From Lysobacterales bacterium PRO7 (GTDB lineage Bacteria > Pseudomonadota > Gammaproteobacteria > Xanthomonadales > Rhodanobacteraceae), in contig QWHH01000004.1 of NCBI GenBank assembly GCA_021404785.1, forward strand, positions 124,001 through 188,000: a DNA stretch of 64,000 nucleotides, in the 5' to 3' direction. This document shows positions 1-64,000 of this stretch, one piece after another. Position 1 is the stretch's first letter. Every line of letters begins with the position of its first letter. The notes under the pieces were generated by a model. That model was not told where the DNA came from. It saw nothing but the letters and a program-made list of their open reading frames with translations, and searched no databases. A program made the translations under genes and the position numbers.

Positions 1-2
1 GC

Positions 3-968
3 GTGGCCGAGGGCGAAGGCGCCTACGGCGGCGGCATCACCGCGCGCGGCGTGGGAATCTATTCCAGCACGCTGTCCGGCAACATCGCGCGCGGTTCCCA
101 CGCGAACACTTTCACCGCAGCCTATGGCGGTGGCGCGATGGCGTATCGCGGTTACGCGACCATCATCGGCAGCACGATCAGCGGCAACCGTGCCACGCAC
201 ACGCTCACCGACACGCACGGCAGCTATTGCACCGGTGGCGGGATCTTTTCCGACGGCGGCGGCTACCTGTATGGCTCGACGTTGAGCGGAAATTATTCGT
301 ACGGCACCGGCGGCGGCCTGGCCACGCATGGGCCGTTCGACATCGCCAACAGCACGCTCGCAATCAACGCCGCGCGCTTGAAGACCGGCGGCGGCGTGTT
401 CGCGCGCGTGTTCTACCCGATGCGCATCGACAACAGCACGATCGCCTCGAATACCTCCGGCCGGCCCGGTGCCGGCATCTATCTGGCCGGCATCGCCAAT
501 GCACTGACCTTGCGAAGCAGTATCGTCGCGACAAATTTGACGGCAGGCGCCCACGACGACATTGCCGCGATGACCCCGTTCACGGTCAGTGGTTCGAACA
601 ATCTCGTCATTGCGGCTGCGGCCAACGTGATCTTGCCTGCAGGAACGATCCATGCGGATCCGATGCTGGCGTCGCTGGCGAACAACGGTGGGCCGACGCG
701 GACCATGGCGCTGCAGATCGGCAGTTCCGCCGTGGATGCGGGCAGCAATCCGTTGAGTCTCGCCAGCGATCAACGCGGTGCGGGATTTGCGCGCGTGCTC
801 GGCGCGGCCGCGGATATCGGTGCTTTTGAAGGCACGCTCGCCCCGGCGCCCGTGTTGCCGGTGCCGTTATTGCCGGGGTGGCTCGCCGTTTTGCTGACCG
901 GCCTGCTTGGCGCCGGCGGATGGCGAGCCTTGCGCAAGCGCAGGGCATCGGCTATTTTTGCGAGATAG
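3..968 (+). CDS. Secreted beta-helix protein, choice-of-anchor Q type (5' end outside window)
   Basis: The reading frame is open from the window edge, so the N-terminus and any signal peptide are missing; the GTG at position 3 is only the first possible start codon in view. The protein has repeated short rungs of the kind STISGN, STLSGN and NSTIASN separated by glycine-rich turns, which is typical of right-handed parallel beta-helix repeats. Near the C-terminus it has the segment DPMLASLANNGGPTRT followed by SDQRGAGFAR, the conserved end of choice-of-anchor Q domains. The last 35 residues are a proline-rich patch, a hydrophobic helix (LLPGWLAVLLTGLLGAGGW) and a basic tail, resembling the IPTL/PEP-CTERM sorting signal. 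Probably exported and surface-attached; ligand unknown. It is the upstream tandem paralogue of the interrupted gene that follows 18 bases later. Confidence 0.8.
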   Translation: MAEGEGAYGGGITARGVGIYSSTLSGNIARGSHANTFTAAYGGGAMAYRGYATIIGSTISGNRATHTLTDTHGSYCTGGGIFSDGGGYLYGSTLSGNYSYGTGGGLATHGPFDIANSTLAINAARLKTGGGVFARVFYPMRIDNSTIASNTSGRPGAGIYLAGIANALTLRSSIVATNLTAGAHDDIAAMTPFTVSGSNNLVIAAAANVILPAGTIHADPMLASLANNGGPTRTMALQIGSSAVDAGSNPLSLASDQRGAGFARVLGAAADIGAFEGTLAPAPVLPVPLLPGWLAVLLTGLLGAGGWRALRKRRASAIFAR

Positions 969-986
969 CTCATAAACAGGGGTTGG

Positions 987-2900
987 GTGATGCAATCGCG
1001 CCGTGGAATTTCCGTCAAGCCGCTGGCTGCGGCGTTGACCATCGCATTGGGCGTCGCGGGTACGGGCGCCAGCGCCGGAACCCCTTCCAATTTCACCTTC
1101 GCCGTACAGATGCAGGCATTCAAGAATGCCGTGGCGCAAGTCAGGCTGGACTACGCCAAGAACCCGCAGTAGTTCAGGTTATTCCAGAAAGCGCCGTCGC
1201 ACTCGGTAACATTCGCAAAGCGCCACAAGCAGAAGATCGCCGCTCCGGCAGCGACGGTCGCGGTCACCAGTTGCGTCGATAACGCGAGCAGCGCGACGAC
1301 GGCAGGAACGTTGCGTTACGCCGTGATCAATGCCGCCAATGGCGACGCGATCGACCTGTCCGCCTGCAATGGCAGCACGATCACCTTGACCCAGGGTGCG
1401 CTGCCGGTCGGCGTGGACGACCTGTCGATCAGCGCCGGTGCGGGTAATCGCGTCACCATCGACGGCAATGCCGCCGACCGCGTGTTTTACCTCGCCGGTC
1501 CGGGGACTGGCTCGAACAACGTACTGGCCCTGAGCTATCTCACCATACGCAACGGCAAGGCGCCGCTGATCACGAGCGGTAGTCCTGCGACCAGTGCTGC
1601 CGCGGGCGGCTGCATCCTGTCGATGAAGGATGGCATCGCCCTGTACAACTCTACCGTGACGGGTTGCCAGGCTGTCAATCCCAATGGCGTCGCCGAAGGC
1701 GGCGGCATCCTGGCCTACGACGGTTTGTACATGTACGCGAGCACGATCTCGAACAACGTGGTCAGTTCGGGGAAAACCGGAACCGGTACGAGCAAATACG
1801 GCGCGGTCGGCGGCGGCGCGATCACGCAGGGGCCGGCATATCTGTATTCCTCCAGCCACATCGATGGCAACTCCGTTACCGTTTCCGGTGGCGGACAAAT
1901 CGCCGATGCCGGTGGCTTGTTCACCTTGTCGCCGGCAAAGGTGTACTACAGCACGATCGCCAACAATTCCGTGCGGATGAGCGCGGGTACTGGCAACGGT
2001 CCCTATATCGCGGTAGGTGGCGGACTGTCGGCCAAGTACGGTGCCAATTTGCTTGCCAGCACGATCAGCGGCAATCGTGTTACCTGCACCACCACGAATA
2101 CCAGTCCCAACGACTTTTGTCTCGCCGGCGGCGTGGTTAACGGGTATGGGCCGGGTAGCAAAGCGTCTACCTTGTCGGTTGCCTACTCGACCATATCCGG
2201 CAACCATGCCGATCTCATCGGCGGCGGCGTGCTTTCGAAATACGCGTTGGACCTGACGCAAAGCACAATCTCGGGCAATTCGGCGCAGGGCGGTGGCGGC
2301 TTGACGCAAAAATACTTCGCCGCCGGACAAGGCGCGACGATCTACAACAGCACGATCGCCATGAACACGGCGACGTACACCGGTGCCGGCATTTACGATT
2401 TCCCGACCGCACCCTCTGGTGGCTCGACGGCCCCGGCTCCGATCACCCTGGTCAGCAGCATCGTGGCCAAGAACAGCACGAACGGCACACCGGATGACGT
2501 TTATTTGAAAAGCACATACTCGTTGACCATCGCCGGCAGCAATGATCTGGTGATGGCGGCTTCGCCCAATATCACCTTGCCGAGCGGCACGCTGAATGCC
2601 GATCCGCTGCTCGCGCCGCTGGCGAACAACGGTGGGCCGACGCGGACGCTGGGTTTGCTGGCGGGCAGTCCGGCATCGGGTACGGGCGCCAATCCGAATG
2701 GGTACACCAACGACCAGCGCGGACCCGGTTTTCCGCGCAGCGTCGGCGGGTTGACCGACATCGGCTCCTTCCAGGGTACGGTGGCGGCCGCCGCCGCAAC
2801 GATTCCGGCACCGGCCTTGTCGACATGGGCGCTGGGATTGTTGGCCGCACTGTTCGGGTGTCTGGGTTGGCGGCGCACGCGTACCACTCCGCAAGACTGA
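987..2900 (+). pseudogene. Secreted beta-helix protein interrupted by one in-frame TAG
   Basis: A GTG/ATG start at 987/990 opens a signal-peptide-like N-terminus (KPLAAALTIALGVAGTGASA). After 61 codons it meets TAG at 1170-1172. The same frame then stays open without another stop to 2900 and encodes VAVTSCVDNASSATTAGTLRY (in part), the usual start of this family; compare VTSCADDGSAGTLR in the protein at 27256. There follow many STISGN-like beta-helix rungs, a choice-of-anchor Q end (ADPLLAPLANNGGPTRT) and an IPTL-CTERM-like tail (IPAPALSTWALGLLAALFG, then a basic end). Starting internally at the TTG at 1311 would give 529 residues with no signal peptide, so I treat 987-2900 as one gene of about 637 codons broken by one amber codon. 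A sequencing error or readthrough is possible. A two-component pair follows. Confidence 0.7.
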
Positions 2901-2968
2901 GGACCTCTTCACGCTGCGATCACCGCTCACTTCGTATTCTTCACGAATGTGAAGGAACGGAAAGCGAG

Positions 2969-3697
2969 ATGAAGCAGCGCGAAGAACACGCCGGACTGAT
3001 CCTGCTGATCGAGGACAACCGCGGCATCGCCGAGATGGTCGGCGAATTCCTCGAACGCCGCGGCTATGGCCTGGATTTCGCCGCCGACGGCGTCAGCGGC
3101 CTGCACCTGGCCGTTTCCAACAGCTATGACGTGATCGTGCTCGACCTGATGCTGCCGGGGATGGATGGTCTCGAGTTGTGCCGCAAGCTGCGCCGTGAAG
3201 CGAAAAAGTCCACGCCGGTGCTTATGCTGACCGCGCGCGATACGCTCGAGGACAAGCTCACCGGGCTGGATGCCGGCGCCGACGATTACCTGGTGAAACC
3301 TTTCGAGATCCGCGAGCTGGAAGCACGGGTTCGTGCATTGATCCGGCGCGACCGCCGCCAGGTCAGCGCACAAACACTGCAAGTGGCCGACCTCGTCTAC
3401 GACACTGCCAGCGTGCGCGTGGCTCGCGCCGGTCAGGACTTGCAGATATCCCCGATCGGTTTGAAGCTGCTGTCGATCCTGATGCGCGAATCGCCGCGTG
3501 TGGTCAGCCGCGCCGACATCGAACGCGAAGTCTGGGGCGACCTGCTGCCCGATTCGGATACGCTGCGTAGCCATTTGTATAATTTGCGCAAAATCATCGA
3601 CAAGCCCTTCCAGCGCCCTTTGCTGCACACCATCCATAGCGCCGGTTACCGTCTCGCCGATCTCGACGCCGAAGTCGCTGCCAGCCAGCGCGCATGA
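2969..3697 (+). CDS. OmpR/PhoB-family response regulator
   Basis: A 242-residue two-domain DNA-binding response regulator. The receiver domain has acidic residues in LIEDN, the phospho-acceptor Asp at about residue 59 in VIVLDLMLPGMDG, and Lys at about 110 in DYLVKPF. The C-terminal winged helix contains the OmpR-type end RSHLYNLRKIID followed by HTIHSAGYRL. The frame is open further upstream, but the ATG at 2969 matches the family N-terminus (MKQREEHAGLILLIEDN) and is preceded by purine-rich GGAACGGAAAGCGAG. Its last four bases overlap the start of the sensor kinase gene, so the two are translationally coupled partners. Target genes are not evident; the adjacent secreted proteins are candidates only by position. 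Confidence 0.9.
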   Translation: MKQREEHAGLILLIEDNRGIAEMVGEFLERRGYGLDFAADGVSGLHLAVSNSYDVIVLDLMLPGMDGLELCRKLRREAKKSTPVLMLTARDTLEDKLTGLDAGADDYLVKPFEIRELEARVRALIRRDRRQVSAQTLQVADLVYDTASVRVARAGQDLQISPIGLKLLSILMRESPRVVSRADIEREVWGDLLPDSDTLRSHLYNLRKIIDKPFQRPLLHTIHSAGYRLADLDAEVAASQRA

Positions 3698-5010
3698 GCG
3701 CAACGCCACGCAGCGGCATCCGTCGCAAGATCTGGGCGGTCTACGTCCTGCAGGTCGCGGCGATCAGCCTCGCCACCATTCTCGGTGTCTATGGTGCGGC
3801 CACCGTGCTCGAAAACGTGCTGATCAAGCGCGCGCTCGCCGGCGAGGCGGCATTCTACTGGCAGCGTTGGGATCGCAACCACGCTGCACCAGTGCCGGAA
3901 ACCAACAACATGACCGGCTACCTGCTCGCGCCGGACGCCGATCCTGCGACGCTGCCCGGCGTGCTGCGCCCACTCGCGCCCGGTTATCACCGCATCCAGT
4001 ACAAGGGCAGTTTCGAGCTCGCGCACGTTTCCGACGGTCCGCCCGGACGGCTGTATCTGGTATTCAACCAGGAACAGGTCGGGCGCCTCGCCTTCCTGTT
4101 CGGATTCCTGCCGTTGATCCTGGTGCTGCTCATCATTTACATCACGACCTGGCTCACCTACCGCGCTTCGCGGCGCGCATTGTCTCCGGTGATCGCACTG
4201 GCCAAGGTCGTTCGCGACTGGGATCCGAAAAATCCCGATCTGGCCGCGCTCGAACCGCGCAACCTGTCCAGCGATCCGGATGGCGACGTGGAAACCCTGG
4301 CACGTGCACTGCACGGATTCGCCAGTCGCATCGAGGAATTCGTCGAGCGCGAACGCAATTTCACGCGCGATGCCAGCCACGAACTGCGCAGTCCGCTTAC
4401 CGTGATCAAGCTCGCCGGCGACGTGCTCGTCGAGGAAGACGTTTCGCCGTTCGCGCAACGCGCCCTGCAACGCATCCGCCGTTCGGTGCGCGACATGGAG
4501 GCGATGCTAGAGGCGTTCCTGCTCCTCGCGCGCGAATCCGACACCGGCTTGCCGCAAGAGGAATTCGTAGTCAACGACGCGGTGCGTGAGGAAGTCGAAC
4601 GCGCCAAACCGCTACTCGAAGGCAAACCGGTGACACTGGAATTGCACGAGCCGGTGCGCTTCGCCCTGCGCGCGCCGCCGCGCGTGTTCGCGGCGATGAT
4701 CGGGAACCTGATCCGCAACGCCTGCCTGTACACGGAATCCGGCAGCGTGCGCGTGAGCGTCGGCGAAGATTTCGTCAGCATCGCCGACAGTGGCATTGGC
4801 ATGAGTGCCGACGAAATCGCGCGAACCCGTGAACCGTATTTTCGCGCCGGCCGAAGCGCCAGCGCCGGGCATGGCGTGGGCCTTTCCATCGTGCGCCGGC
4901 TGTCCGAGCGTTTCGGCTGGCCGGTGGACCTGCGCAGCGAGGTCGGCGCCGGCACCACGGCGACGATCCGGTTTCCGCAACGCTTGCCAGCGCCGCCGGC
5001 GGCGTCATAA
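3694..5010 (+). CDS. Sensor histidine kinase partner of the upstream regulator
   Basis: A 438-residue membrane histidine kinase. Hydrophobic segments at about residues 13-40 and 131-154 flank a periplasmic sensor region of about 90 residues. The dimerisation box has His at about 229 in DASHELRSPLTVIKLAGD. The ATPase domain shows an N box (MIGNLIRNACLYTESG), a G1 box (ADSGIGMS) and a G2 box (GHGVGLSIVRRL). The ATG overlaps the regulator stop codon as ATGA, which makes the pairing clear. The sensor domain matches no ligand-binding family I recognise, so the signal is unknown. Confidence 0.9.
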   Translation: MSATPRSGIRRKIWAVYVLQVAAISLATILGVYGAATVLENVLIKRALAGEAAFYWQRWDRNHAAPVPETNNMTGYLLAPDADPATLPGVLRPLAPGYHRIQYKGSFELAHVSDGPPGRLYLVFNQEQVGRLAFLFGFLPLILVLLIIYITTWLTYRASRRALSPVIALAKVVRDWDPKNPDLAALEPRNLSSDPDGDVETLARALHGFASRIEEFVERERNFTRDASHELRSPLTVIKLAGDVLVEEDVSPFAQRALQRIRRSVRDMEAMLEAFLLLARESDTGLPQEEFVVNDAVREEVERAKPLLEGKPVTLELHEPVRFALRAPPRVFAAMIGNLIRNACLYTESGSVRVSVGEDFVSIADSGIGMSADEIARTREPYFRAGRSASAGHGVGLSIVRRLSERFGWPVDLRSEVGAGTTATIRFPQRLPAPPAAS

Positions 5011-5040
5011 TCGACGCATGTCACCGCGGAGGTCGCACCG

Positions 5041-6030
5041 ATGTTTCACAAATTCGTCGCCATTGTCCTGTCTGTCTTCGGCGTCTGTGCCATGAGCCAC
5101 GCTGCCGCGCCCGTTCTCGTGATCCACGGTGGCGCCGGCGTGATCAAGAAGGAAATGGATCCGGCCACGCAGAAGGCGATTCGTGCCGCGTTGACCACGG
5201 CACTGGAACACGGTTACGCGCAGCTCACCGCCGGCAAGCCGGCGCTGGATGCAGTAACCGCGGCGATCACCGTGCTCGAGGATGATCCGAATTTCAATGC
5301 CGGCAAGGGTGCGGTATTCAATCATGATGGCAAGAACGAACTCGACGCCTCGATCATGGACGGCGCGACCTTGCGCGCCGGCGGTGTTGCCAATGTGCAT
5401 CGGGTGAAAAATCCGATCTTGTTGGCACGCGCGGTGATGGAGCACTCGCCGCATGTGTTGATGTTCGGCGATGGCGCCGAGGAATTCGCGAAGACGCAAG
5501 GCATCGTGCTCGTCGATCCGAAGTATTTCTGGACGGAGAAACGCTGGCAGGAATTGCAGGATGCGCTGAAGAAAGATGCCGCCGGCCAGCACGCCGACGC
5601 CGAGAAGGAAGGCCACTTCGGCACCGTGGGTGCAGTCGCGCTGGACAAGGCGGGGCACCTGGCGGCGGCGACGTCTACCGGTGGCATGACCGACAAGCGC
5701 TTCGGCCGTGTCGGCGATTCGCCGATCATCGGCGCCGGCACCTATGCAAACGCAGGTTGCGCCGTGTCCGGCACCGGCTGGGGCGAGTACTACCTGCGCA
5801 CCGTGGCGGCCCACGAAATCTGCATGCGCGTCACGCAAATGCACCAGCCGCTGAAAGAGGCCGCCGAATACGTGATCAACAAGGAAATCCCGAAATTGGG
5901 CGGTGACGGCGGCGCGATCGTGCTCGGCGCGGATGGTGAATTCGCCACGCCGTTCAACACTGACGGCATGTATCGCGGCTGGGTCGACAAGGACGGAAAA
6001 ATCCACGTCGCGATTTTTCCCGGGGAGTAA
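5041..6030 (+). CDS. Exported isoaspartyl peptidase / plant-type L-asparaginase
   Basis: 329 residues, an Ntn-hydrolase of the IaaA/EcAIII type. A short signal peptide (ending near MSHAAA) precedes the family start VLVIHGGAGVIKKEM. The autoprocessing site lies at GHFGTVGAVALD; Thr at about 195 becomes the nucleophile after the precursor cleaves itself into alpha and beta chains. Further conserved parts are FNAGKGAVFN, ELDASIMDG, STGGMTDKRFGRVGDSPIIG (substrate-binding region) and GTGWGEYYLR. Family members hydrolyse beta-aspartyl (isoaspartyl) peptides and L-asparagine. Export suggests periplasmic use, perhaps in peptide scavenging or turnover of damaged proteins. The gene stands 30 bases after the kinase stop and just ahead of a small Cys-rich gene. 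Confidence 0.92.
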   Translation: MFHKFVAIVLSVFGVCAMSHAAAPVLVIHGGAGVIKKEMDPATQKAIRAALTTALEHGYAQLTAGKPALDAVTAAITVLEDDPNFNAGKGAVFNHDGKNELDASIMDGATLRAGGVANVHRVKNPILLARAVMEHSPHVLMFGDGAEEFAKTQGIVLVDPKYFWTEKRWQELQDALKKDAAGQHADAEKEGHFGTVGAVALDKAGHLAAATSTGGMTDKRFGRVGDSPIIGAGTYANAGCAVSGTGWGEYYLRTVAAHEICMRVTQMHQPLKEAAEYVINKEIPKLGGDGGAIVLGADGEFATPFNTDGMYRGWVDKDGKIHVAIFPGE

Positions 6031-6035
6031 ACGTC

Positions 6036-6188
6036 ATGACATTGTGTCCCGTAGCACTCGCCGTCGGCTGCAAACGCTGTCCGGTGTTCAATATCTGTCC
6101 GGCAAAATCGCTGATCGGCGACTACAAGCCCGATGCGCAGAAATCGCCGAAGGCCGAATCGAAATCCGCCGGCAAATCCAGACGTTGA
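6036..6188 (+). CDS. Small cysteine-rich protein, function unknown
   Basis: A 50-residue frame begins with ATG 5 bases after the peptidase stop codon, with GGGGAG of the preceding gene end placed as a ribosome binding site. The N-terminal half carries four cysteines spaced C-x7-C-x2-C-x5-C (CPVALAVGCKRCPVFNIC), and the C-terminal half is lysine/serine-rich and probably disordered (KSPKAESKSAGKSRR). The spacing could suit a metal site, but I know no characterised member. Tight coupling to the upstream gene, good codon use and the absence of another explanation for the DNA support a real gene. It ends 12 bases before the convergent gene at 6201. Confidence 0.55.
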   Translation: MTLCPVALAVGCKRCPVFNICPAKSLIGDYKPDAQKSPKAESKSAGKSRR

Positions 6189-6200
6189 ATTCGCGGCCGG

Positions 6201-7112
6201 TTACAGGTGCAAGCTGATCGTCAGCTTCGCCTGCCACGGCGCGATGAGCTGGTTGCCGCGCACGTTCTGCCATAGCGGCGCTTCGATGTCCGCGAACACG
6301 CGCAGGCGCTTGACGCGCAGTTCCAGTCCGGGCGCCGCCAGCAGGCGCGAATAGCCGGTGTTGTCCGGCCCGGCGTTGCTGCCGGCATCGTGGCTGCGCC
6401 GCGAACCCAGTGCCTGCAGCATGGGGGTGAGTTCGACGCCGGGCGCCAATTGCCAACTCGTGGGGTAGATGCCGAACCCGGCATTGAATTCCGTGCCGGG
6501 ACGATAGCCGCCCTGGGTGACGATGGGCGCATCCACGATTGCCTGCACGAAGCCGCTCCAGTCGCTGCCCAGGCCACCGATGCGGAATTGATGGTAGCCG
6601 CCAAGCAGCAGGTCGGTGCTGCCGGTGCCGATTTGCGTGTCGCGATCGAAACCCGGGACTTTCCAGTCGCCATTGGCCAGCTTCAATCCGAATGAAATAC
6701 CGCTGGACATGTCGCCAGAAAATCCCGTGTACATGCCCATCAGTCGAATGTCGCCGATCTGTCCGTGGTCAGTCGTGACCGCCACGTCATCGTCGATGGT
6801 CGAGAAGTGGCGCTGGTCGTAAGGAACCGAGATCGAAAATCCCCAATCGCGACCGAACATGTGGCGCAGACCCACGCTTTGATACAGCGTGCGGATGTGC
6901 TGGTCGTCGTTGGCGGTGGCGGGTGCGGAGGACGTGCCCGACCAGTTGTCGGTCTGGTCCAGATAGCTGAATTGATAGAACAGTTGCGTGCCGGTGCCTT
7001 GCGGCAGCATCTCCGATCCGCCTACTTCAAAAACGCCGCAGCCGCAGGCGCAGGCCCACGCATGCAAGGGCGTGCACAGTGCGCAAATTGCGGCAAGACG
7101 GCGTAACGACAT
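6201..7112 (-). CDS. Outer-membrane beta-barrel-like exported protein
   Basis: 303 residues from the ATG at 7112, chosen because GGAGGA sits 7 bases upstream and the start leads directly into a signal peptide (MSLRRLAAICALCTPLHAWA); the frame runs 37 codons further upstream without such a signal. The mature N-terminus has a striking CACGCGVFEVGG motif. The rest alternates aromatic and polar residues in strand-like stretches (TQLFYQFSYLD, WGFSISVPYDQR, GQIGDIRLMGMYTGF, GISFGLKLANGDW) and ends with KLTISLHL, consistent with an outer-membrane barrel closing in an amphipathic strand. This resembles proteins annotated loosely as transporters, but no substrate can be read from the sequence. Transcribed divergently from the efflux operon. 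Confidence 0.65.
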   Translation of the reverse strand: MSLRRLAAICALCTPLHAWACACGCGVFEVGGSEMLPQGTGTQLFYQFSYLDQTDNWSGTSSAPATANDDQHIRTLYQSVGLRHMFGRDWGFSISVPYDQRHFSTIDDDVAVTTDHGQIGDIRLMGMYTGFSGDMSSGISFGLKLANGDWKVPGFDRDTQIGTGSTDLLLGGYHQFRIGGLGSDWSGFVQAIVDAPIVTQGGYRPGTEFNAGFGIYPTSWQLAPGVELTPMLQALGSRRSHDAGSNAGPDNTGYSRLLAAPGLELRVKRLRVFADIEAPLWQNVRGNQLIAPWQAKLTISLHL

Positions 7113-7243
7113 GCGTGGATCCTCCCATGACATCGGCTGTGTATTGTACGTGTGCCCATCGGCATCCCGGCGTTCAATGGCGCAGAAAATGTGCCGGAAG
7201 TAACGGCCGCCACCCGCGTCCATTGCGATTTACAACCGCTTAC

Positions 7244-7271
7244 TTTCGGCGCGGGCCGACTACGCTATAGT
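7244..7271 (+). promoter_or_regulatory. Possible sigma-70-like promoter of the efflux operon
   Basis: TTTCGG (7244-7249) and TATAGT (7266-7271) are separated by 16 bases, 45 bases ahead of the mdtA ATG. The -10 is good and the -35 weak. It lies in the intergenic region between the divergent outer-membrane gene and mdtA. This is a by-eye assignment with no flanking support. Confidence 0.3.
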
Positions 7272-7315
7272 CGCCGGTGTCTGCGCCCCGTGCGGCGCGC
7301 GTTCACGCCATCGAC

Positions 7316-8539
7316 ATGGAATATCGCCAACCGTTTTTCGCGCGCAACCGCGCGTTGCTGATCATCCTGGCCGTCATCGCCATCGTCGCGTACGGCGGCT
7401 ACTGGCTGGCGCATCGCACCAGTGTGCCGACCGGATTTCGCTTCGGCGGCCGCAGCGCCATGGGCGCCGGCGGCATGGCGATGCCGGTCGGCACGGCGAC
7501 GGCGAGAACCGGCGACATCGGCATCGACCTCGACGCGCTCGGCACGGTCACGCCGTTGCGCACGGTCGCTGTGCGCAGTCAGGTCAGCGGCTTGCTGCAG
7601 AGCGTGAACTTCAAGGAAGGCCAGGACGTCAAGCAAGGCGATGTGCTGGCGCAAATCGACCCGCGCCCATTCCTGGCCGCGCTGTTGCAGGCACAAGGTG
7701 CGCTCGCGCGCGATGAAGCGCTGCTTGCGAATGCGCGCGCGGACCTGAAGCGTTACCAGGATGTCGCGCCGCAGGGTTTGATTCCCGAGCAGACGCTGGC
7801 AACGCAAAAGGCGCTGGTCGCGCAATACGAAGGCACGATCAAATCCGATCACGGCCAGATCGACACTGCGAACCTGAACCTTGGTTACGCGCGCATCGTG
7901 GCGCCGATCGACGGCCGCGCCGGTTTGCGCGCGGTCGACGCGGGCAACACGATCACGACCAGCGACACGCTGGTCACCATCACCCAGCTCAAGCCGATCG
8001 ATGTGCTGTTCACCATTCCGGAAGACAACTTGCCGGAACTGCTCAAGCACATGAATGACGCCAGCCTGAAGGTCGACGCGCTCAGTCGCGACAAGACCAC
8101 GGAACTGGCCAGCGGCACGCTCGCCAGCCTCGATAACCAGATCGACACGGCGACCGGCACGGTCAAGGCCAAGGCAGAATTCGCGAACGCCGACGAGAGC
8201 CTGTTTCCGAACCAGTTCGTCAACGTGCGCGTGCACCTGACCACGCTGACCGGCGCGACGATCATCCCGAGCGCCGCACTGCAACGCGGCGCCGACGGCA
8301 TGTACGTGTTCGTGGTCAACGCCGACCGCACGGTGAAGCAGCATCCGGTGAAGACCGGTGCGAGCCAGGGCCAGGACATTGCCGTGACTGACGGTTTGAG
8401 GCCCGGTGACATCGTCGTCACCGACGGCGCCGACAACCTGCGCGACGGCAGCAAGGTCGAATTGCCCGGCGATGCGCCGCCGCCCAAACCTGCTGCGGCC
8501 ACAAAAGGCAAATGGCGCGGCAAGCCGAACAGTGGTTAA
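7316..8539 (+). CDS. mdtA: RND efflux periplasmic adaptor, MdtA type
   Basis: 407 residues. The ATG at 7316 leads into a basic N-terminus and a membrane anchor ([20 protein letters not shown]); the GTG at 7277 would add 13 residues and is less likely. There is no lipobox, so it is anchored by the helix. Typical HlyD/MdtA blocks are seen: [20 protein letters not shown] and [21 protein letters not shown] (first lipoyl half), a coiled-coil hairpin with Gln/Ala-rich helices, [20 protein letters not shown] (second lipoyl half), then [12 protein letters not shown] and [11 protein letters not shown] of the beta-barrel domain. It links the inner-membrane RND pump to an outer-membrane channel; no TolC-like gene is in this window. 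First gene of a three-gene operon. Confidence 0.9.
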
Positions 8540-8571
8540 GGCTTCAAGGATGAATGGCAAATTTTTACGCT

Positions 8572-8658
8572 CGTCATTCCGGCAGGGAGTGCCGGAATCC
8601 AGTTGCCATGGACGGCATCCTTGCAGCCTGGATGCCGGCAGTCCCTGCCGGCATGACG
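8572..8658. repeat. REP/BIME-like palindromic repeat, copy 1 (inside mdtA-mdtB)
   Basis: Two 31-base arms, 8572-8602 (beginning CGTCATTCCGGCAGGG) and 8628-8658 (ending CTGCCGGCATGACG), are inverted copies differing at three positions and are separated by 25 bases. The same arms, in the opposite overall orientation, occur at 49358-49480. The element fills most of the 130-base space between the adaptor and pump genes, so the operon transcript would carry a long hairpin here. Confidence 0.85.
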
Positions 8659-8669
8659 GATAACCTCGA

Positions 8670-11600
8670 ATGAACCCCTCCAGACTTTTCATCCTGCGTC
8701 CCGTCGCCACCAGCTTGCTGATGGCGGCGATCATGCTCGTGGGCATCCTCGCGTATCGCTACTTGCCGCTGTCCGCGCTGCCCGAAGTCGACTACCCGAC
8801 GATCCAGATCACCACGCTGTATCCGGGCGCGAGCGCCGATGTGATGTTGTCGTCGGTCACGGCGCCGCTGGAGCGCCAGCTCGGCCAGATGCCGGGTCTG
8901 AACCAGATGTCATCGACGAGTTCGGCCGGCGCATCGGTGCTGACCTTGCAGTTCAGTCTCGACCTGTCGCTGGACCTCGCCGAGCAGGAAGTGCAGGCCG
9001 CGATCAATGGCGCCGGCACGTTTTTGCCGGCGGATCTGCCGACGCCGCCGATCTACAGCAAGGTCAATCCGGCCGACGCGCCGGTGCTCACGCTGGCGTT
9101 GATGTCGACGACGCTGCCGCTGACCCAGGTGCAGGATCTGGCCGATACGCGCCTCGCGCAGAAGATTTCGCAGATCGACGGCGTGGGTCTCGTCACCTTA
9201 TCCGGCGGGCAGCGGCCGGCGGTGCGCGTGCAGGCCAATCCGGCCGCGCTGTCGGCATATGGACTGAGCCTGGAAGACCTGCGCAGCGCGATCGGCAATG
9301 CGAACGTCAACGGCGCCAAGGGCAGCTTCGACGGCCCGGCGCAGTCGTACACGATCGACGCGAACGACCAGCTCAAGTCTGCCGACGCGTACCGCGACCT
9401 GATCATTGCCTATCGCAACGGCGCACCGGTGCGTCTGCGCGATGTCGCCCAAATTGTCGATGGCGCCGAGAACGATCGCCTCGCCGCGTGGAAGGACACC
9501 ACCCCGGCGATCATCATGAACATCCAGCGCCAACCCGGCGCGAACGTGATCGAGGTCGTCGACCGGATCAAGGCGCTGCTGCCCTCGCTCACGGCCACGA
9601 TGCCGGCCGGCGTGCAGGTGAGCACCCTGACCGACCGCACCGTGACCGTACGCGCTTCGGTCGCGGACGTGCAGTTTGAGTTGCTGCTCTCGGTTGCGCT
9701 GGTGGTATTGGTGATCTTCCTGTTCCTGCGCAATTTGCCGGCGACCATCATCCCGAGTTTTTCGGTGCCGCTGTCCATCGTCGGCACGTTCGCGGTGATG
9801 TACCTCGCCGGGTTCTCGCTCGACAACCTGTCGATGATGGCGTTGACGATCTCGACCGGCTTCGTCGTCGACGACGCGATCGTCATGATCGAGAACATCT
9901 CGCGCTATCTCGAGGAAGGCGATTCGCCGCTCGAAGCGGCATTGAAGGGATCGAAACAGATCGGCTTCACCATCATCTCGCTGACGATTTCGCTGCTTGC
10001 GGTGCTGATCCCGCTGCTGTTCATGGGCGACGTGGTCGGGCGCCTGTTCCGCGAATTCGCAATCACGCTGGCGGTGACGATCATTATCTCGGCGGTGGTC
10101 TCGCTGACCCTGGTGCCGATGCTGTGCGCGAAGATCCTCAAGCATCAAAAACCCGAGGAAGAGAGCGCGTTCGCGCGCCGCAGCCATGCCTTCATCGACC
10201 GTCTGATCGCGTCGTACGGACGCTGGCTGACCTGGGTGCTGGATCGCCAGCGCGCGACGCTCGCGGTCGCCATCGGCACCCTGGTGCTGACGGTACTTTT
10301 ATACATCGTCATCCCCAAGGGTTTCTTCCCGGTGCAGGACACCGGCGTGATCCAGGGTATATCCGAAGCGCCGCAGTCGGTGTCGTTCGCGGCGATGAGC
10401 ACACGCCAGCAGGCGTTGGCCGCGGTCATCCTGAAAGACCCTGCGGTGGCATCGCTGTCCTCGTTCATCGGCGTGGATGGCACCAACACCACGCTCAACA
10501 GCGGGCGATTCCTGATCAATCTCAAGCCGCACGGCACACGCGACGACGCACAGACCGTGATCCGGCGCATCAATACCGCTGCCGCGAAACTGCCCGGCAT
10601 CAACTTGTACATGCAGCCGGTGCAGGACCTGACCATCGAGGATCGCGTCAGCCGCACCCAGTACCAGTTCACGCTCGAATCCGCGGATTTGAAGCAACTG
10701 GAAACCTGGGTACCGAAACTGGTGGACGCCTTGAACCAGCAGCCGGAACTCGCGGATGTCGCCAGCGACCTGCAGGCGCGCGGATTGCAGGCGTATCTGG
10801 AGATCGACCGCGACAGCGCCGGGCGCCTGGGCATCACCGCTGCGGCCATCGACAATCTGTTGTACGACGCCTTCGGCCAGCGCCTGATTTCGACGATCTT
10901 TACCGAGGCGAACCAATATCGTGTTGTGCTGGATCTGCTGCCGGAATTCAAGCAGGGTCCGCAGGCGCTCGCGGGCGTCTATCTGCCCGGATTGAGCAAT
11001 GCCAACAATGTGTCGCAAGCGCCGCAGGGTTCGGTCAATTCGCCAGGCGGCGCGCAATCGTCCACCGGCGGCGCGCCGCAGGGCGCGAGCAGCGCCACCG
11101 TCACGACGAATCAGGCGCCGGCCACGAACGGACTCGTTCCACTCAGCGCCGTGGTCAAGGTCAGCGAACGCAGCGCGCCGCTGCTGATTGATCACCTCGG
11201 CCAGTTTCCGGCGACCACGGTGTCGTTCAACCTCGCGCCGGGCGCGTCGCTCGGCGCGGCGGTGGACGCGATTCGCGCGACGGAAAAATCGCTTGGCATG
11301 CCGGCCAGTATCGCTACGGCATTTCAGGGTGCGGCGGCGGCATTCCAGGCCTCGCTCACGAATGAAGTGCTGCTTATCCTGGCTGCGATCGCGGCCATGT
11401 ACATCGTGCTTGGCGTGCTGTACGAAAGTTACATCCACCCGATCACGATCCTTTCCACATTGCCTTCGGCCGGCGTCGGCGCGCTGCTCGCGCTGATGAT
11501 CGCCGGCGAAGACCTGTCCATCGTCGCAATCATCGGCATCATCCTGCTGATCGGCATCGTCAAGAAAAACGCGATCATGATGGTCGACTTCGCGCTTGAC

Positions 11601-11894
11601 GCCGAACGCAACGACGGCAAGTCGCCGCGCGAGGCGATTTACCAGGCCTGCCTGCTGCGCTTCCGCCCGATCCTGATGACCACGCTCGCTGCCTTGTTCG
11701 GCGCGCTGCCGCTGATGCTCGGCACCGGCGTTGGCTCCGAGTTGCGGCATCCGCTGGGCGTGACCATCGTCGGCGGCATGATCGTCTCGCAGATGCTCAC
11801 CCTGTTCACCACGCCGGTGATTTATTTGTGGTTCGATCGACTGGCGCGAAGGGTGGATACGGCGCCGGGGCAGGCGGTCGAGTCCGCGTCATGA
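8670..11894 (+). CDS. mdtB: RND multidrug efflux pump subunit, MdtB type
   Basis: 1074 residues with the HAE1-family layout: N-terminal helix ([23 protein letters not shown]), porter domain ([23 protein letters not shown]), then helices with [18 protein letters not shown], whose Asp pair carries the proton-relay motif of helix 4. The second half repeats the fold and ends with [20 protein letters not shown] and a last helix block. Adjacent MdtB and MdtC pumps form a heterotrimer in Escherichia coli, and two consecutive RND genes after one adaptor match that arrangement. Between about residues 779 and 820 there is a low-complexity Ser/Gly/Ala/Gln-rich stretch not expected in the family. The stop overlaps the next start as ATGA. 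Confidence 0.9.
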
Positions 11895-14800
11895 ATCCCG
11901 GCGGCATCTCGGCGCCCTTCATCCGTCGCCCAGTGGCGACGACGCTGTTGACCATCGGCGTGCTGCTGTCCGGTGCGCTCGCCTTTACCTTGTTGCCGGT
12001 GGCGCCGCTGCCGCAGGTGGATGTTCCAGCGATTATGGTCAGCGCGAGCCTGCCCGGCGCGAGTCCGGAGACGATGGCAACATCGGTAGCGACGCCGCTG
12101 GAGCGCCAGCTCGGCCGCATCGCCGGGGTCACCGAGATGACCTCATCGAGTTCGCGCGGCAGCACGCGTGTCGTACTCGTGTTCGACCTGAGCCGTGATA
12201 TCGATGGCGCCGCGCGCGACGTGCAGGCCGCGATCAATGCAGCGCGCTCGCAATTGCCGACCGGCATGCCGGGCAATCCGAGCTACCGCAAGTTCAATCC
12301 GGCCGACGCACCGGTGATGATCATTACCTTGACGTCGAAAACCCTGAGCCGCGCGCAGATGTACGACGCCGCATCCACCATCGTCGCGCAAAAGCTCGCG
12401 CAGGTGCAGGGCATCGGTCAGGTCGAGGTGAGCGGGTCCTCGTTGCCGGCGGTGCGCGTGGAACTCAACCCGACCGCGCTGAACCATTACGCAATCGGGC
12501 TCGATACCGTGCGCACCGCGATCCAGAACGCGAATGCGAACCGGCCCAAGGGCTTCGTCGAACTCGACGACCGCCACTGGCAGATCGCGACCAACGATCA
12601 GGCGCGTGAAGCCAGCCAATACCGCGACCTGATCGTGGCCTGGCGCAGCGGCGCGCCGGTGCGGCTTGCCGACGTGGCTGCGGTCGAGGATTCGGTCGAG
12701 GACGTGCGCAATCTGGGCCTGTCCAACGGCGAGCCGGCGGTAATTGTGCTGCTGTACAAGCAGCCCGACGCGAACATCATCGCCACCAGCGACCGCGTGC
12801 AGGCGTTGCTGCCGCAGTTGCAGGCTTCGATTCCGGCCGACATCCAGATCAAGGTGGCATCGGAACGCACCAGCACGATCCGTGCGTCACTGCACGACGT
12901 GGAGCGCGCATTGATCATCGCCACCTTGCTCGTGATCGGCGTGGTGTTCGTGTTCCTGCGCAATGGCCGCGCCACGTTGATTCCCGCAGTCGCCGTGCCG
13001 GTGTCCCTGGTCGGCACGTTCGCGATCATGTACCTGTGTGGCTTCAGCCTCGACAACCTGTCGTTGATGGCGCTGACCATCGCCACCGGCTTCGTCGTCG
13101 ATGATGCGGTGGTGGTGCTGGAAAACATCACGCGCCACATGGAGGCGGGCATGCCGCGCCTGCAGGCGGCGCTGATCGGCGCGCGCGAAGTCGGCTTCAC
13201 GGTGTTGTCGATGAGCCTGTCGCTGATTGCGGTGTTCCTGCCGATCCTGCTGATGGGCGGCATCGTCGGGCGCTTGTTCCGCGAGTTCTCGGTGACGTTG
13301 TCGGTGGCGATCCTGGTTTCGCTGGTGGTGTCATTGACGACGACGCCAATGATGTGCGCGCGGCTGTTGCGCCATGACGCAAAGAAATCGCCGGGCCGTT
13401 TCGCGCAGGCCAGCCAGCGCGCTTTCGACGCCGTGCATCGCTTTTACGAACGCACCCTGCGCGCCGCGCTGGCAGCGCCGGGCCTGACCATCTTCACCTT
13501 GTTTGCGACCGTGTGCCTGAATGTATTTTTATACATCCAGGTGCCGAAGGGATTCTTCCCGAGCGAGGACACCGGCCGCCTGATCGGCGGCATCCGCGCC
13601 GACCAGAGCATTTCGTTTCAGGCGATGTCGGGGAAAATGAAGGATCTCATGCGCATCGTCAAGGCCGATCCCGCCATCGACACCGTGGTCGGCTTTACCG
13701 GTGGCGGCGGACACAGCAATGGCGGTTTCATGTTTGCCTCTCTCAAGCCGCTCGCCGAGCGTGGCGGAGTTTCCACCGACGACGTGATCAACCGGCTGCG
13801 CCCGAAATTGAGCCGGCAGCCCGGCGCGCGCCTGTTCCTGCAGGCGGCGCAGGACATCCGCACCGGCGGGCGCCAGAGCAACTCGACATACCAGTACACG
13901 CTGCTGAGCGACGATCTGGATGCCTTGCGCACCTGGGGGCCAAAGATCGCGGCGGCGTTGCAGAATGTGCCCGAGGTCACCGACGTCGACAGCGACCAGC
14001 AGGACAAAGGTCTGCAGACGCAACTCGTGTTCGACCGCGACGCGGCGGCTCGGCTCGGCATCACTACGCAGCAGATCGACGCCACGCTCAACGATGCGTT
14101 CGGACAGCGCCAGGTCTCGACGATCTACAACGCGCTGAATCAATACCACGTCGTCATGGAAGTCGCGCCGCAATTCCAGCAGGATCCATCGGCGCTCAAT
14201 GACATCCAGGTGCAGAACCGTTCCGGAAAAATGGTGCCGCTGGCCGCGTTCGCGCACTACATGCCGGGCAATGCGCCGCTGGAGGTCGAACACCAGGGCC
14301 AGTTTGCGGCTACGACAATTTCATTCAACCTGCCGCAAGGCGTGACCTTGGGCCAGGCCTATCGAGCAATTGAGCTGACCATGGCGCGCCTGGGCGTGCC
14401 GCCGTCAATTCATGGCAGCAGCGCCGGTACCGGCCAACTGTTCGCGCAGTCGCAAAGTCAGGAACCGTGGCTGATCCTCGCCGCGTTGCTCGCGGTATAC
14501 ATTGTGCTCGGGGTACTCTACGAAAGTTATGTGCATCCGCTGACGATCCTGTCAACGTTGCCGTCGGCCGGCGTTGGTGCGATCCTCGCCTTGCTGGTGT
14601 GTCGCACCGAGTTCAGCCTGATCGCGTTGATCGGCGTGATCCTGCTGATCGGCATCGTCAAGAAAAACGCGATCATGATGATCGACGTGGCGCTCGACGC
14701 CGAACGCAACCAGGGCATGAACGCGCGCGATGCGATCTTCCACGCCGGCATGTTGCGCCTGCGCCCGATCCTGATGACCACGCTTGCGGCCATGCTCGGC

Positions 14801-15016
14801 GCGCTGCCGCTGGCGCTGGGTTTCGGCGAGGGCAGCGAGATGCGCCGGCCGTTGGGTATTTCCATCCTCGGCGGACTGCTGGTCAGCCAGGTGTTGACGC
14901 TCTACACGACGCCGGTCGTTTACCTGTACATGGACCGCTTCCGCCTGTGGTGCAAGCGGCAATGGGCGCGCATCTACCACGCGCCACCGGGGAGTGCGCC
15001 CGCTGCAGCGCGCTGA
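11891..15016 (+). CDS. mdtC: RND multidrug efflux pump subunit, MdtC type
   Basis: 1041 residues from the ATG at 11891, which overlaps the mdtB stop; the frame is open 21 codons upstream, but those codons lie over mdtB and do not resemble an RND N-terminus. The start [20 protein letters not shown] is typical. Key parts: porter domain [19 protein letters not shown], helix 4 motif [20 protein letters not shown], and a second half with [20 protein letters not shown]. It lacks the low-complexity insertion of MdtB. It is predicted to assemble with MdtB and the adaptor into a proton-driven drug/bile-salt-type exporter; the substrate is inferred only from the family. The operon ends here, 9 bases before a convergent gene. 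Confidence 0.9.
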
Positions 15017-15025
15017 GCGGGATTT

Positions 15026-17680
<2,655 letters not shown>

Positions 17681-17748
17681 GGCAATCCCCTGTGATTGTC
17701 GTTGGCCAAATTCTAGCGATTTTTCCGGCTTGCGGCACCTGAAACGCA

Positions 17749-17772
17749 GACGCCCGGCAGGGGCCGGGCGTC
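17749..17772 (-). terminator. Candidate terminator downstream of dps
   Basis: A perfect 10-bp stem GACGCCCGGC / GCCGGGCGTC with loop AGGG begins 26 bases past the dps stop codon. The stem is strong, but only a weak T-rich tract follows on the minus strand, so termination is likely but not certain. Confidence 0.5.
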
Positions 17773-17797
17773 GTTTGCAGCAGCTTGTTTCGCGATT

Positions 17798-18280
17798 TCA
17801 GCTCAGATGCGCTTCCAGGAACCACAACGCCTTGTCCAGCCCGCGCGAAATGCCGGTGAACAGGTCGGAGGTGTCGGCATCGCCGTGCTTGCTGGAAGCA
17901 TCGATCGCGGCGCGCGTGGAGGCGGCCAGCGCGGCGTAGCGATCGGCCAGTGCGGCGATGGCGTGCATGCCATCGATGCGGCCATCCGGGAACTCCTTCA
18001 GGCGTGACGCCTTCGCGGCCATGCGCGCGGTGCCGTGTGCGACGCCGCCCAATGCAGTGATGCGTTCGGCGATGTCATCCACGGGTCCTTCGAGTTGCTC
18101 GGCGAGCGTGTCGAACAACTCGTGCAGGGCGATGAAATGCGGGCCCGTCACATTCCAGTGCGCCTGCTTGACCTGGGCATTCAAATCCAGGGTGTCGGCG
18201 AGTTGCTGGTTGAGCAGGGCGACCATGCTTGCGCGCAGCTTCGGCGCGATGTCGATGCGAGTACCGGCTTGCTTGGCCAT
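17798..18280 (-). CDS. dps: Dps-family DNA-binding ferritin-like protein
   Basis: 160 residues. All five ferroxidase ligands of Escherichia coli Dps can be placed with the same spacing: His41 and His53, Asp57, Asp68 and Glu72, in QAHWNVTGPHFIALHELFD and GPVDDIAERI. The lysine-containing N-terminus (MAKQAGTRIDIAPKLR) could help DNA binding. Dps oxidises ferrous iron with hydrogen peroxide and compacts DNA under starvation or oxidative stress, in the cytoplasm as a dodecamer. AAGGAGAT lies ahead of the ATG. The gene is divergent from hrpA and shares a short promoter region containing a perfect palindrome. Confidence 0.93.
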   Translation of the reverse strand: MAKQAGTRIDIAPKLRASMVALLNQQLADTLDLNAQVKQAHWNVTGPHFIALHELFDTLAEQLEGPVDDIAERITALGGVAHGTARMAAKASRLKEFPDGRIDGMHAIAALADRYAALAASTRAAIDASSKHGDADTSDLFTGISRGLDKALWFLEAHLS

Positions 18281-18299
18281 GACGATCTCCTTTTTGCGG

Positions 18300-18315
18300 G
18301 TGTGCGCACACTATA
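18300..18315 (-). promoter_or_regulatory. dps -10 element and overlapping perfect palindrome
   Basis: On the minus strand TATAGT (18315-18310) is a plausible -10 for dps. It runs directly into the perfect 12-base palindrome GTGTGCGCACAC (18300-18311), which would cover the transcription start and could be an operator. On the plus strand the same bases include TATAAT (18312-18317), a possible -10 for hrpA. No -35 is convincing for either direction. Confidence 0.35.
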
Positions 18316-18380
18316 ATCCCGCGCCTCGCAAAGGAAAAATCGATTGTTCGGATGTGCCCGATAGGACACATCAATCGCCC

Positions 18381-21300
18381 ATGACCCCGCCGCGTCGCCC
18401 TCCCGCCGTACCGACCGCGTTGCTCGACGAAACTCCGCTCGCGCAGCGGCGCTCGCTCGCGCGCGGGTTGGAGAAACTCGGCGCCGAACCCGATGCCGCT
18501 GCACTGGCTGCGTGGCGCGCACGCTTGGATGCGGCAAGAGCGCGCTACGCCGCGCGCGCGGCCAGCGTGCCGCCAATTCGCATCGACGAAGCGCTGCCGA
18601 TCGCCGTGAAGGCGGACGAAATCGCAGAACTGATCCGCAAGCACCAGGTCATCGTGCTTGCCGGAGAAACCGGTTCCGGAAAAAGCACGCAAATTCCAAA
18701 ACTGTGCCTTGCTGCCGGACGCGGCGTGGCTGGTCTGATTGGCTGCACCCAGCCGCGCCGCGTTGCCGCGCGCAGCGTGGCGCGCCGCGTTGCCACGGAG
18801 CTTGGCGTCGAACTCGGCGGAATCGTCGGCTTTCAGGTGCGCTTCGCCGACCAGACCGGCGAGCGCACCCTGGTCAAGTTCATGACGGATGGCATCCTGC
18901 TTGCCGAGACCCAATCCGATCCCTGGCTCAACGCCTACGACACCATCATCCTCGACGAAGCGCACGAGCGCAGCCTGAATATCGATTTCCTGCTCGGCTT
19001 CCTCAAGCGCCTGCTCGTGCGTCGGCGCGATCTGAAATTGATCGTCACATCGGCCACGATCGACACGAGCATATTTTCCAGACATTTCCACAATGCGCCC
19101 ATCGTGAATGTCGAAGGGCGCGGCTATCCGGTCGAGGTGCGCTGGCGGCCGGCGGACGAACGCGACGAGGCGTCGCAGGCCGATCGCATCGTCGCCGCAC
19201 TGGACGAAATCACCACCGAAGACCCGCGCGGCGATGTGCTGGTATTCCTGCCCGGCGAGCGCGAGATTCGCGACACCCATCTGGCGCTGTCGCGGCGTCG
19301 TTACAAGGCAACGGAAATCCTCGCGCTCTACGCGCGCCTGTCTGCGGCCGAGCAGGACCGCGTGTTCAAGCCGGGTGCTGGACGGCGCATCGTGCTGGCG
19401 ACGAACGTGGCGGAAACCTCGCTGACCGTGCCGCGCATCCGTTACGTCGTCGACACCGGCACGGCGCGGGTGAAGCGCTATTCGCCGCGCAACCAGCTCG
19501 AACGCCTGCATATCGAGCCGGTTTCACAAGCCGCCGCCGAGCAGCGCAAGGGCCGTTGCGGCCGCGTCGGCCCGGGCGTTTGCGTGCGCCTGTATGGCGA
19601 GGATGATTTCAACACGCGGGCAAGATTCTCCGATCCGGAAATCCTGCGCTCGTCGCTGGCCGGAGTAATCCTGCGCATGTTGAGCCTCAAGCTTGGCGAG
19701 GTCGAGGAGTTTCCTTTCGTCGAGGCGCCGAATCCCCGCGCCATCTCGGATGGTTGGCGACGGCTTGGGGAGTTACGTGCGGTTGATGACGGCAAGCGTC
19801 TGACGGATGTCGGTCGCGCGATGTCGAAGTGGCCGGTCGACGTGGCGCTGGCGCGCATGTTGATCGAGGCGCAGCGTACGGACACATTGCGCGAATTGTT
19901 CGTGCTCACGTCCTTCCTGTCGATCCAGGATCCGCGCGAACGTCCTGCCGATGCGCGCCAGGCCGCGGATGCCGCGCACGCGCAATGGGCCGATCCGAAA
20001 TCCGATTTCGTTTCCGTGCTGAATCTGTGGCACGCGCATTCGATGGCACATGAAGACCTTACCCAGTCGAAATTGCGCGACTGGTGCCGCGAACGCTTCC
20101 TGTCCTACCTGCGCATGCGCGAATGGCGCGAGCTACACCGGCAACTGTTGCTGATCGCGGAAGAATCGGGCTGGAAACAGAATGCGCAGGCCGCGAGTTT
20201 CGAGTCGATCCACGCCTGCCTGCTGTCGGGCTGGCCGACGCAAGTCGGACGTCGCGACGAGCGCGGCGAGTATCGCGGCACGCGCGAGCGCAAGTTCCGG
20301 GTGTTCCCGGGATCGGCGCTGGCGAAGACGCCGCCGCAATGGATTCTTGCCGGGCAAATCCTGGATTTGCAGAAAGTGTACGGAATGCTTTGCGCGCGCG
20401 TCGAACCGGAATGGATCGAGCGTGCGGTCGCGCATCTGGTGAAAAAGAGCTGGCGCGATCCGCACTGGTCGCGCAAACGCGGCGCCGTGCTCGCGTTCGA
20501 GCAAGTCACTCTGTTCGGGTTGACGCTTGTCGAAAAGCGCACCGTGTCGCTTGGCAAACAGGACGAGGCTGCCGCGCATGCCGTGTTCGTGCGCGAGGCG
20601 CTGGTGCGCGGCGACATCGACAGCCGCGCCGATTGCGTGCGCGCGAACGCGCGCGTGCTCGCGCAGGCGCAGGAACTCGAAGCCAAGCAACGTCGTGCCG
20701 GATTGATCCGTGACGAAGACGAACTGGTGGCCTTCTTCGCCGGCAAATTGCCGGCGGACATTTCCACCGCGGCCGCATTCGATGCCTGGTACCGGCGCGC
20801 ATCCGTGGCCGAACAAGCCGCACTGCGCTGGTCGCTGGACGATGTATTGGCCAGCGTGCCGGGTTTGCGTGCATCGGATTTTCCGGCAGCGATGGACTTC
20901 GCCGGCCACAAGCTGAAACTCGATTACCGCTTCGTGCCGGGCGATGTGGCCGACGGCGTGACCTTGCAGGTTCCGCTTGCCTTCGTCAATGCCGTATCCG
21001 CAGCGCGCTGCGAATGGCTGGTGCCGGGCTTGTTGCCGGAAAAAATCGCCGAGCTGATTCGCGGCCTGCCGAAGTCCCTGCGCCGCAATTTCGTGCCGGC
21101 GCCGGATTTCGCGCGCGCGTTCGCGGAGGCCGAGACACCGCGCGACGAGCCACTCGTGGCCGTGCTGGCGCAGTACCTCAAGCGCGTGACCGGCATCGAT
21201 GTCGGCGCGGCGGATTTTTCCGGAATCGACGTGCCGGCGCATCTGCGCATGCGCTTTCGTGTCTACGACGAGCATGGAAAGACGTTATCCGAAGGCCGCG

Positions 21301-22226
21301 ATATCGATGCGTTGCGCGAGCAGTGGGGCGCAGCGGCAAACGCGGCGTTCTCGCGTCACGCTGATGTCGAATTGGCGCGCGAAGACGTTGTCGAATTCGA
21401 CTTCGACGAAATCCCGCCGGTGGTAAGTGGAGCAGGTGGCGTTGCCGCGTATCCGGCATTGGTCGATCTGGGTGAAGCGGTTGCGCTGCGCGTATTCGAG
21501 CGTGCCGACGAGGCACATGCCGCGCATGCCGGCGGCGTCGAGCGGCTACTCCGCCGCGCGTTGCGCGAAACCATCAAGCAAGCTCGCCGGCAACTCCCAA
21601 TTGACCGAAAGCTCGCACTGAAATATGCCGGCATCGCCAGCGTCGAAGAATTGCGCGAAGACATCGTCGAGGCCGCGTTGGCCGGCCTGCTGGCCGCGCG
21701 CGATCTCGATGTGCGCACCCGCGCGGCGTTTCGCGGTGCCGCCTCCGAGCTGACGCGCCTGCTGTTTCCGGCGGCGGTCGAACGTCTGGCAATCGTCGAA
21801 GAAATCCTCGGCGCATACGCGGAGCTTTCGCCCTGGCTCGAACCGCCGCTGATGGGTTACGCGCGTGCCAATTACGATGACCTGCGCGAACAGCTCGATG
21901 CACTGATCCATCCGGGATTTGTGCGCAATGTGGAAAAAGAGCGTTTATCCCATTTTCCGCGTTACCTGAAGGCCATGCGCTTGCGCGCCGAACGCCTGCG
22001 CCAGGACGCCGCGCGCGACCAGGCGAAGATGCTGACCGTGCGCATTTACTGGAGCGAATACCTCAAGCTCGCAGCGACGCGCGGGCAGGGCGATGCGGCG
22101 CTTTTTGAATTGCGCTGGCTGATCGAGGAATTGCGCGTGTCGCTGTTTGCGCAGGAACTCAAGACCGCCGAGCCGGTGTCGCCGAAGCGGCTCGGGAGGC
22201 TGATTGAAGATTTGCGAAAGCGGTAG
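18381..22226 (+). CDS. hrpA: ATP-dependent RNA helicase HrpA
   Basis: 1281 residues, close to the roughly 1300 of Escherichia coli HrpA. The frame is open from 17958, but that part lies antisense to dps; the ATG at 18381 gives the expected N-terminus. DEAH-box motifs: Walker A GETGSGKST at about 95-103, TQPRRVAARSVA (Ia), DEAHERS near 195, SATIDTSIFSRHF (III), LVFLPGEREIRD, TNVAETSLTVPRIRYVVDTG (V) and QRKGRCGRVGPG (VI). The helicase-associated and OB-fold regions follow, then the HrpA-specific C-terminal half. HrpA acts in mRNA processing and in rescue of collided ribosomes in Escherichia coli. Single gene, divergent from dps. Confidence 0.95.
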   Translation: MTPPRRPPAVPTALLDETPLAQRRSLARGLEKLGAEPDAAALAAWRARLDAARARYAARAASVPPIRIDEALPIAVKADEIAELIRKHQVIVLAGETGSGKSTQIPKLCLAAGRGVAGLIGCTQPRRVAARSVARRVATELGVELGGIVGFQVRFADQTGERTLVKFMTDGILLAETQSDPWLNAYDTIILDEAHERSLNIDFLLGFLKRLLVRRRDLKLIVTSATIDTSIFSRHFHNAPIVNVEGRGYPVEVRWRPADERDEASQADRIVAALDEITTEDPRGDVLVFLPGEREIRDTHLALSRRRYKATEILALYARLSAAEQDRVFKPGAGRRIVLATNVAETSLTVPRIRYVVDTGTARVKRYSPRNQLERLHIEPVSQAAAEQRKGRCGRVGPGVCVRLYGEDDFNTRARFSDPEILRSSLAGVILRMLSLKLGEVEEFPFVEAPNPRAISDGWRRLGELRAVDDGKRLTDVGRAMSKWPVDVALARMLIEAQRTDTLRELFVLTSFLSIQDPRERPADARQAADAAHAQWADPKSDFVSVLNLWHAHSMAHEDLTQSKLRDWCRERFLSYLRMREWRELHRQLLLIAEESGWKQNAQAASFESIHACLLSGWPTQVGRRDERGEYRGTRERKFRVFPGSALAKTPPQWILAGQILDLQKVYGMLCARVEPEWIERAVAHLVKKSWRDPHWSRKRGAVLAFEQVTLFGLTLVEKRTVSLGKQDEAAAHAVFVREALVRGDIDSRADCVRANARVLAQAQELEAKQRRAGLIRDEDELVAFFAGKLPADISTAAAFDAWYRRASVAEQAALRWSLDDVLASVPGLRASDFPAAMDFAGHKLKLDYRFVPGDVADGVTLQVPLAFVNAVSAARCEWLVPGLLPEKIAELIRGLPKSLRRNFVPAPDFARAFAEAETPRDEPLVAVLAQYLKRVTGIDVGAADFSGIDVPAHLRMRFRVYDEHGKTLSEGRDIDALREQWGAAANAAFSRHADVELAREDVVEFDFDEIPPVVSGAGGVAAYPALVDLGEAVALRVFERADEAHAAHAGGVERLLRRALRETIKQARRQLPIDRKLALKYAGIASVEELREDIVEAALAGLLAARDLDVRTRAAFRGAASELTRLLFPAAVERLAIVEEILGAYAELSPWLEPPLMGYARANYDDLREQLDALIHPGFVRNVEKERLSHFPRYLKAMRLRAERLRQDAARDQAKMLTVRIYWSEYLKLAATRGQGDAALFELRWLIEELRVSLFAQELKTAEPVSPKRLGRLIEDLRKR

Positions 22227-22233
22227 GAACTGG

Positions 22234-22287
22234 ATCCCGCGTCATCGGCCATCCTTGGCCTGCACGGGATGAGTTCATCCTGAACTC
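22234..22287. terminator. Possible bidirectional terminator between hrpA and a convergent gene
   Basis: Two hairpins fill the gap: ATCCCG...CGGGAT (22234-22239 with 22265-22270) enclosing a GGCC/GGCC stem, and GAGTTCA-TCC-TGAACTC (22271-22287), which overlaps the convergent stop codon. No clear T-tract follows on either side. Confidence 0.35.
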
Positions 22288-22762
22288 ACTTGATACGCGT
22301 CACGCGCAGGCTCTGGCTGCGACAAGGATCGACGTACATCAGCCAGCTGCCCATCAATGTGGGTTTGATCGTGACCTTGGGATTCTCGAACTTGCCGCAC
22401 TGATAGCTGGCCGACTCGGCCTGCTGCCACTGCTGGCCATTGTCGAGCGTGAACACGGTTTGTCCGTACCAGCCGGTGAATTGGCCGACGATGTGGGCAT
22501 CGACGGGCTCGCGCGAGGATTCCTGCGGATAGAATACCGGCTTGCCCGAAGGGCTGACGTAAGTGACTTGCGTGCCGTAGTGCGAGCGCAACCACGTATT
22601 CAATGCGTTGAGCTCGTCCGGCGAAAGTTTGTCCAGACCGGCGGCGTGGAATTCATTCTGCGACATGCGTTCTTCGAGCGACGAAAATTGCTCGGCGTTG
22701 GCAGTCAAGGATGTCGCGACGCACAGGCCAGCAGCCAGAGTGACAGCTATAAACTTGTACAT
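22286..22762 (-). CDS. Conserved exported hypothetical protein
   Basis: 158 residues with a clear signal peptide (MYKFIAVTLAAGLCVATSLTANA). An amphipathic helical segment follows (SLEERMSQNEFHAAGLDKLSPDELNALNTWLRSH), then a compact beta-rich domain: GQFTGWYGQTVFTLDNGQQW, a short connection, PKVTIKPTLMGSWLMYVDPC and VTRIK at the end. Two cysteines (QCGKFENP and VDPCRSQ) could pair. The beta part looks like a small SH3-like or OB-like barrel. I know the pattern only as a hypothetical protein. It is transcribed convergently with hrpA and divergently from the next secreted protein. Confidence 0.75.
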   Translation of the reverse strand: MYKFIAVTLAAGLCVATSLTANAEQFSSLEERMSQNEFHAAGLDKLSPDELNALNTWLRSHYGTQVTYVSPSGKPVFYPQESSREPVDAHIVGQFTGWYGQTVFTLDNGQQWQQAESASYQCGKFENPKVTIKPTLMGSWLMYVDPCRSQSLRVTRIK

Positions 22763-22953
22763 ATATACTCACGCCCGTCGTTGTTGTGCCATTCGGAAAG
22801 TGGCCAAACCGGATCGAAGGTATTGGCGGGCCGACTAACCGGCCATTAACACTTTCCGCGAATCAATGGCTTATCATAACCTATCGGTAGTTCAACTTTA
22901 ATCGTGGCGGGTGCGAGGCTTGGGCGCAGCCGCCACTCACGGGCGAAGACACA

Positions 22954-25011
22954 ATGCGGGTATTTTTTCGTGGTCTGGCTGCTTCGGCAGCCTTCACTTT
23001 GATCGGCCATGTTGCGGCGGCGACGACTCCGCTGGTATTTACCCTTGATCTGAATGCGCCTTGTTCGGGTGGGACCTGCACGGGAACCCATCCAACCGAT
23101 GTTGGCCTGCAATTGCAGGCCAATTCATTCAGTTACGGCCCCGGCATGGGATCCCAGTTGGGGAAATTCGTCGCGCAACTGGGAGTGCTAGCGCCGGTCG
23201 TTTGCGATGAAATCCAGTCGGGGGGAGCATTCGGGCCTACCACGCAGTCGCGCCTGGAACACGATTTCACCAATGCCAGTCCCGGCGGATTGCTCGAATT
23301 CAACAACCTTGGCAGAGGTAGTGTCGTCGATCTCGGCGCCTTGAGTTATGACGGCTCCAGTCCACCCGGAGTCGCCGCAAGTTACAGCAACTACAATGCT
23401 CCGCAAGTCCTGTGCTACCAGATCAATCCGGTCACGGGCGGCAATCCGGTTTATGCGGCCGGCCCGGGCGGCATCTTTTACAGTGGGTTCGAAAACAGCC
23501 ATGCGACCGGCGAGCCGTGGGTTTCTACGCAGACGGTCCGTTCGCCCCAGCCCAACGTTGGGAATTACCTCGGCTACGTCGTGCAAATTCACAACGCGAA
23601 CGCGGCAATCGGCTGGCATGTCGATTTCGGCTTTGATACGACGTTTTTCGATGTGGCCAACAATGGCGGGTTCCCGCCAACCTGGTCGCTGCTCAGCCCG
23701 GCAACAACGCAACCTGGCCCGGTGGGCGTTCCGTCCAATCCGCAACAGTTCAGCGCGATCTACACGGTCGCCACTGGTGACATCCAGACCAGCACGAATT
23801 CGGTATACCTGTATGTTTCGCATGCCGGTTCGGTCGCTGCGGTGAGCAATTGGGCGGCCTTGGGCACGTCCTTCTATCCCGCCACGGCTTCGATCTTTCC
23901 GCCATTTGGCACGTATCCGCAACGCTTCGACGACAAGTCGGCGGTCGCGTCTTCGAGCAACCTGCCGGCGCAGAACATCGGCAGCATTGTCTGCAATAAC
24001 GACACCACCTCGACGCAATGCACCTGGTACGATGCGGATGGAAATTCCGGCGCTCCGGTCGTTTTCGCCAACACAGTCAGCCCGACCGGCACAGTATCCG
24101 CGGATCCACTCGTCTATTTCGCCGACCCGACCAGTGGGTCGTCTGCGCCAGGCACCCTGACTGCCGATGTGCTCGCCCCCAGCGCCGTGTCATGCAACGA
24201 TCCCAACAGTATCCTCGCCAGTGCGATCACGGCTGCGAGTTTTACCCAGTCGCCCAGCGCAAAGGGCGGTCAGGCTCTGGCGTTCGGCTTTGCCGCTGGC
24301 AGCGGTACACCCTATGTACCCGGCACGGCGACATGCAGTGCAACATTCACCAATAGCGGTTACTCGCCGAACCTGTCGAGCACGGTTTCGTTCTCGATCA
24401 CGATGTTGCAAACCCAGGCCACGCATTTTCAGGTCAGCGCACCATCGTCTGCCACTGCGGGCAATGCGTTCACTTTTACGGTCTCCGCGTTGGATGCCGG
24501 GAACAACGTGGTGCCCAGTTATGCAGGCACGGTGAAGTTCACCAGCAGCGACGGCAGTAACCTGAAGTTGCTCCCGGCCAATTCCACCTTGACCAACGGC
24601 ACCGGCACGTTCAGCGCAACGCTGGTTACGGCGGGCAGTCAGACAATCTCGGCAACCGATACTGTGACGTCGGCGATTACGGGGACGTCGAGTGGCATCT
24701 CGATCGCTCCTGCAGCGGCTTCCACGTTCACGGTCAACGCGCTGTCACCGCAGACGCATGGGGTAGCATTCCAGATTTCCGTGACGGCAAAGGATGCCTA
24801 CGACAATCCCGCCACTGGTTATGCCGGGACTGTGCACTTCACGAGCACGGATTCGGGCGCCATGTTGCCAGCTGACACAACCCTCTCCAACGGCATCATT
24901 TCACCGTTGCCGAACGTGACTCTGAATACCACTGGCCCGCAGACTGTCACGGTGACGGACACCACAACGTCGTCCATCACCGGCACGTCGAATTCAATCA
25001 CGGTCAATTGA
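22954..25011 (+). CDS. Secreted protein with two C-terminal Ig-like filamin-type repeats
   Basis: 685 residues with an N-terminal signal (FFRGLAASAAFTLIGHVAAA). The first 460 residues are a unique extracellular region containing GGIFYSGFEN at about residues 172-181, the motif seen at the C-terminus of two other secreted proteins in this window. From about residue 485 two related repeats of roughly 95 residues follow, each with A..FTV/Q......TAG.AF..TV.A.DA..N....YAGTV.FTS.D, then AT/TL..G......TL.TAG.QT...TDT.TS.ITGTS. This is the bacterial Ig-like pattern often found in adhesins and fibre proteins. It has no anchor helix and ends in SNSITVN. A 33-base imperfect hairpin (22904-22936) lies ahead of the ATG. 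Confidence 0.75.
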   Translation: MRVFFRGLAASAAFTLIGHVAAATTPLVFTLDLNAPCSGGTCTGTHPTDVGLQLQANSFSYGPGMGSQLGKFVAQLGVLAPVVCDEIQSGGAFGPTTQSRLEHDFTNASPGGLLEFNNLGRGSVVDLGALSYDGSSPPGVAASYSNYNAPQVLCYQINPVTGGNPVYAAGPGGIFYSGFENSHATGEPWVSTQTVRSPQPNVGNYLGYVVQIHNANAAIGWHVDFGFDTTFFDVANNGGFPPTWSLLSPATTQPGPVGVPSNPQQFSAIYTVATGDIQTSTNSVYLYVSHAGSVAAVSNWAALGTSFYPATASIFPPFGTYPQRFDDKSAVASSSNLPAQNIGSIVCNNDTTSTQCTWYDADGNSGAPVVFANTVSPTGTVSADPLVYFADPTSGSSAPGTLTADVLAPSAVSCNDPNSILASAITAASFTQSPSAKGGQALAFGFAAGSGTPYVPGTATCSATFTNSGYSPNLSSTVSFSITMLQTQATHFQVSAPSSATAGNAFTFTVSALDAGNNVVPSYAGTVKFTSSDGSNLKLLPANSTLTNGTGTFSATLVTAGSQTISATDTVTSAITGTSSGISIAPAAASTFTVNALSPQTHGVAFQISVTAKDAYDNPATGYAGTVHFTSTDSGAMLPADTTLSNGIISPLPNVTLNTTGPQTVTVTDTTTSSITGTSNSITVN

Positions 25012-25058
25012 TTGCCGCGGCGATTGCCGCGATCTGACTTGCATGCCAAAGTAGCCGC

Positions 25059-27182
25059 ATGAACGCGGCCAAGTCCGCCAGCCGCGGTTTGCGCGACTGG
25101 CTCGAACGTCATCTCGATGCACACTGGAACGCGCGCCTGGCCGAACTGGCCGGCGACGCTGCGTTGCGCGCCGGCGCGACCGAACTTCTCGCCACGCTGG
25201 AGTTGCTCGTGCAGCTGCGCGCGGATGCGGATACCTTCGCCGCCTGCGTGTTGCACGCCGCGCGCCAGGCTGGCCTTTCCTCGCAGGTCGATGCCATCGC
25301 ACGCGCCGCGCCAAGCGTGCGCGATCTGCTCGATGGCCAGCAGGCGGCCGAGAAAGTCTGGTCGTTGCATGCGGCGCGCCCGGCATCCGGCAGCTCGGAA
25401 GGATTGCGGCGCCTGCTGCTCGCGATCATTCGCGACCTGCGCGTGGTCTTCATCCTGCTTGCGCGCCAGCTTGCGCGCATGCGCGCGGCCGACACGCTCG
25501 CGCCCGCGCAGCGCCGCGAACTGGCGCAACTCACCGTCGATATCCACGCGCCGCTGGCGAACCGGCTCGGCATCTGGCAATTGAAGTGGGAACTGGAAGA
25601 TCTCGCGTTTCGCCATTTGCAACCAAAAACCTATCAGCGCATCGCGCGCCTGCTCGACGACAGCCGCGCCGACCGCGAACGTTTCATCACACGCGCGAAA
25701 AAGGTGCTGGGCGCGGCGTTGACCAAGGCGGGCATCGATGCCGAGATCGCCGGCCGTTCCAAGCACATCTATTCGATCTGGAAAAAGATGCAGCGCAAGG
25801 GCGGGGAGTTCGGCGCGCTCTACGACATCCACGCCTTGCGCGTTCTGGTCGACGACGTCGCCGCCTGCTACGCCGCGCTCGGCGTCGTGCATACGCTGTG
25901 GCCGCCGCTGCCGAGCGAGTTCGACGATTACATCGCGCGGCCCAAGGGCAACAACTACCAGTCGCTGCACACGGCCGTGATCGGCAGCGACGGCAAGACC
26001 CTGGAAGTGCAGATCCGCTCGCACGAGATGCATGCGCATGCCGAAGGCGGCGTCGCTGCGCACTGGCGCTACAAGGAAGGCGGCGGTGCCGACGCCGAGT
26101 TCGAGCGCAAGATCGCCTGGATGCGCAGTTTGCTCGAAGCCAAGGGCGATGCCGACGACGACGGCGCGCTGCTCGCCGGTTTCCGCACCGACATTCTTGA
26201 AGATCGCGTCTATCTACTCACGCCGCAAGGCAACGTGATGGATCTGGCGCAGGGCGCGACCGTGCTCGATTTCGCCTATCACGTGCACACCGATGTCGGC
26301 CACCGCTGCCGCGGCGCCAAGGTCAACGGGCGCATCGTGCCGCTGACGTTCCAGCCGGCCAGTGGCGATCGCGTGGAAATCCTGACCGGCAAGGTTCTCG
26401 AGCCGCGCCGTGACTGGCTTTCAGCCCAGCATGGATTCCTCAACACGCATCGCGCGCAGCAGAAGGTGCGCACCTGGTTCCGGCATGCCGATTTGTCCGC
26501 GAACCTGGCCGCGGGTCGCGCGATTCTCGACAAGGAACTCAAGCGCCTCGCGCTCGGCAATGTGGAATTGGATACTTTGCCGCAAAAATTCCAGCACAAG
26601 TCGCTGGACGATTTCCTCGTCGCGCTGGCCCTGGGCGAAATCACCGCCGGCCAGCTCGCGCGCGCGCTGCACGAAACGCATGCGCCGCCGACCCAGCCCA
26701 CGCCACCGCCGCCGCGCACCGCCAAGCGCGGCAAGGATGCGATTGTCATCGAAGGCGTTGGCAACCTGCTCACCGTACTCGCGCGCTGCTGCCAGCCGCT
26801 GCCGGGCGATGCCATCGCCGGCTACGTCACGCGCGGCAAGGGCGTGTCGATCCATCGCGCCGACTGCGCCAGCTTCGCGCGCCTGCGCACGCGCGACCCG
26901 GCGCGTGCGATCGAAGTGGAATGGGGCAGCGGCCGCAGCCAGTCCTACGACGTCGACGTGCTGGTGCGCGGTTACGATCGCAAATGGCTGCACAAGGACG
27001 TGACCAATGTCATCGCAGCGGCGAACGTGCACCTGATCGCCGTCAACACGCGCGTGGATGCGGCCTCGGGCCTGGCGACCATGAATTTTGCCGTGCGGGT
27101 GGCCGATTTCGAGCAGCTCTCGATGTTGCTGGCGCGACTGGCCGCCGTGCCGAATGTGGTCGAGGCAAGGCGGTTGGCCTGA
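25059..27182 (+). CDS. relA: (p)ppGpp synthetase RelA
   Basis: 707 residues. The N-terminal region keeps the helical shape of the hydrolase domain but lacks the HDxxED metal motif. The synthetase domain has GRSKHIYSIWKKMQRKGGEF, YDIHALRVLVDD and SEFDDYIARPKGNNYQSLHT; the acidic EFDD form is that of monofunctional RelA, whereas SpoT has RxKD. The TGS domain (LLTPQGNVMDLAQGATVLDFAYHVHTDVGH), a zinc-finger-like segment with Cys-Cys (ARCCQPLPGDAIAGY) and an ACT domain complete the ribosome-associated RelA layout. It makes (p)ppGpp from ATP and GDP/GTP when uncharged tRNA stalls the ribosome. Stand-alone gene; hydrolysis must come from a SpoT outside the window. Confidence 0.93.
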   Translation: MNAAKSASRGLRDWLERHLDAHWNARLAELAGDAALRAGATELLATLELLVQLRADADTFAACVLHAARQAGLSSQVDAIARAAPSVRDLLDGQQAAEKVWSLHAARPASGSSEGLRRLLLAIIRDLRVVFILLARQLARMRAADTLAPAQRRELAQLTVDIHAPLANRLGIWQLKWELEDLAFRHLQPKTYQRIARLLDDSRADRERFITRAKKVLGAALTKAGIDAEIAGRSKHIYSIWKKMQRKGGEFGALYDIHALRVLVDDVAACYAALGVVHTLWPPLPSEFDDYIARPKGNNYQSLHTAVIGSDGKTLEVQIRSHEMHAHAEGGVAAHWRYKEGGGADAEFERKIAWMRSLLEAKGDADDDGALLAGFRTDILEDRVYLLTPQGNVMDLAQGATVLDFAYHVHTDVGHRCRGAKVNGRIVPLTFQPASGDRVEILTGKVLEPRRDWLSAQHGFLNTHRAQQKVRTWFRHADLSANLAAGRAILDKELKRLALGNVELDTLPQKFQHKSLDDFLVALALGEITAGQLARALHETHAPPTQPTPPPPRTAKRGKDAIVIEGVGNLLTVLARCCQPLPGDAIAGYVTRGKGVSIHRADCASFARLRTRDPARAIEVEWGSGRSQSYDVDVLVRGYDRKWLHKDVTNVIAAANVHLIAVNTRVDAASGLATMNFAVRVADFEQLSMLLARLAAVPNVVEARRLA

Positions 27183-27255
27183 TTGGCGTGGCGCATGTCG
27201 CAATCTGCAGGCAAACGGCGTTCATCGGGGTACGACACCTCGACTGGAGCATGCC

Positions 27256-28638
27256 ATGCACAAGCGTTTGCAGGACACGAACCTCGGCACCCGTGCGGCG
27301 CTGGCGGCGGCAGTCCTGCTGGGTTCGCCTGCCGCCGGAGCATCGCCTCTCGCCGCAGGCGTGCTCGCGCACTATATTGCCGTACAGGCGTTGGCGGCCA
27401 ATCGATCAGTCACGAGTTGCGCGGATGACGGCTCCGCCGGCACGCTGCGTGCGGTGATCGCCCTTGCCGGCAGCGGCGATAGCATCGACCTGAGCGGATT
27501 ACCGAGCATCGACCCCGCGTGCATCGACAGCACGATCACGCTTACTCAGGGCGAGATCGCGATCCCGCACAACTTGACGCTGCAAGGTCCGGCCGACGCC
27601 ACGCTCACCATCGCGGCCGGCGGGCACAATCGCGTCCTCAACAGTACCAGCACGGACCTGCCGAACGCCTACTTGCAAATCACCTCGCTGACGATTTCCG
27701 GTGGTGGCTATCTCTCCAATCATGTCGGCGGCTGCATCATGGCATCCGGCGAAGTACGCCTGGACGGAGCCACGGTCACGGACTGCTTTGCGTATACGCC
27801 CGGCGGCAGCGGCAAGTATCTGGGAACCGCCGCCGGCGGAGGCATCTTCGCGGATTCCGTGACCATCACGAATGGCAGCGTCGTGTCTGGCAACACGGTC
27901 AAGAGCGGTACTCTGTCGCTGCTGCTTTACGGCGGTGGCGTGTATTCGATCCATGACTTTTCCTGCACCGACAGCACGATCAGCGGCAATTCTGCCTTCG
28001 GGCACGGCGGCGGAATTTCCGCAGGCGGCAACATCTCGTTGACGCGTTGCACGCTTGATTCGAACCTTGCAGCCTATGGCGGTGGAGTTTTCGTTTCCAG
28101 TACGACGGCGCTGCTGCAAGTCGACCAGAGCACGATTTCCGGCAACACTTCCAGCCGGGGCGGCGGCATCAACACGCGGTCGCCGGCGACGATCTCCAAC
28201 AGCACTATCGCTTTCAACAGCGCGCAGCAAAGCTACGGCGGCGGCATCCAGTCCTCGGCGAATGTGGCGATGGTCAGCACCATCGTTGCGCGCAACCGCA
28301 ACGACAGCGGAGCCAATGCCGACATCGCGCTGGCCAGCGGCAAGAGCCTGAGCGGATCGAACAACCTGGTCATGGCTATCGCGTCTTTTCCACCGGGCGT
28401 CGTCGTGTCGGCGAGCGACCCGCTGCTGGCACCGCTCGGCATGCGTGGCGGCCCGACGCGAACGCACGCGCTGCTGGCGGCGAGTCCGGCGATCGATGCT
28501 GGCGGAAACAGCCGTGCGTTCGCGACCGATCAGCGCGGCGCCGGCTTCGCCCGCGAAGTGCCGACCGGCAAGCCGGATATCGGCGCTTACGAGCGCCAGC
28601 TTGCTGAGGACGAGATCTTCGGCAATGGTTTCGAATAG
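27256..28638 (+). CDS. Secreted beta-helix protein, choice-of-anchor Q type, IF-x-x-GFE terminus
   Basis: 460 residues. The ATG at 27256 has GGAG just upstream and opens a signal-like stretch (ALAAAVLLGSPAAGA); the upstream extension of the frame overlaps relA and is not credible. After VTSCADDGSAGTLRAVI, rungs such as DSTISGNSAFGHGGG, DQSTISGNTSSRGGG and NSTIAFNSAQQ form a right-handed beta-helix, followed by ASDPLLAPLGMRGGPTRT and DQRGAGFAREVPTGKPDIG of the anchor-Q end. The protein finishes exactly with DEIFGNGFE. It is the same family as the two proteins at the window start but uses this short acidic terminus instead of a hydrophobic sorting helix. Confidence 0.82.
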   Translation: MHKRLQDTNLGTRAALAAAVLLGSPAAGASPLAAGVLAHYIAVQALAANRSVTSCADDGSAGTLRAVIALAGSGDSIDLSGLPSIDPACIDSTITLTQGEIAIPHNLTLQGPADATLTIAAGGHNRVLNSTSTDLPNAYLQITSLTISGGGYLSNHVGGCIMASGEVRLDGATVTDCFAYTPGGSGKYLGTAAGGGIFADSVTITNGSVVSGNTVKSGTLSLLLYGGGVYSIHDFSCTDSTISGNSAFGHGGGISAGGNISLTRCTLDSNLAAYGGGVFVSSTTALLQVDQSTISGNTSSRGGGINTRSPATISNSTIAFNSAQQSYGGGIQSSANVAMVSTIVARNRNDSGANADIALASGKSLSGSNNLVMAIASFPPGVVVSASDPLLAPLGMRGGPTRTHALLAASPAIDAGGNSRAFATDQRGAGFAREVPTGKPDIGAYERQLAEDEIFGNGFE

Positions 28639-28735
28639 GCTCGGGTAGAGGGCTGCCAATACCTTGTTTTTCGGGGTATTGTGGGACCCCATGCTATGCT
28701 TCGCGCCGAATTTCCGTGCAGCGAAACGGCCTCTC

Positions 28736-31216
28736 GTGATCGAAATCCCCGGCTATAAAATCCTGCGCCAGCTCGGTCGCGGCGGCATGGCCACGGTGTA
28801 CCTGGCCATGCAGGAATCGGTACAGCGCGAGGTCGCGCTCAAGGTGATGTCGCCGAGCCTGCTTGCCGATCCGGATTTCGGCGAGCGTTTCCTGCGCGAG
28901 GCGCGCATTGCGGCGAAGCTGCACCATCGCAACGTGGTTGGCGTGCATGACGTCGGCCGCGCCGGCGAATACCACTACATCGCGATGGAATACCTCGGCG
29001 GCGGCGCCGTGCTGGCCAAGGACGGCACGCCGCGGCCGGTCGGCTTCGCCCTGCGCGTCACGCGCGAGATCGCCACGGCGCTGAATTACGCGCATGCCAA
29101 GGGTTTCGTCCACCGCGACGTCAAGCCCGACAACATCCTGCTGCGCGAGGACGGCAGCGCGGCGCTGACCGACTTCGGCATCGCCCGCGCCAGCGATTCG
29201 GCCACGCACATGACGCGCACCGGCACGGTAATCGGCACGCCGCACTACATGAGTCCGGAGCAGGCACGCGGGCGCCCGCTCGATGGCCGCGCCGACTTGT
29301 ATAGCCTTGGCATCGTGCTGTACGAACTGCTGACCGGGCGCGTGCCTTTCCACGCCGACGATTCGCTCGCGGTTGGCATCATGCACATCACCCAGCCGAT
29401 TCCGATCCTGCCCGAGCGCTTGTACGCGTTGCAGCCCGTGCTCAATCGCCTGCTCGCCAAGCAGCCGGACGACCGCTTCCAAGATGGCGCTGCGGTCGCC
29501 GATGCGATTGAGCAGATCGAGCTCGCGATCGCACGCGGCGAACATCCGGAGCTGGCCGACTCGACGATCCGACGCGATGCCGGCGCAGACGCCGGAACTC
29601 GTGTCATCACGCCCACGCCGGCGGGCGGGGCGCGCCATCGCGCCGAGCCGAGCCTGGGCCGCCTCGACGACATCGCCAATGCACCGATGCATCGCCCGCA
29701 ATCGTCTCGATCAGCTGCACCACCGACGCGAAGCCGGCGCTGGATTTTCGCGGTGATTGCCGCGGTCGTGATCGCGACGCTGGCGTTGTGGTTTTTCCAG
29801 AATCGCCTGCGCGGATTGCTGCCGAACACTGAACTCAACACCCTGATCGCGCGCGGCGACAAGGCCCTGGCCGAAGACAAGCTGGTCGGCAACCACAACG
29901 ACAGCGCGCGTGAATTGTTCCAGGCCGCGCGCACGCTCGATCCGGACAATGAAGCTGCACGCGCGGGCCTGAACAAGGTCGGCGGACGCCTGATCGAGCA
30001 GGCGCGCGCGGCGCTCACACGCAACGATTTTTCCACCGCGCAATCCGACCTTGACCAGGCCAACGAGGTGCTCGGCGGCGGCAAGGAAGTCGAGGATCTC
30101 AAGTCCGCCTTGCACTCCGCGCAGACGCGCAACACTGCCAGCGCAGCGCTGATTGAAAAGGCAGATGCCGCACTTGCGGCTGGCAAGCTCGTCGGCAGCG
30201 GCAGCGCCGCGGAAACCTACCTGCGCGTGCTCGACGCCGACGCGACCAACGCGGTTGCGCTCAATGGCCTGAAAAAGGTTGCCGAAGCCGTGGCACAACA
30301 GGCACGCGACGCGATTGCCGCGAACAATGTTGATGTGGCCAACCAGCTCATTGCCGAATTGGCGCAGCTGTCACCGAACCACCCGGCCATCCCCGAGTTG
30401 CGTGGTGCCATCGCCAAATTGCATGCCGGCACGCAACAGGTCCTGGAAGATACGCTCACGAAAGCCGAGGCACAGCAGCGTGCGGGACGCATCGCCGGCG
30501 CCGACGGTGCGCTCGCATTGTTCCAGTCCGCGCTCAAGAGCGCCCCGGCAAATGCACGCGCAAAAAATGGCATGGCCAGAATCGCGCAAATCCTGATTGC
30601 GCAGGCCAATGCCGCGCTGGACGACGACAACACCACACAAGCCGCCGCCTTGTTGCAACAGGCCGCACAGGCGATGGCGGATAGTCCCGCGTTGCGCAAG
30701 GCGAATTCACGGCTCGCCGACGCGCGCGAGCGGCTCGACGCGGCCAAGCACAAGGCGCAACTCACTCCCGCCGACGTGGCACGTGTGCAACAGATGCTTG
30801 GCCAGGCCGATCAGGCGATGGCGTCGGGCAACCTGATTCTGCCGCCCGGCGATTGTGCGTTCGACAAATACCGCGCGGTGCTCGCGATCGATTCCGACAA
30901 TGCGGCGGCGATGGCGGGCCTTGCGAAGATCCCGGCGCGCGCCCGTGAACTGTTCGAGCAGGCGATCCGCAATGGCACGCCGAACCGGGCGCGCGCCTAC
31001 ATCGATGCGGTGTCGCAGTCCGATCCCGATGACGCCTCGGTGCCGGCGATGCGCAACCGTCTTGCCGATGTCTTCCTCGACCAGACCCAGGGTTTCATCG
31101 CGCAGAAGCGACGCGCCGATGCCGGCCATGCACTCGACGCGGCGCGCGAATTGAATCCGAACAATCCGCGCCTGGCGGCCTTGCGCGCGCAGCTCGAGTC
31201 GATGCCAGCGGATTGA
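28736..31216 (+). CDS. Membrane serine/threonine protein kinase with extracytoplasmic repeats
   Basis: About 826 residues from the GTG at 28736, chosen because kinases of this type start close to IEIPGYKILRQLG; the ATG at 28691 would add 15 residues. The Hanks-type kinase domain has GRGGMATVYLAMQ (P-loop), VALKVM (Lys), HRDVKPDNILL (catalytic loop), DFGIARA (DFG) and GTPHYMSPEQARGR. After a Pro/Arg-rich linker a membrane helix (WIFAVIAAVVIATLALWFF) leads to about 470 residues outside the membrane. These hold at least four related alpha-helical units with a core like AL..DP.N..A..GL.K followed by QA..AL, i.e. TPR-like. The signal sensed and the kinase targets are unknown. Convergent with the next gene, 17 bases apart. 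Confidence 0.85.
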   Translation: MIEIPGYKILRQLGRGGMATVYLAMQESVQREVALKVMSPSLLADPDFGERFLREARIAAKLHHRNVVGVHDVGRAGEYHYIAMEYLGGGAVLAKDGTPRPVGFALRVTREIATALNYAHAKGFVHRDVKPDNILLREDGSAALTDFGIARASDSATHMTRTGTVIGTPHYMSPEQARGRPLDGRADLYSLGIVLYELLTGRVPFHADDSLAVGIMHITQPIPILPERLYALQPVLNRLLAKQPDDRFQDGAAVADAIEQIELAIARGEHPELADSTIRRDAGADAGTRVITPTPAGGARHRAEPSLGRLDDIANAPMHRPQSSRSAAPPTRSRRWIFAVIAAVVIATLALWFFQNRLRGLLPNTELNTLIARGDKALAEDKLVGNHNDSARELFQAARTLDPDNEAARAGLNKVGGRLIEQARAALTRNDFSTAQSDLDQANEVLGGGKEVEDLKSALHSAQTRNTASAALIEKADAALAAGKLVGSGSAAETYLRVLDADATNAVALNGLKKVAEAVAQQARDAIAANNVDVANQLIAELAQLSPNHPAIPELRGAIAKLHAGTQQVLEDTLTKAEAQQRAGRIAGADGALALFQSALKSAPANARAKNGMARIAQILIAQANAALDDDNTTQAAALLQQAAQAMADSPALRKANSRLADARERLDAAKHKAQLTPADVARVQQMLGQADQAMASGNLILPPGDCAFDKYRAVLAIDSDNAAAMAGLAKIPARARELFEQAIRNGTPNRARAYIDAVSQSDPDDASVPAMRNRLADVFLDQTQGFIAQKRRADAGHALDAARELNPNNPRLAALRAQLESMPAD

Positions 31217-31233
31217 CCTGCTGCGCTCGGCAA

Positions 31234-34200
31234 TTATTGAAGGATTTTCGCGAGCGCCACCCGCGCCGCGTCGAAGGAAAAGTGCTCGCGCACGTTGGCG
31301 AGGCCGTTGTCGGACAACTTTTTCCACAATGTAGCATCGCCGTAGGCACGCACGATGGCGGCGGCGAAAGCTTCGGGCGTGTCGGCGACGAGCAGGTCTT
31401 CGCCGTCGCGCGCGTGCATGCCTTCGGCGGCGGGCGTGGTCGCCACCACCGGCAGTCCGCAGCTCATCGCCATGTTGATCTTGCCCTTGACCCCGGCGCC
31501 ATAGCGCAGCGGCGCCAATGCGAGGCGACAGCCGTCCATGAATGGGGCGATGTCTTCGACGAAGCCATGCACGGTCACGCCATCATGTGCGAGTTCGAGA
31601 ATTTGCGGCGGCGCCTTGCTGCCGATCACATGGAAGATCACGTCAGGCAGGGCTGAGCGCACGCGCGGGAAGACCTCGTTCACGAACCACAGCACGGCAT
31701 CCACGTTTGGCGGATGCTGAAAGCCGCCGACGAAGACGAGGTCGCGGCGCTCGCCAAATTCGCGGCGACGGCCGTGGATTTCGTGCACGTTCGACAGAAC
31801 TTCGATGCGCACGCCGGGTAGTTCGCGCGCAAGCAATTCCAGCTCGGCTGCGCTGACGACCAGGGTAACGTCGCTGTCGCGCATCAATTTCATCTCCTGC
31901 GCGCGTGTGCGCGCGGCCTGCGCGGCCTGTTCGGTGCTGCCGCTCAATTCGGCAGCGCGTGCCTCGCGCAGGTGGTGCACATCGACGGTGTCGAAGATCA
32001 GCCGTGCCTGCGGCGCGTACAGGCGCACCAGGCCGACGTAGTTCGCGGCAACATAATGGCGCGACAGTACGACGGCGTTCAGCGACCTGCCATATACACG
32101 CAGCCAGGCGACCGGATCGGAAACGAACGGGTGGTACAGCGCCTGCACGCCAAGTGCCTGCAATGCCTGTGTGTATTTGCCGGCATGCGCACGGTTGTCG
32201 GGCAGGAAACTCACCGCGTAGCCCGCCTCGCGCAACAGACGCATGACATTGAGCATGCGTAGCGAGCCGGAATCCTGATCCGGCGTCGGCGTGTAGGCAT
32301 CCACGATCAGCACGTGGCCGCGCGCACGGAAATTCGCAGCGGCCTCGGCATCCTGTGCGTCGTGGATCGGTACTGGTTGGCGCGCAAGTTCGGTCTTCCA
32401 CTTTTCCTGAAACTTGCCGCGATTGATCGTCTGGAAGCGTTTCATGCCGCTGCCGGTGTCGGTGCCGGCGGTGATGCCTTCGAAATGCACGACCGTGGCG
32501 CGTGGTTCGTAGAACACCTTCTTGCCCACCGCGCGCACGGCAAAGGCGAGGTCGGTGTCCTCGTAGTAGGCCGGCGCGTAGCGCATGTCGAAGCCGCCGA
32601 GTTGGTCGAACAACTCGCGGCGGATCATGATCGCGGCGCCGGAGCAGTAATCGGCTTCGCGGCGAAACTCGAAACGCGGATCGGCGGGATTTTCGAAGCG
32701 GCCGTAATTCCAGCCCGAACCGTCCGCAAACACGATGCCGCCGGCTTCCTGCAGGCGTCCGTCCGGATAAACGAGCTTGGCGCCGACCAAACCTGCCTCG
32801 GGTTCTTCATCGAAGCAGCGCAGAAGTGCGTCGAGCCAGCCTTCGGTCACGACCGTGTCGTTGTTGAGAAAGACAAGGAATTCGCCGCGCGCCACGCTGG
32901 CGCCTGCATTGCAGGTGCTGACGAAACCCAGATTCTGCGCATTGGCCACGACGCGGATGCCAGTTATTTGGGCAAGGCGTGCGGCGGTCGCGTCCGTCGA
33001 CGCGTCATCAACCACGATCACTTCGAATGGAACCACTCCCGCGTGCTCGGCGAGCGAACGCAGGCAGGCCACGCTGTAGTCGATCTTGTTGAACACGGGA
33101 ATCACGATCGACACGCGCGGTGTTGCGCTCGCCGGAATCGTGAACGGGGTGAACTCGGAAGTTGGCGCGGCAACAGCCAATGCGCCGGTTGGCGCCGCAC
33201 CGCGGTGAAACTCGGCGGCGGCGCGACGCAGCGTACCCATCACACCGCGGCTGGCCAGGCTGCCGCGGGTGCGATGTACGATCGCGCGCAGGCGGCCTGC
33301 GGCGAAACCCACGCGCACGCGCAATCCGCGCAGCTTGCGCCGGGCGAAGCGCAGGGGTTTGGTGAGGCGCCAGGACAGGCTGCGCAGGATCTGCTCGCGT
33401 TCGCTGCGCAACGCGTCGCGCTCACGGCTCGTCGCCTGCAAATCGCGATCGAGCGCAAGTGCCCACGCGCTGCGTTCGTCGAATTCGTCGCGAAGTTTAT
33501 GCAGCGCGGCGCCGCTGTGCTTGAGTTGCTCGTCGAGTCCGAACGCCCATTCCGCGCGACGCTCGAGTTCGCGCTGCTGGTCCGCGATGTCTTGTTCGAG
33601 CGCGGCGATTTCGCGCTGGGTTTCGCCGAGCAGGCCCGCACGCTGTTGCGCGGCGATGCGATCCTGTCCGGCTGCGGCGAGTGCATGCACCCTGCTTGGC
33701 CGCGGCGCGAGCGGCAACAGATCGCGATAGTCCGCCGCCATGTCCGCGAGCGTTCGCAGCGGCAGCCGCGCCAGCGTGTCGCGCACGCGCGCGAGACGGG
33801 CCGGTTCGCTGCGCAGCGCATCGATGGCATCGCGGATGGCCACCGCGTCGGGCGCGACGAGAAATCCATCCACGCCGTCGGAGATGCGTTCGGCGAGCGC
33901 GCCCAGGCGCGTGGCGAGCACGGGAATGCCGAAGCTGCGCAGTTCCGACAGCGTGTAGCTGAAGGTTTCGGCGAAATCGGGAAGTATCAACGCGCAGTCC
34001 GGCGCGACGCGTGTGAGCAGGGCCGGCAGTTCCGCGGCCTTGTAATTGAGCAGGATGTGGACATCGGCCTGGCCGAAGAATTCGCGTACCTCGGGCCCGG
34101 CGCCGATCAGGAACAATTCGACGTCGCGCAGATGCGGTAGCAGCTTGCGCAGCAGATGCGAGGCCTTGCCGCGGCGCACGCGGCCGAGAATCACCAGGCG

Positions 34201-35577
34201 CATTTTCCCGCGTGGTGGCGGCGCCGGCAGCGGTAGTTTCGCCGCGTCCGGCCACGGCACGATGCCGTGCGCAATCGCATGCTGCGGCAGCACCGCCAGG
34301 CGCGGCTGCAGCTTCAGGAAAATTTCCACGGCCGAGCGGCTCGGCGCAATCAGCGTCGCCTGTGCAGCCAGCACCGCATCGGCGAGCTGCTCGCGCAGCA
34401 GCAGCCACCAATCCGGATCACGCTCGGCGAACTCGAAGCCCGCATCTGCACCCGCCATGTCCGCGCGCAATTGCGCGGCGTCGAAACGCAGTACGTCGTC
34501 GTCCAGGTTGCGATGCAGGAGCGGCCACAGCGGATAGAAGTCGTGGACGAAATACGTGGTCGGCAGGCCGGTACGCAGCGCGTCGAGGCTGTGGCCGATC
34601 AGGGACGAGACGACTACTGCATCAACCTGAAAATCGCGCAGTACGCCGTCGAGGAATTCGCGATAACCGCTATGGGCGAGTGCGGTGCTGACGATGGGAT
34701 CGGACAGCGCAACTGCCCGCAGCGGCGGCCGCGACATCGTCGCATCGAGCAATTCGAGGGACTCGCCGTAGCGGCGGCGATCGAAGTTGCCGCGTGCCGT
34801 GAACACAAGATGATGGCGCTCGCCATCGACCGCGGCGATGTCGCGCACGAATCGCTCTGCGCCGCCGCCCCAGCCGTGCAGCACGTGCAGTACCACGGGT
34901 TTGCCGTCCAGTCCAGGGTAGCCGTGTGTCTGGTTAGTTTTTTCAAGCGCAATCGCCAACGTCTCACGCAATTCGCCGAGTGCCGACGGTGGTGGCGCAT
35001 CGGCTTCGGTTCCGGGCCGGGGAGGCGCCGGTCCACGCACGGGCCGTGCCGGATCGGCGACGTACAGATAATCGAGCACGACGGCGCGCTGCGGTGCGAT
35101 CGCGGGCGGCAGGGTTGCGGTCTGGATCTTTTCGATGGTGATGCTGGGCAGCGCCGCACCGTTCCATAAACTCAGCAGCGGCGAGAAGCGCGGCCAATCG
35201 ATGGCCTGGTGCATGCCATGCGCCCAGCACAACGCGTCGATGCGCTGCGGATCAGCATCGCTTTGTACGCCGCTGGGCAACGGCGCATTGGCCGGATCGG
35301 CGTTGTCAAGCGGCGAGACCACCAGCACGTCCGGCAGATTCAACGCCGGCAGCAGGCGTTCAAACCAGAATGGCGGCAGTGCGATTCCGCTGCGCAGCAG
35401 GACGAGGTCTTCGCCGGGGAATCGCTTTGCCGCGGCACGCAACGCGGCAGCCGCGCCGGTTTCGGCGAAGGCTTGTGTCTGCGCATCCGAGGGCAGCGCC
35501 GCCGCAAGCGCACGCATCCACTCCGGCGCCGGCGTGGCGCCGAAGACGCACACGCGCAGCGGACGGGAATTTACCAC
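31234..35577 (-). CDS. Giant multidomain glycosyltransferase (GT-B, coiled coil, GT2, GT4)
   Basis: 1447 residues with a GTG start at 35577. Order: an N-terminal region with a GT-B transferase (LHVLHGWGGGAERFVRDIA near 230, ending about 620 with PSRSAVEIFLKL, RLVILGRVRRGK, FSYTLSELRSFGIPVLATRLGALAE); a coiled coil at about 630-760 ending in SLSWRLTKPLRFARRKLRG; a GT2 domain from about 820 (TPRVSIVIPVFNKIDYSVAC, IVVDDASTD, FLNNDTVVTEGWL, AYYEDTDLAFAVRAVGKKV); and a second GT-B/GT4 domain from about 1090 (HVLIVDAYTPTPDQDSGSLR to GAGVKGKINMAMSCGLPVVAT). Such fusions build surface polysaccharides or glycosylate proteins in the cytoplasm, from nucleotide-sugars. It is not in an operon with the 39583-46914 cluster but may serve the same glycan. 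Confidence 0.85.
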   Translation of the reverse strand: MVNSRPLRVCVFGATPAPEWMRALAAALPSDAQTQAFAETGAAAALRAAAKRFPGEDLVLLRSGIALPPFWFERLLPALNLPDVLVVSPLDNADPANAPLPSGVQSDADPQRIDALCWAHGMHQAIDWPRFSPLLSLWNGAALPSITIEKIQTATLPPAIAPQRAVVLDYLYVADPARPVRGPAPPRPGTEADAPPPSALGELRETLAIALEKTNQTHGYPGLDGKPVVLHVLHGWGGGAERFVRDIAAVDGERHHLVFTARGNFDRRRYGESLELLDATMSRPPLRAVALSDPIVSTALAHSGYREFLDGVLRDFQVDAVVVSSLIGHSLDALRTGLPTTYFVHDFYPLWPLLHRNLDDDVLRFDAAQLRADMAGADAGFEFAERDPDWWLLLREQLADAVLAAQATLIAPSRSAVEIFLKLQPRLAVLPQHAIAHGIVPWPDAAKLPLPAPPPRGKMRLVILGRVRRGKASHLLRKLLPHLRDVELFLIGAGPEVREFFGQADVHILLNYKAAELPALLTRVAPDCALILPDFAETFSYTLSELRSFGIPVLATRLGALAERISDGVDGFLVAPDAVAIRDAIDALRSEPARLARVRDTLARLPLRTLADMAADYRDLLPLAPRPSRVHALAAAGQDRIAAQQRAGLLGETQREIAALEQDIADQQRELERRAEWAFGLDEQLKHSGAALHKLRDEFDERSAWALALDRDLQATSRERDALRSEREQILRSLSWRLTKPLRFARRKLRGLRVRVGFAAGRLRAIVHRTRGSLASRGVMGTLRRAAAEFHRGAAPTGALAVAAPTSEFTPFTIPASATPRVSIVIPVFNKIDYSVACLRSLAEHAGVVPFEVIVVDDASTDATAARLAQITGIRVVANAQNLGFVSTCNAGASVARGEFLVFLNNDTVVTEGWLDALLRCFDEEPEAGLVGAKLVYPDGRLQEAGGIVFADGSGWNYGRFENPADPRFEFRREADYCSGAAIMIRRELFDQLGGFDMRYAPAYYEDTDLAFAVRAVGKKVFYEPRATVVHFEGITAGTDTGSGMKRFQTINRGKFQEKWKTELARQPVPIHDAQDAEAAANFRARGHVLIVDAYTPTPDQDSGSLRMLNVMRLLREAGYAVSFLPDNRAHAGKYTQALQALGVQALYHPFVSDPVAWLRVYGRSLNAVVLSRHYVAANYVGLVRLYAPQARLIFDTVDVHHLREARAAELSGSTEQAAQAARTRAQEMKLMRDSDVTLVVSAAELELLARELPGVRIEVLSNVHEIHGRRREFGERRDLVFVGGFQHPPNVDAVLWFVNEVFPRVRSALPDVIFHVIGSKAPPQILELAHDGVTVHGFVEDIAPFMDGCRLALAPLRYGAGVKGKINMAMSCGLPVVATTPAAEGMHARDGEDLLVADTPEAFAAAIVRAYGDATLWKKLSDNGLANVREHFSFDAARVALAKILQ

Positions 35578-35593
35578 GGCGTTGTCGATGCTA

Positions 35594-36328
35594 TCAGTGA
35601 TGCATGCCCATCGCGGGCATTTCCTGCTCGGTGTAGCCGGCGGGAATCTCGAAATCCGCGCGGTTCACGGCAGCACGATTCACGTTCTTGATCTGCGCGA
35701 CATCGACCACCTTGCCGCCGTCGTAGCGCGTCATCTGCACCGGGAATTTTCCGCCGGGCAACTGACTCAGCGTGGATTTCACCATGCCCGCCGACGCGGT
35801 TTGCGCCATCGCGCGCAAGTCGTCGAACACCTTGCGCACGGTGGCCTGATCCGCGGCATCGATGCCGGCGGCGGACAGGTCGGTCAGACAGGAATCGCTC
35901 ATGTGGTTGGCGCCGACGGTGACGCGATAGATCGCACAGGCGTAGCCGGCGACGGTCGCGGTCTGTCCGGTCGGCGCATAGCTCACCGAAACGCCGCCGC
36001 CATGCGCGGCCATGCGCTGCTTCATCATCTCGCGCATCTGCGGTGGCACGTTGGCCAGCATGGCGTTCATCGACTGCGCCATCTTGCCCATGTCCATGTA
36101 TTCGCGCTTGTCGGGCATCAGCATCAGGATGCGGCCACTGCTGGCATCCGCTAGGATGCTGCCGTGGTCGGTATCCATGCGCATGCGTCCGCCGGATACT
36201 TCGATGCGCGTCAACGATGCTCCGCCCGTGCCTTGCACGTCGGCGAAGTCGGCGCTGAAGTCGGCCCGGGCCGGCGCGGCGAGAGTGCAGCCGAGGGCGG
36301 CAAGAGCCAGTGCAAGCTTGGAGTGCAT
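35594..36328 (-). CDS. Exported DUF4412-like protein
   Basis: 244 residues. The ATG at 36328 opens a signal peptide (MHSKLALALAALGCTLAAPARA); the longer frame upstream lacks one. The mature part has RIEVSGGRMRMDTDHGSILADASSGRILMLMPDKREYMDM, resembling DUF4412/LolA-like periplasmic proteins that describe a beta-sheet half-barrel. A central methionine-rich helix (ANVPPQMREMMKQRMAAHGG) and a Cys pair (YACAIYRV and DSCLTDLSAAG) follow. It ends with MPAMGMHH; the Met/His richness could bind metal, which is speculation. It lies between the giant transferase and a divergent lipoprotein gene. Confidence 0.65.
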   Translation of the reverse strand: MHSKLALALAALGCTLAAPARADFSADFADVQGTGGASLTRIEVSGGRMRMDTDHGSILADASSGRILMLMPDKREYMDMGKMAQSMNAMLANVPPQMREMMKQRMAAHGGGVSVSYAPTGQTATVAGYACAIYRVTVGANHMSDSCLTDLSAAGIDAADQATVRKVFDDLRAMAQTASAGMVKSTLSQLPGGKFPVQMTRYDGGKVVDVAQIKNVNRAAVNRADFEIPAGYTEQEMPAMGMHH

Positions 36329-36432
36329 GGTCGATTCCCGAGTGTGGTCAGAAGCGTGAATTATCGCGGAAGCGGCCTGTCCTGTCATTGAATCGGGTAG
36401 ACTTGAGGCCGGTTCCATTCATTCGTGCCGCC

Positions 36433-36957
36433 TTGTCCACGTTCCAATTCCCCGGCCGCTGGCCGATCCTGGTCGCTGTGGCCGGCTGCGGCATGCTCAC
36501 CGCCTGTTCGCAACCGCCGGCCAAGCCACCCATGCCCGATACCACTGGCGCGGTCGCGGCGATCCGCGCGCTCGGCGCGCATTACGAATCCAGTGTGCAG
36601 GTGCACGGCGTGCGCGATCCGGCCGTGGACGGATTCCTCGACGCGGCGCACAAGCAGGAAGCCAAGGGTCAAATCGCCGCCGCACAGGCCGATGTGGACA
36701 AGGCGCTGAAAATCGCGCCGCGCGCGCCGGACATCCTGCAATACGCGGCGGAACTCGCCGTCGAGAGCGGCGACTGGAAACGCGCCGGCGAATTGGCCAG
36801 GCAGTCGTACGATCTTGGCCCGAAAGTCGGCGGCCTGTGCGCGCGCAACCTCGAAACGCTGGCGCGTGCGCTCACCGTGCAAGGCGACGATGCCGGCGCG
36901 GCGCAGGCGCGAGCGAAGATCGAAGCCTGCCGCGTGCCGCCGGTGACGCGGTTCTGA
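36433..36957 (+). CDS. TPR-like lipoprotein
   Basis: 174 residues if the TTG at 36433 is used, giving a short basic-to-hydrophobic signal (FPGRWPILVAVAGCGMLTAC) with a lipobox LTAC; another TTG at 36403 is possible. No ATG is available in a sensible place. After the lipid-modified Cys and a proline-rich linker come helices of TPR type (GFLDAAHKQEAKGQIAAAQADVDKALKIAPRAPDILQYAAELAVESGDWKRAGELARQS, quoted in parts). Probably an outer-membrane lipoprotein facing the periplasm. The stop is 2 bases before the helicase ATG, so it is co-transcribed with yoaA and tsaB. Confidence 0.7.
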   Translation: MSTFQFPGRWPILVAVAGCGMLTACSQPPAKPPMPDTTGAVAAIRALGAHYESSVQVHGVRDPAVDGFLDAAHKQEAKGQIAAAQADVDKALKIAPRAPDILQYAAELAVESGDWKRAGELARQSYDLGPKVGGLCARNLETLARALTVQGDDAGAAQARAKIEACRVPPVTRF

Positions 36958-36959
36958 CC

Positions 36960-38885
36960 ATGCGCATCGCCGGTGCGCGCGAATTGCTCGGCCCGGATGG
37001 TCCGTTCGCGGCGGAGGTTTCCGGATTCGTGCCGCGCGATTGCCAGCAGGACATGGCCGACGCGGTAGAGGAAGCCATCGCGCAGCGGCAGACGCTGGTG
37101 GTCGAGGCCGGCACTGGCACCGGGAAGACGTTTGCGTATCTGGTTCCGGCGCTGATGTCCGGCAAGCGCGTGATCGTCTCCACCGGCACCAAGACCCTGC
37201 AGGATCAGTTGTTCCACCGCGACCTGCCGCGCGTTCGCGCGGTGCTCGGCGCGCGCCTGAAGACGAGCCTGCTCAAGGGCCGCGCCAATTACCTGTGTCG
37301 GCATCGCCTCGAACAGACGTTGAAAGACGGACGCTTTACCACGCGCGAACAGGCCGCGCAGGTACAGGCGATCCGTGTCTGGGGCGAACGCACGGCGAGC
37401 GGCGACCGCGGCGAATTCGCGGACGTGCTGGAAGATTCGCCGCTGTGGCCGCGCGTGACCTCGACGGCGGAAAACTGCCTCGGTGCGGAATGCCCGCTGT
37501 ACGCGGACTGTTTCGTGGTCAAGGCGCGGCGCGCGGCACAGGAGGCCGATCTCGTCGTCGTCAACCACCACCTGCTGTTCGCGGACCTGGCGATCAAGCA
37601 GGAAGGCTTCGGCGAAATCCTGCCCGGCGCACACGCCTTCGTGCTCGACGAGGCGCACCAGATTCCGGAACTGGCCGGCGTATTCTTTTCCACAAGTATC
37701 ACCGCGCGCCAACTGACGGAACTCGCCAGCGACACGCTGGCCGAATGCGCGAGCGTATCCGGTGCGTTGGCATCCCTGCGCGAACCGTTTGAGGCGATCG
37801 CGCCCGCGGTCAAGCGCGTGCGCCTGGCGTTCGATGCGATTCCGGCCAAGGGTGCATTCGCGCTGATCGAACAAAATTCCGGGGCGACGGCGGAACTGCA
37901 TGCGCTGGAAGAGGCCTTGCGCAAGCTCACCGATGCGCTGGGTGCGCAGGCCGAACGCTCGCGCGGTCTCGCCAGCGCGAACGAGCGTGCCGAGAATTTG
38001 TGCCAGCGCCTGCATGCCGTACTCGACGGCGGCGCGCACGAGGCCGTGCATTGGTACGAGACGACGACGCATGGATTCGCCCTGCATGCGACGCCGCTGG
38101 ACCTCGCGCCGCCGCTGCGTGCCTTGCGTGAACAATCGCTGGCGAGCTGGATCTTCACTTCGGCCACGCTGTCGGTCGCCGGCAGCTTCGAGCATTTCTC
38201 GCGCCAGCTCGGCCTCGACGATCCGGTTGAAGTGAGTTTGCCGAGCCCGTTCGACTACGCGACGCAGGCGCTCGCCTATCTGCCCAAAGGTCTGCCCGAT
38301 CCGAATGCGCCGGACTACACCGAGCGCGTCGTCGCCGTCGCGCGCGAAGTCATTGCCGCCGCGCGCGGCCGCACCTTCGTGCTGTTCACCTCGCATCGCG
38401 CCCTGAAGAAGGCGGCCGAGTTGCTGGGCGATCTGCCGTATCCGCTGTTCGTGCAGGGCAGCGCACCGCGCCATCAGCTGCTCACGGATTTCCGTGAGTC
38501 CGGCAACGGCGTGCTGCTCGGTGCGGCCAGTTTCTGGGAAGGCGTGGACGTCGCCGGTGAGGCGCTTTCGTGCGTCATCATCGACAAGCTGCCGTTCGCC
38601 GCGCCGGACGATCCGGTGCTGGAAGCGCGGCTCACGGCACTGCGCGAATCCGGTGCCAATCCGTTCTTCGCCTGGCAAGTTCCAGCAGCGGCGATCGCGC
38701 TCAAGCAGGGCGCCGGACGCCTGATCCGCGACGCCAGCGACCGCGGCGTGCTGGTGCTGTGCGACCCGCGCCTGACCACGCGCGGCTACGGCAAACTGTT
38801 CCTGCAAAGCCTGCCGCCGATGCCGCGCACGCGCGAGATCGCCGACGTGCAGGCGTTTTTTGCGGATGCGACAATACCCGCATGA
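36960..38885 (+). CDS. yoaA: DinG/YoaA-family ATP-dependent DNA helicase
   Basis: 641 residues, the size of Escherichia coli YoaA. Superfamily 2 XPD-like helicase: Walker A EAGTGTGKTFAYLVPAL, TGTKTLQDQLFHRDLP (Ia), DEAH-type VLDEAHQIPE, and C-terminal motifs LLGAASFWEGVDVAGE and QGAGRLIRDASDRGVL. Four cysteines fit the iron-sulphur cluster: one in NYLCRHRL and three in ENCLGAECPLYADC. It unwinds DNA, probably in repair or replication restart. The gene is directly upstream of and overlaps tsaB, the same neighbour order as in Escherichia coli, which favours YoaA over DinG. Confidence 0.88.
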   Translation: MRIAGARELLGPDGPFAAEVSGFVPRDCQQDMADAVEEAIAQRQTLVVEAGTGTGKTFAYLVPALMSGKRVIVSTGTKTLQDQLFHRDLPRVRAVLGARLKTSLLKGRANYLCRHRLEQTLKDGRFTTREQAAQVQAIRVWGERTASGDRGEFADVLEDSPLWPRVTSTAENCLGAECPLYADCFVVKARRAAQEADLVVVNHHLLFADLAIKQEGFGEILPGAHAFVLDEAHQIPELAGVFFSTSITARQLTELASDTLAECASVSGALASLREPFEAIAPAVKRVRLAFDAIPAKGAFALIEQNSGATAELHALEEALRKLTDALGAQAERSRGLASANERAENLCQRLHAVLDGGAHEAVHWYETTTHGFALHATPLDLAPPLRALREQSLASWIFTSATLSVAGSFEHFSRQLGLDDPVEVSLPSPFDYATQALAYLPKGLPDPNAPDYTERVVAVAREVIAAARGRTFVLFTSHRALKKAAELLGDLPYPLFVQGSAPRHQLLTDFRESGNGVLLGAASFWEGVDVAGEALSCVIIDKLPFAAPDDPVLEARLTALRESGANPFFAWQVPAAAIALKQGAGRLIRDASDRGVLVLCDPRLTTRGYGKLFLQSLPPMPRTREIADVQAFFADATIPA

Positions 38886-39571
38886 ATCTGCTCGCCATTG
38901 AAACCGCCACGGAAAGCTGCTCGGCCGCTTTGAGCGTCGATGGCCGGATCATCGAGCGCAGCGAGATCGCGCCGCGCCGGCATGCGGAATTGATCCTGCC
39001 GATGATAGCCTCGCTGCTGGCGGAAGCCGGCATCGCGCGCGCGCAGCTGGACGCCATTGCCGTGGGCCGCGGTCCCGGCGCGTTCACCGGCGTGCGACTG
39101 GCCATAGCGGTGACGCAAGGACTGGCGCTGGCGCTGGATGTCCCGGTCGTGCCCGTGTCATCGCTTGCCGCGCTCGCGCAAGATGCGCCGGATGCCGGTG
39201 CGTCGATTCTTGCGGTCATCGACGCGCGCATGGGCGAGGTCTACGCCGGCGCGTTCCGCCGCGGTGCGGATGGCCTTGTCGAAGCGATGAACGAGGAAAC
39301 CATCGGCAAGGCCGACGAGTTGATTCTGCCGCGAAGTATACAATGGTGCGTCGTCGGCACGGGCTGGGATGCGTATTGCGAGACGCTTGCTGCACGTTTG
39401 CCGGCGGCGCCAGCGTTTGCTGACGGTGCGCGCTACCCGCAGGCCCGCGCCATTGCGGCGCTGGCCGCGCCGCAGTTCGCCGCAGGCCTGGGCGTCGCGC
39501 CCGAACAGGCGCTGCCGGTGTACCTGCGCGACAAGGTGGCGTTGACGCTGGAAGAGCAGAAATCGCGTTAA
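38882..39571 (+). CDS. tsaB: tRNA t6A modification protein TsaB
   Basis: 229 residues with the ASKHA-fold family blocks MNLLAIETATESCSAAL, RRHAELILPMIASLLAEAG, DAIAVGRGPGAFTGVRLAI and LAVIDARMGEVYAGAF. TsaB is the non-catalytic partner of TsaD in making N6-threonylcarbamoyladenosine at position 37 of ANN-decoding tRNAs. The ATG overlaps the helicase stop codon as ATGA, so translation is coupled. Convergent with the methyltransferase gene, 11 bases apart. Confidence 0.93.
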   Translation: MNLLAIETATESCSAALSVDGRIIERSEIAPRRHAELILPMIASLLAEAGIARAQLDAIAVGRGPGAFTGVRLAIAVTQGLALALDVPVVPVSSLAALAQDAPDAGASILAVIDARMGEVYAGAFRRGADGLVEAMNEETIGKADELILPRSIQWCVVGTGWDAYCETLAARLPAAPAFADGARYPQARAIAALAAPQFAAGLGVAPEQALPVYLRDKVALTLEEQKSR

Positions 39572-39582
39572 AAGCTGACCAT

Positions 39583-40377
39583 TCAATTGCGCCGCAAAAC
39601 CAACTCGAACGCCTGGCCATTTTCATGAGATGCGTCCCAGTGCGCGATGCTGAATTGCGGTGACGCTTTCAGTTCGAACCACCGTCTCGAAAAATACGTG
39701 ATGTGTGCCGGCACGTGGAGATAGGAATAGTTGCGCCAAGCTGTGATTCCATCCCCGCATCGCCAACTACTTGGCCGAAATGGCGCAGTGATGAATACCG
39801 CCCCGCCTGGTTGGACGAGCGCGCTGATGGTGCGCAGCATGTTGGCCGGGTTGGCAAGGTGCTCGATGACATGAGTGAGTGAGACCAGCTGATAGGGGCC
39901 GCGATCGGGGAGCGCGTCGACAGCACCGACGAAGTAACGATCCACCCACGCGCATGTATTCGCACATTCCGCACTCACGTCTTGCGCAATCGTCAGCACC
40001 GTCTGGTCGAGTGACTTGCACGCACGCGACATCCAGGCGAGTCCTGCGCCTATCTCCAGCATTTGCCCACCGGTTCGTGGAAGCAGACCGAGATTGCGCG
40101 CTGCGCCGCTGTAGTAGGCCAGAATCTTTTCCACCTGCGCGGGATCAGTGTAATGCGCGTCAGTGAACTGCATCGACTGCTGGTATAGGAGCTTCAAATC
40201 GTTCGCTGACGGCAGCGGGTGAAGATAGACCACGTCACAATGACTGCATTGTTGCAGCGTGAATTCCTTCGTATGGAATTCAGCGGGGTGCGTTGGGGCT
40301 ACGGAACCGAGCAGCGTAACTTCCAGGCACCCGCAAAGACGGCAACGCAGGGGGGTGGTCGAGTCAAGCAAAGTCAT
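39583..40377 (-). CDS. SAM-dependent methyltransferase with N-terminal zinc-ribbon
   Basis: 264 residues from the ATG at 40377. The start holds four cysteines in CRLCG and QCSHCDVVYLHPLP, the small metal-binding head of sugar C-methyltransferase-like and other class I methyltransferases in glycan clusters. The Rossmann part has MLEIGAGLAWMSRACKSL (SAM-binding glycine motif), SLTHVIEHLANPANMLRTI and a later GGAVFITAPF. The usual acidic residue after beta-strand 2 is not obvious. It may methylate a nucleotide-sugar or glycan made by the genes to the right. Divergent from the first 2OG oxygenase gene, 71 bases apart. Confidence 0.78.
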   Translation of the reverse strand: MTLLDSTTPLRCRLCGCLEVTLLGSVAPTHPAEFHTKEFTLQQCSHCDVVYLHPLPSANDLKLLYQQSMQFTDAHYTDPAQVEKILAYYSGAARNLGLLPRTGGQMLEIGAGLAWMSRACKSLDQTVLTIAQDVSAECANTCAWVDRYFVGAVDALPDRGPYQLVSLTHVIEHLANPANMLRTISALVQPGGAVFITAPFRPSSWRCGDGITAWRNYSYLHVPAHITYFSRRWFELKASPQFSIAHWDASHENGQAFELVLRRN

Positions 40378-40448
40378 TAGTGAATGCCTACGTCGGTTCA
40401 ACAGAACCCAAAGTATAATGCCATGATCCACGTAAGCCGAGTTTCATA

Positions 40449-41714
40449 ATGTCCGTCGTTCGCACCCAAGTCCTCGCAGAAGCGAGCAGTCTTGCCCGGT
40501 CGTTTCGCGCAGCAAAACCATTTCGGCATATCGTCATTGACGACTTCCTTGAAGTAGACGCGTGCAAGAGCATTCTCGCGGATTTCCCACGCTTCGAGGA
40601 TCGCTACGCCCTGAACGAAATGGGTGAGGTCGGCGGCAAGGCTGTGCGCATGAACGTGCGCGAGATCTCCGATGCCTACCGCGACCTGGACCAGTACCTG
40701 CAGACACGCGAGTTTCTCGATTTCGTCTCCATGATCACCGGCATTCCCGACTTGCTCTACGACCCTGACTACATTGGCGGTGGCACGCATGAGAATCGCG
40801 ATGGGCAGGGATTGGATCAGCACGTCGATTTCAATTTCCATCCGGGCACGCGCTGGCACCGGCGGCTGAATCTGATCGTGTATCTGAATCCGGAATGGGA
40901 TGATTCCTGGGGCGGCAACCTGCAATTGCAGGCCGATCCGTGGAATGGCGATGCGAGCGGGCCCAGTGTCGCACCGTTGTTCAACCGTGCCGTCATCTTC
41001 GAAACCACCGAGCGCTCATGGCACGGTTTTTCGAACATCCATTTGCCGATCGACAAGAAGGGCGTGTCGCGCAAGTCGTTCGCGATCTACCTCTACACCA
41101 AGGAACGCCCGCCGGAAGAAACCGCCGCATCGCACGCGACCGTCTACGTGCCCGAAGGCATGCCGGCGGACCTGGTTCCCGGTGTCACGCTCGATGCGGC
41201 GCGCGTCGCCGATTTGCGCGGGCGCTTCGAGCGCATGCGCGGGCAGATCAAGTTCTTGTACGACCGCGAGCGGGACTTCGCCGCGCAAATCGCCGGACTT
41301 GAAGGCGCGCTCGCGCAGGCACGTGCGGCGGTGCGGCTGCCGCTGCAGGGGTATGCGACGCAAATAGAAGCGCCTAACGGATTTTGGCCAGACGGTTGGG
41401 TGGGGCGCGAGTTTTCGACGTGCATGCAGCCACAAAAGAAGATGCGTTCAATTCGCATCGATTTATGGGTGCCCGAACAGCTCGGCGGTGACCAGACGTT
41501 GCAGATTGAAATCAACAGCAATCGCTGGACGCACCACGTTGCGTGTGGTGTTCGTTCCACGTGTGTCATCGATATTGATGCTAGTGCGGGTAGCGAATTG
41601 AAATTGAGCATTCGCGCCGATCGTGTCTTCGTGCCTGCGCATGTCGGCGAGTCGGATGATGGGCGCGAGTTGGCGTGGAAGCTGATCGACGCTTCGTTTG
41701 TTCACGTTCATTAG
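40449..41714 (+). CDS. 2OG-Fe(II) oxygenase with C-terminal beta-sandwich domain
   Basis: 421 residues. N-terminal prolyl-hydroxylase-like oxygenase: iron ligands His125 and Asp127 in DQHVDF and His192 in SWHGF, with Arg208 in SRKSFAIYLYT placed to bind the 2-oxoglutarate carboxylate. Conserved context: FRHIVIDDFL, TGIPDLLYDP, GGTHEN, RLNLIVYLN and AVIFETTE. A short coiled coil (about 260-295) joins it to a beta-sandwich of roughly 120 residues (NGFWPDGWVGREFSTCM, LRIDLWVPE-like, LQIEINSNRW), a module also appended to glycosyltransferases of surface-glycan loci. Probably hydroxylates a cytoplasmic sugar, peptide or lipid substrate. It is a paralogue of the gene at 45994. The next gene starts 14 bases later on the same strand. 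Confidence 0.82.
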   Translation: MSVVRTQVLAEASSLARSFRAAKPFRHIVIDDFLEVDACKSILADFPRFEDRYALNEMGEVGGKAVRMNVREISDAYRDLDQYLQTREFLDFVSMITGIPDLLYDPDYIGGGTHENRDGQGLDQHVDFNFHPGTRWHRRLNLIVYLNPEWDDSWGGNLQLQADPWNGDASGPSVAPLFNRAVIFETTERSWHGFSNIHLPIDKKGVSRKSFAIYLYTKERPPEETAASHATVYVPEGMPADLVPGVTLDAARVADLRGRFERMRGQIKFLYDRERDFAAQIAGLEGALAQARAAVRLPLQGYATQIEAPNGFWPDGWVGREFSTCMQPQKKMRSIRIDLWVPEQLGGDQTLQIEINSNRWTHHVACGVRSTCVIDIDASAGSELKLSIRADRVFVPAHVGESDDGRELAWKLIDASFVHVH

Positions 41715-41728
41715 GATTGGAACAGATC

Positions 41729-43567
41729 ATGGCAGGCAGATTGTTGCGCGCTTCATCAGCTATTGCGTTGGTTCTCGTGGCTGTGATCGTTGTGTTTTAC
41801 GCTGGAGAACGCAGGCAGATTGCGCCCGTGCGTCATCAAGATGCCGCAATCGACGTGGTAGCGGTGGCTCGTGCGCCGAAACCCGAGCCTACACGACTGT
41901 TGCCGCCCTTGGTGGGTGCGACCTACATGGGCGACAACTGGCCGAAGAATTTCGTCAACGCCTTTCGCCGCGAAAATGTGGTAGCAGACTTTGCCCGCAT
42001 GCGCCGGGATGGCTTCAATGCGGTCGTGCTGTTGGTGTCGTGGGGCGATTTCCAGCCTGTATTTGATCCATGCTGCACATACGATGAGCGCGCCTTCGAA
42101 CGCCTCGACTTTCTTGTCGGACGCGCAAACGACGCCGGTCTGGATGTGGTTCTGCGCATCGGATACGGATGGACGTTCCAGCCCGATGCGGGCGATGTGG
42201 GCGTGCGCATACACCGATTGTTGAACGAAGACGAGGCGCGCGACGCGTTTTTCGCTTATGCGTCGCGCCTGGGCGAAATCGCGCGCCGGCACGCGAACGT
42301 GCGCCTTTCGCTGTTGACTTGGGAGGACCTCATCCTTCACACAATTGACGGCGACGGACGCAAGGACTTTCGCCAGTTCATCGACAGCCTGCCCGAGCGC
42401 GATCCATTGCGCGCATCCGCGGCAAGCACGCCGGAACTTCCGCAGCGGGATGGGCCGCGCGTGGCATTGTTCAACGCGTATTGGGACTGGCTCTTGATGC
42501 AGAAGATTTTCAAACCTGCCGCCGCGCGCATTCCGAACCTGTCCTACGAGGCGCGCGTCGACAGCGAACCGCTGCCGCACACGGATGCCGATGGCAAGGT
42601 CGAATACGAATGGATCGGTCACGAGTCGACTTACCATCCGCCAGGTGCAGATGCGATTGCCCTGTACTGGGCGCCATTCTGGGGCGCGCAAAATCAGGGA
42701 GAGCAGCTCGATGCAGAGCAGTCCTTGCAGCTGTTCACCGCGCTGCTCGACAAAGTCCGGCAACACAGCGGCGAACTGCCGATATTCATCGATCAGCTCA
42801 ACGTGATCGACAATACACTGGGATTCGAGCGCAATGCGGCATTGCGGCCGGCGGCATTGCCTGCATTCATGGATGGCGCCTACTGTGTCATGCGTGAAGC
42901 CGGCGTTTTCGGTTACGCGTACTGGACCACGCAAGATTACGCGGAGAGCCCACTCTACAATCCCAGTTTCTCGTATCGCCTGGACGGATGGAAGCTCAGC
43001 GTCGCCGATGGTGCCGAGCCCGAGTCGCGGCTGCAAGCCAGGCCATCGGGTGACTTCGATCTGCGCATGAGCCCAGGAGATCGTTTGCGCCAGATCATTC
43101 CCGAGAGACGCGGCCGGTTGCCGACAACAAATGCCGAGGAACATCTTTCCGCCCATGTTTGCGTTTCGGCGCGTGCAGGCGCGCGCGCTGTCGTGGAAGT
43201 TTCGGCGGGTGCTGCGCCAGTACGATTGAAATTGGGTGGCAGCACCACGGGGCAGGTGTGCAGCAAGATTCAGACGCGGTCGCGTAACGACACTGAATTG
43301 GATCTGGAAATCCACGATGTCAGTGGCGCAGCTCTATTGACGAATGTCAAGTTGTACGACCACATCCAGCAGGGCGGGCTGTATCAATTCGATGGCAAGG
43401 AGGGCGTGCTGTTGGCGTCGTTGCGCAGGCTCAATCAGCGGTTCGCGAAAGCGGACACAACTTTGGCGTCATCTCATCGCGAACCGGGAGAAGATTCGAA
43501 CGCACGAACGCACAAGGTAGAACCGGTTCGAGATGGTGATGCGCGAGAGCCGTGCGGGCCGCGTTAG
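41729..43567 (+). CDS. Membrane-anchored glycoside-hydrolase-like TIM-barrel protein
   Basis: 612 residues. The ATG at 41729 follows GGAACAG and leads into an uncleaved-looking membrane anchor (LRASSAIALVLVAVIVVFYA). The body resembles clan-A glycosidases (GH5/GH42-like): a barrel start YMGDNWPKNFVNAF, FNAVVLLVSWGDFQP, GLDVVLRIGYGW, then RLSLLTWEDL with a candidate acid/base Glu, FIDQLNVIDN, and GYAYWTTQDYAESPLYNPSF at the barrel end. A C-terminal beta-rich region (HVCVSARAGARAVVEVSAG) looks carbohydrate-binding. I cannot fix the nucleophile. The last 45 codons overlap the convergent gene and look low-complexity, so the true end may be earlier or the gene altered. Probably trims or binds the cluster's glycan in the periplasm. 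Confidence 0.65.
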   Translation: MAGRLLRASSAIALVLVAVIVVFYAGERRQIAPVRHQDAAIDVVAVARAPKPEPTRLLPPLVGATYMGDNWPKNFVNAFRRENVVADFARMRRDGFNAVVLLVSWGDFQPVFDPCCTYDERAFERLDFLVGRANDAGLDVVLRIGYGWTFQPDAGDVGVRIHRLLNEDEARDAFFAYASRLGEIARRHANVRLSLLTWEDLILHTIDGDGRKDFRQFIDSLPERDPLRASAASTPELPQRDGPRVALFNAYWDWLLMQKIFKPAAARIPNLSYEARVDSEPLPHTDADGKVEYEWIGHESTYHPPGADAIALYWAPFWGAQNQGEQLDAEQSLQLFTALLDKVRQHSGELPIFIDQLNVIDNTLGFERNAALRPAALPAFMDGAYCVMREAGVFGYAYWTTQDYAESPLYNPSFSYRLDGWKLSVADGAEPESRLQARPSGDFDLRMSPGDRLRQIIPERRGRLPTTNAEEHLSAHVCVSARAGARAVVEVSAGAAPVRLKLGGSTTGQVCSKIQTRSRNDTELDLEIHDVSGAALLTNVKLYDHIQQGGLYQFDGKEGVLLASLRRLNQRFAKADTTLASSHREPGEDSNARTHKVEPVRDGDAREPCGPR

Positions 43568-45005
43568 GATTGATCAGCAGCGCGTACAGCGGTCCTGTCG
43601 AAGTGGCAATTCGGCGCGCGGCTTCGCCATCCATGCCGTAGATTGGATACTGGGTCGGATCACTGGCGACGCGTACGAAACTCGTCGTTGACGGGAAGCC
43701 GAGTGCGAGAAACGCGAGCGGTTCGCTCTCGGCGAGCACCACGGTAGCACGATCCAGGTTATGCGTCGGCGGTACATCGATCCGCAGAAAATGATGCCCA
43801 TAATGCGGAAGCCGACCGGAATCCGAAGGATGCGTCGACATGGCAATTACAAGCAGCGATCCAAACATCGCTAGGCGGTAGCGACGCGGTTTCAGCGTGC
43901 CGAATGCGAGCACCACCAGCAATGGCGCGAGCATTTCCATCGGCACGAGGTAACGATAGATCGAAAACACCACGAGCCAGGCCGAATAGGCGATCGCGAG
44001 TGATAGGGCCAGACCACGCACGCGATCGTGTGTGCTGGAATCTCCGTTGCCTCGCCACAACAATACGGGTAGGGCTAGGAAGGCGAGCGGTATGCGCAGG
44101 TCGAAGAACGGTTGCTCGGAAACCCGTTGCGGCTGAAAGAGCCAGACAAGCGGATACAGCGGCCATTCCCACGGCGAGCGTGGCAGAAATCGAGTATCGC
44201 GCCCCAGCGATGCTGCATGCTCACTGCCGAACAGATTGCCGAACATTGGATGGAGCGGATTGCCGAATTCACGGTAGAGATGCCATAGCCAGAATCCATC
44301 TACGGCAAGGAAACCGAGCGCGGCCATGGCGATCGCCGCTCCCGGAGCGCGCCATCGCGTCGGTGTGTTCCACGTCAGTGGAATCACAGCTGCGAGAAGG
44401 CCCAGTGCGAACGGTGCGCAAGTAAGCTTGATGCCGACCGCGCCGCCAAGCAGCATGCCGGCCAACGCCGCTCGTGGCATAGTCAAACCTGCTCGTGCAA
44501 ACGTGATCGCGTAAGCAGCTAGAACCGGCAAGCTAACGAGCGTGTCGCCAAAACTCGTGCCGAGTTGGGTCAGCGGTGTCGCGCCAAGGATGCCAACCAA
44601 AGCTGTGCATAGCGCAAACCAGAAGCGGCCACTCGGTACTGTGGCAGGCAGCAATGCGCGGGCGAGAAAATACAACGGCACGACATTCAGGCTCTGCAGC
44701 GCCCCGAGTAGGAAAGCGCTCAACCTCGGCGGGGTTTCGACATAGAGCAGGTAAGCGAAAGTCGACAGCAGAGGATTGAAGTAACTTTGCATTTGCGCGG
44801 CGGCGTAATCGCGCGCGCCACGGCCAGTCCAGAACGCCCAGCCATCGTAGAGATGATAGTTACGCAGGTCGAAGGTATCGGATTGGCCGAGTTTGATCGC
44901 GATTGTGCCGAAGATGATGGCGAGCAAGGCGAACAGCAGAACCCGCACAGCGCGTGGAACCGCTTCCGCGGCTAACTGCGAACCGCTGTGCGCAGGCGCA
45001 TGCAT
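43431..45005 (-). CDS. Polytopic membrane glycosyltransferase (GT39/ArnT-like)
   Basis: 524 residues with about ten hydrophobic helices. An early loop has DTFDLRNYHLYDGWAFWTGR, with the acidic residues expected in the first periplasmic loop of GT-C enzymes that use lipid-linked sugars. Further loops include YFNPLLSTFAYLLYVETPP and FWLWHLYREFGNPLHPMFGNLF; a soluble C-terminal end follows (DPTQYPIYGMDGEAARRI). Probably transfers a sugar from a polyprenyl carrier to a periplasmic acceptor. Its ATG overlaps the stop of the GT2 gene as TGATG, so it is coupled to it. It also overlaps the convergent glycosidase-like gene by 137 bases. Confidence 0.72.
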   Translation of the reverse strand: MHAPAHSGSQLAAEAVPRAVRVLLFALLAIIFGTIAIKLGQSDTFDLRNYHLYDGWAFWTGRGARDYAAAQMQSYFNPLLSTFAYLLYVETPPRLSAFLLGALQSLNVVPLYFLARALLPATVPSGRFWFALCTALVGILGATPLTQLGTSFGDTLVSLPVLAAYAITFARAGLTMPRAALAGMLLGGAVGIKLTCAPFALGLLAAVIPLTWNTPTRWRAPGAAIAMAALGFLAVDGFWLWHLYREFGNPLHPMFGNLFGSEHAASLGRDTRFLPRSPWEWPLYPLVWLFQPQRVSEQPFFDLRIPLAFLALPVLLWRGNGDSSTHDRVRGLALSLAIAYSAWLVVFSIYRYLVPMEMLAPLLVVLAFGTLKPRRYRLAMFGSLLVIAMSTHPSDSGRLPHYGHHFLRIDVPPTHNLDRATVVLAESEPLAFLALGFPSTTSFVRVASDPTQYPIYGMDGEAARRIATSTGPLYALLINPNAARTALAHHHLEPVLPCAFVRSNLLPVRDEMTPKLCPLSRTAD

Positions 45006-45997
45006 CAGCGCGGCGAACCGCTAAAGGGCGTTGGCGCTCCGCGTGACGGCTGCGCAAGATATGCGAGCGACCGCATTTCACGCCGGCCGCGCGTAACCGT
45101 GTCGAGGATCATGCCCGAAAAAAAACTTAGCGCGGCGAGAAGCATCAAGCCGGTCGACAAGATTGCCGTCGGAAAGCGCGGTACGAGTCCCGTCTGCATG
45201 TAGGTCAGAACGATGGGTACGGCAAGCGCAATGGAAGTCAGCCCTAGGGCGGTGGCGCACAAGCTGTAGAACAGCAGGGGTCGCTCGGCACTGAACAGGC
45301 GCAGCATCGTGAGCAAGATGCGGATTCCGTCGCGGACCGTGTTGAGCTTGCTCGCTGATCCCGGTGCACGCTCCTTGAATGCGACTGGATGTTCGGCCGT
45401 TGGCAGCCTGAGTTCAAGTGCGTGAACGGTAAGTTCGGCTTCGATCTCAAAACCGCTTGAGAGTACCGGAAACGACTTGACGAAGCGGCGCGAGAAGACG
45501 CGATAACCGGAAAGGATGTCGGCGCAGGAGCGCCCGAACAGATGGCTCAGGAATCCGCTCAGCAGCGCGTTGCCGAAAGCGTGGCCCGGGCGATGTACGT
45601 CAGCGCTGATCGGTTCGCGCACGCCAACGACCATATCCAGGCCAGCCTCAATTAATTTCTCGATCATGGCCGGCGCCGCCGCGGCTGCGTAGGTATCGTC
45701 GCCGTCGACCATCACATAGATGTCTGCATCGACATCAGCAAACATCCGTCGAACGACATGTCCCTTGCCTTGCATCGGCACCCGGTGCACGCTCGCACCG
45801 GCCGCCACCGCTATGGCGGCCGTATCGTCGGTGGAATTGTTGTCGAATACGTGAATCCGCGCGTCCGGCAATGTCGTACGGAATTCCGCGACGACCTTGG
45901 CGATGGCTACCGCTTCGTTGTAGCAGGGGACGACAACGGCAACGGAATTGCGAGGCAGGCCGATGCCTTTCCGGAGAGGGCGCGTGGGAACGTTCAT
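45005..45997 (-). CDS. GT2 glycosyltransferase, dolichyl-phosphate mannose synthase-like
   Basis: 330 residues. GT-A domain: VAVVVPCYNEAVAIAKVV, HVFDNNSTDDT, YVMVDGDDTY (DxD-type metal site) and a later SGYRVFSRRFVKSFPVLSSGFEIEAELTVHA. Two C-terminal membrane helices follow (LLFYSLCATALGLTSIALAVPIVL and TAILSTGLMLLAALSFFSGMIL). Such enzymes load a sugar on undecaprenyl phosphate at the inner membrane, which would supply the GT-C transferase encoded next. It overlaps the upstream oxygenase stop by four bases and the downstream transferase start by one, an unbroken minus-strand operon. Confidence 0.85.
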   Translation of the reverse strand: MNVPTRPLRKGIGLPRNSVAVVVPCYNEAVAIAKVVAEFRTTLPDARIHVFDNNSTDDTAAIAVAAGASVHRVPMQGKGHVVRRMFADVDADIYVMVDGDDTYAAAAAPAMIEKLIEAGLDMVVGVREPISADVHRPGHAFGNALLSGFLSHLFGRSCADILSGYRVFSRRFVKSFPVLSSGFEIEAELTVHALELRLPTAEHPVAFKERAPGSASKLNTVRDGIRILLTMLRLFSAERPLLFYSLCATALGLTSIALAVPIVLTYMQTGLVPRFPTAILSTGLMLLAALSFFSGMILDTVTRGRREMRSLAYLAQPSRGAPTPFSGSPR

Positions 45998-46914
45998 CGC
46001 AAACCTGCCATCAGTCGCCGCGCGAAATAGCGTAATCGCCCCAGTCTGCCGCGATTCAAGGCAGTGTGCGCGTCTTCAAGTTGCTTCGTGACTGCGGTCA
46101 CATCGCGATACAGCCGCTGATTGTGTTGATCGCGGCGTGTGAGGAGCACGCGCAATTCCCGCACGTCCGCTTCGCTCAGCGTAAGCCCGGGTTTGAAACG
46201 CTCCGGCAACGGGCGGTCGACGTAGATTGTTGAATGCGTGTCGGCGAGTTCCTCGTCCGGACGCCCGGTTGTGTAAAAGTATAGAGCGATCGACTTGCGC
46301 GACAGCGACTGCTTCGTCTCCGGCAACGCGATGCGCGAGAAGCCGTGCCAGCTCCATTCCGTGGTTTCGAAGATCACGGCGCGGTTGTACGACGGCGTGA
46401 TCAGAGTGACGCGATCGCCTGGCGCGCGCGGATCCGAGTGCAGTTCCAACGATCCGCCCCAGGCATCGTCCCATTCGTGATTGAGGTAGACGATGAGGTT
46501 CAGGCGCCGATGCCAGCGTTCGACGGGGTGGCGGTTGAAATCCACGTGCGCATCCAGATCCTGGCCGTGGCGATTTTCGTGCGTGCCGCCGCCGAAGTAC
46601 CAGGGGTCGTAGAGCAGGTCGGGGATACCGGTAATGTGTCCAATCAGATCGAGGAAACTGCGGGTCTGGATCAGGTCATCGAGCGCGGTGTACGACGGTC
46701 CAAGCCCGCGAATCTTTTCCACCGTCGACTTGTTGCCGAGTTCGCCGGCTTCGTTGCGCGCATTGCCGCGTTCGAACGGCGGAAATTCATTGAGCAGGCG
46801 CGCACACGTCGCCGCATCGAAGAAATCGTCGATGACAACGTGGCGAAACGGCTCACGGCGCTGGAATTGCACGGCGAGTTCGGTGGCGTGCGCGGTGACG
46901 GCAGGGTTCAGCAT
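45994..46914 (-). CDS. 2OG-Fe(II) oxygenase, paralogue of the one at 40449
   Basis: 306 residues from the ATG at 46914; the frame is open further but runs over ptsI. Iron ligands His123 and Asp125 (DAHVDF) and His190 (SWHGF), with Arg206 in SRKSIALYFYT for the cosubstrate. It shares FRHVVIDDFF, TGIPDLLYDPWYFGGGTHEN, RWHRRLNLIVYLNHEWDDAWGG and AVIFETTE with the paralogue, so the active sites are almost the same. It lacks the C-terminal beta-sandwich and ends in a short coiled helix and basic tail. First gene of an operon with two glycosyltransferases, which suggests it modifies the same glycan or lipid carrier product. Only 38 bases separate it from the PTS genes. Confidence 0.82.
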   Translation of the reverse strand: MLNPAVTAHATELAVQFQRREPFRHVVIDDFFDAATCARLLNEFPPFERGNARNEAGELGNKSTVEKIRGLGPSYTALDDLIQTRSFLDLIGHITGIPDLLYDPWYFGGGTHENRHGQDLDAHVDFNRHPVERWHRRLNLIVYLNHEWDDAWGGSLELHSDPRAPGDRVTLITPSYNRAVIFETTEWSWHGFSRIALPETKQSLSRKSIALYFYTTGRPDEELADTHSTIYVDRPLPERFKPGLTLSEADVRELRVLLTRRDQHNQRLYRDVTAVTKQLEDAHTALNRGRLGRLRYFARRLMAGLR

Positions 46915-46952
46915 GTGCGGAAGGGTCGCCGGGAAACGCGTATTGTAGCCGA

Positions 46953-48689
46953 TCAGATTTTCGCATCCCCCAACACCCGATCGAGCGCCGCCTTGGTCTG
47001 CGCGCGCAGCAGGCGCGGGGCGAGCTTGCGCAGGCGCGCATGGTCGCAGGCGGCGATGGCCTGGCGCACCTCGAGCAGCGAACTCGGGTGCATGGAAAAT
47101 CCGGTCAAACCGAGTGCCATGAGCAGCGGCGTGCAGCGCGTGTCCGCGGCCATCTCGCCACACAGGGTGACCGGCTTCTTCGCGCGCGTGGCCGTGGCGA
47201 TGATCTGCGCGAGCAGTTTGAGCACGGCCGGATGCAGCGGATCGTAGAGCTCGCCGAGGGCGTCGTTGTTGCGATCCACGGCGAGCAAGTACTGGGTCAA
47301 ATCGTTCGTGCCGATGGCGATGAAATCCACATGCCGGATTATTGTGGGCAACGCGATCGCCGCGGCCGGCACCTCGATCATCGCGCCAAGTTCGTAGTGA
47401 TCGGCGATTTCGTAGCCGCTGCTGCGCAGCTCGCGTGCGCAAGACTCGATCAATACGCGCACTTCGCCGATCTCGCCCGCGTTGGTGACCATCGGCACCA
47501 GGACGCGCACTGGTCCGAACGCCGAGGCGCGCAGGATCGCGCGCAATTGCGTCGCGAACACGGCTGGCCAGCGCAACGCGAGACGCACGCCGCGCACGCC
47601 GAGCGCGGGATTGGGTTCGGCCGCGAGTGCGAGGCCTGTAGCGTCGGCCTTGTCCGCGCCGAGGTCGAGGGTGCGGATCGTCACCGGCGCTCCGGCCATG
47701 GCAAGCACGACGTTGCGGTAGGCCGTGAATTGTTCTTCCTCGTCGGGCAGCTCACGACGTTGCAGGAACAGGAACTCGGTGCGATACAGGCCCACGCCTT
47801 CGGCGCCGCAGGCGCGCGCTTGGGCGAGGTCGGCGGGCATTTCCGCATTTGCAAACAAGTGGATATGTATACCGTCGGCGGTGAGCGATGGCGCATGCTT
47901 GAAGCGTGCGAGCTGATCGAAGCTGCGCGCCAGCTCGCGCTGGAACTGGCGGTAGCGGATCAGGTCCTGCGCGGTCGGGTGTGCCACGATTTCACCGGAG
48001 CCGCCGTCGATCAGCAGCAGATCGTCGTCGGCGATGCGTTCCAGCGCTTCACGCGCGCCAACCACCATCGGCAGGCGCAGGCTGCGCGCGAGGATCGCGC
48101 TGTGCGAGAGCGGACTGCCGCCGGTGGTGACGAGGCCCAGCACACCGTGTTCGGTCAGGTGCGCGACTTCCGCCGGCGCGATCGCGTCGCCGACGAGGAT
48201 GGTGCCGACGCGCGAAGCAATCTGGCGTTCCGCCGGCGTGGTGTCACGATGGAGTACGGTCTGCACGCGTCCGATGACGTGGTCGATGTCCTCGCGGCGG
48301 CTGCGGAAGTACGGATCGTCGATCGCATCGAATGCGGCAGCGAGGCGATCACGCTGCATCTTCAGTGCGACGCCTGCGCGGTAACGACCCTTGCGGATCA
48401 GGGTGTAGAGTCCTTCGGTCAATTCCGGATCGTCGAGGATGAGGCTGTGCGCATCGATGAACTCGCCAACCTCGCGCGCCAGCGCGCCGTGCAATTTGTC
48501 GCGCAGCACCTTGAGTTCTTCACGTGCGTGCAGCAGGGCCGCGCGCAGGCGCTCGACTTCGGGTTCGACTTCGTTTTCGGCGAGTGGGCGTTCGTCGAGG
48601 CGGATCTGGCTTGGTCGCAACAGGCGCGCGCGGCCCAGCGCCATTCCGCGTGCGGCGCCTGTCCCGGCGATGACGAAACGTGAACTCAT
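46953..48689 (-). CDS. ptsI: Phosphoenolpyruvate-protein phosphotransferase, PTS enzyme I
   Basis: 578 residues. The phospho-accepting His is at 196 in TTGGSPLSHSAILARSL. The PEP-binding barrel shows GVGLYRTEFLFLQR, IRTLDLGADK, LVPMVTNAGEI, GAMIEVPAAA, FIAIGTNDLTQYLLAVDRNN and the catalytic Cys in TLCGEMAAD. It phosphorylates HPr with PEP in the cytoplasm. The ATG overlaps the HPr stop codon. No sugar permease (EIIBC) is nearby, so this PTS probably acts in regulation, not in sugar uptake. Last gene of the PTS operon. Confidence 0.95.
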   Translation of the reverse strand: MSSRFVIAGTGAARGMALGRARLLRPSQIRLDERPLAENEVEPEVERLRAALLHAREELKVLRDKLHGALAREVGEFIDAHSLILDDPELTEGLYTLIRKGRYRAGVALKMQRDRLAAAFDAIDDPYFRSRREDIDHVIGRVQTVLHRDTTPAERQIASRVGTILVGDAIAPAEVAHLTEHGVLGLVTTGGSPLSHSAILARSLRLPMVVGAREALERIADDDLLLIDGGSGEIVAHPTAQDLIRYRQFQRELARSFDQLARFKHAPSLTADGIHIHLFANAEMPADLAQARACGAEGVGLYRTEFLFLQRRELPDEEEQFTAYRNVVLAMAGAPVTIRTLDLGADKADATGLALAAEPNPALGVRGVRLALRWPAVFATQLRAILRASAFGPVRVLVPMVTNAGEIGEVRVLIESCARELRSSGYEIADHYELGAMIEVPAAAIALPTIIRHVDFIAIGTNDLTQYLLAVDRNNDALGELYDPLHPAVLKLLAQIIATATRAKKPVTLCGEMAADTRCTPLLMALGLTGFSMHPSSLLEVRQAIAACDHARLRKLAPRLLRAQTKAALDRVLGDAKI

Positions 48690-48955
48690 GCACCCTCGTC
48701 GAACTTGCGCGCGAACAGGTCGACCATCGCATCCAGTGCGGCGGCTTCGTCCGGCCCGTCGGTGCGCAAGGTGATCGTCTGGCCGACGCCGGCGGCGAGC
48801 ATCATCACGCCCATGATGCTTTTGGCGTTGATCTCGCGACCGCGGTGGATGAGCCACGCATTCGACTTGAAACCTTGCAAGAGCTGCACGAGCTTCGCCG
48901 AGGCGCGCGCGTGCAAGCCGAGTTTGTTGGTGATGGCGATATCCCTCTCAACCAT
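48686..48955 (-). CDS. ptsH: Phosphocarrier protein HPr
   Basis: 89 residues. His15 in KLGLHARASAKLV takes phosphate from enzyme I, and Ser46 in INAKSIMGVMMLA is the site for HPr kinase/phosphorylase, whose gene lies 4 kb away in this window. The ATG at 48955 is the family start; a longer frame adds nine residues. It overlaps the EIIA gene end by 8 bases and the ptsI start by 4. Cytoplasmic. Confidence 0.95.
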   Translation of the reverse strand: MVERDIAITNKLGLHARASAKLVQLLQGFKSNAWLIHRGREINAKSIMGVMMLAAGVGQTITLRTDGPDEAAALDAMVDLFARKFDEGA

Positions 48956-49337
48956 GTTCGACGATTCCTGCACGTCCGCCATTCGCCGCGGTCTGGGCCA
49001 GTTCGGCCAGTGGCTGTTCCGGATAGTTGAGTGTGCGCAGCAGCATCGGCAGGTTCAGGCCGGAGACGCGGCGCACGTCGACTCCGAGTTCCGGCAGGCG
49101 CTGCGCGACATTGCTAGGTGTGGCGCCGTAGACGTCGGTGAGCACCAGCACACCTTCGCCGGAATCGAGTTTGCGTACGCGCGCCGCGGCATCGCGCAGA
49201 GCCGCCTCCACGTCGCTGCCGGGCGGGATCGCCTGCGCTTCCAGCGCCAGCGGCACGCGGCCGAGAATGTGGCGTGCGGTGGCGATCAACGCATCGCCCA
49301 TCGCCTCGTGCGTGAGTAAAAGTATACCGACGCTCAT
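48948..49337 (-). CDS. PTS EIIA component, mannose/fructose-family (EIIA-Man type)
   Basis: 129 residues with the EIIA-Man fold: the start MSVGILLLTHEAMGDALI carries the phospho-His at position 10, and GVLVLTDVYGATPSNVAQRL is the conserved Asp-containing loop, followed by SGLNLPMLLRTLNY. In proteobacteria such a lone EIIA without EIIB/C partners is linked to HPr for regulatory purposes. It overlaps ptsH by 8 bases, and a palindromic repeat separates it from rapZ upstream. The ATG at 49337 is chosen over an upstream in-frame start because the latter runs through the repeat. Confidence 0.9.
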   Translation of the reverse strand: MSVGILLLTHEAMGDALIATARHILGRVPLALEAQAIPPGSDVEAALRDAAARVRKLDSGEGVLVLTDVYGATPSNVAQRLPELGVDVRRVSGLNLPMLLRTLNYPEQPLAELAQTAANGGRAGIVEHG

Positions 49338-49357
49338 GCTACCCGCTCCCATCCCGC

Positions 49358-49480
49358 CGTCATGCCGGCATGGATTGCCGGCATCCAGACTGCAAGGATG
49401 CCAAATTGCCCCGGCGGATTCGTATTTAAAGTATCGCCGTCCGTGGCCCCTGGATTCCGGCACTCCATGCCGGAATGACG
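49358..49480. repeat. REP/BIME-like palindromic repeat, copy 2 (inside rapZ-EIIA)
   Basis: Arms at 49358-49388 (CGTCATGCCGGCATGG...) and 49450-49480 (...CATGCCGGAATGACG) match the arms at 8572-8658 in reverse orientation. The spacer begins with the same CTGCAAGGATGCC as the reverse complement of copy 1 and ends with CCGTCC, but is 61 bases long instead of 25, an insertion of about 36 bases. Confidence 0.85.
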
Positions 49481-49491
49481 ATCAAAGAAGT

Positions 49492-50376
49492 TCATTCCAG
49501 TTCCCGGTGGAAGGTGAGCACCTGTTCGCGCGTGGCGCGGAAATGCGCGGCGAGGCTCTCGGCCAGGTACACCGAACGATGCCGCCCGCCGGTGCAGCCG
49601 ATGCAGATCGTCACGTATGAGCGGTTCTCGGCCTCGAAGCGCGGCAGCCAGGTGTCGAGGAAGTCGCGCACCTGAGATAGATACTGTCCGACTTCCGGCT
49701 TGCCTTCGAGCCAGGCGCGCACTGCGGCATCGCGACCGGACAGCGGCCGCAGCGATGCTTCCCAATGCGGATTGGGCAGGCAGCGCGCGTCGAACACGAA
49801 ATCCGCATCGGCCGGCACGCCGCGCTTGTAGGCGAAGGACTCGAACAGCAGCGACAGCGGCCCGCCGATCATGCCCAGTTCCGTCGCGATCAGACGGCGC
49901 AACTGATGCACGTTCAAGTCGCCGGTATCGACCACGCGCTCGGCAATGGCGACAACGGGTTTGAGCAGCTTGCGTTCGCGCGCGATCGCATCCCCGAGCG
50001 ATACGCCTTCGCCGGTCAGCGGATGGCGCCGGCGCGTGTCGGAGTAACGCTTGAGCAGCACTTCGTCGCGCGCGTCAAGAAAAATCAAACGATGCTCGAT
50101 GCCGCGCTGCGCGAGGCCGGCCAGGATCGCAGGCAACTGGTTCAGATCCTGCGGCCGGTTGCGCACGTCGATGCCAACCGCCAGGCGCGGATGCACGCCC
50201 GCGCGCGTAGCTTCGTCCACGAACGCCGGCAGCAACGCGCCGGGCAGGTTGTCCACGCAGTAATAGTCGAGGTCTTCCAGCGCGCGCAACGCGATGGTCT
50301 TGCCCGAACCCGACATGCCGCTGACGATGATCAGGCGGGTGGCGGGTGGGGCGGGATTGTCTGGGGTGGATGCCAT
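49492..50376 (-). CDS. rapZ: RNase adapter protein RapZ (YvcJ family)
   Basis: 294 residues from the ATG at 50376. Walker A IIVSGMSGSGKTIALRALEDL, then YYCVDNLPGALL, FLDARDEVLLKRYSDTRRRHPL, and the C-terminal metabolite-sensing part FDARCLPNPHWE and TICIGCTGGRHRSVYLAESL. In Escherichia coli RapZ guides RNase E to the small RNA GlmZ and senses glucosamine-6-phosphate; here the pairing with PTS genes is the common proteobacterial order. First gene of the minus-strand operon rapZ-EIIA-ptsH-ptsI. Confidence 0.95.
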   Translation of the reverse strand: MASTPDNPAPPATRLIIVSGMSGSGKTIALRALEDLDYYCVDNLPGALLPAFVDEATRAGVHPRLAVGIDVRNRPQDLNQLPAILAGLAQRGIEHRLIFLDARDEVLLKRYSDTRRRHPLTGEGVSLGDAIARERKLLKPVVAIAERVVDTGDLNVHQLRRLIATELGMIGGPLSLLFESFAYKRGVPADADFVFDARCLPNPHWEASLRPLSGRDAAVRAWLEGKPEVGQYLSQVRDFLDTWLPRFEAENRSYVTICIGCTGGRHRSVYLAESLAAHFRATREQVLTFHRELE

Positions 50377-50458
50377 GCGGCAGATTCGCGGCGAAGTCGA
50401 ATCAGTATATTCGGCCCCGAACCCGATGGGGAAAGAAGACATTTTGCCTTGGTGTCGC

Positions 50459-50464
50459 TACACT
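50459..50464 (+). promoter_or_regulatory. Possible -10 element of the XRE regulator gene
   Basis: TACACT ends directly before the first operator-like repeat, which would then cover the transcription start, the position typical of repressor control. No matching -35 is clear at the proper distance. Confidence 0.3.
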
Positions 50465-50479
50465 AACAGCATTACTGTC
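50465..50479 (+). promoter_or_regulatory. Operator-like inverted repeat, site 1
   Basis: AACAGCATTACTGTC fits AACAG-N5-CTGTT with one mismatch in the right arm. It lies 22-36 bases ahead of the regulator ATG. Confidence 0.5.
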
Positions 50480-50483
50480 GTCA

Positions 50484-50498
50484 AACAGGAATTCTGTT
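50484..50498 (+). promoter_or_regulatory. Operator-like inverted repeat, site 2, over the ribosome binding site
   Basis: AACAGGAATTCTGTT has perfect AACAG/CTGTT arms. It contains CAGGA, the likely ribosome binding site of the regulator gene, and ends 2 bases before its ATG. Confidence 0.55.
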
Positions 50499-50500
50499 GT

Positions 50501-50902
50501 ATGAAAAACAGTAGCTCTGTTGCCCGCAAATCGACATCCGTGCTGCGCGACCGCATCCGTCAGTCGCGCGAGATGCTTGGCTTGAGTCGCGCGGAACTCG
50601 CGCGCGAGGTTGGCGTGGTCGCCAGCGCGGCGGCGCAGAGGGAACAATCCGAGGGGACGACACCCAGTCTCGAAAATCTCGCTGCCATCGCGCAAGTCAC
50701 TGAAGTATCGTTCGATTGGCTCGCCACTGGGCGCGGATATGCGCGCTTTCGCGGCGGCCATGAAGACCTTGCGATCCATCCGGACAGCCTCGCCATGGAT
50801 CCGTTTGAAGAAGAAATGCTCGCGCTCGTGCGCAAGATGCCGCAGTCGCATCGGTACCCGTTTCTGACCTATCTCAAAGCGGTCTATCCGGGCAAGCGCT
50901 AA
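50501..50902 (+). CDS. XRE/Cro-CI-type transcriptional repressor of the inserted module
   Basis: 133 residues from the ATG at 50501, which has CAGGA upstream. Residues 15-76 form an HTH_3 domain: LRDRIRQSREMLGLSRAELA, EVGVVASAAAQREQSEGTTP with the recognition helix, then SLENLAAIAQVTEVSFDWLATGRG, a wording common in phage-type repressors. The remainder is a short helical tail ending in FLTYLKAVYPGKR with no peptidase or sensor domain. Four copies of an inverted repeat flank the gene, three around its start and one after its stop. It therefore probably represses itself and perhaps the two genes downstream. Divergent from rapZ by 124 bases. Confidence 0.8.
   Translation: MKNSSSVARKSTSVLRDRIRQSREMLGLSRAELAREVGVVASAAAQREQSEGTTPSLENLAAIAQVTEVSFDWLATGRGYARFRGGHEDLAIHPDSLAMDPFEEEMLALVRKMPQSHRYPFLTYLKAVYPGKR
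50507..50521 (+). promoter_or_regulatory. Operator-like inverted repeat, site 3, inside the regulator coding region
   Basis: AACAGTAGCTCTGTT has perfect AACAG/CTGTT arms and spans codons 3-7 of the regulator gene. Its centre is 23 bases from that of site 2. Confidence 0.5.
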
Positions 50903-50911
50903 ACCCAAACC

Positions 50912-50926
50912 AACAGCAATACTGCT
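50912..50926 (+). promoter_or_regulatory. Operator-like inverted repeat, site 4, ahead of the phospholipase gene
   Basis: AACAGCAATACTGCT matches AACAG-N5-CTGTT with one mismatch and shares AACAGCA-TACTG with site 1. It begins 10 bases after the regulator stop codon, in the 180-base region before the phospholipase-like gene, where a second promoter would be expected. Confidence 0.45.
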
Positions 50927-51082
50927 CGTTTTGCTCACGTTTTTGCTATTGCGCCGGCCATTGCGGCGGGGATAGGGTGTGTGTCATCGACGGCGTGGGG
51001 CCTGTCGAGACGGAGTAGGGATGGATTCGGATACATCCCCTTTCCTCCGCATGACGCAGATGATCGATATGGGGAGAGTGCG

Positions 51083-51787
51083 ATGCGATTCGCTTCCAGA
51101 ATGTCTTTGGTATTGATTACCCTGTTCGCAAGCAACGGCGCCTTTGCGCAAAATCCTCAAAAATTGCCTGATGTTGTTGTAACGGCAACCACGCTGGATG
51201 GCGCATCGGTGATGATTCCATTCTTTCTGATGCAAACCATGTATGTGCAACTAAAACACGACGTGGCAACCATCGATGCCGACGACTACAGTACATCGTT
51301 GACGAAAGCCCAGGTTTGCTCGAAATTGAAGGCAAGCCAACCCACGGATTGTTCCATGGGCACCTTTCCCTCAGCGCCGGGGCTACCGAATGCCCAAGGA
51401 CTGCCATTTGCCGGAAACGGCTGTGGAGCTGATCCGTACAGTTCTTTCATCGGTGACCAGCTATTGAAAGCTTTTGAAAAAGAATATTCAGGTGATCTGA
51501 ATCGACCTGTAGCGCAAAATAGCGCAATTGATTTTACTGCTGCGTGCAACAATCATGACGGATGCTACACATCGCTAATTCCGCAAGGGAAATGTGATTC
51601 ATGGTTGGGACGGGATTTGCTTGGTGTCTGCGCAACTGCAGCATCAAACTCTGTTACTACATGCAATGCTTTTGCAAGCTACTATACATTGGCGGTAAGC
51701 AAAAAAGGGGCCGAGGCATATTACGCGGACCAGAAAAATCTCAAATGCTCTACCTGGGGCAATTCTATGAAAGCGAACAAGTGCTAG
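51083..51787 (+). CDS. Secreted phospholipase A2-like protein
   Basis: 234 residues. The ATG at 51083 follows GGGGAGA and opens a signal peptide (FASRMSLVLITLFASNGAFA). The mature protein shows the PLA2 core: a calcium-loop-like NGCGADPYSSFIGD at about 112-125, then AACNNHDGCY at 154-162 with the His158-Asp159 dyad, and CDSWLGRDLLGVC at 171-183 for the second core helix; about ten cysteines could form disulphides. PLA2 enzymes cut the sn-2 ester of phospholipids with calcium. The G+C content is visibly lower than in neighbours (24 of 60 bases at 51481-51540). It is followed after 4 bases by a membrane protein. It could be a toxin-like effector or a lipid-remodelling enzyme. Confidence 0.7.
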   Translation: MRFASRMSLVLITLFASNGAFAQNPQKLPDVVVTATTLDGASVMIPFFLMQTMYVQLKHDVATIDADDYSTSLTKAQVCSKLKASQPTDCSMGTFPSAPGLPNAQGLPFAGNGCGADPYSSFIGDQLLKAFEKEYSGDLNRPVAQNSAIDFTAACNNHDGCYTSLIPQGKCDSWLGRDLLGVCATAASNSVTTCNAFASYYTLAVSKKGAEAYYADQKNLKCSTWGNSMKANKC

Positions 51788-51791
51788 TACA

Positions 51792-52673
51792 ATGGCTAAG
51801 TCACTTTCCTACATATTGCTCACTTTGGCCGCAGCCGGCTTGCTTGGGCTCGCAATACATCGTTTGTGGCAGGACAAATACGTATTGCCATCGGGCCAAT
51901 CCGTGACATCTATGTCGATTGAAACCATGCCGTCCACCACGAGTGCCGATAAACACAGCCACACTGTCAGAACACCTCCATTCCCGAATACGGTTGAGAT
52001 ACCGCCACGGTATCAACTCCCCGGCGTTGCGAGTGTGCGAACTGCTGACGATTTCGATGCGTGGATGAACAAATACCCGCTCGACGAGAGAAAGCATATC
52101 GAGGCATTTGCCGATCGCTACTACGGGGTCTACGAAATTTCATCAGCGGAGCAGATTGCCTGGATGGCCCAGGCAGGGTACCCCATGCCGGAAGATTTAA
52201 TTGTCGCTGCCGGCATGAGTAATGCGGAGCTTCAAGACCTTGTTTCCAAGGGCAATGTCAAAGCGGCGATCTTGCTCAGCGATCGCGAATTGGGTGCTGC
52301 TATCGAAAAACTCAAACAACTGGATCCGGCCTCGCAAGAAGCAAAAGAAGCACGATCAAGCAATTTCTCCAGCTTGGCCGCAGTGTTGAACTCAGATACG
52401 CCATTCAAGGGTTATGCCGAAGCGGCCGATGCCATGTATCTCAACCAAGATCGCGACGCGCGTGCTAGCGAGGTTGCGGCCGGGCTTATCCGTTCCGCCG
52501 CTTTGGGCGATACGCGCGCCGCGGATGTGCTCTCGGAGTATGCCGATGCGGGTGTCATTTCCGACCAAGAGCTTATCACCGCATTACGCATTTATGTCGA
52601 TCTGGGGGGGGACCAAATCCGTTTGCGCAATCTGGAGAACTGCCCGCTTATAAGACCGATCCCGTCCAAATGA
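51792..52673 (+). CDS. Membrane-anchored protein paired with the phospholipase, unknown family
   Basis: 293 residues. One N-terminal membrane helix (LSYILLTLAAAGLLGLAIH) places the rest in the periplasm. A Ser/Thr/Pro-rich linker follows, then an all-helical domain: FDAWMNKYPLDERKHIEAFA, SSAEQIAWMAQAGYPMPEDL, LSDRELGAAIEKLKQLDP and EVAAGLIRSAALGDTRAADV, reminiscent of Sel1/TPR-type helical pairs but without a clear consensus. The start lies 4 bases after the phospholipase stop, so they form one transcript. Candidate roles are an immunity or chaperone partner for the phospholipase; this is inferred from position only. It ends 51 bases before the convergent hprK. Confidence 0.65.
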   Translation: MAKSLSYILLTLAAAGLLGLAIHRLWQDKYVLPSGQSVTSMSIETMPSTTSADKHSHTVRTPPFPNTVEIPPRYQLPGVASVRTADDFDAWMNKYPLDERKHIEAFADRYYGVYEISSAEQIAWMAQAGYPMPEDLIVAAGMSNAELQDLVSKGNVKAAILLSDRELGAAIEKLKQLDPASQEAKEARSSNFSSLAAVLNSDTPFKGYAEAADAMYLNQDRDARASEVAAGLIRSAALGDTRAADVLSEYADAGVISDQELITALRIYVDLGGDQIRLRNLENCPLIRPIPSK

Positions 52674-52724
52674 GAAAAACGCAAATCGTGACTGCGATCT
52701 GTCGAAACAGTAGGAATCTGATTC

Positions 52725-53681
52725 TCACCATGGCGCCTGCCGCTGCATCTGGTGCGCCTGGCGGTCGAGGAAGGTTTGCGCGGGATCGATGCCCTTGGTC
52801 TTGAGCACGTGGTTGCGTACGGCGGCTTCGACGAGCACGGCGAGGTTGCGGCCGGGGGCTACGGGAATGGTGGTCTGCGGGATTTTCGTGTCAAGGATTT
52901 CGCGGTAGCTGTTCGCGCCGTAGATGCGTTCGAGTCCCGACTGTTCGATCGGCTGCTCGCGCGGCAGCAGGTCCAGGTGCACGACCAGGCGCAGGTATTT
53001 GGACTGCTTTACGGCTGTCTGTCCGAACATCTCGCGCACGTTGAGGATACCGAGGCCACGCACTTCGAGCAGGTCCTGCAACATCTCCGGACAGTTGCCG
53101 TCGATCACGTCCGGCGCGATCTGGATGAATTCCGGCGCGTCGTCGGCAACGAGTCGATGGCCGCGCGTGATCAGTTCCAGCGCCAGTTCGCTCTTGCCCG
53201 AACCGGATTCGCCGGTGATCAGCACGCCGATGGAATACACCTCCATCAGCACGCCGTGCAGGGTTACGCGCCGCGCGAGCATGCGCGCGAGGTGGTATTG
53301 CAGGTAAGTGAGCAGTTCGTGGCCGCGCTGGCTGCTCGTCCACACCGGCGTGCCGGATTCGTTGGCGGCGTCGCGCAGGTCGGCGGGCACGGCCTGATCC
53401 TTGGTCACGATCACCGCGGTCGGCGTGAAGCCCATGATCTTCTCGACCATCTCCCAGCGCTGGCGCGAGTCGAGGCTGTCGAGCCAAGCCAGTTCCTCGG
53501 AACCGACGATCTGGATCTTGTTCGGATAGATGATGTTGAGGTATCCGGCGAGCGATGGCCGGCGCGGCTGCTTTTCCGCCGGCACGATGGCGCGATGTTC
53601 GCCGCGCTGGCCGGCGACCCAGCGCAGGCTCAGGCGTTGGCTGACCTTGTCGAACAGTTCGCGGGCGGTGAGGCGTTCCAT
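52725..53681 (-). CDS. hprK: HPr kinase/phosphorylase
   Basis: 318 residues. Walker [20 protein letters not shown], family signature [30 protein letters not shown] and [20 protein letters not shown] are all present; the N-terminal domain contains [20 protein letters not shown]. It phosphorylates and dephosphorylates HPr at Ser46 depending on metabolite state; the HPr encoded here keeps that serine. In many proteobacteria hprK is directly followed by rapZ; here a three-gene, opposite-strand block of 2.3 kb separates them. Confidence 0.95.
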
Positions 53682-53757
53682 TGCGGCATTCTGCCAGAAT
53701 TCATTGCGAGCGACGGACAGCGGGTATCATGGCCGTTTTCGATGGATGGGGTGGCGC

Positions 53758-54342
53758 ATGAAATATCCATGGTTGCTGGTCGCTGGCTTGTTGACGGGTT
53801 GCGGAAACAACAGCCTGCCGGCACAAAAATCGGCGATCAATCCGGCGGTTTCTTCCACGCCACGCGCAGACATGCCCGGCAGCGCGCTGGCGAATCCGGA
53901 CTTCGAGCAGACTGCTGCTGACGGCAGCATTCCGGGCTGGATCCAGATCCAGCACGCTGGCCTGCCTGCGTACGCCATGGACATCGTCGCCGAGGGAGCG
54001 TACGCCGGTCACGGCAGTTTCCACATGCTGCGGACCCGGCCGGAAGAGTACGGCACGTTGCAGCAGCAGCTTGACGTCAAGGCCTTCGCGGGCAAGAACA
54101 TCGAATTGTCGGCCATGCTCAAGAGCCGCGGCGTCGGACCGCAGGGATGGAAGTTGTTCATCAATGCGGAAATGAAAGGTGCCTTCAAATATTCGAGCGG
54201 ATTGACCGGCGATTCCGGCTGGAAACACGACTCGGTGCGGTTGCTGGTCCCGCAACAGGCGACTCGCTTGACCGTCGGTGTGACCTTGCTCGATGCCGGC
54301 GAAGGCTGGATGGACAATGTCGAGCTGAAAACCGTCGACTAG
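53758..54342 (+). CDS. Lipoprotein with jelly-roll carbohydrate-binding-like domain
   Basis: 194 residues from the ATG at 53758, preceded by GATGGGGTGG. A signal with lipobox LLTGC (MKYPWLLVAGLLTGCGNN) marks a lipoprotein. After a disordered linker the domain starts with ALANPDFEQTAADGSIPGWI and contains GHGSFHMLRTRPEEYGTLQQQLDVKAFAGKNIEL (quoted in part) and RLTVGVTLLDAGEGWMDNVEL, the pattern of CBM4/9-like or similar galactose-binding beta-sandwich domains. The sugar or partner is unknown. Divergent from hprK; its stop overlaps the convergent kinase gene by 4 bases. Confidence 0.7.
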   Translation: MKYPWLLVAGLLTGCGNNSLPAQKSAINPAVSSTPRADMPGSALANPDFEQTAADGSIPGWIQIQHAGLPAYAMDIVAEGAYAGHGSFHMLRTRPEEYGTLQQQLDVKAFAGKNIELSAMLKSRGVGPQGWKLFINAEMKGAFKYSSGLTGDSGWKHDSVRLLVPQQATRLTVGVTLLDAGEGWMDNVELKTVD

Positions 54343-55679
54343 GCCAGCGGCAAGCGGATCTCGATCTCCAGTCCACCGCCGTCGGCGTTGACGGCGCGGA
54401 TGCGTCCGCCCTGGCGCTCTATCGCACGCTTGGCGATGGCCAGCCCCAGGCCGCTGCCACCGCTCTTGCGCTGGCGCGCGGCGTCGGTGCGAAAGTACGG
54501 TTCGAAAATGCGCGCGCAATCGGTAGCCGGGACGCCCGGGCCCATGTCGCGCACGCGCAGGCGCGCCTGGCCTTCGACGCGATCCAGGCGCAGGTCCACC
54601 TCGCTGTGCGGTGCGGTGTAATGCACGGCGTTGCGCACCACGTTTTCCACGGCGCTGGCGAGCAGTTCTTCTTCCGCGCGCACGGTCAGCGGCGCGCTCT
54701 GCGCGATGCGCAAGGTGCACGGCCGCGCCTGCGCTTCGAACGCGGCGTCGGCGGCGATGTCGGCGACGAGCTCGTCGAAAGCGACGTCGTCCACTTGTTC
54801 GGGCAGGGTGGTTTCCAGGCGCGATAGCTGGATCGCCTGCGCGATCATTTCCTCAAGGCGCATCGCTTCGCGCTCGATGCGATCGAGTTGCGTGGACGAA
54901 TCCACTTGCGTGCGCGCCAGTTCCAGTGCCACGCGCAGGCGCGACAGCGGCGAGCGCATCTCGTGCGAGACGTCGCGGATCAGGCGGCGCTGGCCGTCGA
55001 CCAGGTCCTTCAGGCGCGCGGCCATGCGATCGAATTCCTCGGCCAAGGCCAGCATTTCGGCGCTGCGGCCGAAGCGCACTTCGCCGACACGCGCCGACAG
55101 GTCGCCGCGCGCGACGCGACGCGCGCTGGCGCGTATGCGCGACAGCGGTGCAGTCACGTACGTGGCGAGCAGGGCGCTGGCCAGCGCGCAGATCAGCATG
55201 GCGATGCCGATGCTGGTCCAGAACGTCGTCGGCCGGCGCCAGATCAGGCGCGACAGGAACGAGCCGCCGAACACTGCCACGGCGCGGTATTGCGCCGGGT
55301 CGTCGCGCATGTGGATCGGATGGATGCGCACGCGTTCGGGCGGCTCCGATCCGGGCGCGGCCGCCAGCGCGGCGCGCGCCGACTCGGGCAAATCGCGACC
55401 GAGCAATTCACGGCCCTGCGCATCGACGACGTAGATCGTGCCCGGTCCGTAACCGTCGGAGCCGTGCAGCCACTGGCGCAGGCCGTCGATGCCGTGGCGG
55501 TGCAGTTCGATGCCGGTGCGCAGCAGCTGGTCGTCCATCGCCGCCTGCAGGCGGGTGATGCCCAGGCCCGGAATTTTCGCGCTCTCGAAATGCGCGGTCG
55601 TGGTCCATGCCAGCGACACGATCAATGCCACGCTGACCAGCCAGAACAAGGCGAAGATGCGCCAGAACAGGCCGCGCAT
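54339..55679 (-). CDS. CpxA-like sensor histidine kinase
   Basis: 446 residues from the ATG at 55679; a longer in-frame start would overlap the regulator gene. First membrane helix at LFWRIFALFWLVSVALIVSLAW, a periplasmic part of about 130 residues, second helix SIGIAMLICALASALLATYV, HAMP linker, then the H box RDVSHEMRSPLSRLRVALELAR and ATPase motifs VENVVRNAVHYT, RDMGPGVP and GSGLGLAIAKRAIERQGG. The layout and the partner regulator match CpxA/RstB-type envelope stress sensors. One base separates the regulator stop from this start. Confidence 0.88.
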   Translation of the reverse strand: MRGLFWRIFALFWLVSVALIVSLAWTTTAHFESAKIPGLGITRLQAAMDDQLLRTGIELHRHGIDGLRQWLHGSDGYGPGTIYVVDAQGRELLGRDLPESARAALAAAPGSEPPERVRIHPIHMRDDPAQYRAVAVFGGSFLSRLIWRRPTTFWTSIGIAMLICALASALLATYVTAPLSRIRASARRVARGDLSARVGEVRFGRSAEMLALAEEFDRMAARLKDLVDGQRRLIRDVSHEMRSPLSRLRVALELARTQVDSSTQLDRIEREAMRLEEMIAQAIQLSRLETTLPEQVDDVAFDELVADIAADAAFEAQARPCTLRIAQSAPLTVRAEEELLASAVENVVRNAVHYTAPHSEVDLRLDRVEGQARLRVRDMGPGVPATDCARIFEPYFRTDAARQRKSGGSGLGLAIAKRAIERQGGRIRAVNADGGGLEIEIRLPLA

Positions 55680-55680
55680 G

Positions 55681-56382
55681 TCAGCCTTCGTCCACGATGC
55701 GGAAGACATAACCGCCGCGGTGCACCGTGCCGATCATCGATTCGCCGTCGGCGGCGGGTCCGAGTTTTCGCCGCAATTTGGAAATGTGGACATCTATACT
55801 CCGGTCGAACGGACCGAGCGGGCGGCCGAGCACGTCCTGCGACAAGGTTTCCTTGCTGACGACCGTGCCGGCCTCGCGCAGCAGCACGGCGAGGATGTTG
55901 AATTCCGTGCCGGTCAGCGCGAGCGGCTCGCCGCGCAACGCCGCGCTGCGCGATGTGGCACGCAGGGACACCGGGCCGACGCTGATGTCGTCGAGCTTCG
56001 GCACCTCGCCGTCGCCGCGCGTGCGGCGCAGGATCGCGCGCAGGCGCGCCGCGATCTCGCGCGGATTGCACGGCTTGGGCACGTAGTCGTCGGCGCCCAG
56101 TTCCAGGCCGAGGATGCGGTCGATGTCCTCGCCGAGCGCGGTGAGCATGAGCACGGGCAGGCGCGAATCGCGGCGCAGTTCACGCAGCAGGTCAAGGCCG
56201 GATTTCTCCGGCAGCATCACGTCGAGAACGATCGCGTCGTAAGCGTTGTCGCGCGCCAGCTGCAGGGCCTGCGCGCCATCGTGGCTGACAGCGACGTCGA
56301 AGCCGTCGCGCACGAGGAAGTCGCGCAACAGATCGCACAACTCCTCGTCGTCGTCGGCCAACAGGATCTTCGCTTCGCTCAT
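55681..56382 (-). CDS. CpxR-like OmpR-family response regulator
   Basis: 233 residues. Receiver domain with ADDDEELCDLLRDFLVRDGF, the phospho-Asp in AIVLDVMLPEKSGLDLL, LTALGEDIDRILGLELGADDYVPKPCNPREIAARLRAILRR (read in parts), and a winged helix ending in DVHISKLRRKLGP and VHRGGYVF. The GLELGADDY.PKP.N..E stretch closely follows CpxR. First gene of the pair with the kinase directly behind. Targets are not evident; envelope functions are inferred from the family. Confidence 0.88.
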   Translation of the reverse strand: MSEAKILLADDDEELCDLLRDFLVRDGFDVAVSHDGAQALQLARDNAYDAIVLDVMLPEKSGLDLLRELRRDSRLPVLMLTALGEDIDRILGLELGADDYVPKPCNPREIAARLRAILRRTRGDGEVPKLDDISVGPVSLRATSRSAALRGEPLALTGTEFNILAVLLREAGTVVSKETLSQDVLGRPLGPFDRSIDVHISKLRRKLGPAADGESMIGTVHRGGYVFRIVDEG

Positions 56383-56399
56383 GCGCGCGAAGTGTACGC

Positions 56400-56426
56400 A
56401 AAGGCCGCGCGTGGGGCGCGGCCTTT
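56400..56426 (-). terminator. Terminator downstream of the peptide transporter gene
   Basis: An 11-bp perfect stem AAAGGCCGCGC / GCGCGGCCTTT with loop GTGGG lies 9 bases past the transporter stop codon and ahead of the regulator start. A/T runs at both stem ends allow function in either direction. Confidence 0.6.
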
Positions 56427-56434
56427 ACGCGTTT

Positions 56435-57940
56435 TTACTTGCCGGCGGCAGCGCCGTGATGCTGGGCCGACAGCTTGTTCATCAGCGGCAGGACCGCAAT
56501 GGCGATCACCGTGCAGACGATGCCGGCGTAGCCCAGGTTGGTGAACAGGTGGGTGTAGATCGGCAGCGTCTGCAGCGGATCGGTCAGGTCCTGCGGCACG
56601 GCCGCGTAGTTGGCGACGATGCCGCCTAGATACTGCGAGATGCCCACGCCGACGTAGTAGGCGCCCATCATGAAACCGCCCATGCGCGCCGGCACGTAGC
56701 GCGCGATCATCGCCAGCCCCAGTCCCGAAACCAGCAACTCGCCCAGCGAGTACAGGCCGAAGCCCCAGATCAGCACCCAGGTCGAAGCCTTGCCGGCGGC
56801 GTCGGCGTACAGCCCGGCCATGCCGTAGACGAAATAACCGGCGGCGACCATGGCGAAGCCGAGTGCGAACTTGGCGGCGATGGAGAAATCCTTGCCGCGC
56901 TTGCCGAAGTGCGTGTAGGCCCAGGCCAGGATCGGCGACAGGATCATGATCCAGATCGGATTCAGCGCCTGGTACTGTCCCGGCAGCCATGTATACAAAT
57001 GCACGCCGAACAGGCTCCAGTCCCAGTTCGTGTTGCGCAGTGCGAACAGCGCGAGCGACGTCGGCATCTGCTGGTAGAAGATGAAGAAGAAGATGGTCTG
57101 GATCGTCAGCACCAGCGCAGCGATGAGGCCGGCGCGTTCGTCCTTGTGGCTGTTCGCGATCAGGTATCCGAAGATCGCGAGCATGGCCACGCCCGCGGCC
57201 CAGACGAAGGCGCGCGCGACGGACTGGTGCTGGAGGATGAACGCAGCCACCACCACGCAGACTGCTCCGACCGCCAGCACCTTGAGCAGGGTGGCGGGAT
57301 TGAACGGCCGCATGTCCGGCTCGGAACCGATGTGGCGCATCGAGGCGCGCATGAAGAAGTAATTGACCAGGCCGACGACGAGGCCCGCGCAACAAACGCC
57401 GAACGCGGCGTGCCAGCCGAACTGGCTCTGGTACATCGCGTTGACGTAATCCTTGATCCACGGCGTGAGCAGCATCGAAAACGTCGAGCCGATGTTCACC
57501 GCCATGTAGTAGATGGTGAACGCGCTGTCGATGCGCGAGTCGTCGCCGTCGTAGATCTTGCGCACCAGGTTGCCGGCGTTGGGCTTGAACAAGCCGTTGC
57601 CGACCACGATGACGCCGAGCGCGAAGTACAGGAACGTCGCGCTCTCCGATGGCACCGTCAGCAGCGCGTAGCCGATCGAGAGGATAACCGCGCCGGTGAG
57701 CATGGTGCGGCGCGTGCCGAGCACGCGGTCGCCGACCCAGCCGCCGATCGCCGGCGCCACGTAGATCAGCGCCGAGGCCGCGCCCCAGATCAGGTTCGCG
57801 TCGACGTCGCCGAAGCCCAGGCGCTGGACCATGTAATACACGATCAGCGCCTGCATGCCGTAGTAGCCGAAGCGCTCCCACAGTTCGATCAGGAAAACGG
57901 TGGAGAACGACTTGGTTTGCGAGACAGGCGTTGACGACAT
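56435..57940 (-). CDS. Proton-coupled oligopeptide transporter, POT/PTR2 family
   Basis: 501 residues, 12 or more membrane helices. The POT proton motif ExxERF is at residues 19-24 (ELWERFGYYGMQALIVYYM); the PTR2 signature region GNGLFKPNAGNLVRKIY and FTIYYMAVNIGSTFS follow, and FYQQMPTSLALFA is typical of helix 7. Imports di- and tripeptides with protons across the inner membrane; related to DtpA/DtpB. Single gene with its own terminator. Confidence 0.92.
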   Translation of the reverse strand: MSSTPVSQTKSFSTVFLIELWERFGYYGMQALIVYYMVQRLGFGDVDANLIWGAASALIYVAPAIGGWVGDRVLGTRRTMLTGAVILSIGYALLTVPSESATFLYFALGVIVVGNGLFKPNAGNLVRKIYDGDDSRIDSAFTIYYMAVNIGSTFSMLLTPWIKDYVNAMYQSQFGWHAAFGVCCAGLVVGLVNYFFMRASMRHIGSEPDMRPFNPATLLKVLAVGAVCVVVAAFILQHQSVARAFVWAAGVAMLAIFGYLIANSHKDERAGLIAALVLTIQTIFFFIFYQQMPTSLALFALRNTNWDWSLFGVHLYTWLPGQYQALNPIWIMILSPILAWAYTHFGKRGKDFSIAAKFALGFAMVAAGYFVYGMAGLYADAAGKASTWVLIWGFGLYSLGELLVSGLGLAMIARYVPARMGGFMMGAYYVGVGISQYLGGIVANYAAVPQDLTDPLQTLPIYTHLFTNLGYAGIVCTVIAIAVLPLMNKLSAQHHGAAAGK

Positions 57941-58017
57941 GACGACCCCGGTACGGTTTGCGAAGCGCGAAGGTTAACCGATGCCGCAGGAAATGGAATG
58001 TGCGGTTGCGGAAAACG

Positions 58018-58665
58018 CTAGCGTGCGCCTACCGGCCTGATCCAGCGCGCGCACAGCGTTGCCGCGATCAGCGTGACCAGGCAGGCCAGCGTGATGGAGG
58101 CGAGCACGTCGGACAGGAAATGGAAGCTCGTGTCGATGCGCGCCAGCGCGATGAACAGCGGAATCAGCAGCAGCGGCACGCGCCAGCGCGGGAACAGGTA
58201 CATCAGCGGCAGGAACAAGCCCCAGAAAAACGCGTTGTGTCCGGACGGGAACGAATTGCCGCCGGCAAACCACATGTGTTGCCAGTCGCCGTGGCCGAGG
58301 AGTTCGAAGGGCCGCTGGCGGCCGAAGACTTCCTTCAGTCCGAACGCGGAAACGATCGTCGCCAGCTGCACGCCGCCGGTGAAGATCAGCGCGCGGGCGA
58401 GGTAGCTGCCGCGGTTGAGCAGCCAGATCAGCGCGCCGAGTGCGAGCAGGATGCCGCCGAGCAGCACGCCGGACAGCGCATGGCTGTGCAGCAGCGAGCG
58501 GCCGGAGACCGCGTCCAGCGCACGCGTGCCTTCGACGAAAACGGCGGAACCGGCGACCACCGAGGCGTGCACCGCCTCGGCGATGCGGCGGTCGAAGCCG
58601 AAGATGGAGATCAGCGCCAGCGCGGCGCAGACGAGGGCGGTGATGGCAAGGGCGCGTTTGCTCAT
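58018..58665 (-). CDS. PAP2-family membrane phosphatase
   Basis: 215 residues with six hydrophobic helices. The three phosphatase motifs are present: KEVFGRQRP (KxxxxxxRP), PSGHNAFF (PSGH) and ARIDTSFHFLSD (variant of SRxxxxxHxxxD, here with Ala before Arg). Likely dephosphorylates a lipid such as undecaprenyl diphosphate or phosphatidate at the inner membrane. Divergent from dgkA, whose product phosphorylates diacylglycerol or undecaprenol, so both could act on the same lipid-phosphate pool. Confidence 0.85.
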   Translation of the reverse strand: MSKRALAITALVCAALALISIFGFDRRIAEAVHASVVAGSAVFVEGTRALDAVSGRSLLHSHALSGVLLGGILLALGALIWLLNRGSYLARALIFTGGVQLATIVSAFGLKEVFGRQRPFELLGHGDWQHMWFAGGNSFPSGHNAFFWGLFLPLMYLFPRWRVPLLLIPLFIALARIDTSFHFLSDVLASITLACLVTLIAATLCARWIRPVGAR

Positions 58666-58729
58666 TGGACTGGGCGTTGGAAAGGTGTGGCATCATATCG
58701 CGCCTTCTCGAATCCGGGGACCGGAAAGC

Positions 58730-59098
58730 ATGCCCAGCACCGAACCGCGCGGACCGCGCCAGATCTGGAAGGCGCTGATCTGGTCGGGCAAGGGCCTGCG
58801 CGCGGGCTGGACGTACGAAGCCTCGTTCCGGCTCGAAGTCTACGTGTGCGTCATCGTGTTCCCGCTCGGGCTGTGGCTGGGTCGCGGCGCGCTGGAAAAA
58901 GCGCTGCTGTGCGGCAGTCCAATCCTGGTGCTGTCGGCGGAACTGCTCAATTCGGCGATCGAGGCCGTGGTCGACAAGGTCAGCCCCGAATTCCACGAAT
59001 TGGCCGGGCGCGCCAAGGACATGGGTTCGGCGGCGGTTTTTCTGCTCATGCTCAATGTGCTGCTATGCTGGACCTTGATCCTTTGGCAGCGCTTGTGA
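58730..59098 (+). CDS. dgkA: Diacylglycerol kinase DgkA
   Basis: 122 residues, exactly the usual size. The ATG at 58730 follows GGAAAGC. Conserved parts: WSGKGLRAGWTYEASFRLEV, and the catalytic LVLSAELLNSAIEAVVDKVS plus HELAGRAKDMGSAAVFL with the Glu/Asn/Asp residues of the family; three membrane helices. Recycles diacylglycerol released during envelope glycan synthesis. Followed by terC after 29 bases. Confidence 0.93.
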   Translation: MPSTEPRGPRQIWKALIWSGKGLRAGWTYEASFRLEVYVCVIVFPLGLWLGRGALEKALLCGSPILVLSAELLNSAIEAVVDKVSPEFHELAGRAKDMGSAAVFLLMLNVLLCWTLILWQRL

Positions 59099-59127
59099 TC
59101 CCGCGGCGCGGCGGAATATAGAACTCC

Positions 59128-59889
59128 ATGGACCTACTCCAAGGCGAACTCCTGATCGCCCTGCTGACCTTGTCCACGCTCGAGATCGTGCTCGGCGTCG
59201 ACAACCTCGTATTCATCTCCATTGCAGTCGGGCGCCTGCCGCATGAGAACCGCTCGCTCGCGCGCCGGCTCGGCATCGGCTTTGCCTGCCTGACCCGCAT
59301 CGGCCTGCTGCTGGTGCTCGCGCACCTGGCGCGCCTGGACGACCGCCATGCGCCGCTGTTCCATCTGGGCAGCCAGATCATTTCGATCCGCGACCTGATC
59401 ATGACCGGCGGCGGCCTGTTCCTGCTGGTCAAGGGCGCGATGGAGATTCACGAAACCATCTACGGTGTCGCCAAGCAGACGGTGGCAAACACCACGGCGG
59501 CCGCGTTCGCCTGGGTAGTCGTGCAGATCGCGCTGATCGACATCGTGTTCTCGCTGGATTCGGTGATCACCGCGGTCGGCATGGTGCGCAACATCCCGGT
59601 GATGGTCGCGGCGATCGTGCTCGCGGTGATCGTGATGCTGTTCGCGTCCGACCCGGTCGGCAATTTCATCGACAACAACCCGACCATCCGCATGCTTGCG
59701 CTGGCCTTCATCATGATGATCGGCGTGATGCTGGTCGGCGAGGGCTTTGCGATCCATATCCCGCGCGGCTATATCTACTTCGCGATGGCGTTTTCAGCCG
59801 TGGTCGAGGCGTTGAATCTGGCGGTCAAGCGCCAGAAGAAGAAGTACCTCAAGCAACGCGAAGGCGACACCGCCCGCGAAACGCTATGA
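59128..59889 (+). CDS. TerC-family integral membrane protein
   Basis: 253 residues. Family blocks STLEIVLGVDNLVFISIAV with the acidic residues in the membrane, DIVFSLDSVITAVGMVRN as the second half repeat, and IGVMLVGEGFAIHIPRGYIYFAMAFS near the end, in a seven-helix protein without CBS domains. TerC-type proteins are linked to metal homeostasis, for example manganese export and metallation of secreted proteins. The lysine-rich tail (KRQKKKYLKQREG) is cytoplasmic. Confidence 0.88.
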   Translation: MDLLQGELLIALLTLSTLEIVLGVDNLVFISIAVGRLPHENRSLARRLGIGFACLTRIGLLLVLAHLARLDDRHAPLFHLGSQIISIRDLIMTGGGLFLLVKGAMEIHETIYGVAKQTVANTTAAAFAWVVVQIALIDIVFSLDSVITAVGMVRNIPVMVAAIVLAVIVMLFASDPVGNFIDNNPTIRMLALAFIMMIGVMLVGEGFAIHIPRGYIYFAMAFSAVVEALNLAVKRQKKKYLKQREGDTARETL

Positions 59890-59920
59890 TGAATCCCGTC
59901 CCGTTAACCGGAGGAACACC

Positions 59921-60553
59921 ATGCGCCTGCAACGACTCGTAATTCTCGTGCTCGCCGCTTTCATGCTGGCCGGCTGCGGCTACAACGCGATCCAGTCCAA
60001 GGACGAAGCGGTCAAGGCCGCGTGGTCCGAGGTGGTCAACCAGTACCAGCGCCGCGCCGATCTCGTGCCGAACCTGGTCAACACGGTGAAAGGCTACGCC
60101 GAACACGAGCAGTCCACGCTCGAAGCGGTGACCAACGCGCGCGCCCAGGTCGGCAAGATCACGCTGACCACCGACGACCTCAACGACGAGGCCAAGATGA
60201 AGGCATTCCAGCAGGCACAGGGCGAGCTGTCCGGCGCGCTGTCGCGGCTGATGGCGGTGTCGGAAAACTATCCGAACCTCAAGGCCGATTCCCTGTTCCA
60301 GACCCTGCAGGCCCAGCTCGAAGGCACTGAGAACCGCATCGCCGTGGCGCGCAATCGCTATATCACTGCGGTGCAGGATTTCAACGTGCTGGTACGAAGC
60401 TTCCCGCAGAATCTCACCGCCAAGTTGTTCGGCTACTCGACGAAAGCGAACTTCACGGTGGAAAACGAGAAGCAGATTTCCGTCGCGCCGACGGTGGATT
60501 TCAACAAGCCCGCAGCGCCGCCGGCACAGCCACCCGCGCAACCGCAGAACTGA
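59921..60553 (+). CDS. LemA-family lipoprotein
   Basis: 210 residues. Signal and lipobox LVLAAFMLAGCGYN, lipidated at about Cys19. The LemA core is complete: DEAVKAAWSEVVNQYQRRADLVPNLVNTVKGYA, HEQSTLEAVTNARAQ, LSRLMAVSENYPNLKADSLFQTLQAQLEGTENRIAVARNRY (read in parts) and VQDFNVLVRSFPQNL. The Pro/Ala-rich end is disordered. Together with the two TPM-domain proteins downstream (gaps of 3 and 1 bases) it forms a conserved operon of unknown envelope role. Confidence 0.92.
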   Translation: MRLQRLVILVLAAFMLAGCGYNAIQSKDEAVKAAWSEVVNQYQRRADLVPNLVNTVKGYAEHEQSTLEAVTNARAQVGKITLTTDDLNDEAKMKAFQQAQGELSGALSRLMAVSENYPNLKADSLFQTLQAQLEGTENRIAVARNRYITAVQDFNVLVRSFPQNLTAKLFGYSTKANFTVENEKQISVAPTVDFNKPAAPPAQPPAQPQN

Positions 60554-60556
60554 ACG

Positions 60557-61453
60557 ATGCGCGTGGCGCGCACATTCGCGGCGATCCTCGCGGTCGTCGC
60601 GCTGACGCTGGGCATCGCGTGGGCGGCCGATAACGGCCTGCAGCCGATCCCCGCGTTCGGCGCGCGTGTCACCGATCTGACGAATACGCTGACATCGCAA
60701 CAGGTGCAGGCGCTGACGCAACAATTGCAGGCGCTGGAGCAGCGCAAGGGCTCGCGCGTGGCGATCCTGATCCTGCCGACCACGCAGCCCGAAGACATCG
60801 CCCAATACAGCATTCGCGTCACCGATGCCTGGAAATTGTCGCGCACGGACAAGCAGGCGCAGGATGGCGTGCTGCTGATCGTCGCCAAGAACGATCATCG
60901 CGTGCGCATCGAGGTCGGGCGGGATCTTGAGGGCGCGATTCCCGATGCCGCCGCCGACCGCATCATCCGCGAATACATCACGCCGAAATTCCGCGCCGGC
61001 GATTTCAACGGCGGCATCACCGACGCGCTCGGCGCCCTGACCAAACTCATCGACGGCGAACCGCTGCCGCCGCCGCTCACGGACAACCGGCAAGGCCAGT
61101 CTCCGGGCGATGCGTTCAATTTTCTGTTCCCGCTGATCTTTGCCGCTTTATGGTTGCGCGCCTTCCTCGGGCGCCTGCCGTCTGCGCCGCGCGCCGGGTT
61201 GATCGGTGCGGTTTGCGGCGGTGCGGCGTGGCTGATCACCGGTGTGCTCGGGTTCGGCATCGGCGCGGGCGTACTCGGACTGCTGCTCGGCTGGCTCGGC
61301 GGCAGCGGCGGCGGGTTTGCCGGAGGTGGCGGATTTGGCGGCTGGAGCGGCGGCGGTTGGAGCAGCGGAAGTTCCGGCGGCGGGTTCAGTGGCGGATTCA
61401 GCGGCGGCTCGTCCGGCGGGTTTTCCGGCGGCGGCGCCTCGGGGAGTTGGTGA
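60557..61453 (+). CDS. TPM-domain (YgcG-like) membrane protein with glycine-rich tail
   Basis: 298 residues. Signal peptide (TFAAILAVVALTLGIAWAA), TPM domain (FGARVTDLTNTLTSQQVQAL, KGSRVAILILPTTQPEDIAQYSIRV, DGVLLIVAKNDHRVRIEVGRDLEGAIPD in parts), then helices LFPLIFAALWLRAFLG and a small hydrophobic hairpin, and a glycine/serine-rich tail of GGGFSGG type. Family members accompany LemA; in chloroplasts and bacteria TPM proteins act in membrane-protein quality control, but this branch is uncharacterised. Confidence 0.9.
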   Translation: MRVARTFAAILAVVALTLGIAWAADNGLQPIPAFGARVTDLTNTLTSQQVQALTQQLQALEQRKGSRVAILILPTTQPEDIAQYSIRVTDAWKLSRTDKQAQDGVLLIVAKNDHRVRIEVGRDLEGAIPDAAADRIIREYITPKFRAGDFNGGITDALGALTKLIDGEPLPPPLTDNRQGQSPGDAFNFLFPLIFAALWLRAFLGRLPSAPRAGLIGAVCGGAAWLITGVLGFGIGAGVLGLLLGWLGGSGGGFAGGGGFGGWSGGGWSSGSSGGGFSGGFSGGSSGGFSGGGASGSW

Positions 61454-61454
61454 G

Positions 61455-61952
61455 ATGGGCGCGACGCGTATTCTCCGCCATACCTTTGCCGAAGGCAGCG
61501 CGCGCAGGAAATTCCCGGCACGCACGCTCGATGCGATCCAGCATGCCATCGCAGCAGGCGAAAAACGCCACGCCGGACAGGTGATGTTCGCCGTCGAAGG
61601 CGCGCTGCCGTTGCGCGACCTCGCGCGCGGGCGCAGCGCGCGGCAACGCGCGCACGAGGTGTTCGCGCACCTGCGCGTGTGGGACACGAAGCACAACAGC
61701 GGCGTGCTGATTTACGTGCTGCTCGCCGACCACGCGATCGAAATTCTTGCCGACCGTGGCATCGCGGCCAAAGTCGACGAGGCCGAGTGGAAATCCATTT
61801 GTGCACAGATGCAGCAGCGTTTCGCGGCGGGCGAGTTCGAGCGCGGCGCCGTCGATGGCGTGCGCGCAGTCGCCGATATTCTCGCGCAACATTTTCCCGC
61901 GGACGGCGCGGCCAGGGCGAACGAATTGCCGGATCGGCCGATAGTATTGTAG
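61455..61952 (+). CDS. Soluble TPM-domain protein
   Basis: 165 residues from the ATG at 61455, one base after the previous stop. It has no signal peptide. The TPM core is seen in GEKRHAGQVMFAVEGALPL, RAHEVFAHLRVWDTKHNSGVLIYVLLADHAIEILADRGIAAKV (parts) and WKSICAQMQQRFAAGEFERG. Probably cytoplasmic or membrane-peripheral on the inner face, in contrast to the exported TPM domain of its neighbour. Last gene of the lemA operon. Confidence 0.88.
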   Translation: MGATRILRHTFAEGSARRKFPARTLDAIQHAIAAGEKRHAGQVMFAVEGALPLRDLARGRSARQRAHEVFAHLRVWDTKHNSGVLIYVLLADHAIEILADRGIAAKVDEAEWKSICAQMQQRFAAGEFERGAVDGVRAVADILAQHFPADGAARANELPDRPIVL

Positions 61953-62021
61953 GCGCGGCTGCGACCGTTCCGGCTTGCCGCGCATCCATGTTGCGATTCG
62001 GCCCGAAGCAGGGAGATTTGG

Positions 62022-63032
62022 ATGCGTGTCGTATTCGTACTGACTGTCTTCATGCTAGCGAACGCCGCCAACGGTATTGTCGCGCAAGCTGACGATGCCG
62101 CCATGCGGCTTGGCCCGGCGTTGGCGCAGCTACGCGACTTTGCGCGTGGGCAGGGCGAAAAAATCTGGCCCGGCTACGGCATGGCGCCATTCGGATTCCT
62201 GCTCATCGGCAGTACGCAGGAAACCTTGCTGTGCCGCGACGACGTGCCCGATGGATTCGTCGCGGCAGGCCGCGACGCCGCCACCGGCTGCACGCGCTAC
62301 ACGCGGCCGCGCAGTGGCCTGCCTGACACGCTGCTGGCGGCCATGCCGCTGTTCGGCCCGCCGACGACGATCGTGATGGGCACGCCCAGGACCACCGGAC
62401 GCAGTGCGGCGGATTGGCTGCGCACCATCCTGCACGAGCATTTTCACCAGTGGCAGATGAACTTGCCGGACTACTTTGCACGCAGCGAAGCGCTTGACCT
62501 GAAACGCGATGCCGCCGATTCGACCTGGATGCTGGATTATCCGTTTCCGTACGAAGCGAAGTCGCCGCGGCGCGCCTATGCGCGCGCGTCGCGGGCGCTG
62601 GCGGATGCGCTGGCGGCGCGCGGCACGCCACGGCTGGCGGATGCGTTCGCACGCTTCATCCGTGCGCGCATGGATTTCGCAGCTCGTGTATCCGCACGTG
62701 ATTGGCGTTACCTTGAATACGAGCAGTGGTTTGAAGGAGCGGCGCGCTGGACCGAAATTGCGCTTGGGAAAATCTACCCCGACGCTGCTGTACGCGACGC
62801 CGCGGCTACGCTGGAGCGGCGGACGCTCGAGCAGTTGCGCACACCGGACATGGCGCGGCAACGGCGCGAGCTGGTTTATCCCTTTGGCGCGGGCGAGTTC
62901 CTGCTGCTTGATGCCTGCGACACGGACTGGCGCAGCCGCTATACCGCACAAATGTCTCTGGCACCGTTGCTGGATGCCGCGCTGGCGCGCTGTCAGACGC
63001 GCAAGGCCGGACCGAGTCCAGCGGCGGATTGA
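62022..63032 (+). CDS. Secreted putative gluzincin-like metallopeptidase, uncharacterised
   Basis: 336 residues. Signal peptide MRVVFVLTVFMLANAANGIVA with GGGAG upstream of the ATG. The segment WLRTILHEHFHQWQ contains HExxH at residues 138-142, and about 95 residues later EQWFEGAARWTE (236-245) provides Glu238, in the form typical of the third zinc ligand of gluzincins (compare WF.EG.A.W.E in MA-clan peptidases). A Cys pair (CRDDVPDG, ATGCTRY) may be bridged. No characterised homologue is known to me. Its last 40 bases overlap the convergent gene. Confidence 0.65.
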   Translation: MRVVFVLTVFMLANAANGIVAQADDAAMRLGPALAQLRDFARGQGEKIWPGYGMAPFGFLLIGSTQETLLCRDDVPDGFVAAGRDAATGCTRYTRPRSGLPDTLLAAMPLFGPPTTIVMGTPRTTGRSAADWLRTILHEHFHQWQMNLPDYFARSEALDLKRDAADSTWMLDYPFPYEAKSPRRAYARASRALADALAARGTPRLADAFARFIRARMDFAARVSARDWRYLEYEQWFEGAARWTEIALGKIYPDAAVRDAAATLERRTLEQLRTPDMARQRRELVYPFGAGEFLLLDACDTDWRSRYTAQMSLAPLLDAALARCQTRKAGPSPAAD

Positions 63033-64000
63033 AGCGGCGGCAGGCATTGCGTGCCGCGACAGACGTAGGCGAGTCCTCCCGCCGCGTAGTGTTGCGTCGC
63101 AAGGATGCCGGGCAATTTCCCCGCCTGCGCCGGAATGAAATATGCGTCGACACGGCGCGAATTCGTTTTGGCGAACGCCGCCCGCCACATTGATTCCTCG
63201 GTCGGGCCATCGACGCGCAAGGCGACATGCGTGCGTGGATGCAGAAAATCATTGAGCGCATGCAGCATGGCGCAACAGGCCTGCGGCATTTGTCGCATGG
63301 TGGAAAACCCAGCGCGCAGCGTGCGTTCGGCAGCATCCAGATAGCGCGTTTCGCCGAGCAAGTGCCCGAGGTGCAGCAACGCCCGTGCGGCGACACCGTT
63401 GCCGGAGGGCAGCGCTTCGTCCGTGAAGGGTTTCGGGCGCTGGATCAGGGCCTCGTGATCGTGCGCGGTGAAAAAGAATCCGCCATGTTCGTGGTCGACG
63501 AAGCGTTCGAGCAAACATTCCGCAAGCACGATGGCCCAGGCCAGGTCGCGCGCGGACCAGCGGCATTGCAACATTTCGAGCAACGCATGCAGCAGAATGG
63601 CGTAGTCGTCGAGATAGCCGGGGAAGCGCGCCGCGTCCACGCCGGCCTTGGCATACAGACGCCCGTCACGCCAGGCATCGGCGTACAGATTGTCCAATGC
63701 CCTTTCGGCAAGTCCCAGCAGCGGCGGCGCATCGAGTGCACGTGCCGTGCGCGCGATACCTGCGATCATGAGCGCGTTCCACGACGTCAGGATCTTGTCG
63801 TCGAGGCCCGGACGCACGCGTAGCGCACGCGCGGCGAACAACCTGCGGCGCGCGCTGGCCAATAACTCGGCGGCACGATCCGGTGCGATGCCGAGCGTTT
63901 GCGCGACGTCCGCGAGTGCAACCGCAACGATGGGATTCCACGTCTTGCCCTCGAAATTCGGCGCGCGATCGAAACCCCAATGCGGTGCGGCGACGGCGAA
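62993..64000 (-). CDS. YyaL-like protein (DUF255 family), C-terminal part
   Basis: 335 residues visible; the frame stays open to the window edge at 64000, so the start and the N-terminal thioredoxin-like domain are missing. What is seen is the alpha/alpha-barrel part of the family: PNFEGKTWNP, the conserved LDDKILTSWNALMIAGIARTARAL, FPGYLDDYAILLHALLEMLQ, and DEALPSGNGVAARALLHLG, ending with CRGTQCLPPL. Family members (YyaL, SPATA20) have a barrel like that of six-hairpin glycosidases, but their reaction is not established. Convergent with the metallopeptidase gene, overlapping it by 40 bases. Confidence 0.85.
   Translation of the reverse strand, partial: FAVAAPHWGFDRAPNFEGKTWNPIVAVALADVAQTLGIAPDRAAELLASARRRLFAARALRVRPGLDDKILTSWNALMIAGIARTARALDAPPLLGLAERALDNLYADAWRDGRLYAKAGVDAARFPGYLDDYAILLHALLEMLQCRWSARDLAWAIVLAECLLERFVDHEHGGFFFTAHDHEALIQRPKPFTDEALPSGNGVAARALLHLGHLLGETRYLDAAERTLRAGFSTMRQMPQACCAMLHALNDFLHPRTHVALRVDGPTEESMWRAAFAKTNSRRVDAYFIPAQAGKLPGILATQHYAAGGLAYVCRGTQCLPPLQSAAGLGPALRV

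What the first reader, a model, noticed from the sequence alone, without database searches (positions are those of the whole stretch)
50377..52724. Self-regulated phospholipase A2 module inserted between rapZ and hprK
Seen: the minus-strand PTS genes are interrupted by a plus-strand block of XRE regulator, secreted PLA2-like protein (NGCG, CNNHDGC, CDSWLGRDLLGVC) and a membrane-anchored helical protein starting 4 bases after the PLA2 stop. The block is AT-richer (24 of 60 G+C at 51481-51540, against 42 of 60 at 60001-60060). Known: hprK and rapZ are usually close neighbours, and secreted PLA2s of this cysteine-rich type are rare in such bacteria. Inference: a horizontally acquired effector with a partner that protects against, anchors or activates it, under its own repressor. 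I cannot assign it to a named toxin, T6SS-effector or phage system.
Basis: partly seen in the sequence, partly recalled or inferred. Interest (0 to 1): 0.8.

Follow-up and report, generated by a model that had tools for sequence, protein, structure and literature searches.

The report
Secreted phospholipase toxin with immunity gene
A bacterium carries an inserted gene pair that most likely makes a secreted, membrane-cutting enzyme used against rival bacteria, together with a membrane-tethered protein that protects the producer.

Summary
Between hprK and rapZ lies a 2.3-kb insert: an XRE regulator, a Sec-exported, Cys-rich phospholipase A2-like protein (PLA2) with the catalytic His-Asp pair, and a membrane-anchored helical partner. 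A near relative (HprK 99.7% identical) has the empty site; two other relatives carry different inserts there.
The PLA2-partner pair recurs elsewhere in this genome and across the order, at unrelated loci. At the 12 best-matching PLA2 places the partner follows in 11; at the twelfth the contig ends. Eight weaker PLA2 places have no partner. Partners also occur alone, in tandem, and beside broken PLA2 genes, which fits an immunity gene better than a secretion chaperone. No XRE homologue was found at the eight other loci compared.
Right after the signal peptide the closest full-length PLA2s carry a motif resembling the TonB box of a TonB-dependent receptor. Best reading: a secreted phospholipase bacteriocin with periplasmic immunity, laid out like burkhocin M or colicin M but with a PLA2 warhead and an immunity family I found undescribed. 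The toxin-immunity reading is fairly well supported; TonB entry is a prediction. Nothing was tested in the laboratory.

The parts
50384..52723 (.). Inserted segment between rapZ and hprK
   Evidence: Boundaries of DNA similarity to the empty site of genome G016 (locus L035)
50465..50521 (.). Three AACAGNNNNNCTG dyads upstream of and at the start of the XRE gene (putative operators)
   Evidence: function inferred
50501..50902 (+). XRE-family regulator, 133 aa
   Evidence: HTH_3 E=3.4e-10; phage-repressor-like profiles
50912..50926 (.). Fourth dyad, between XRE and PLA2 genes
   Evidence: function inferred
51083..51787 (+). Secreted phospholipase A2-like toxin, 234 aa
51083..51148 (+). Sec signal peptide (residues 1-22, AFA|Q), read by eye
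   Evidence: Sequence; aligned in relatives; no signal-peptide predictor was run
51164..51187 (+). TonB-box-like motif LPDVVVTA (residues 28-35)
   Evidence: receptor comparator
51554..51559 (+). Catalytic His158-Asp159 codons
   Evidence: Invariant in the 13 rows of A4; catalytic role from knowledge of the PLA2 fold
51792..52673 (+). Membrane-anchored helical partner, putative immunity protein, 293 aa
51795..51878 (+). N-terminal anchor helix of the partner (residues 2-29)
   Evidence: AlphaFold2 model helix 2-29; hydropathy

Best explanation
A horizontally acquired antibacterial toxin-immunity pair. The PLA2 leaves the cytoplasm by the Sec route, is released, and (inferred) enters the periplasm of related bacteria, possibly by showing TonB a TonB-box-like N-terminus, where it hydrolyses phospholipids. 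The partner is tethered to the membrane by an N-terminal helix (a lipoprotein anchor in some relatives), faces the periplasm and (inferred) binds and blocks the PLA2, protecting producer and kin. Shown by sequence: signal peptide (by eye), PLA2 active-site residues, tight genetic linkage at many loci, co-divergence, orphan and tandem partners, empty site. Inferred: enzymatic activity, killing, neutralisation, export and entry routes, control by the XRE regulator.
For: Pair linkage: 11 of the 12 PLA2 places with E<=1e-12 have a partner directly downstream; the twelfth (G010) is cut by the contig end. The loci are unrelated: near lptG, a glycosyltransferase-like gene, a clpA-like gene, or mutS plus an integrase remnant (named by eye). 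A second pair with two tandem partners (53% identical) lies in this same genome. Partner reading frame open where the PLA2 is broken: G003:C31, G249:C1:902476, and G002:C62 (24-residue PLA2 tail left; partner open to the contig end); partners with no PLA2 in the stretch read: G003:C65 and G249:C1:3083204. Distances of PLA2 and partner correlate, r=0.81, 1 of 5000 permutations, 10 pairs. Anchor type varies, membrane helix or lipobox. Motif L[PDEG]x[VI]xVT[AG]: 5 hits in 417,214 residues, 4 in these PLA2s, 1 in a TonB-dependent receptor. No T6SS sheath gene found in this genome. Precedents: a PLA2-like domain is toxic in the E. coli periplasm and neutralised by its neighbour (PMC8263058, passages); burkhocin M has a signal peptide, a conserved stretch at the mature N-terminus proposed as a TonB box, membrane-associated immunity proteins and orphan immunity genes (PMC4661593, passages).
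Against: Neither activity nor neutralisation was tested. The partner matches no Pfam or NCBIfam family convincingly; its profile's best PDB sequence matches are sigma-E-type RNA polymerase factors (E=0.0014-0.006 over about 85 residues), which I take for chance helical similarity because the model shows no significant fold match. The single-sequence Pfam score is under cut-off and Foldseek matches to PLA2 have E>0.1. Eight of 23 PLA2 places, all weak matches, have no partner. The TonB-box-like motif is seen even in the loose form in only 7 of 13 PLA2 rows. Broken genes come partly from draft genomes, where frameshifts can be errors; in G051 and G340 the partner itself contains stops. Architecture also fits a secretion chaperone.
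Confidence: 0.62

Rival explanations
1. The partner is a type II secretion chaperone or foldase (like LipB/Lif or CpaB): it helps the PLA2 fold in the periplasm and pass the type II system, and the PLA2 is an ordinary extracellular enzyme.
For: It meets the layout by which such chaperones were defined: adjacent gene, N-terminal membrane helix, periplasmic C-terminal part (PMC4713064, passages); the genome has a GspL match at C4:113732.
Against: No Lipase_chap match in 18 partners at E<=0.1; partners without PLA2, tandem partners and partners open beside broken PLA2 genes; lipobox in some members (L081 partner by eye); GspL found in only 7 of 14 genomes searched, though the family model may miss divergent GspL.
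Confidence: 0.22
2. The PLA2 acts on eukaryotes (fungi, amoebae) or scavenges lipids, and the partner only shields the producer's own membranes during export.
For: Tox-PLA2-like domains also occur in secreted proteins of fungi and oomycetes, and PLA2 in venoms (PMC3482391, passages); self-protection explains linkage.
Against: Orphan partners and a TonB-box-like motif make little sense for this role.
Confidence: 0.12
3. A fixed, vertically inherited housekeeping enzyme and accessory protein, only locally AT-rich.
For: None found beyond intact reading frames.
Against: 200 bp or less between hprK and rapZ in 11 of the 13 other genus genomes with an HprK match; the other two carry different inserts; PLA2 matched in 6 of 234 family genomes, own included.
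Confidence: 0.02

Closest known systems
Burkhocin M / colicin M with Bmi or Cmi immunity (PMC4661593 and PMC8469651, passages)
   Same: Small periplasm-acting enzyme toxin; in most burkhocins a signal peptide, followed at the mature N-terminus by a conserved stretch proposed as a TonB box; linked immunity protein, in Cmi and BmiB with one N-terminal helix facing the periplasm; orphan immunity genes; immunity tree similar to toxin tree
   Different: Warhead is a PLA2-type domain, not the lipid II phosphatase; immunity candidate is a roughly 230-330 aa helical protein, not compared directly with Cmi/Bmi; entry and killing untested
Tox-PLA2 of polymorphic toxins and Nte1/Nti1 of Neisseria cinerea (PMC3482391, PMC8263058, passages)
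   Same: PLA2 fold used as toxin domain; in Neisseria the neighbour gene neutralises
   Different: Those are C-terminal domains of large filament-, RHS- or PAAR-type proteins; here a small stand-alone Sec-exported protein in a genome where no T6SS sheath gene was found; in the table passage seen, PMC3482391 has a dash where an immunity family would stand for Tox-PLA2
Prokaryotic PLA2 (PF09056, 1faz) and PLA2G12 (PF06951)
   Same: His-Asp pair in CxxHD, Cys-rich helical domain
   Different: Extra N-terminal region with TonB-box-like motif and CxxLKxxxPxxC, and a linked partner
Lipase foldase / T2SS chaperone (LipB, CpaB; PMC4713064, passages)
   Same: Membrane-anchored periplasmic helper beside a secreted hydrolase
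   Different: No family match; orphans and tandem copies
T6SS phospholipase effectors Tle/Tli (largely recalled; Tli3 lipoprotein from an abstract in the listing)
   Same: Phospholipase plus periplasm-side immunity
   Different: Other folds and delivery; no VipB match in this genome; here a Sec signal peptide

Membership tests
Prokaryotic phospholipase A2 (PF09056) | Pfam curated cut-off | tested here: not met
   20.1 bits against 29.4
Prokaryotic phospholipase A2 (PF09056) | Catalytic His-Asp and conserved cysteines | tested here: met
   H158, D159, C161, C171, C222, C234 invariant in the 13 rows of A4; the short G051 piece, left out, lacks the Asp
Prokaryotic phospholipase A2 (PF09056) | PLA2 fold | tested here: inconclusive
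   Top three PDB matches are 1faz, 4aup_A, 4aup_B (prob 0.91-0.98) but E>0.1; profile matches four solved PLA2 sequences, E=3.8e-5 to 8.2e-4
Prokaryotic phospholipase A2 (PF09056) | Enzymatic activity | not testable with these tools
   needs assay
Toxin-immunity pair | Linked partner at different loci | tested here: met
   11 of 12 strong places, twelfth cut by contig end; 13 of 23 places in all
Toxin-immunity pair | Orphan, tandem or retained immunity genes | tested here: met
Toxin-immunity pair | Partner neutralises toxicity | not testable with these tools
   needs co-expression
Burkhocin M / colicin M bacteriocins | ColM catalytic domain | tested here: not met
   no such Pfam match; PLA2-type instead
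TonB-dependent bacteriocin (works-like claim) | TonB box near the mature N-terminus | tested here: inconclusive
   motif present and rare in the frames held, function untested
T2SS chaperone / lipase foldase | Lipase_chap similarity | tested here: not met
   not among the families matched by 18 partners at E<=0.1
T2SS chaperone / lipase foldase | Required for secretion | not testable with these tools
   needs deletion strain
T6SS effector | T6SS in the genome | tested here: not met
   No VipB (PF05943) match in G000; of 14 genomes searched 2 match, G249 and G436, the latter a PLA2 carrier

The most novel reading that the evidence does not exclude
A class of Sec-exported, TonB-box-carrying phospholipase A2 bacteriocins with a new membrane-tethered immunity family in Xanthomonadales, belonging to a polymorphic toxin family: in G483 a relative of the partner follows a secreted protein that keeps the CxxLKxxxPxxC stretch and the C-terminal end of the PLA2s but has a different, unassigned core.
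Probability: 0.3. Interest if true: 0.8.

Novelty: new variant of a known kind. Interest (0 to 1): 0.63.

Why it matters
PLA2 toxin domains had been noted in large polymorphic toxins, with no immunity family shown for them in the table passage I saw (PMC3482391). This would supply a stand-alone secreted version, a candidate immunity family, and a concrete hypothesis for entry (TonB), all testable with two small genes in laboratory E. coli. I saw no description of a phospholipase A2 bacteriocin or of this partner in the listings; these cover open-licence papers only, the listings were capped, and I read only passages of six papers.

Tried and rejected
Searches without result: PLA2 and partner in plasmid and phage records (0 of 72,556 and 0 of 50,697 records at E<=0.001); PLA2 in viral contigs (29 stretches matched a pattern, none confirmed); partner in Pfam, NCBIfam, PADLOC and only a weak PHROG match (E=0.038); partner fold in PDB (no match E<=0.001); a pattern with CTN-CCN codons for the TonB-box-like motif in the own genome (0 matches; it could not match the window gene, which uses TTG); promoter scan 50350-52800 (0 found); T2SSK family as a T2SS marker (it also rings in genomes such as B. 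subtilis, so not specific; not used as evidence).

Rejected: type VI effector; fixed housekeeping locus; 'XRE is part of the conserved module'. Dropped rows: G062 (match inside a 1064-aa reading frame, TraG-like by eye) and G462 (no profile match on rescan) from the partner list; L016 (G051; short, misaligned, no Asp at the active site) from the later PLA2 alignment. The five-hit TonB-box count is over reading frames of 200 aa or more from the loci held, wrong frames included, and the loci were chosen around these genes: it shows rarity, not a genome-wide rate. Genome searches score only the best first-look candidates per genome (5 to 12), so presence counts are lower bounds.
Full report
Observation. 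The insert is real and the coordinates are good. XRE 50501-50902, PLA2-like protein 51083-51787 (the longest ORF start, 50981, is not the likely start: the ATG at 51083 begins a clear signal peptide by eye) and partner 51792-52673 are all on the plus strand between minus-strand rapZ and hprK. G+C falls to 47.9% in the PLA2 gene against 63.6% for the window.

Empty site. I call the genus Rudaea-like because the contig of G010 (7,330 bases, PLA2 at 6618-7289) has the same length and match position as a record titled Rudaea sp.. Sixteen other genomes of the genus were searched; 13 gave an HprK match. In 11 of 13 the first aligned RapZ residue is 200 bp away or less; G016, whose HprK is 99.7% identical, has 113 bp and its DNA aligns to the window on either side of 50384-52723. 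G014 has about 1,050 bp there, holding a PIN_3 protein (E=2.1e-21), and in G007 no rapZ lies within the 1,500 bp held and other reading frames stand there. The junction is thus an insertion spot. G003, G004 and G010 have the short junction but carry PLA2 genes elsewhere, that of G003 broken.

What the PLA2 is. Alone it matches PF09056 below the cut-off (20.1 of 29.4 bits), and a PF09056 search of the own genome found nothing at E<=0.001. Of 13 family members, 9 match PLA2G12 and 7 match PF09056 at E<=0.1. A profile of the 13 finds four solved PLA2 sequences and nothing else at E<=10 (3.8e-5 to 8.2e-4). The AlphaFold2 model (mean pLDDT 76, mostly high after residue 70) has 1faz, 4aup_A and 4aup_B as its top three PDB matches (probability 0.91-0.98, but E>0.1). 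The His-Asp pair is invariant in the 13 rows.

Distribution. The PLA2 was matched in 8 of 100 relatives, 6 of 234 family genomes and 16 of 399 genomes drawn from the order; the sets overlap, each count includes the window's own genome, and each is a lower bound because only the best candidates are scored. Together they give 23 places in 21 genomes. A partner homologue lies directly downstream at 13 of 23 (for G488 the profile was built without it, E=1.6e-8; for G249 the PLA2 is a remnant). One place (G010) is cut by the contig end. At G096 a 232-aa protein with a hydrophobic N-terminus follows but does not match the profile. The remaining 8 (G377, G074, two in G292, G090, G368, G313, G406) are weak matches (E=3e-8 to 2e-5) of other PLA2 types with no partner match. 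Among the 12 places with E<=1e-12 the count is 11 with partner and 1 cut. The neighbourhoods looked at differ from place to place. The order is Xanthomonadales by the named records (Rudaea, Thermomonas; lineage recalled).

The partner. AlphaFold2 gives an N-terminal helix (2-29), a poorly predicted linker, and a well-predicted helical domain (mean pLDDT 85.7). No PDB fold match is significant, and no Pfam family is matched by more than one of 18 members at E<=0.1. Its profile's best PDB sequence matches are sigma-E-type factors (E=0.0014 to 0.006 over about 85 residues); I take these for chance. Three of the 18 aligned relatives show a lipobox by pattern, of which L096 is doubtful; the L081 partner also shows one when read from further upstream (by eye). 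Partner without PLA2 in the stretch read: G003:C65 and G249:C1:3083204, the latter beside a transposase-like gene by eye. Partner frame open but PLA2 broken: G003:C31 (frame interrupted), G249:C1:902476 (about 50-residue remnant with a stop), G002:C62 (only a 24-residue tail, weak match of 11.2 bits, in frame with an unrelated gene; partner open to the contig end). An intact PLA2 beside a clearly broken partner was not seen, but G340 (partner with two stops; PLA2 frame without a signal peptide, by eye) and G051 (partner match with one stop; only a PLA2 tail on the contig) look decayed on both sides. Twelve further genomes carry more distant partner relatives with no PLA2 match in the stretch fetched, three of those stretches ending or starting near the gene. 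In this genome a second pair (C13) has two tandem partners. Distances of PLA2 and partner correlate (r=0.81; 1 of 5000 permutations; 10 pairs, the first tandem copy used for C13); shared descent alone would also produce this.

Why immunity rather than chaperone. Type II secretion chaperones share the layout (PMC4713064, passages), so layout cannot decide. What decides, provisionally, is that partners persist without a PLA2, stay open where the PLA2 decays, and duplicate. Orphans of this kind were described for burkhocin M immunity genes (PMC4661593, passages). A GspL match is present in this genome at C4:113732, about 10 kb outside the window, so T2SS export is possible under either reading. 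No T6SS sheath gene was found in this genome; G436, another carrier, has one.

Entry. Directly after the signal peptide come LPDVVVTA (window), LPTITVTA (own second copy), LGTVVVTA (G010) and, in looser form, LPTITVIA (G004). The strict pattern L[PDEG]x[VI]xVT[AG] occurs 5 times in 417,214 residues of reading frames held: four in PLA2s (in one, L090, at residue 77 rather than next to the signal peptide) and one in a TonB-dependent receptor of G249 (LPGIVVTATR; Plug and barrel domains). With a looser pattern 7 of 13 PLA2 rows have it in the first 90 residues; L013 lacks the region in its aligned piece, and L015, L081, L082, L084 and L092 do not match. By a rough heuristic for secreted frames, 4 of 151 carry the loose motif within about 25 residues of cleavage, and all 4 are these PLA2s; the loose motif occurs 23 times in 507,161 residues overall. 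Colicin M and pyocin S2 use such a box for import (PMC8469651, PMC12927319, passages). The stretch may instead serve export or be coincidence; this is untested.

Regulation. Four AACAGNNNNNCTG sites (6 strand matches; mean of shuffles 1.2, largest 5) all lie within 50465-50924. They suggest autoregulation by the XRE protein and possibly control of the PLA2. No XRE homologue was found in L010-L017.

Wider family. In G483 a partner relative (E=1.9e-11) overlaps the end of a secreted-looking 297-aa protein which the PLA2 profile matches only at the CxxLKxxxPxxC stretch and at the C-terminal end, in the right order, with weak scores (4.2 and 1.9 bits), and which has no Pfam, PADLOC or PHROG match. 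If real, the PLA2 is one warhead of several. This is one case.

Verdict. A new variant of a known kind: a stand-alone secreted PLA2 toxin with a new candidate immunity family, most like the colicin M / burkhocin M scheme. Confidence 0.62 in the toxin-immunity reading, about 0.3 in the TonB-dependent bacteriocin reading.

Noticed in passing
L041 (G014, hprK-rapZ junction) 877-1514: The same junction holds a PIN_3 toxin-like gene with a small upstream gene, so hprK-rapZ is an insertion spot for different small modules in this genus.
   Followed up: partly
L036 2454-3954 (G007): A third kind of insert at the same junction: a methyltransferase-like and a lipoprotein-like reading frame (by eye, no profile run).
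   Followed up: no
L113 1270-2160 minus (G483:C140): Secreted-looking protein with the ends of the PLA2 family but an unassigned core, followed by a partner homologue; possible second warhead.
   Followed up: partly
L031 920-991 minus (G002:C62): A 24-residue PLA2-like tail fused in frame to the end of an unrelated reading frame, next to a partner gene that is open to the contig end: likely trace of toxin deletion.
   Followed up: partly
L086, L088 (G074, G090): Lipoprotein-like PLA2s of another type without a partner match; possibly housekeeping enzymes.
   Followed up: no
L090 / L017 (G096:C33): PLA2 with the TonB-box-like stretch further inside the protein, followed by a 232-aa protein with a hydrophobic N-terminus that does not match the partner profile.
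   Followed up: partly
L103 6549-7319 (G275:C44): Lipoprotein-type partner relative near a reading frame that looks like a rifampin ADP-ribosyltransferase (by eye).
   Followed up: no
G000:C4:113732 (about 10 kb before the window): GspL match, so a type II secretion cluster probably lies just outside the window.
   Followed up: no
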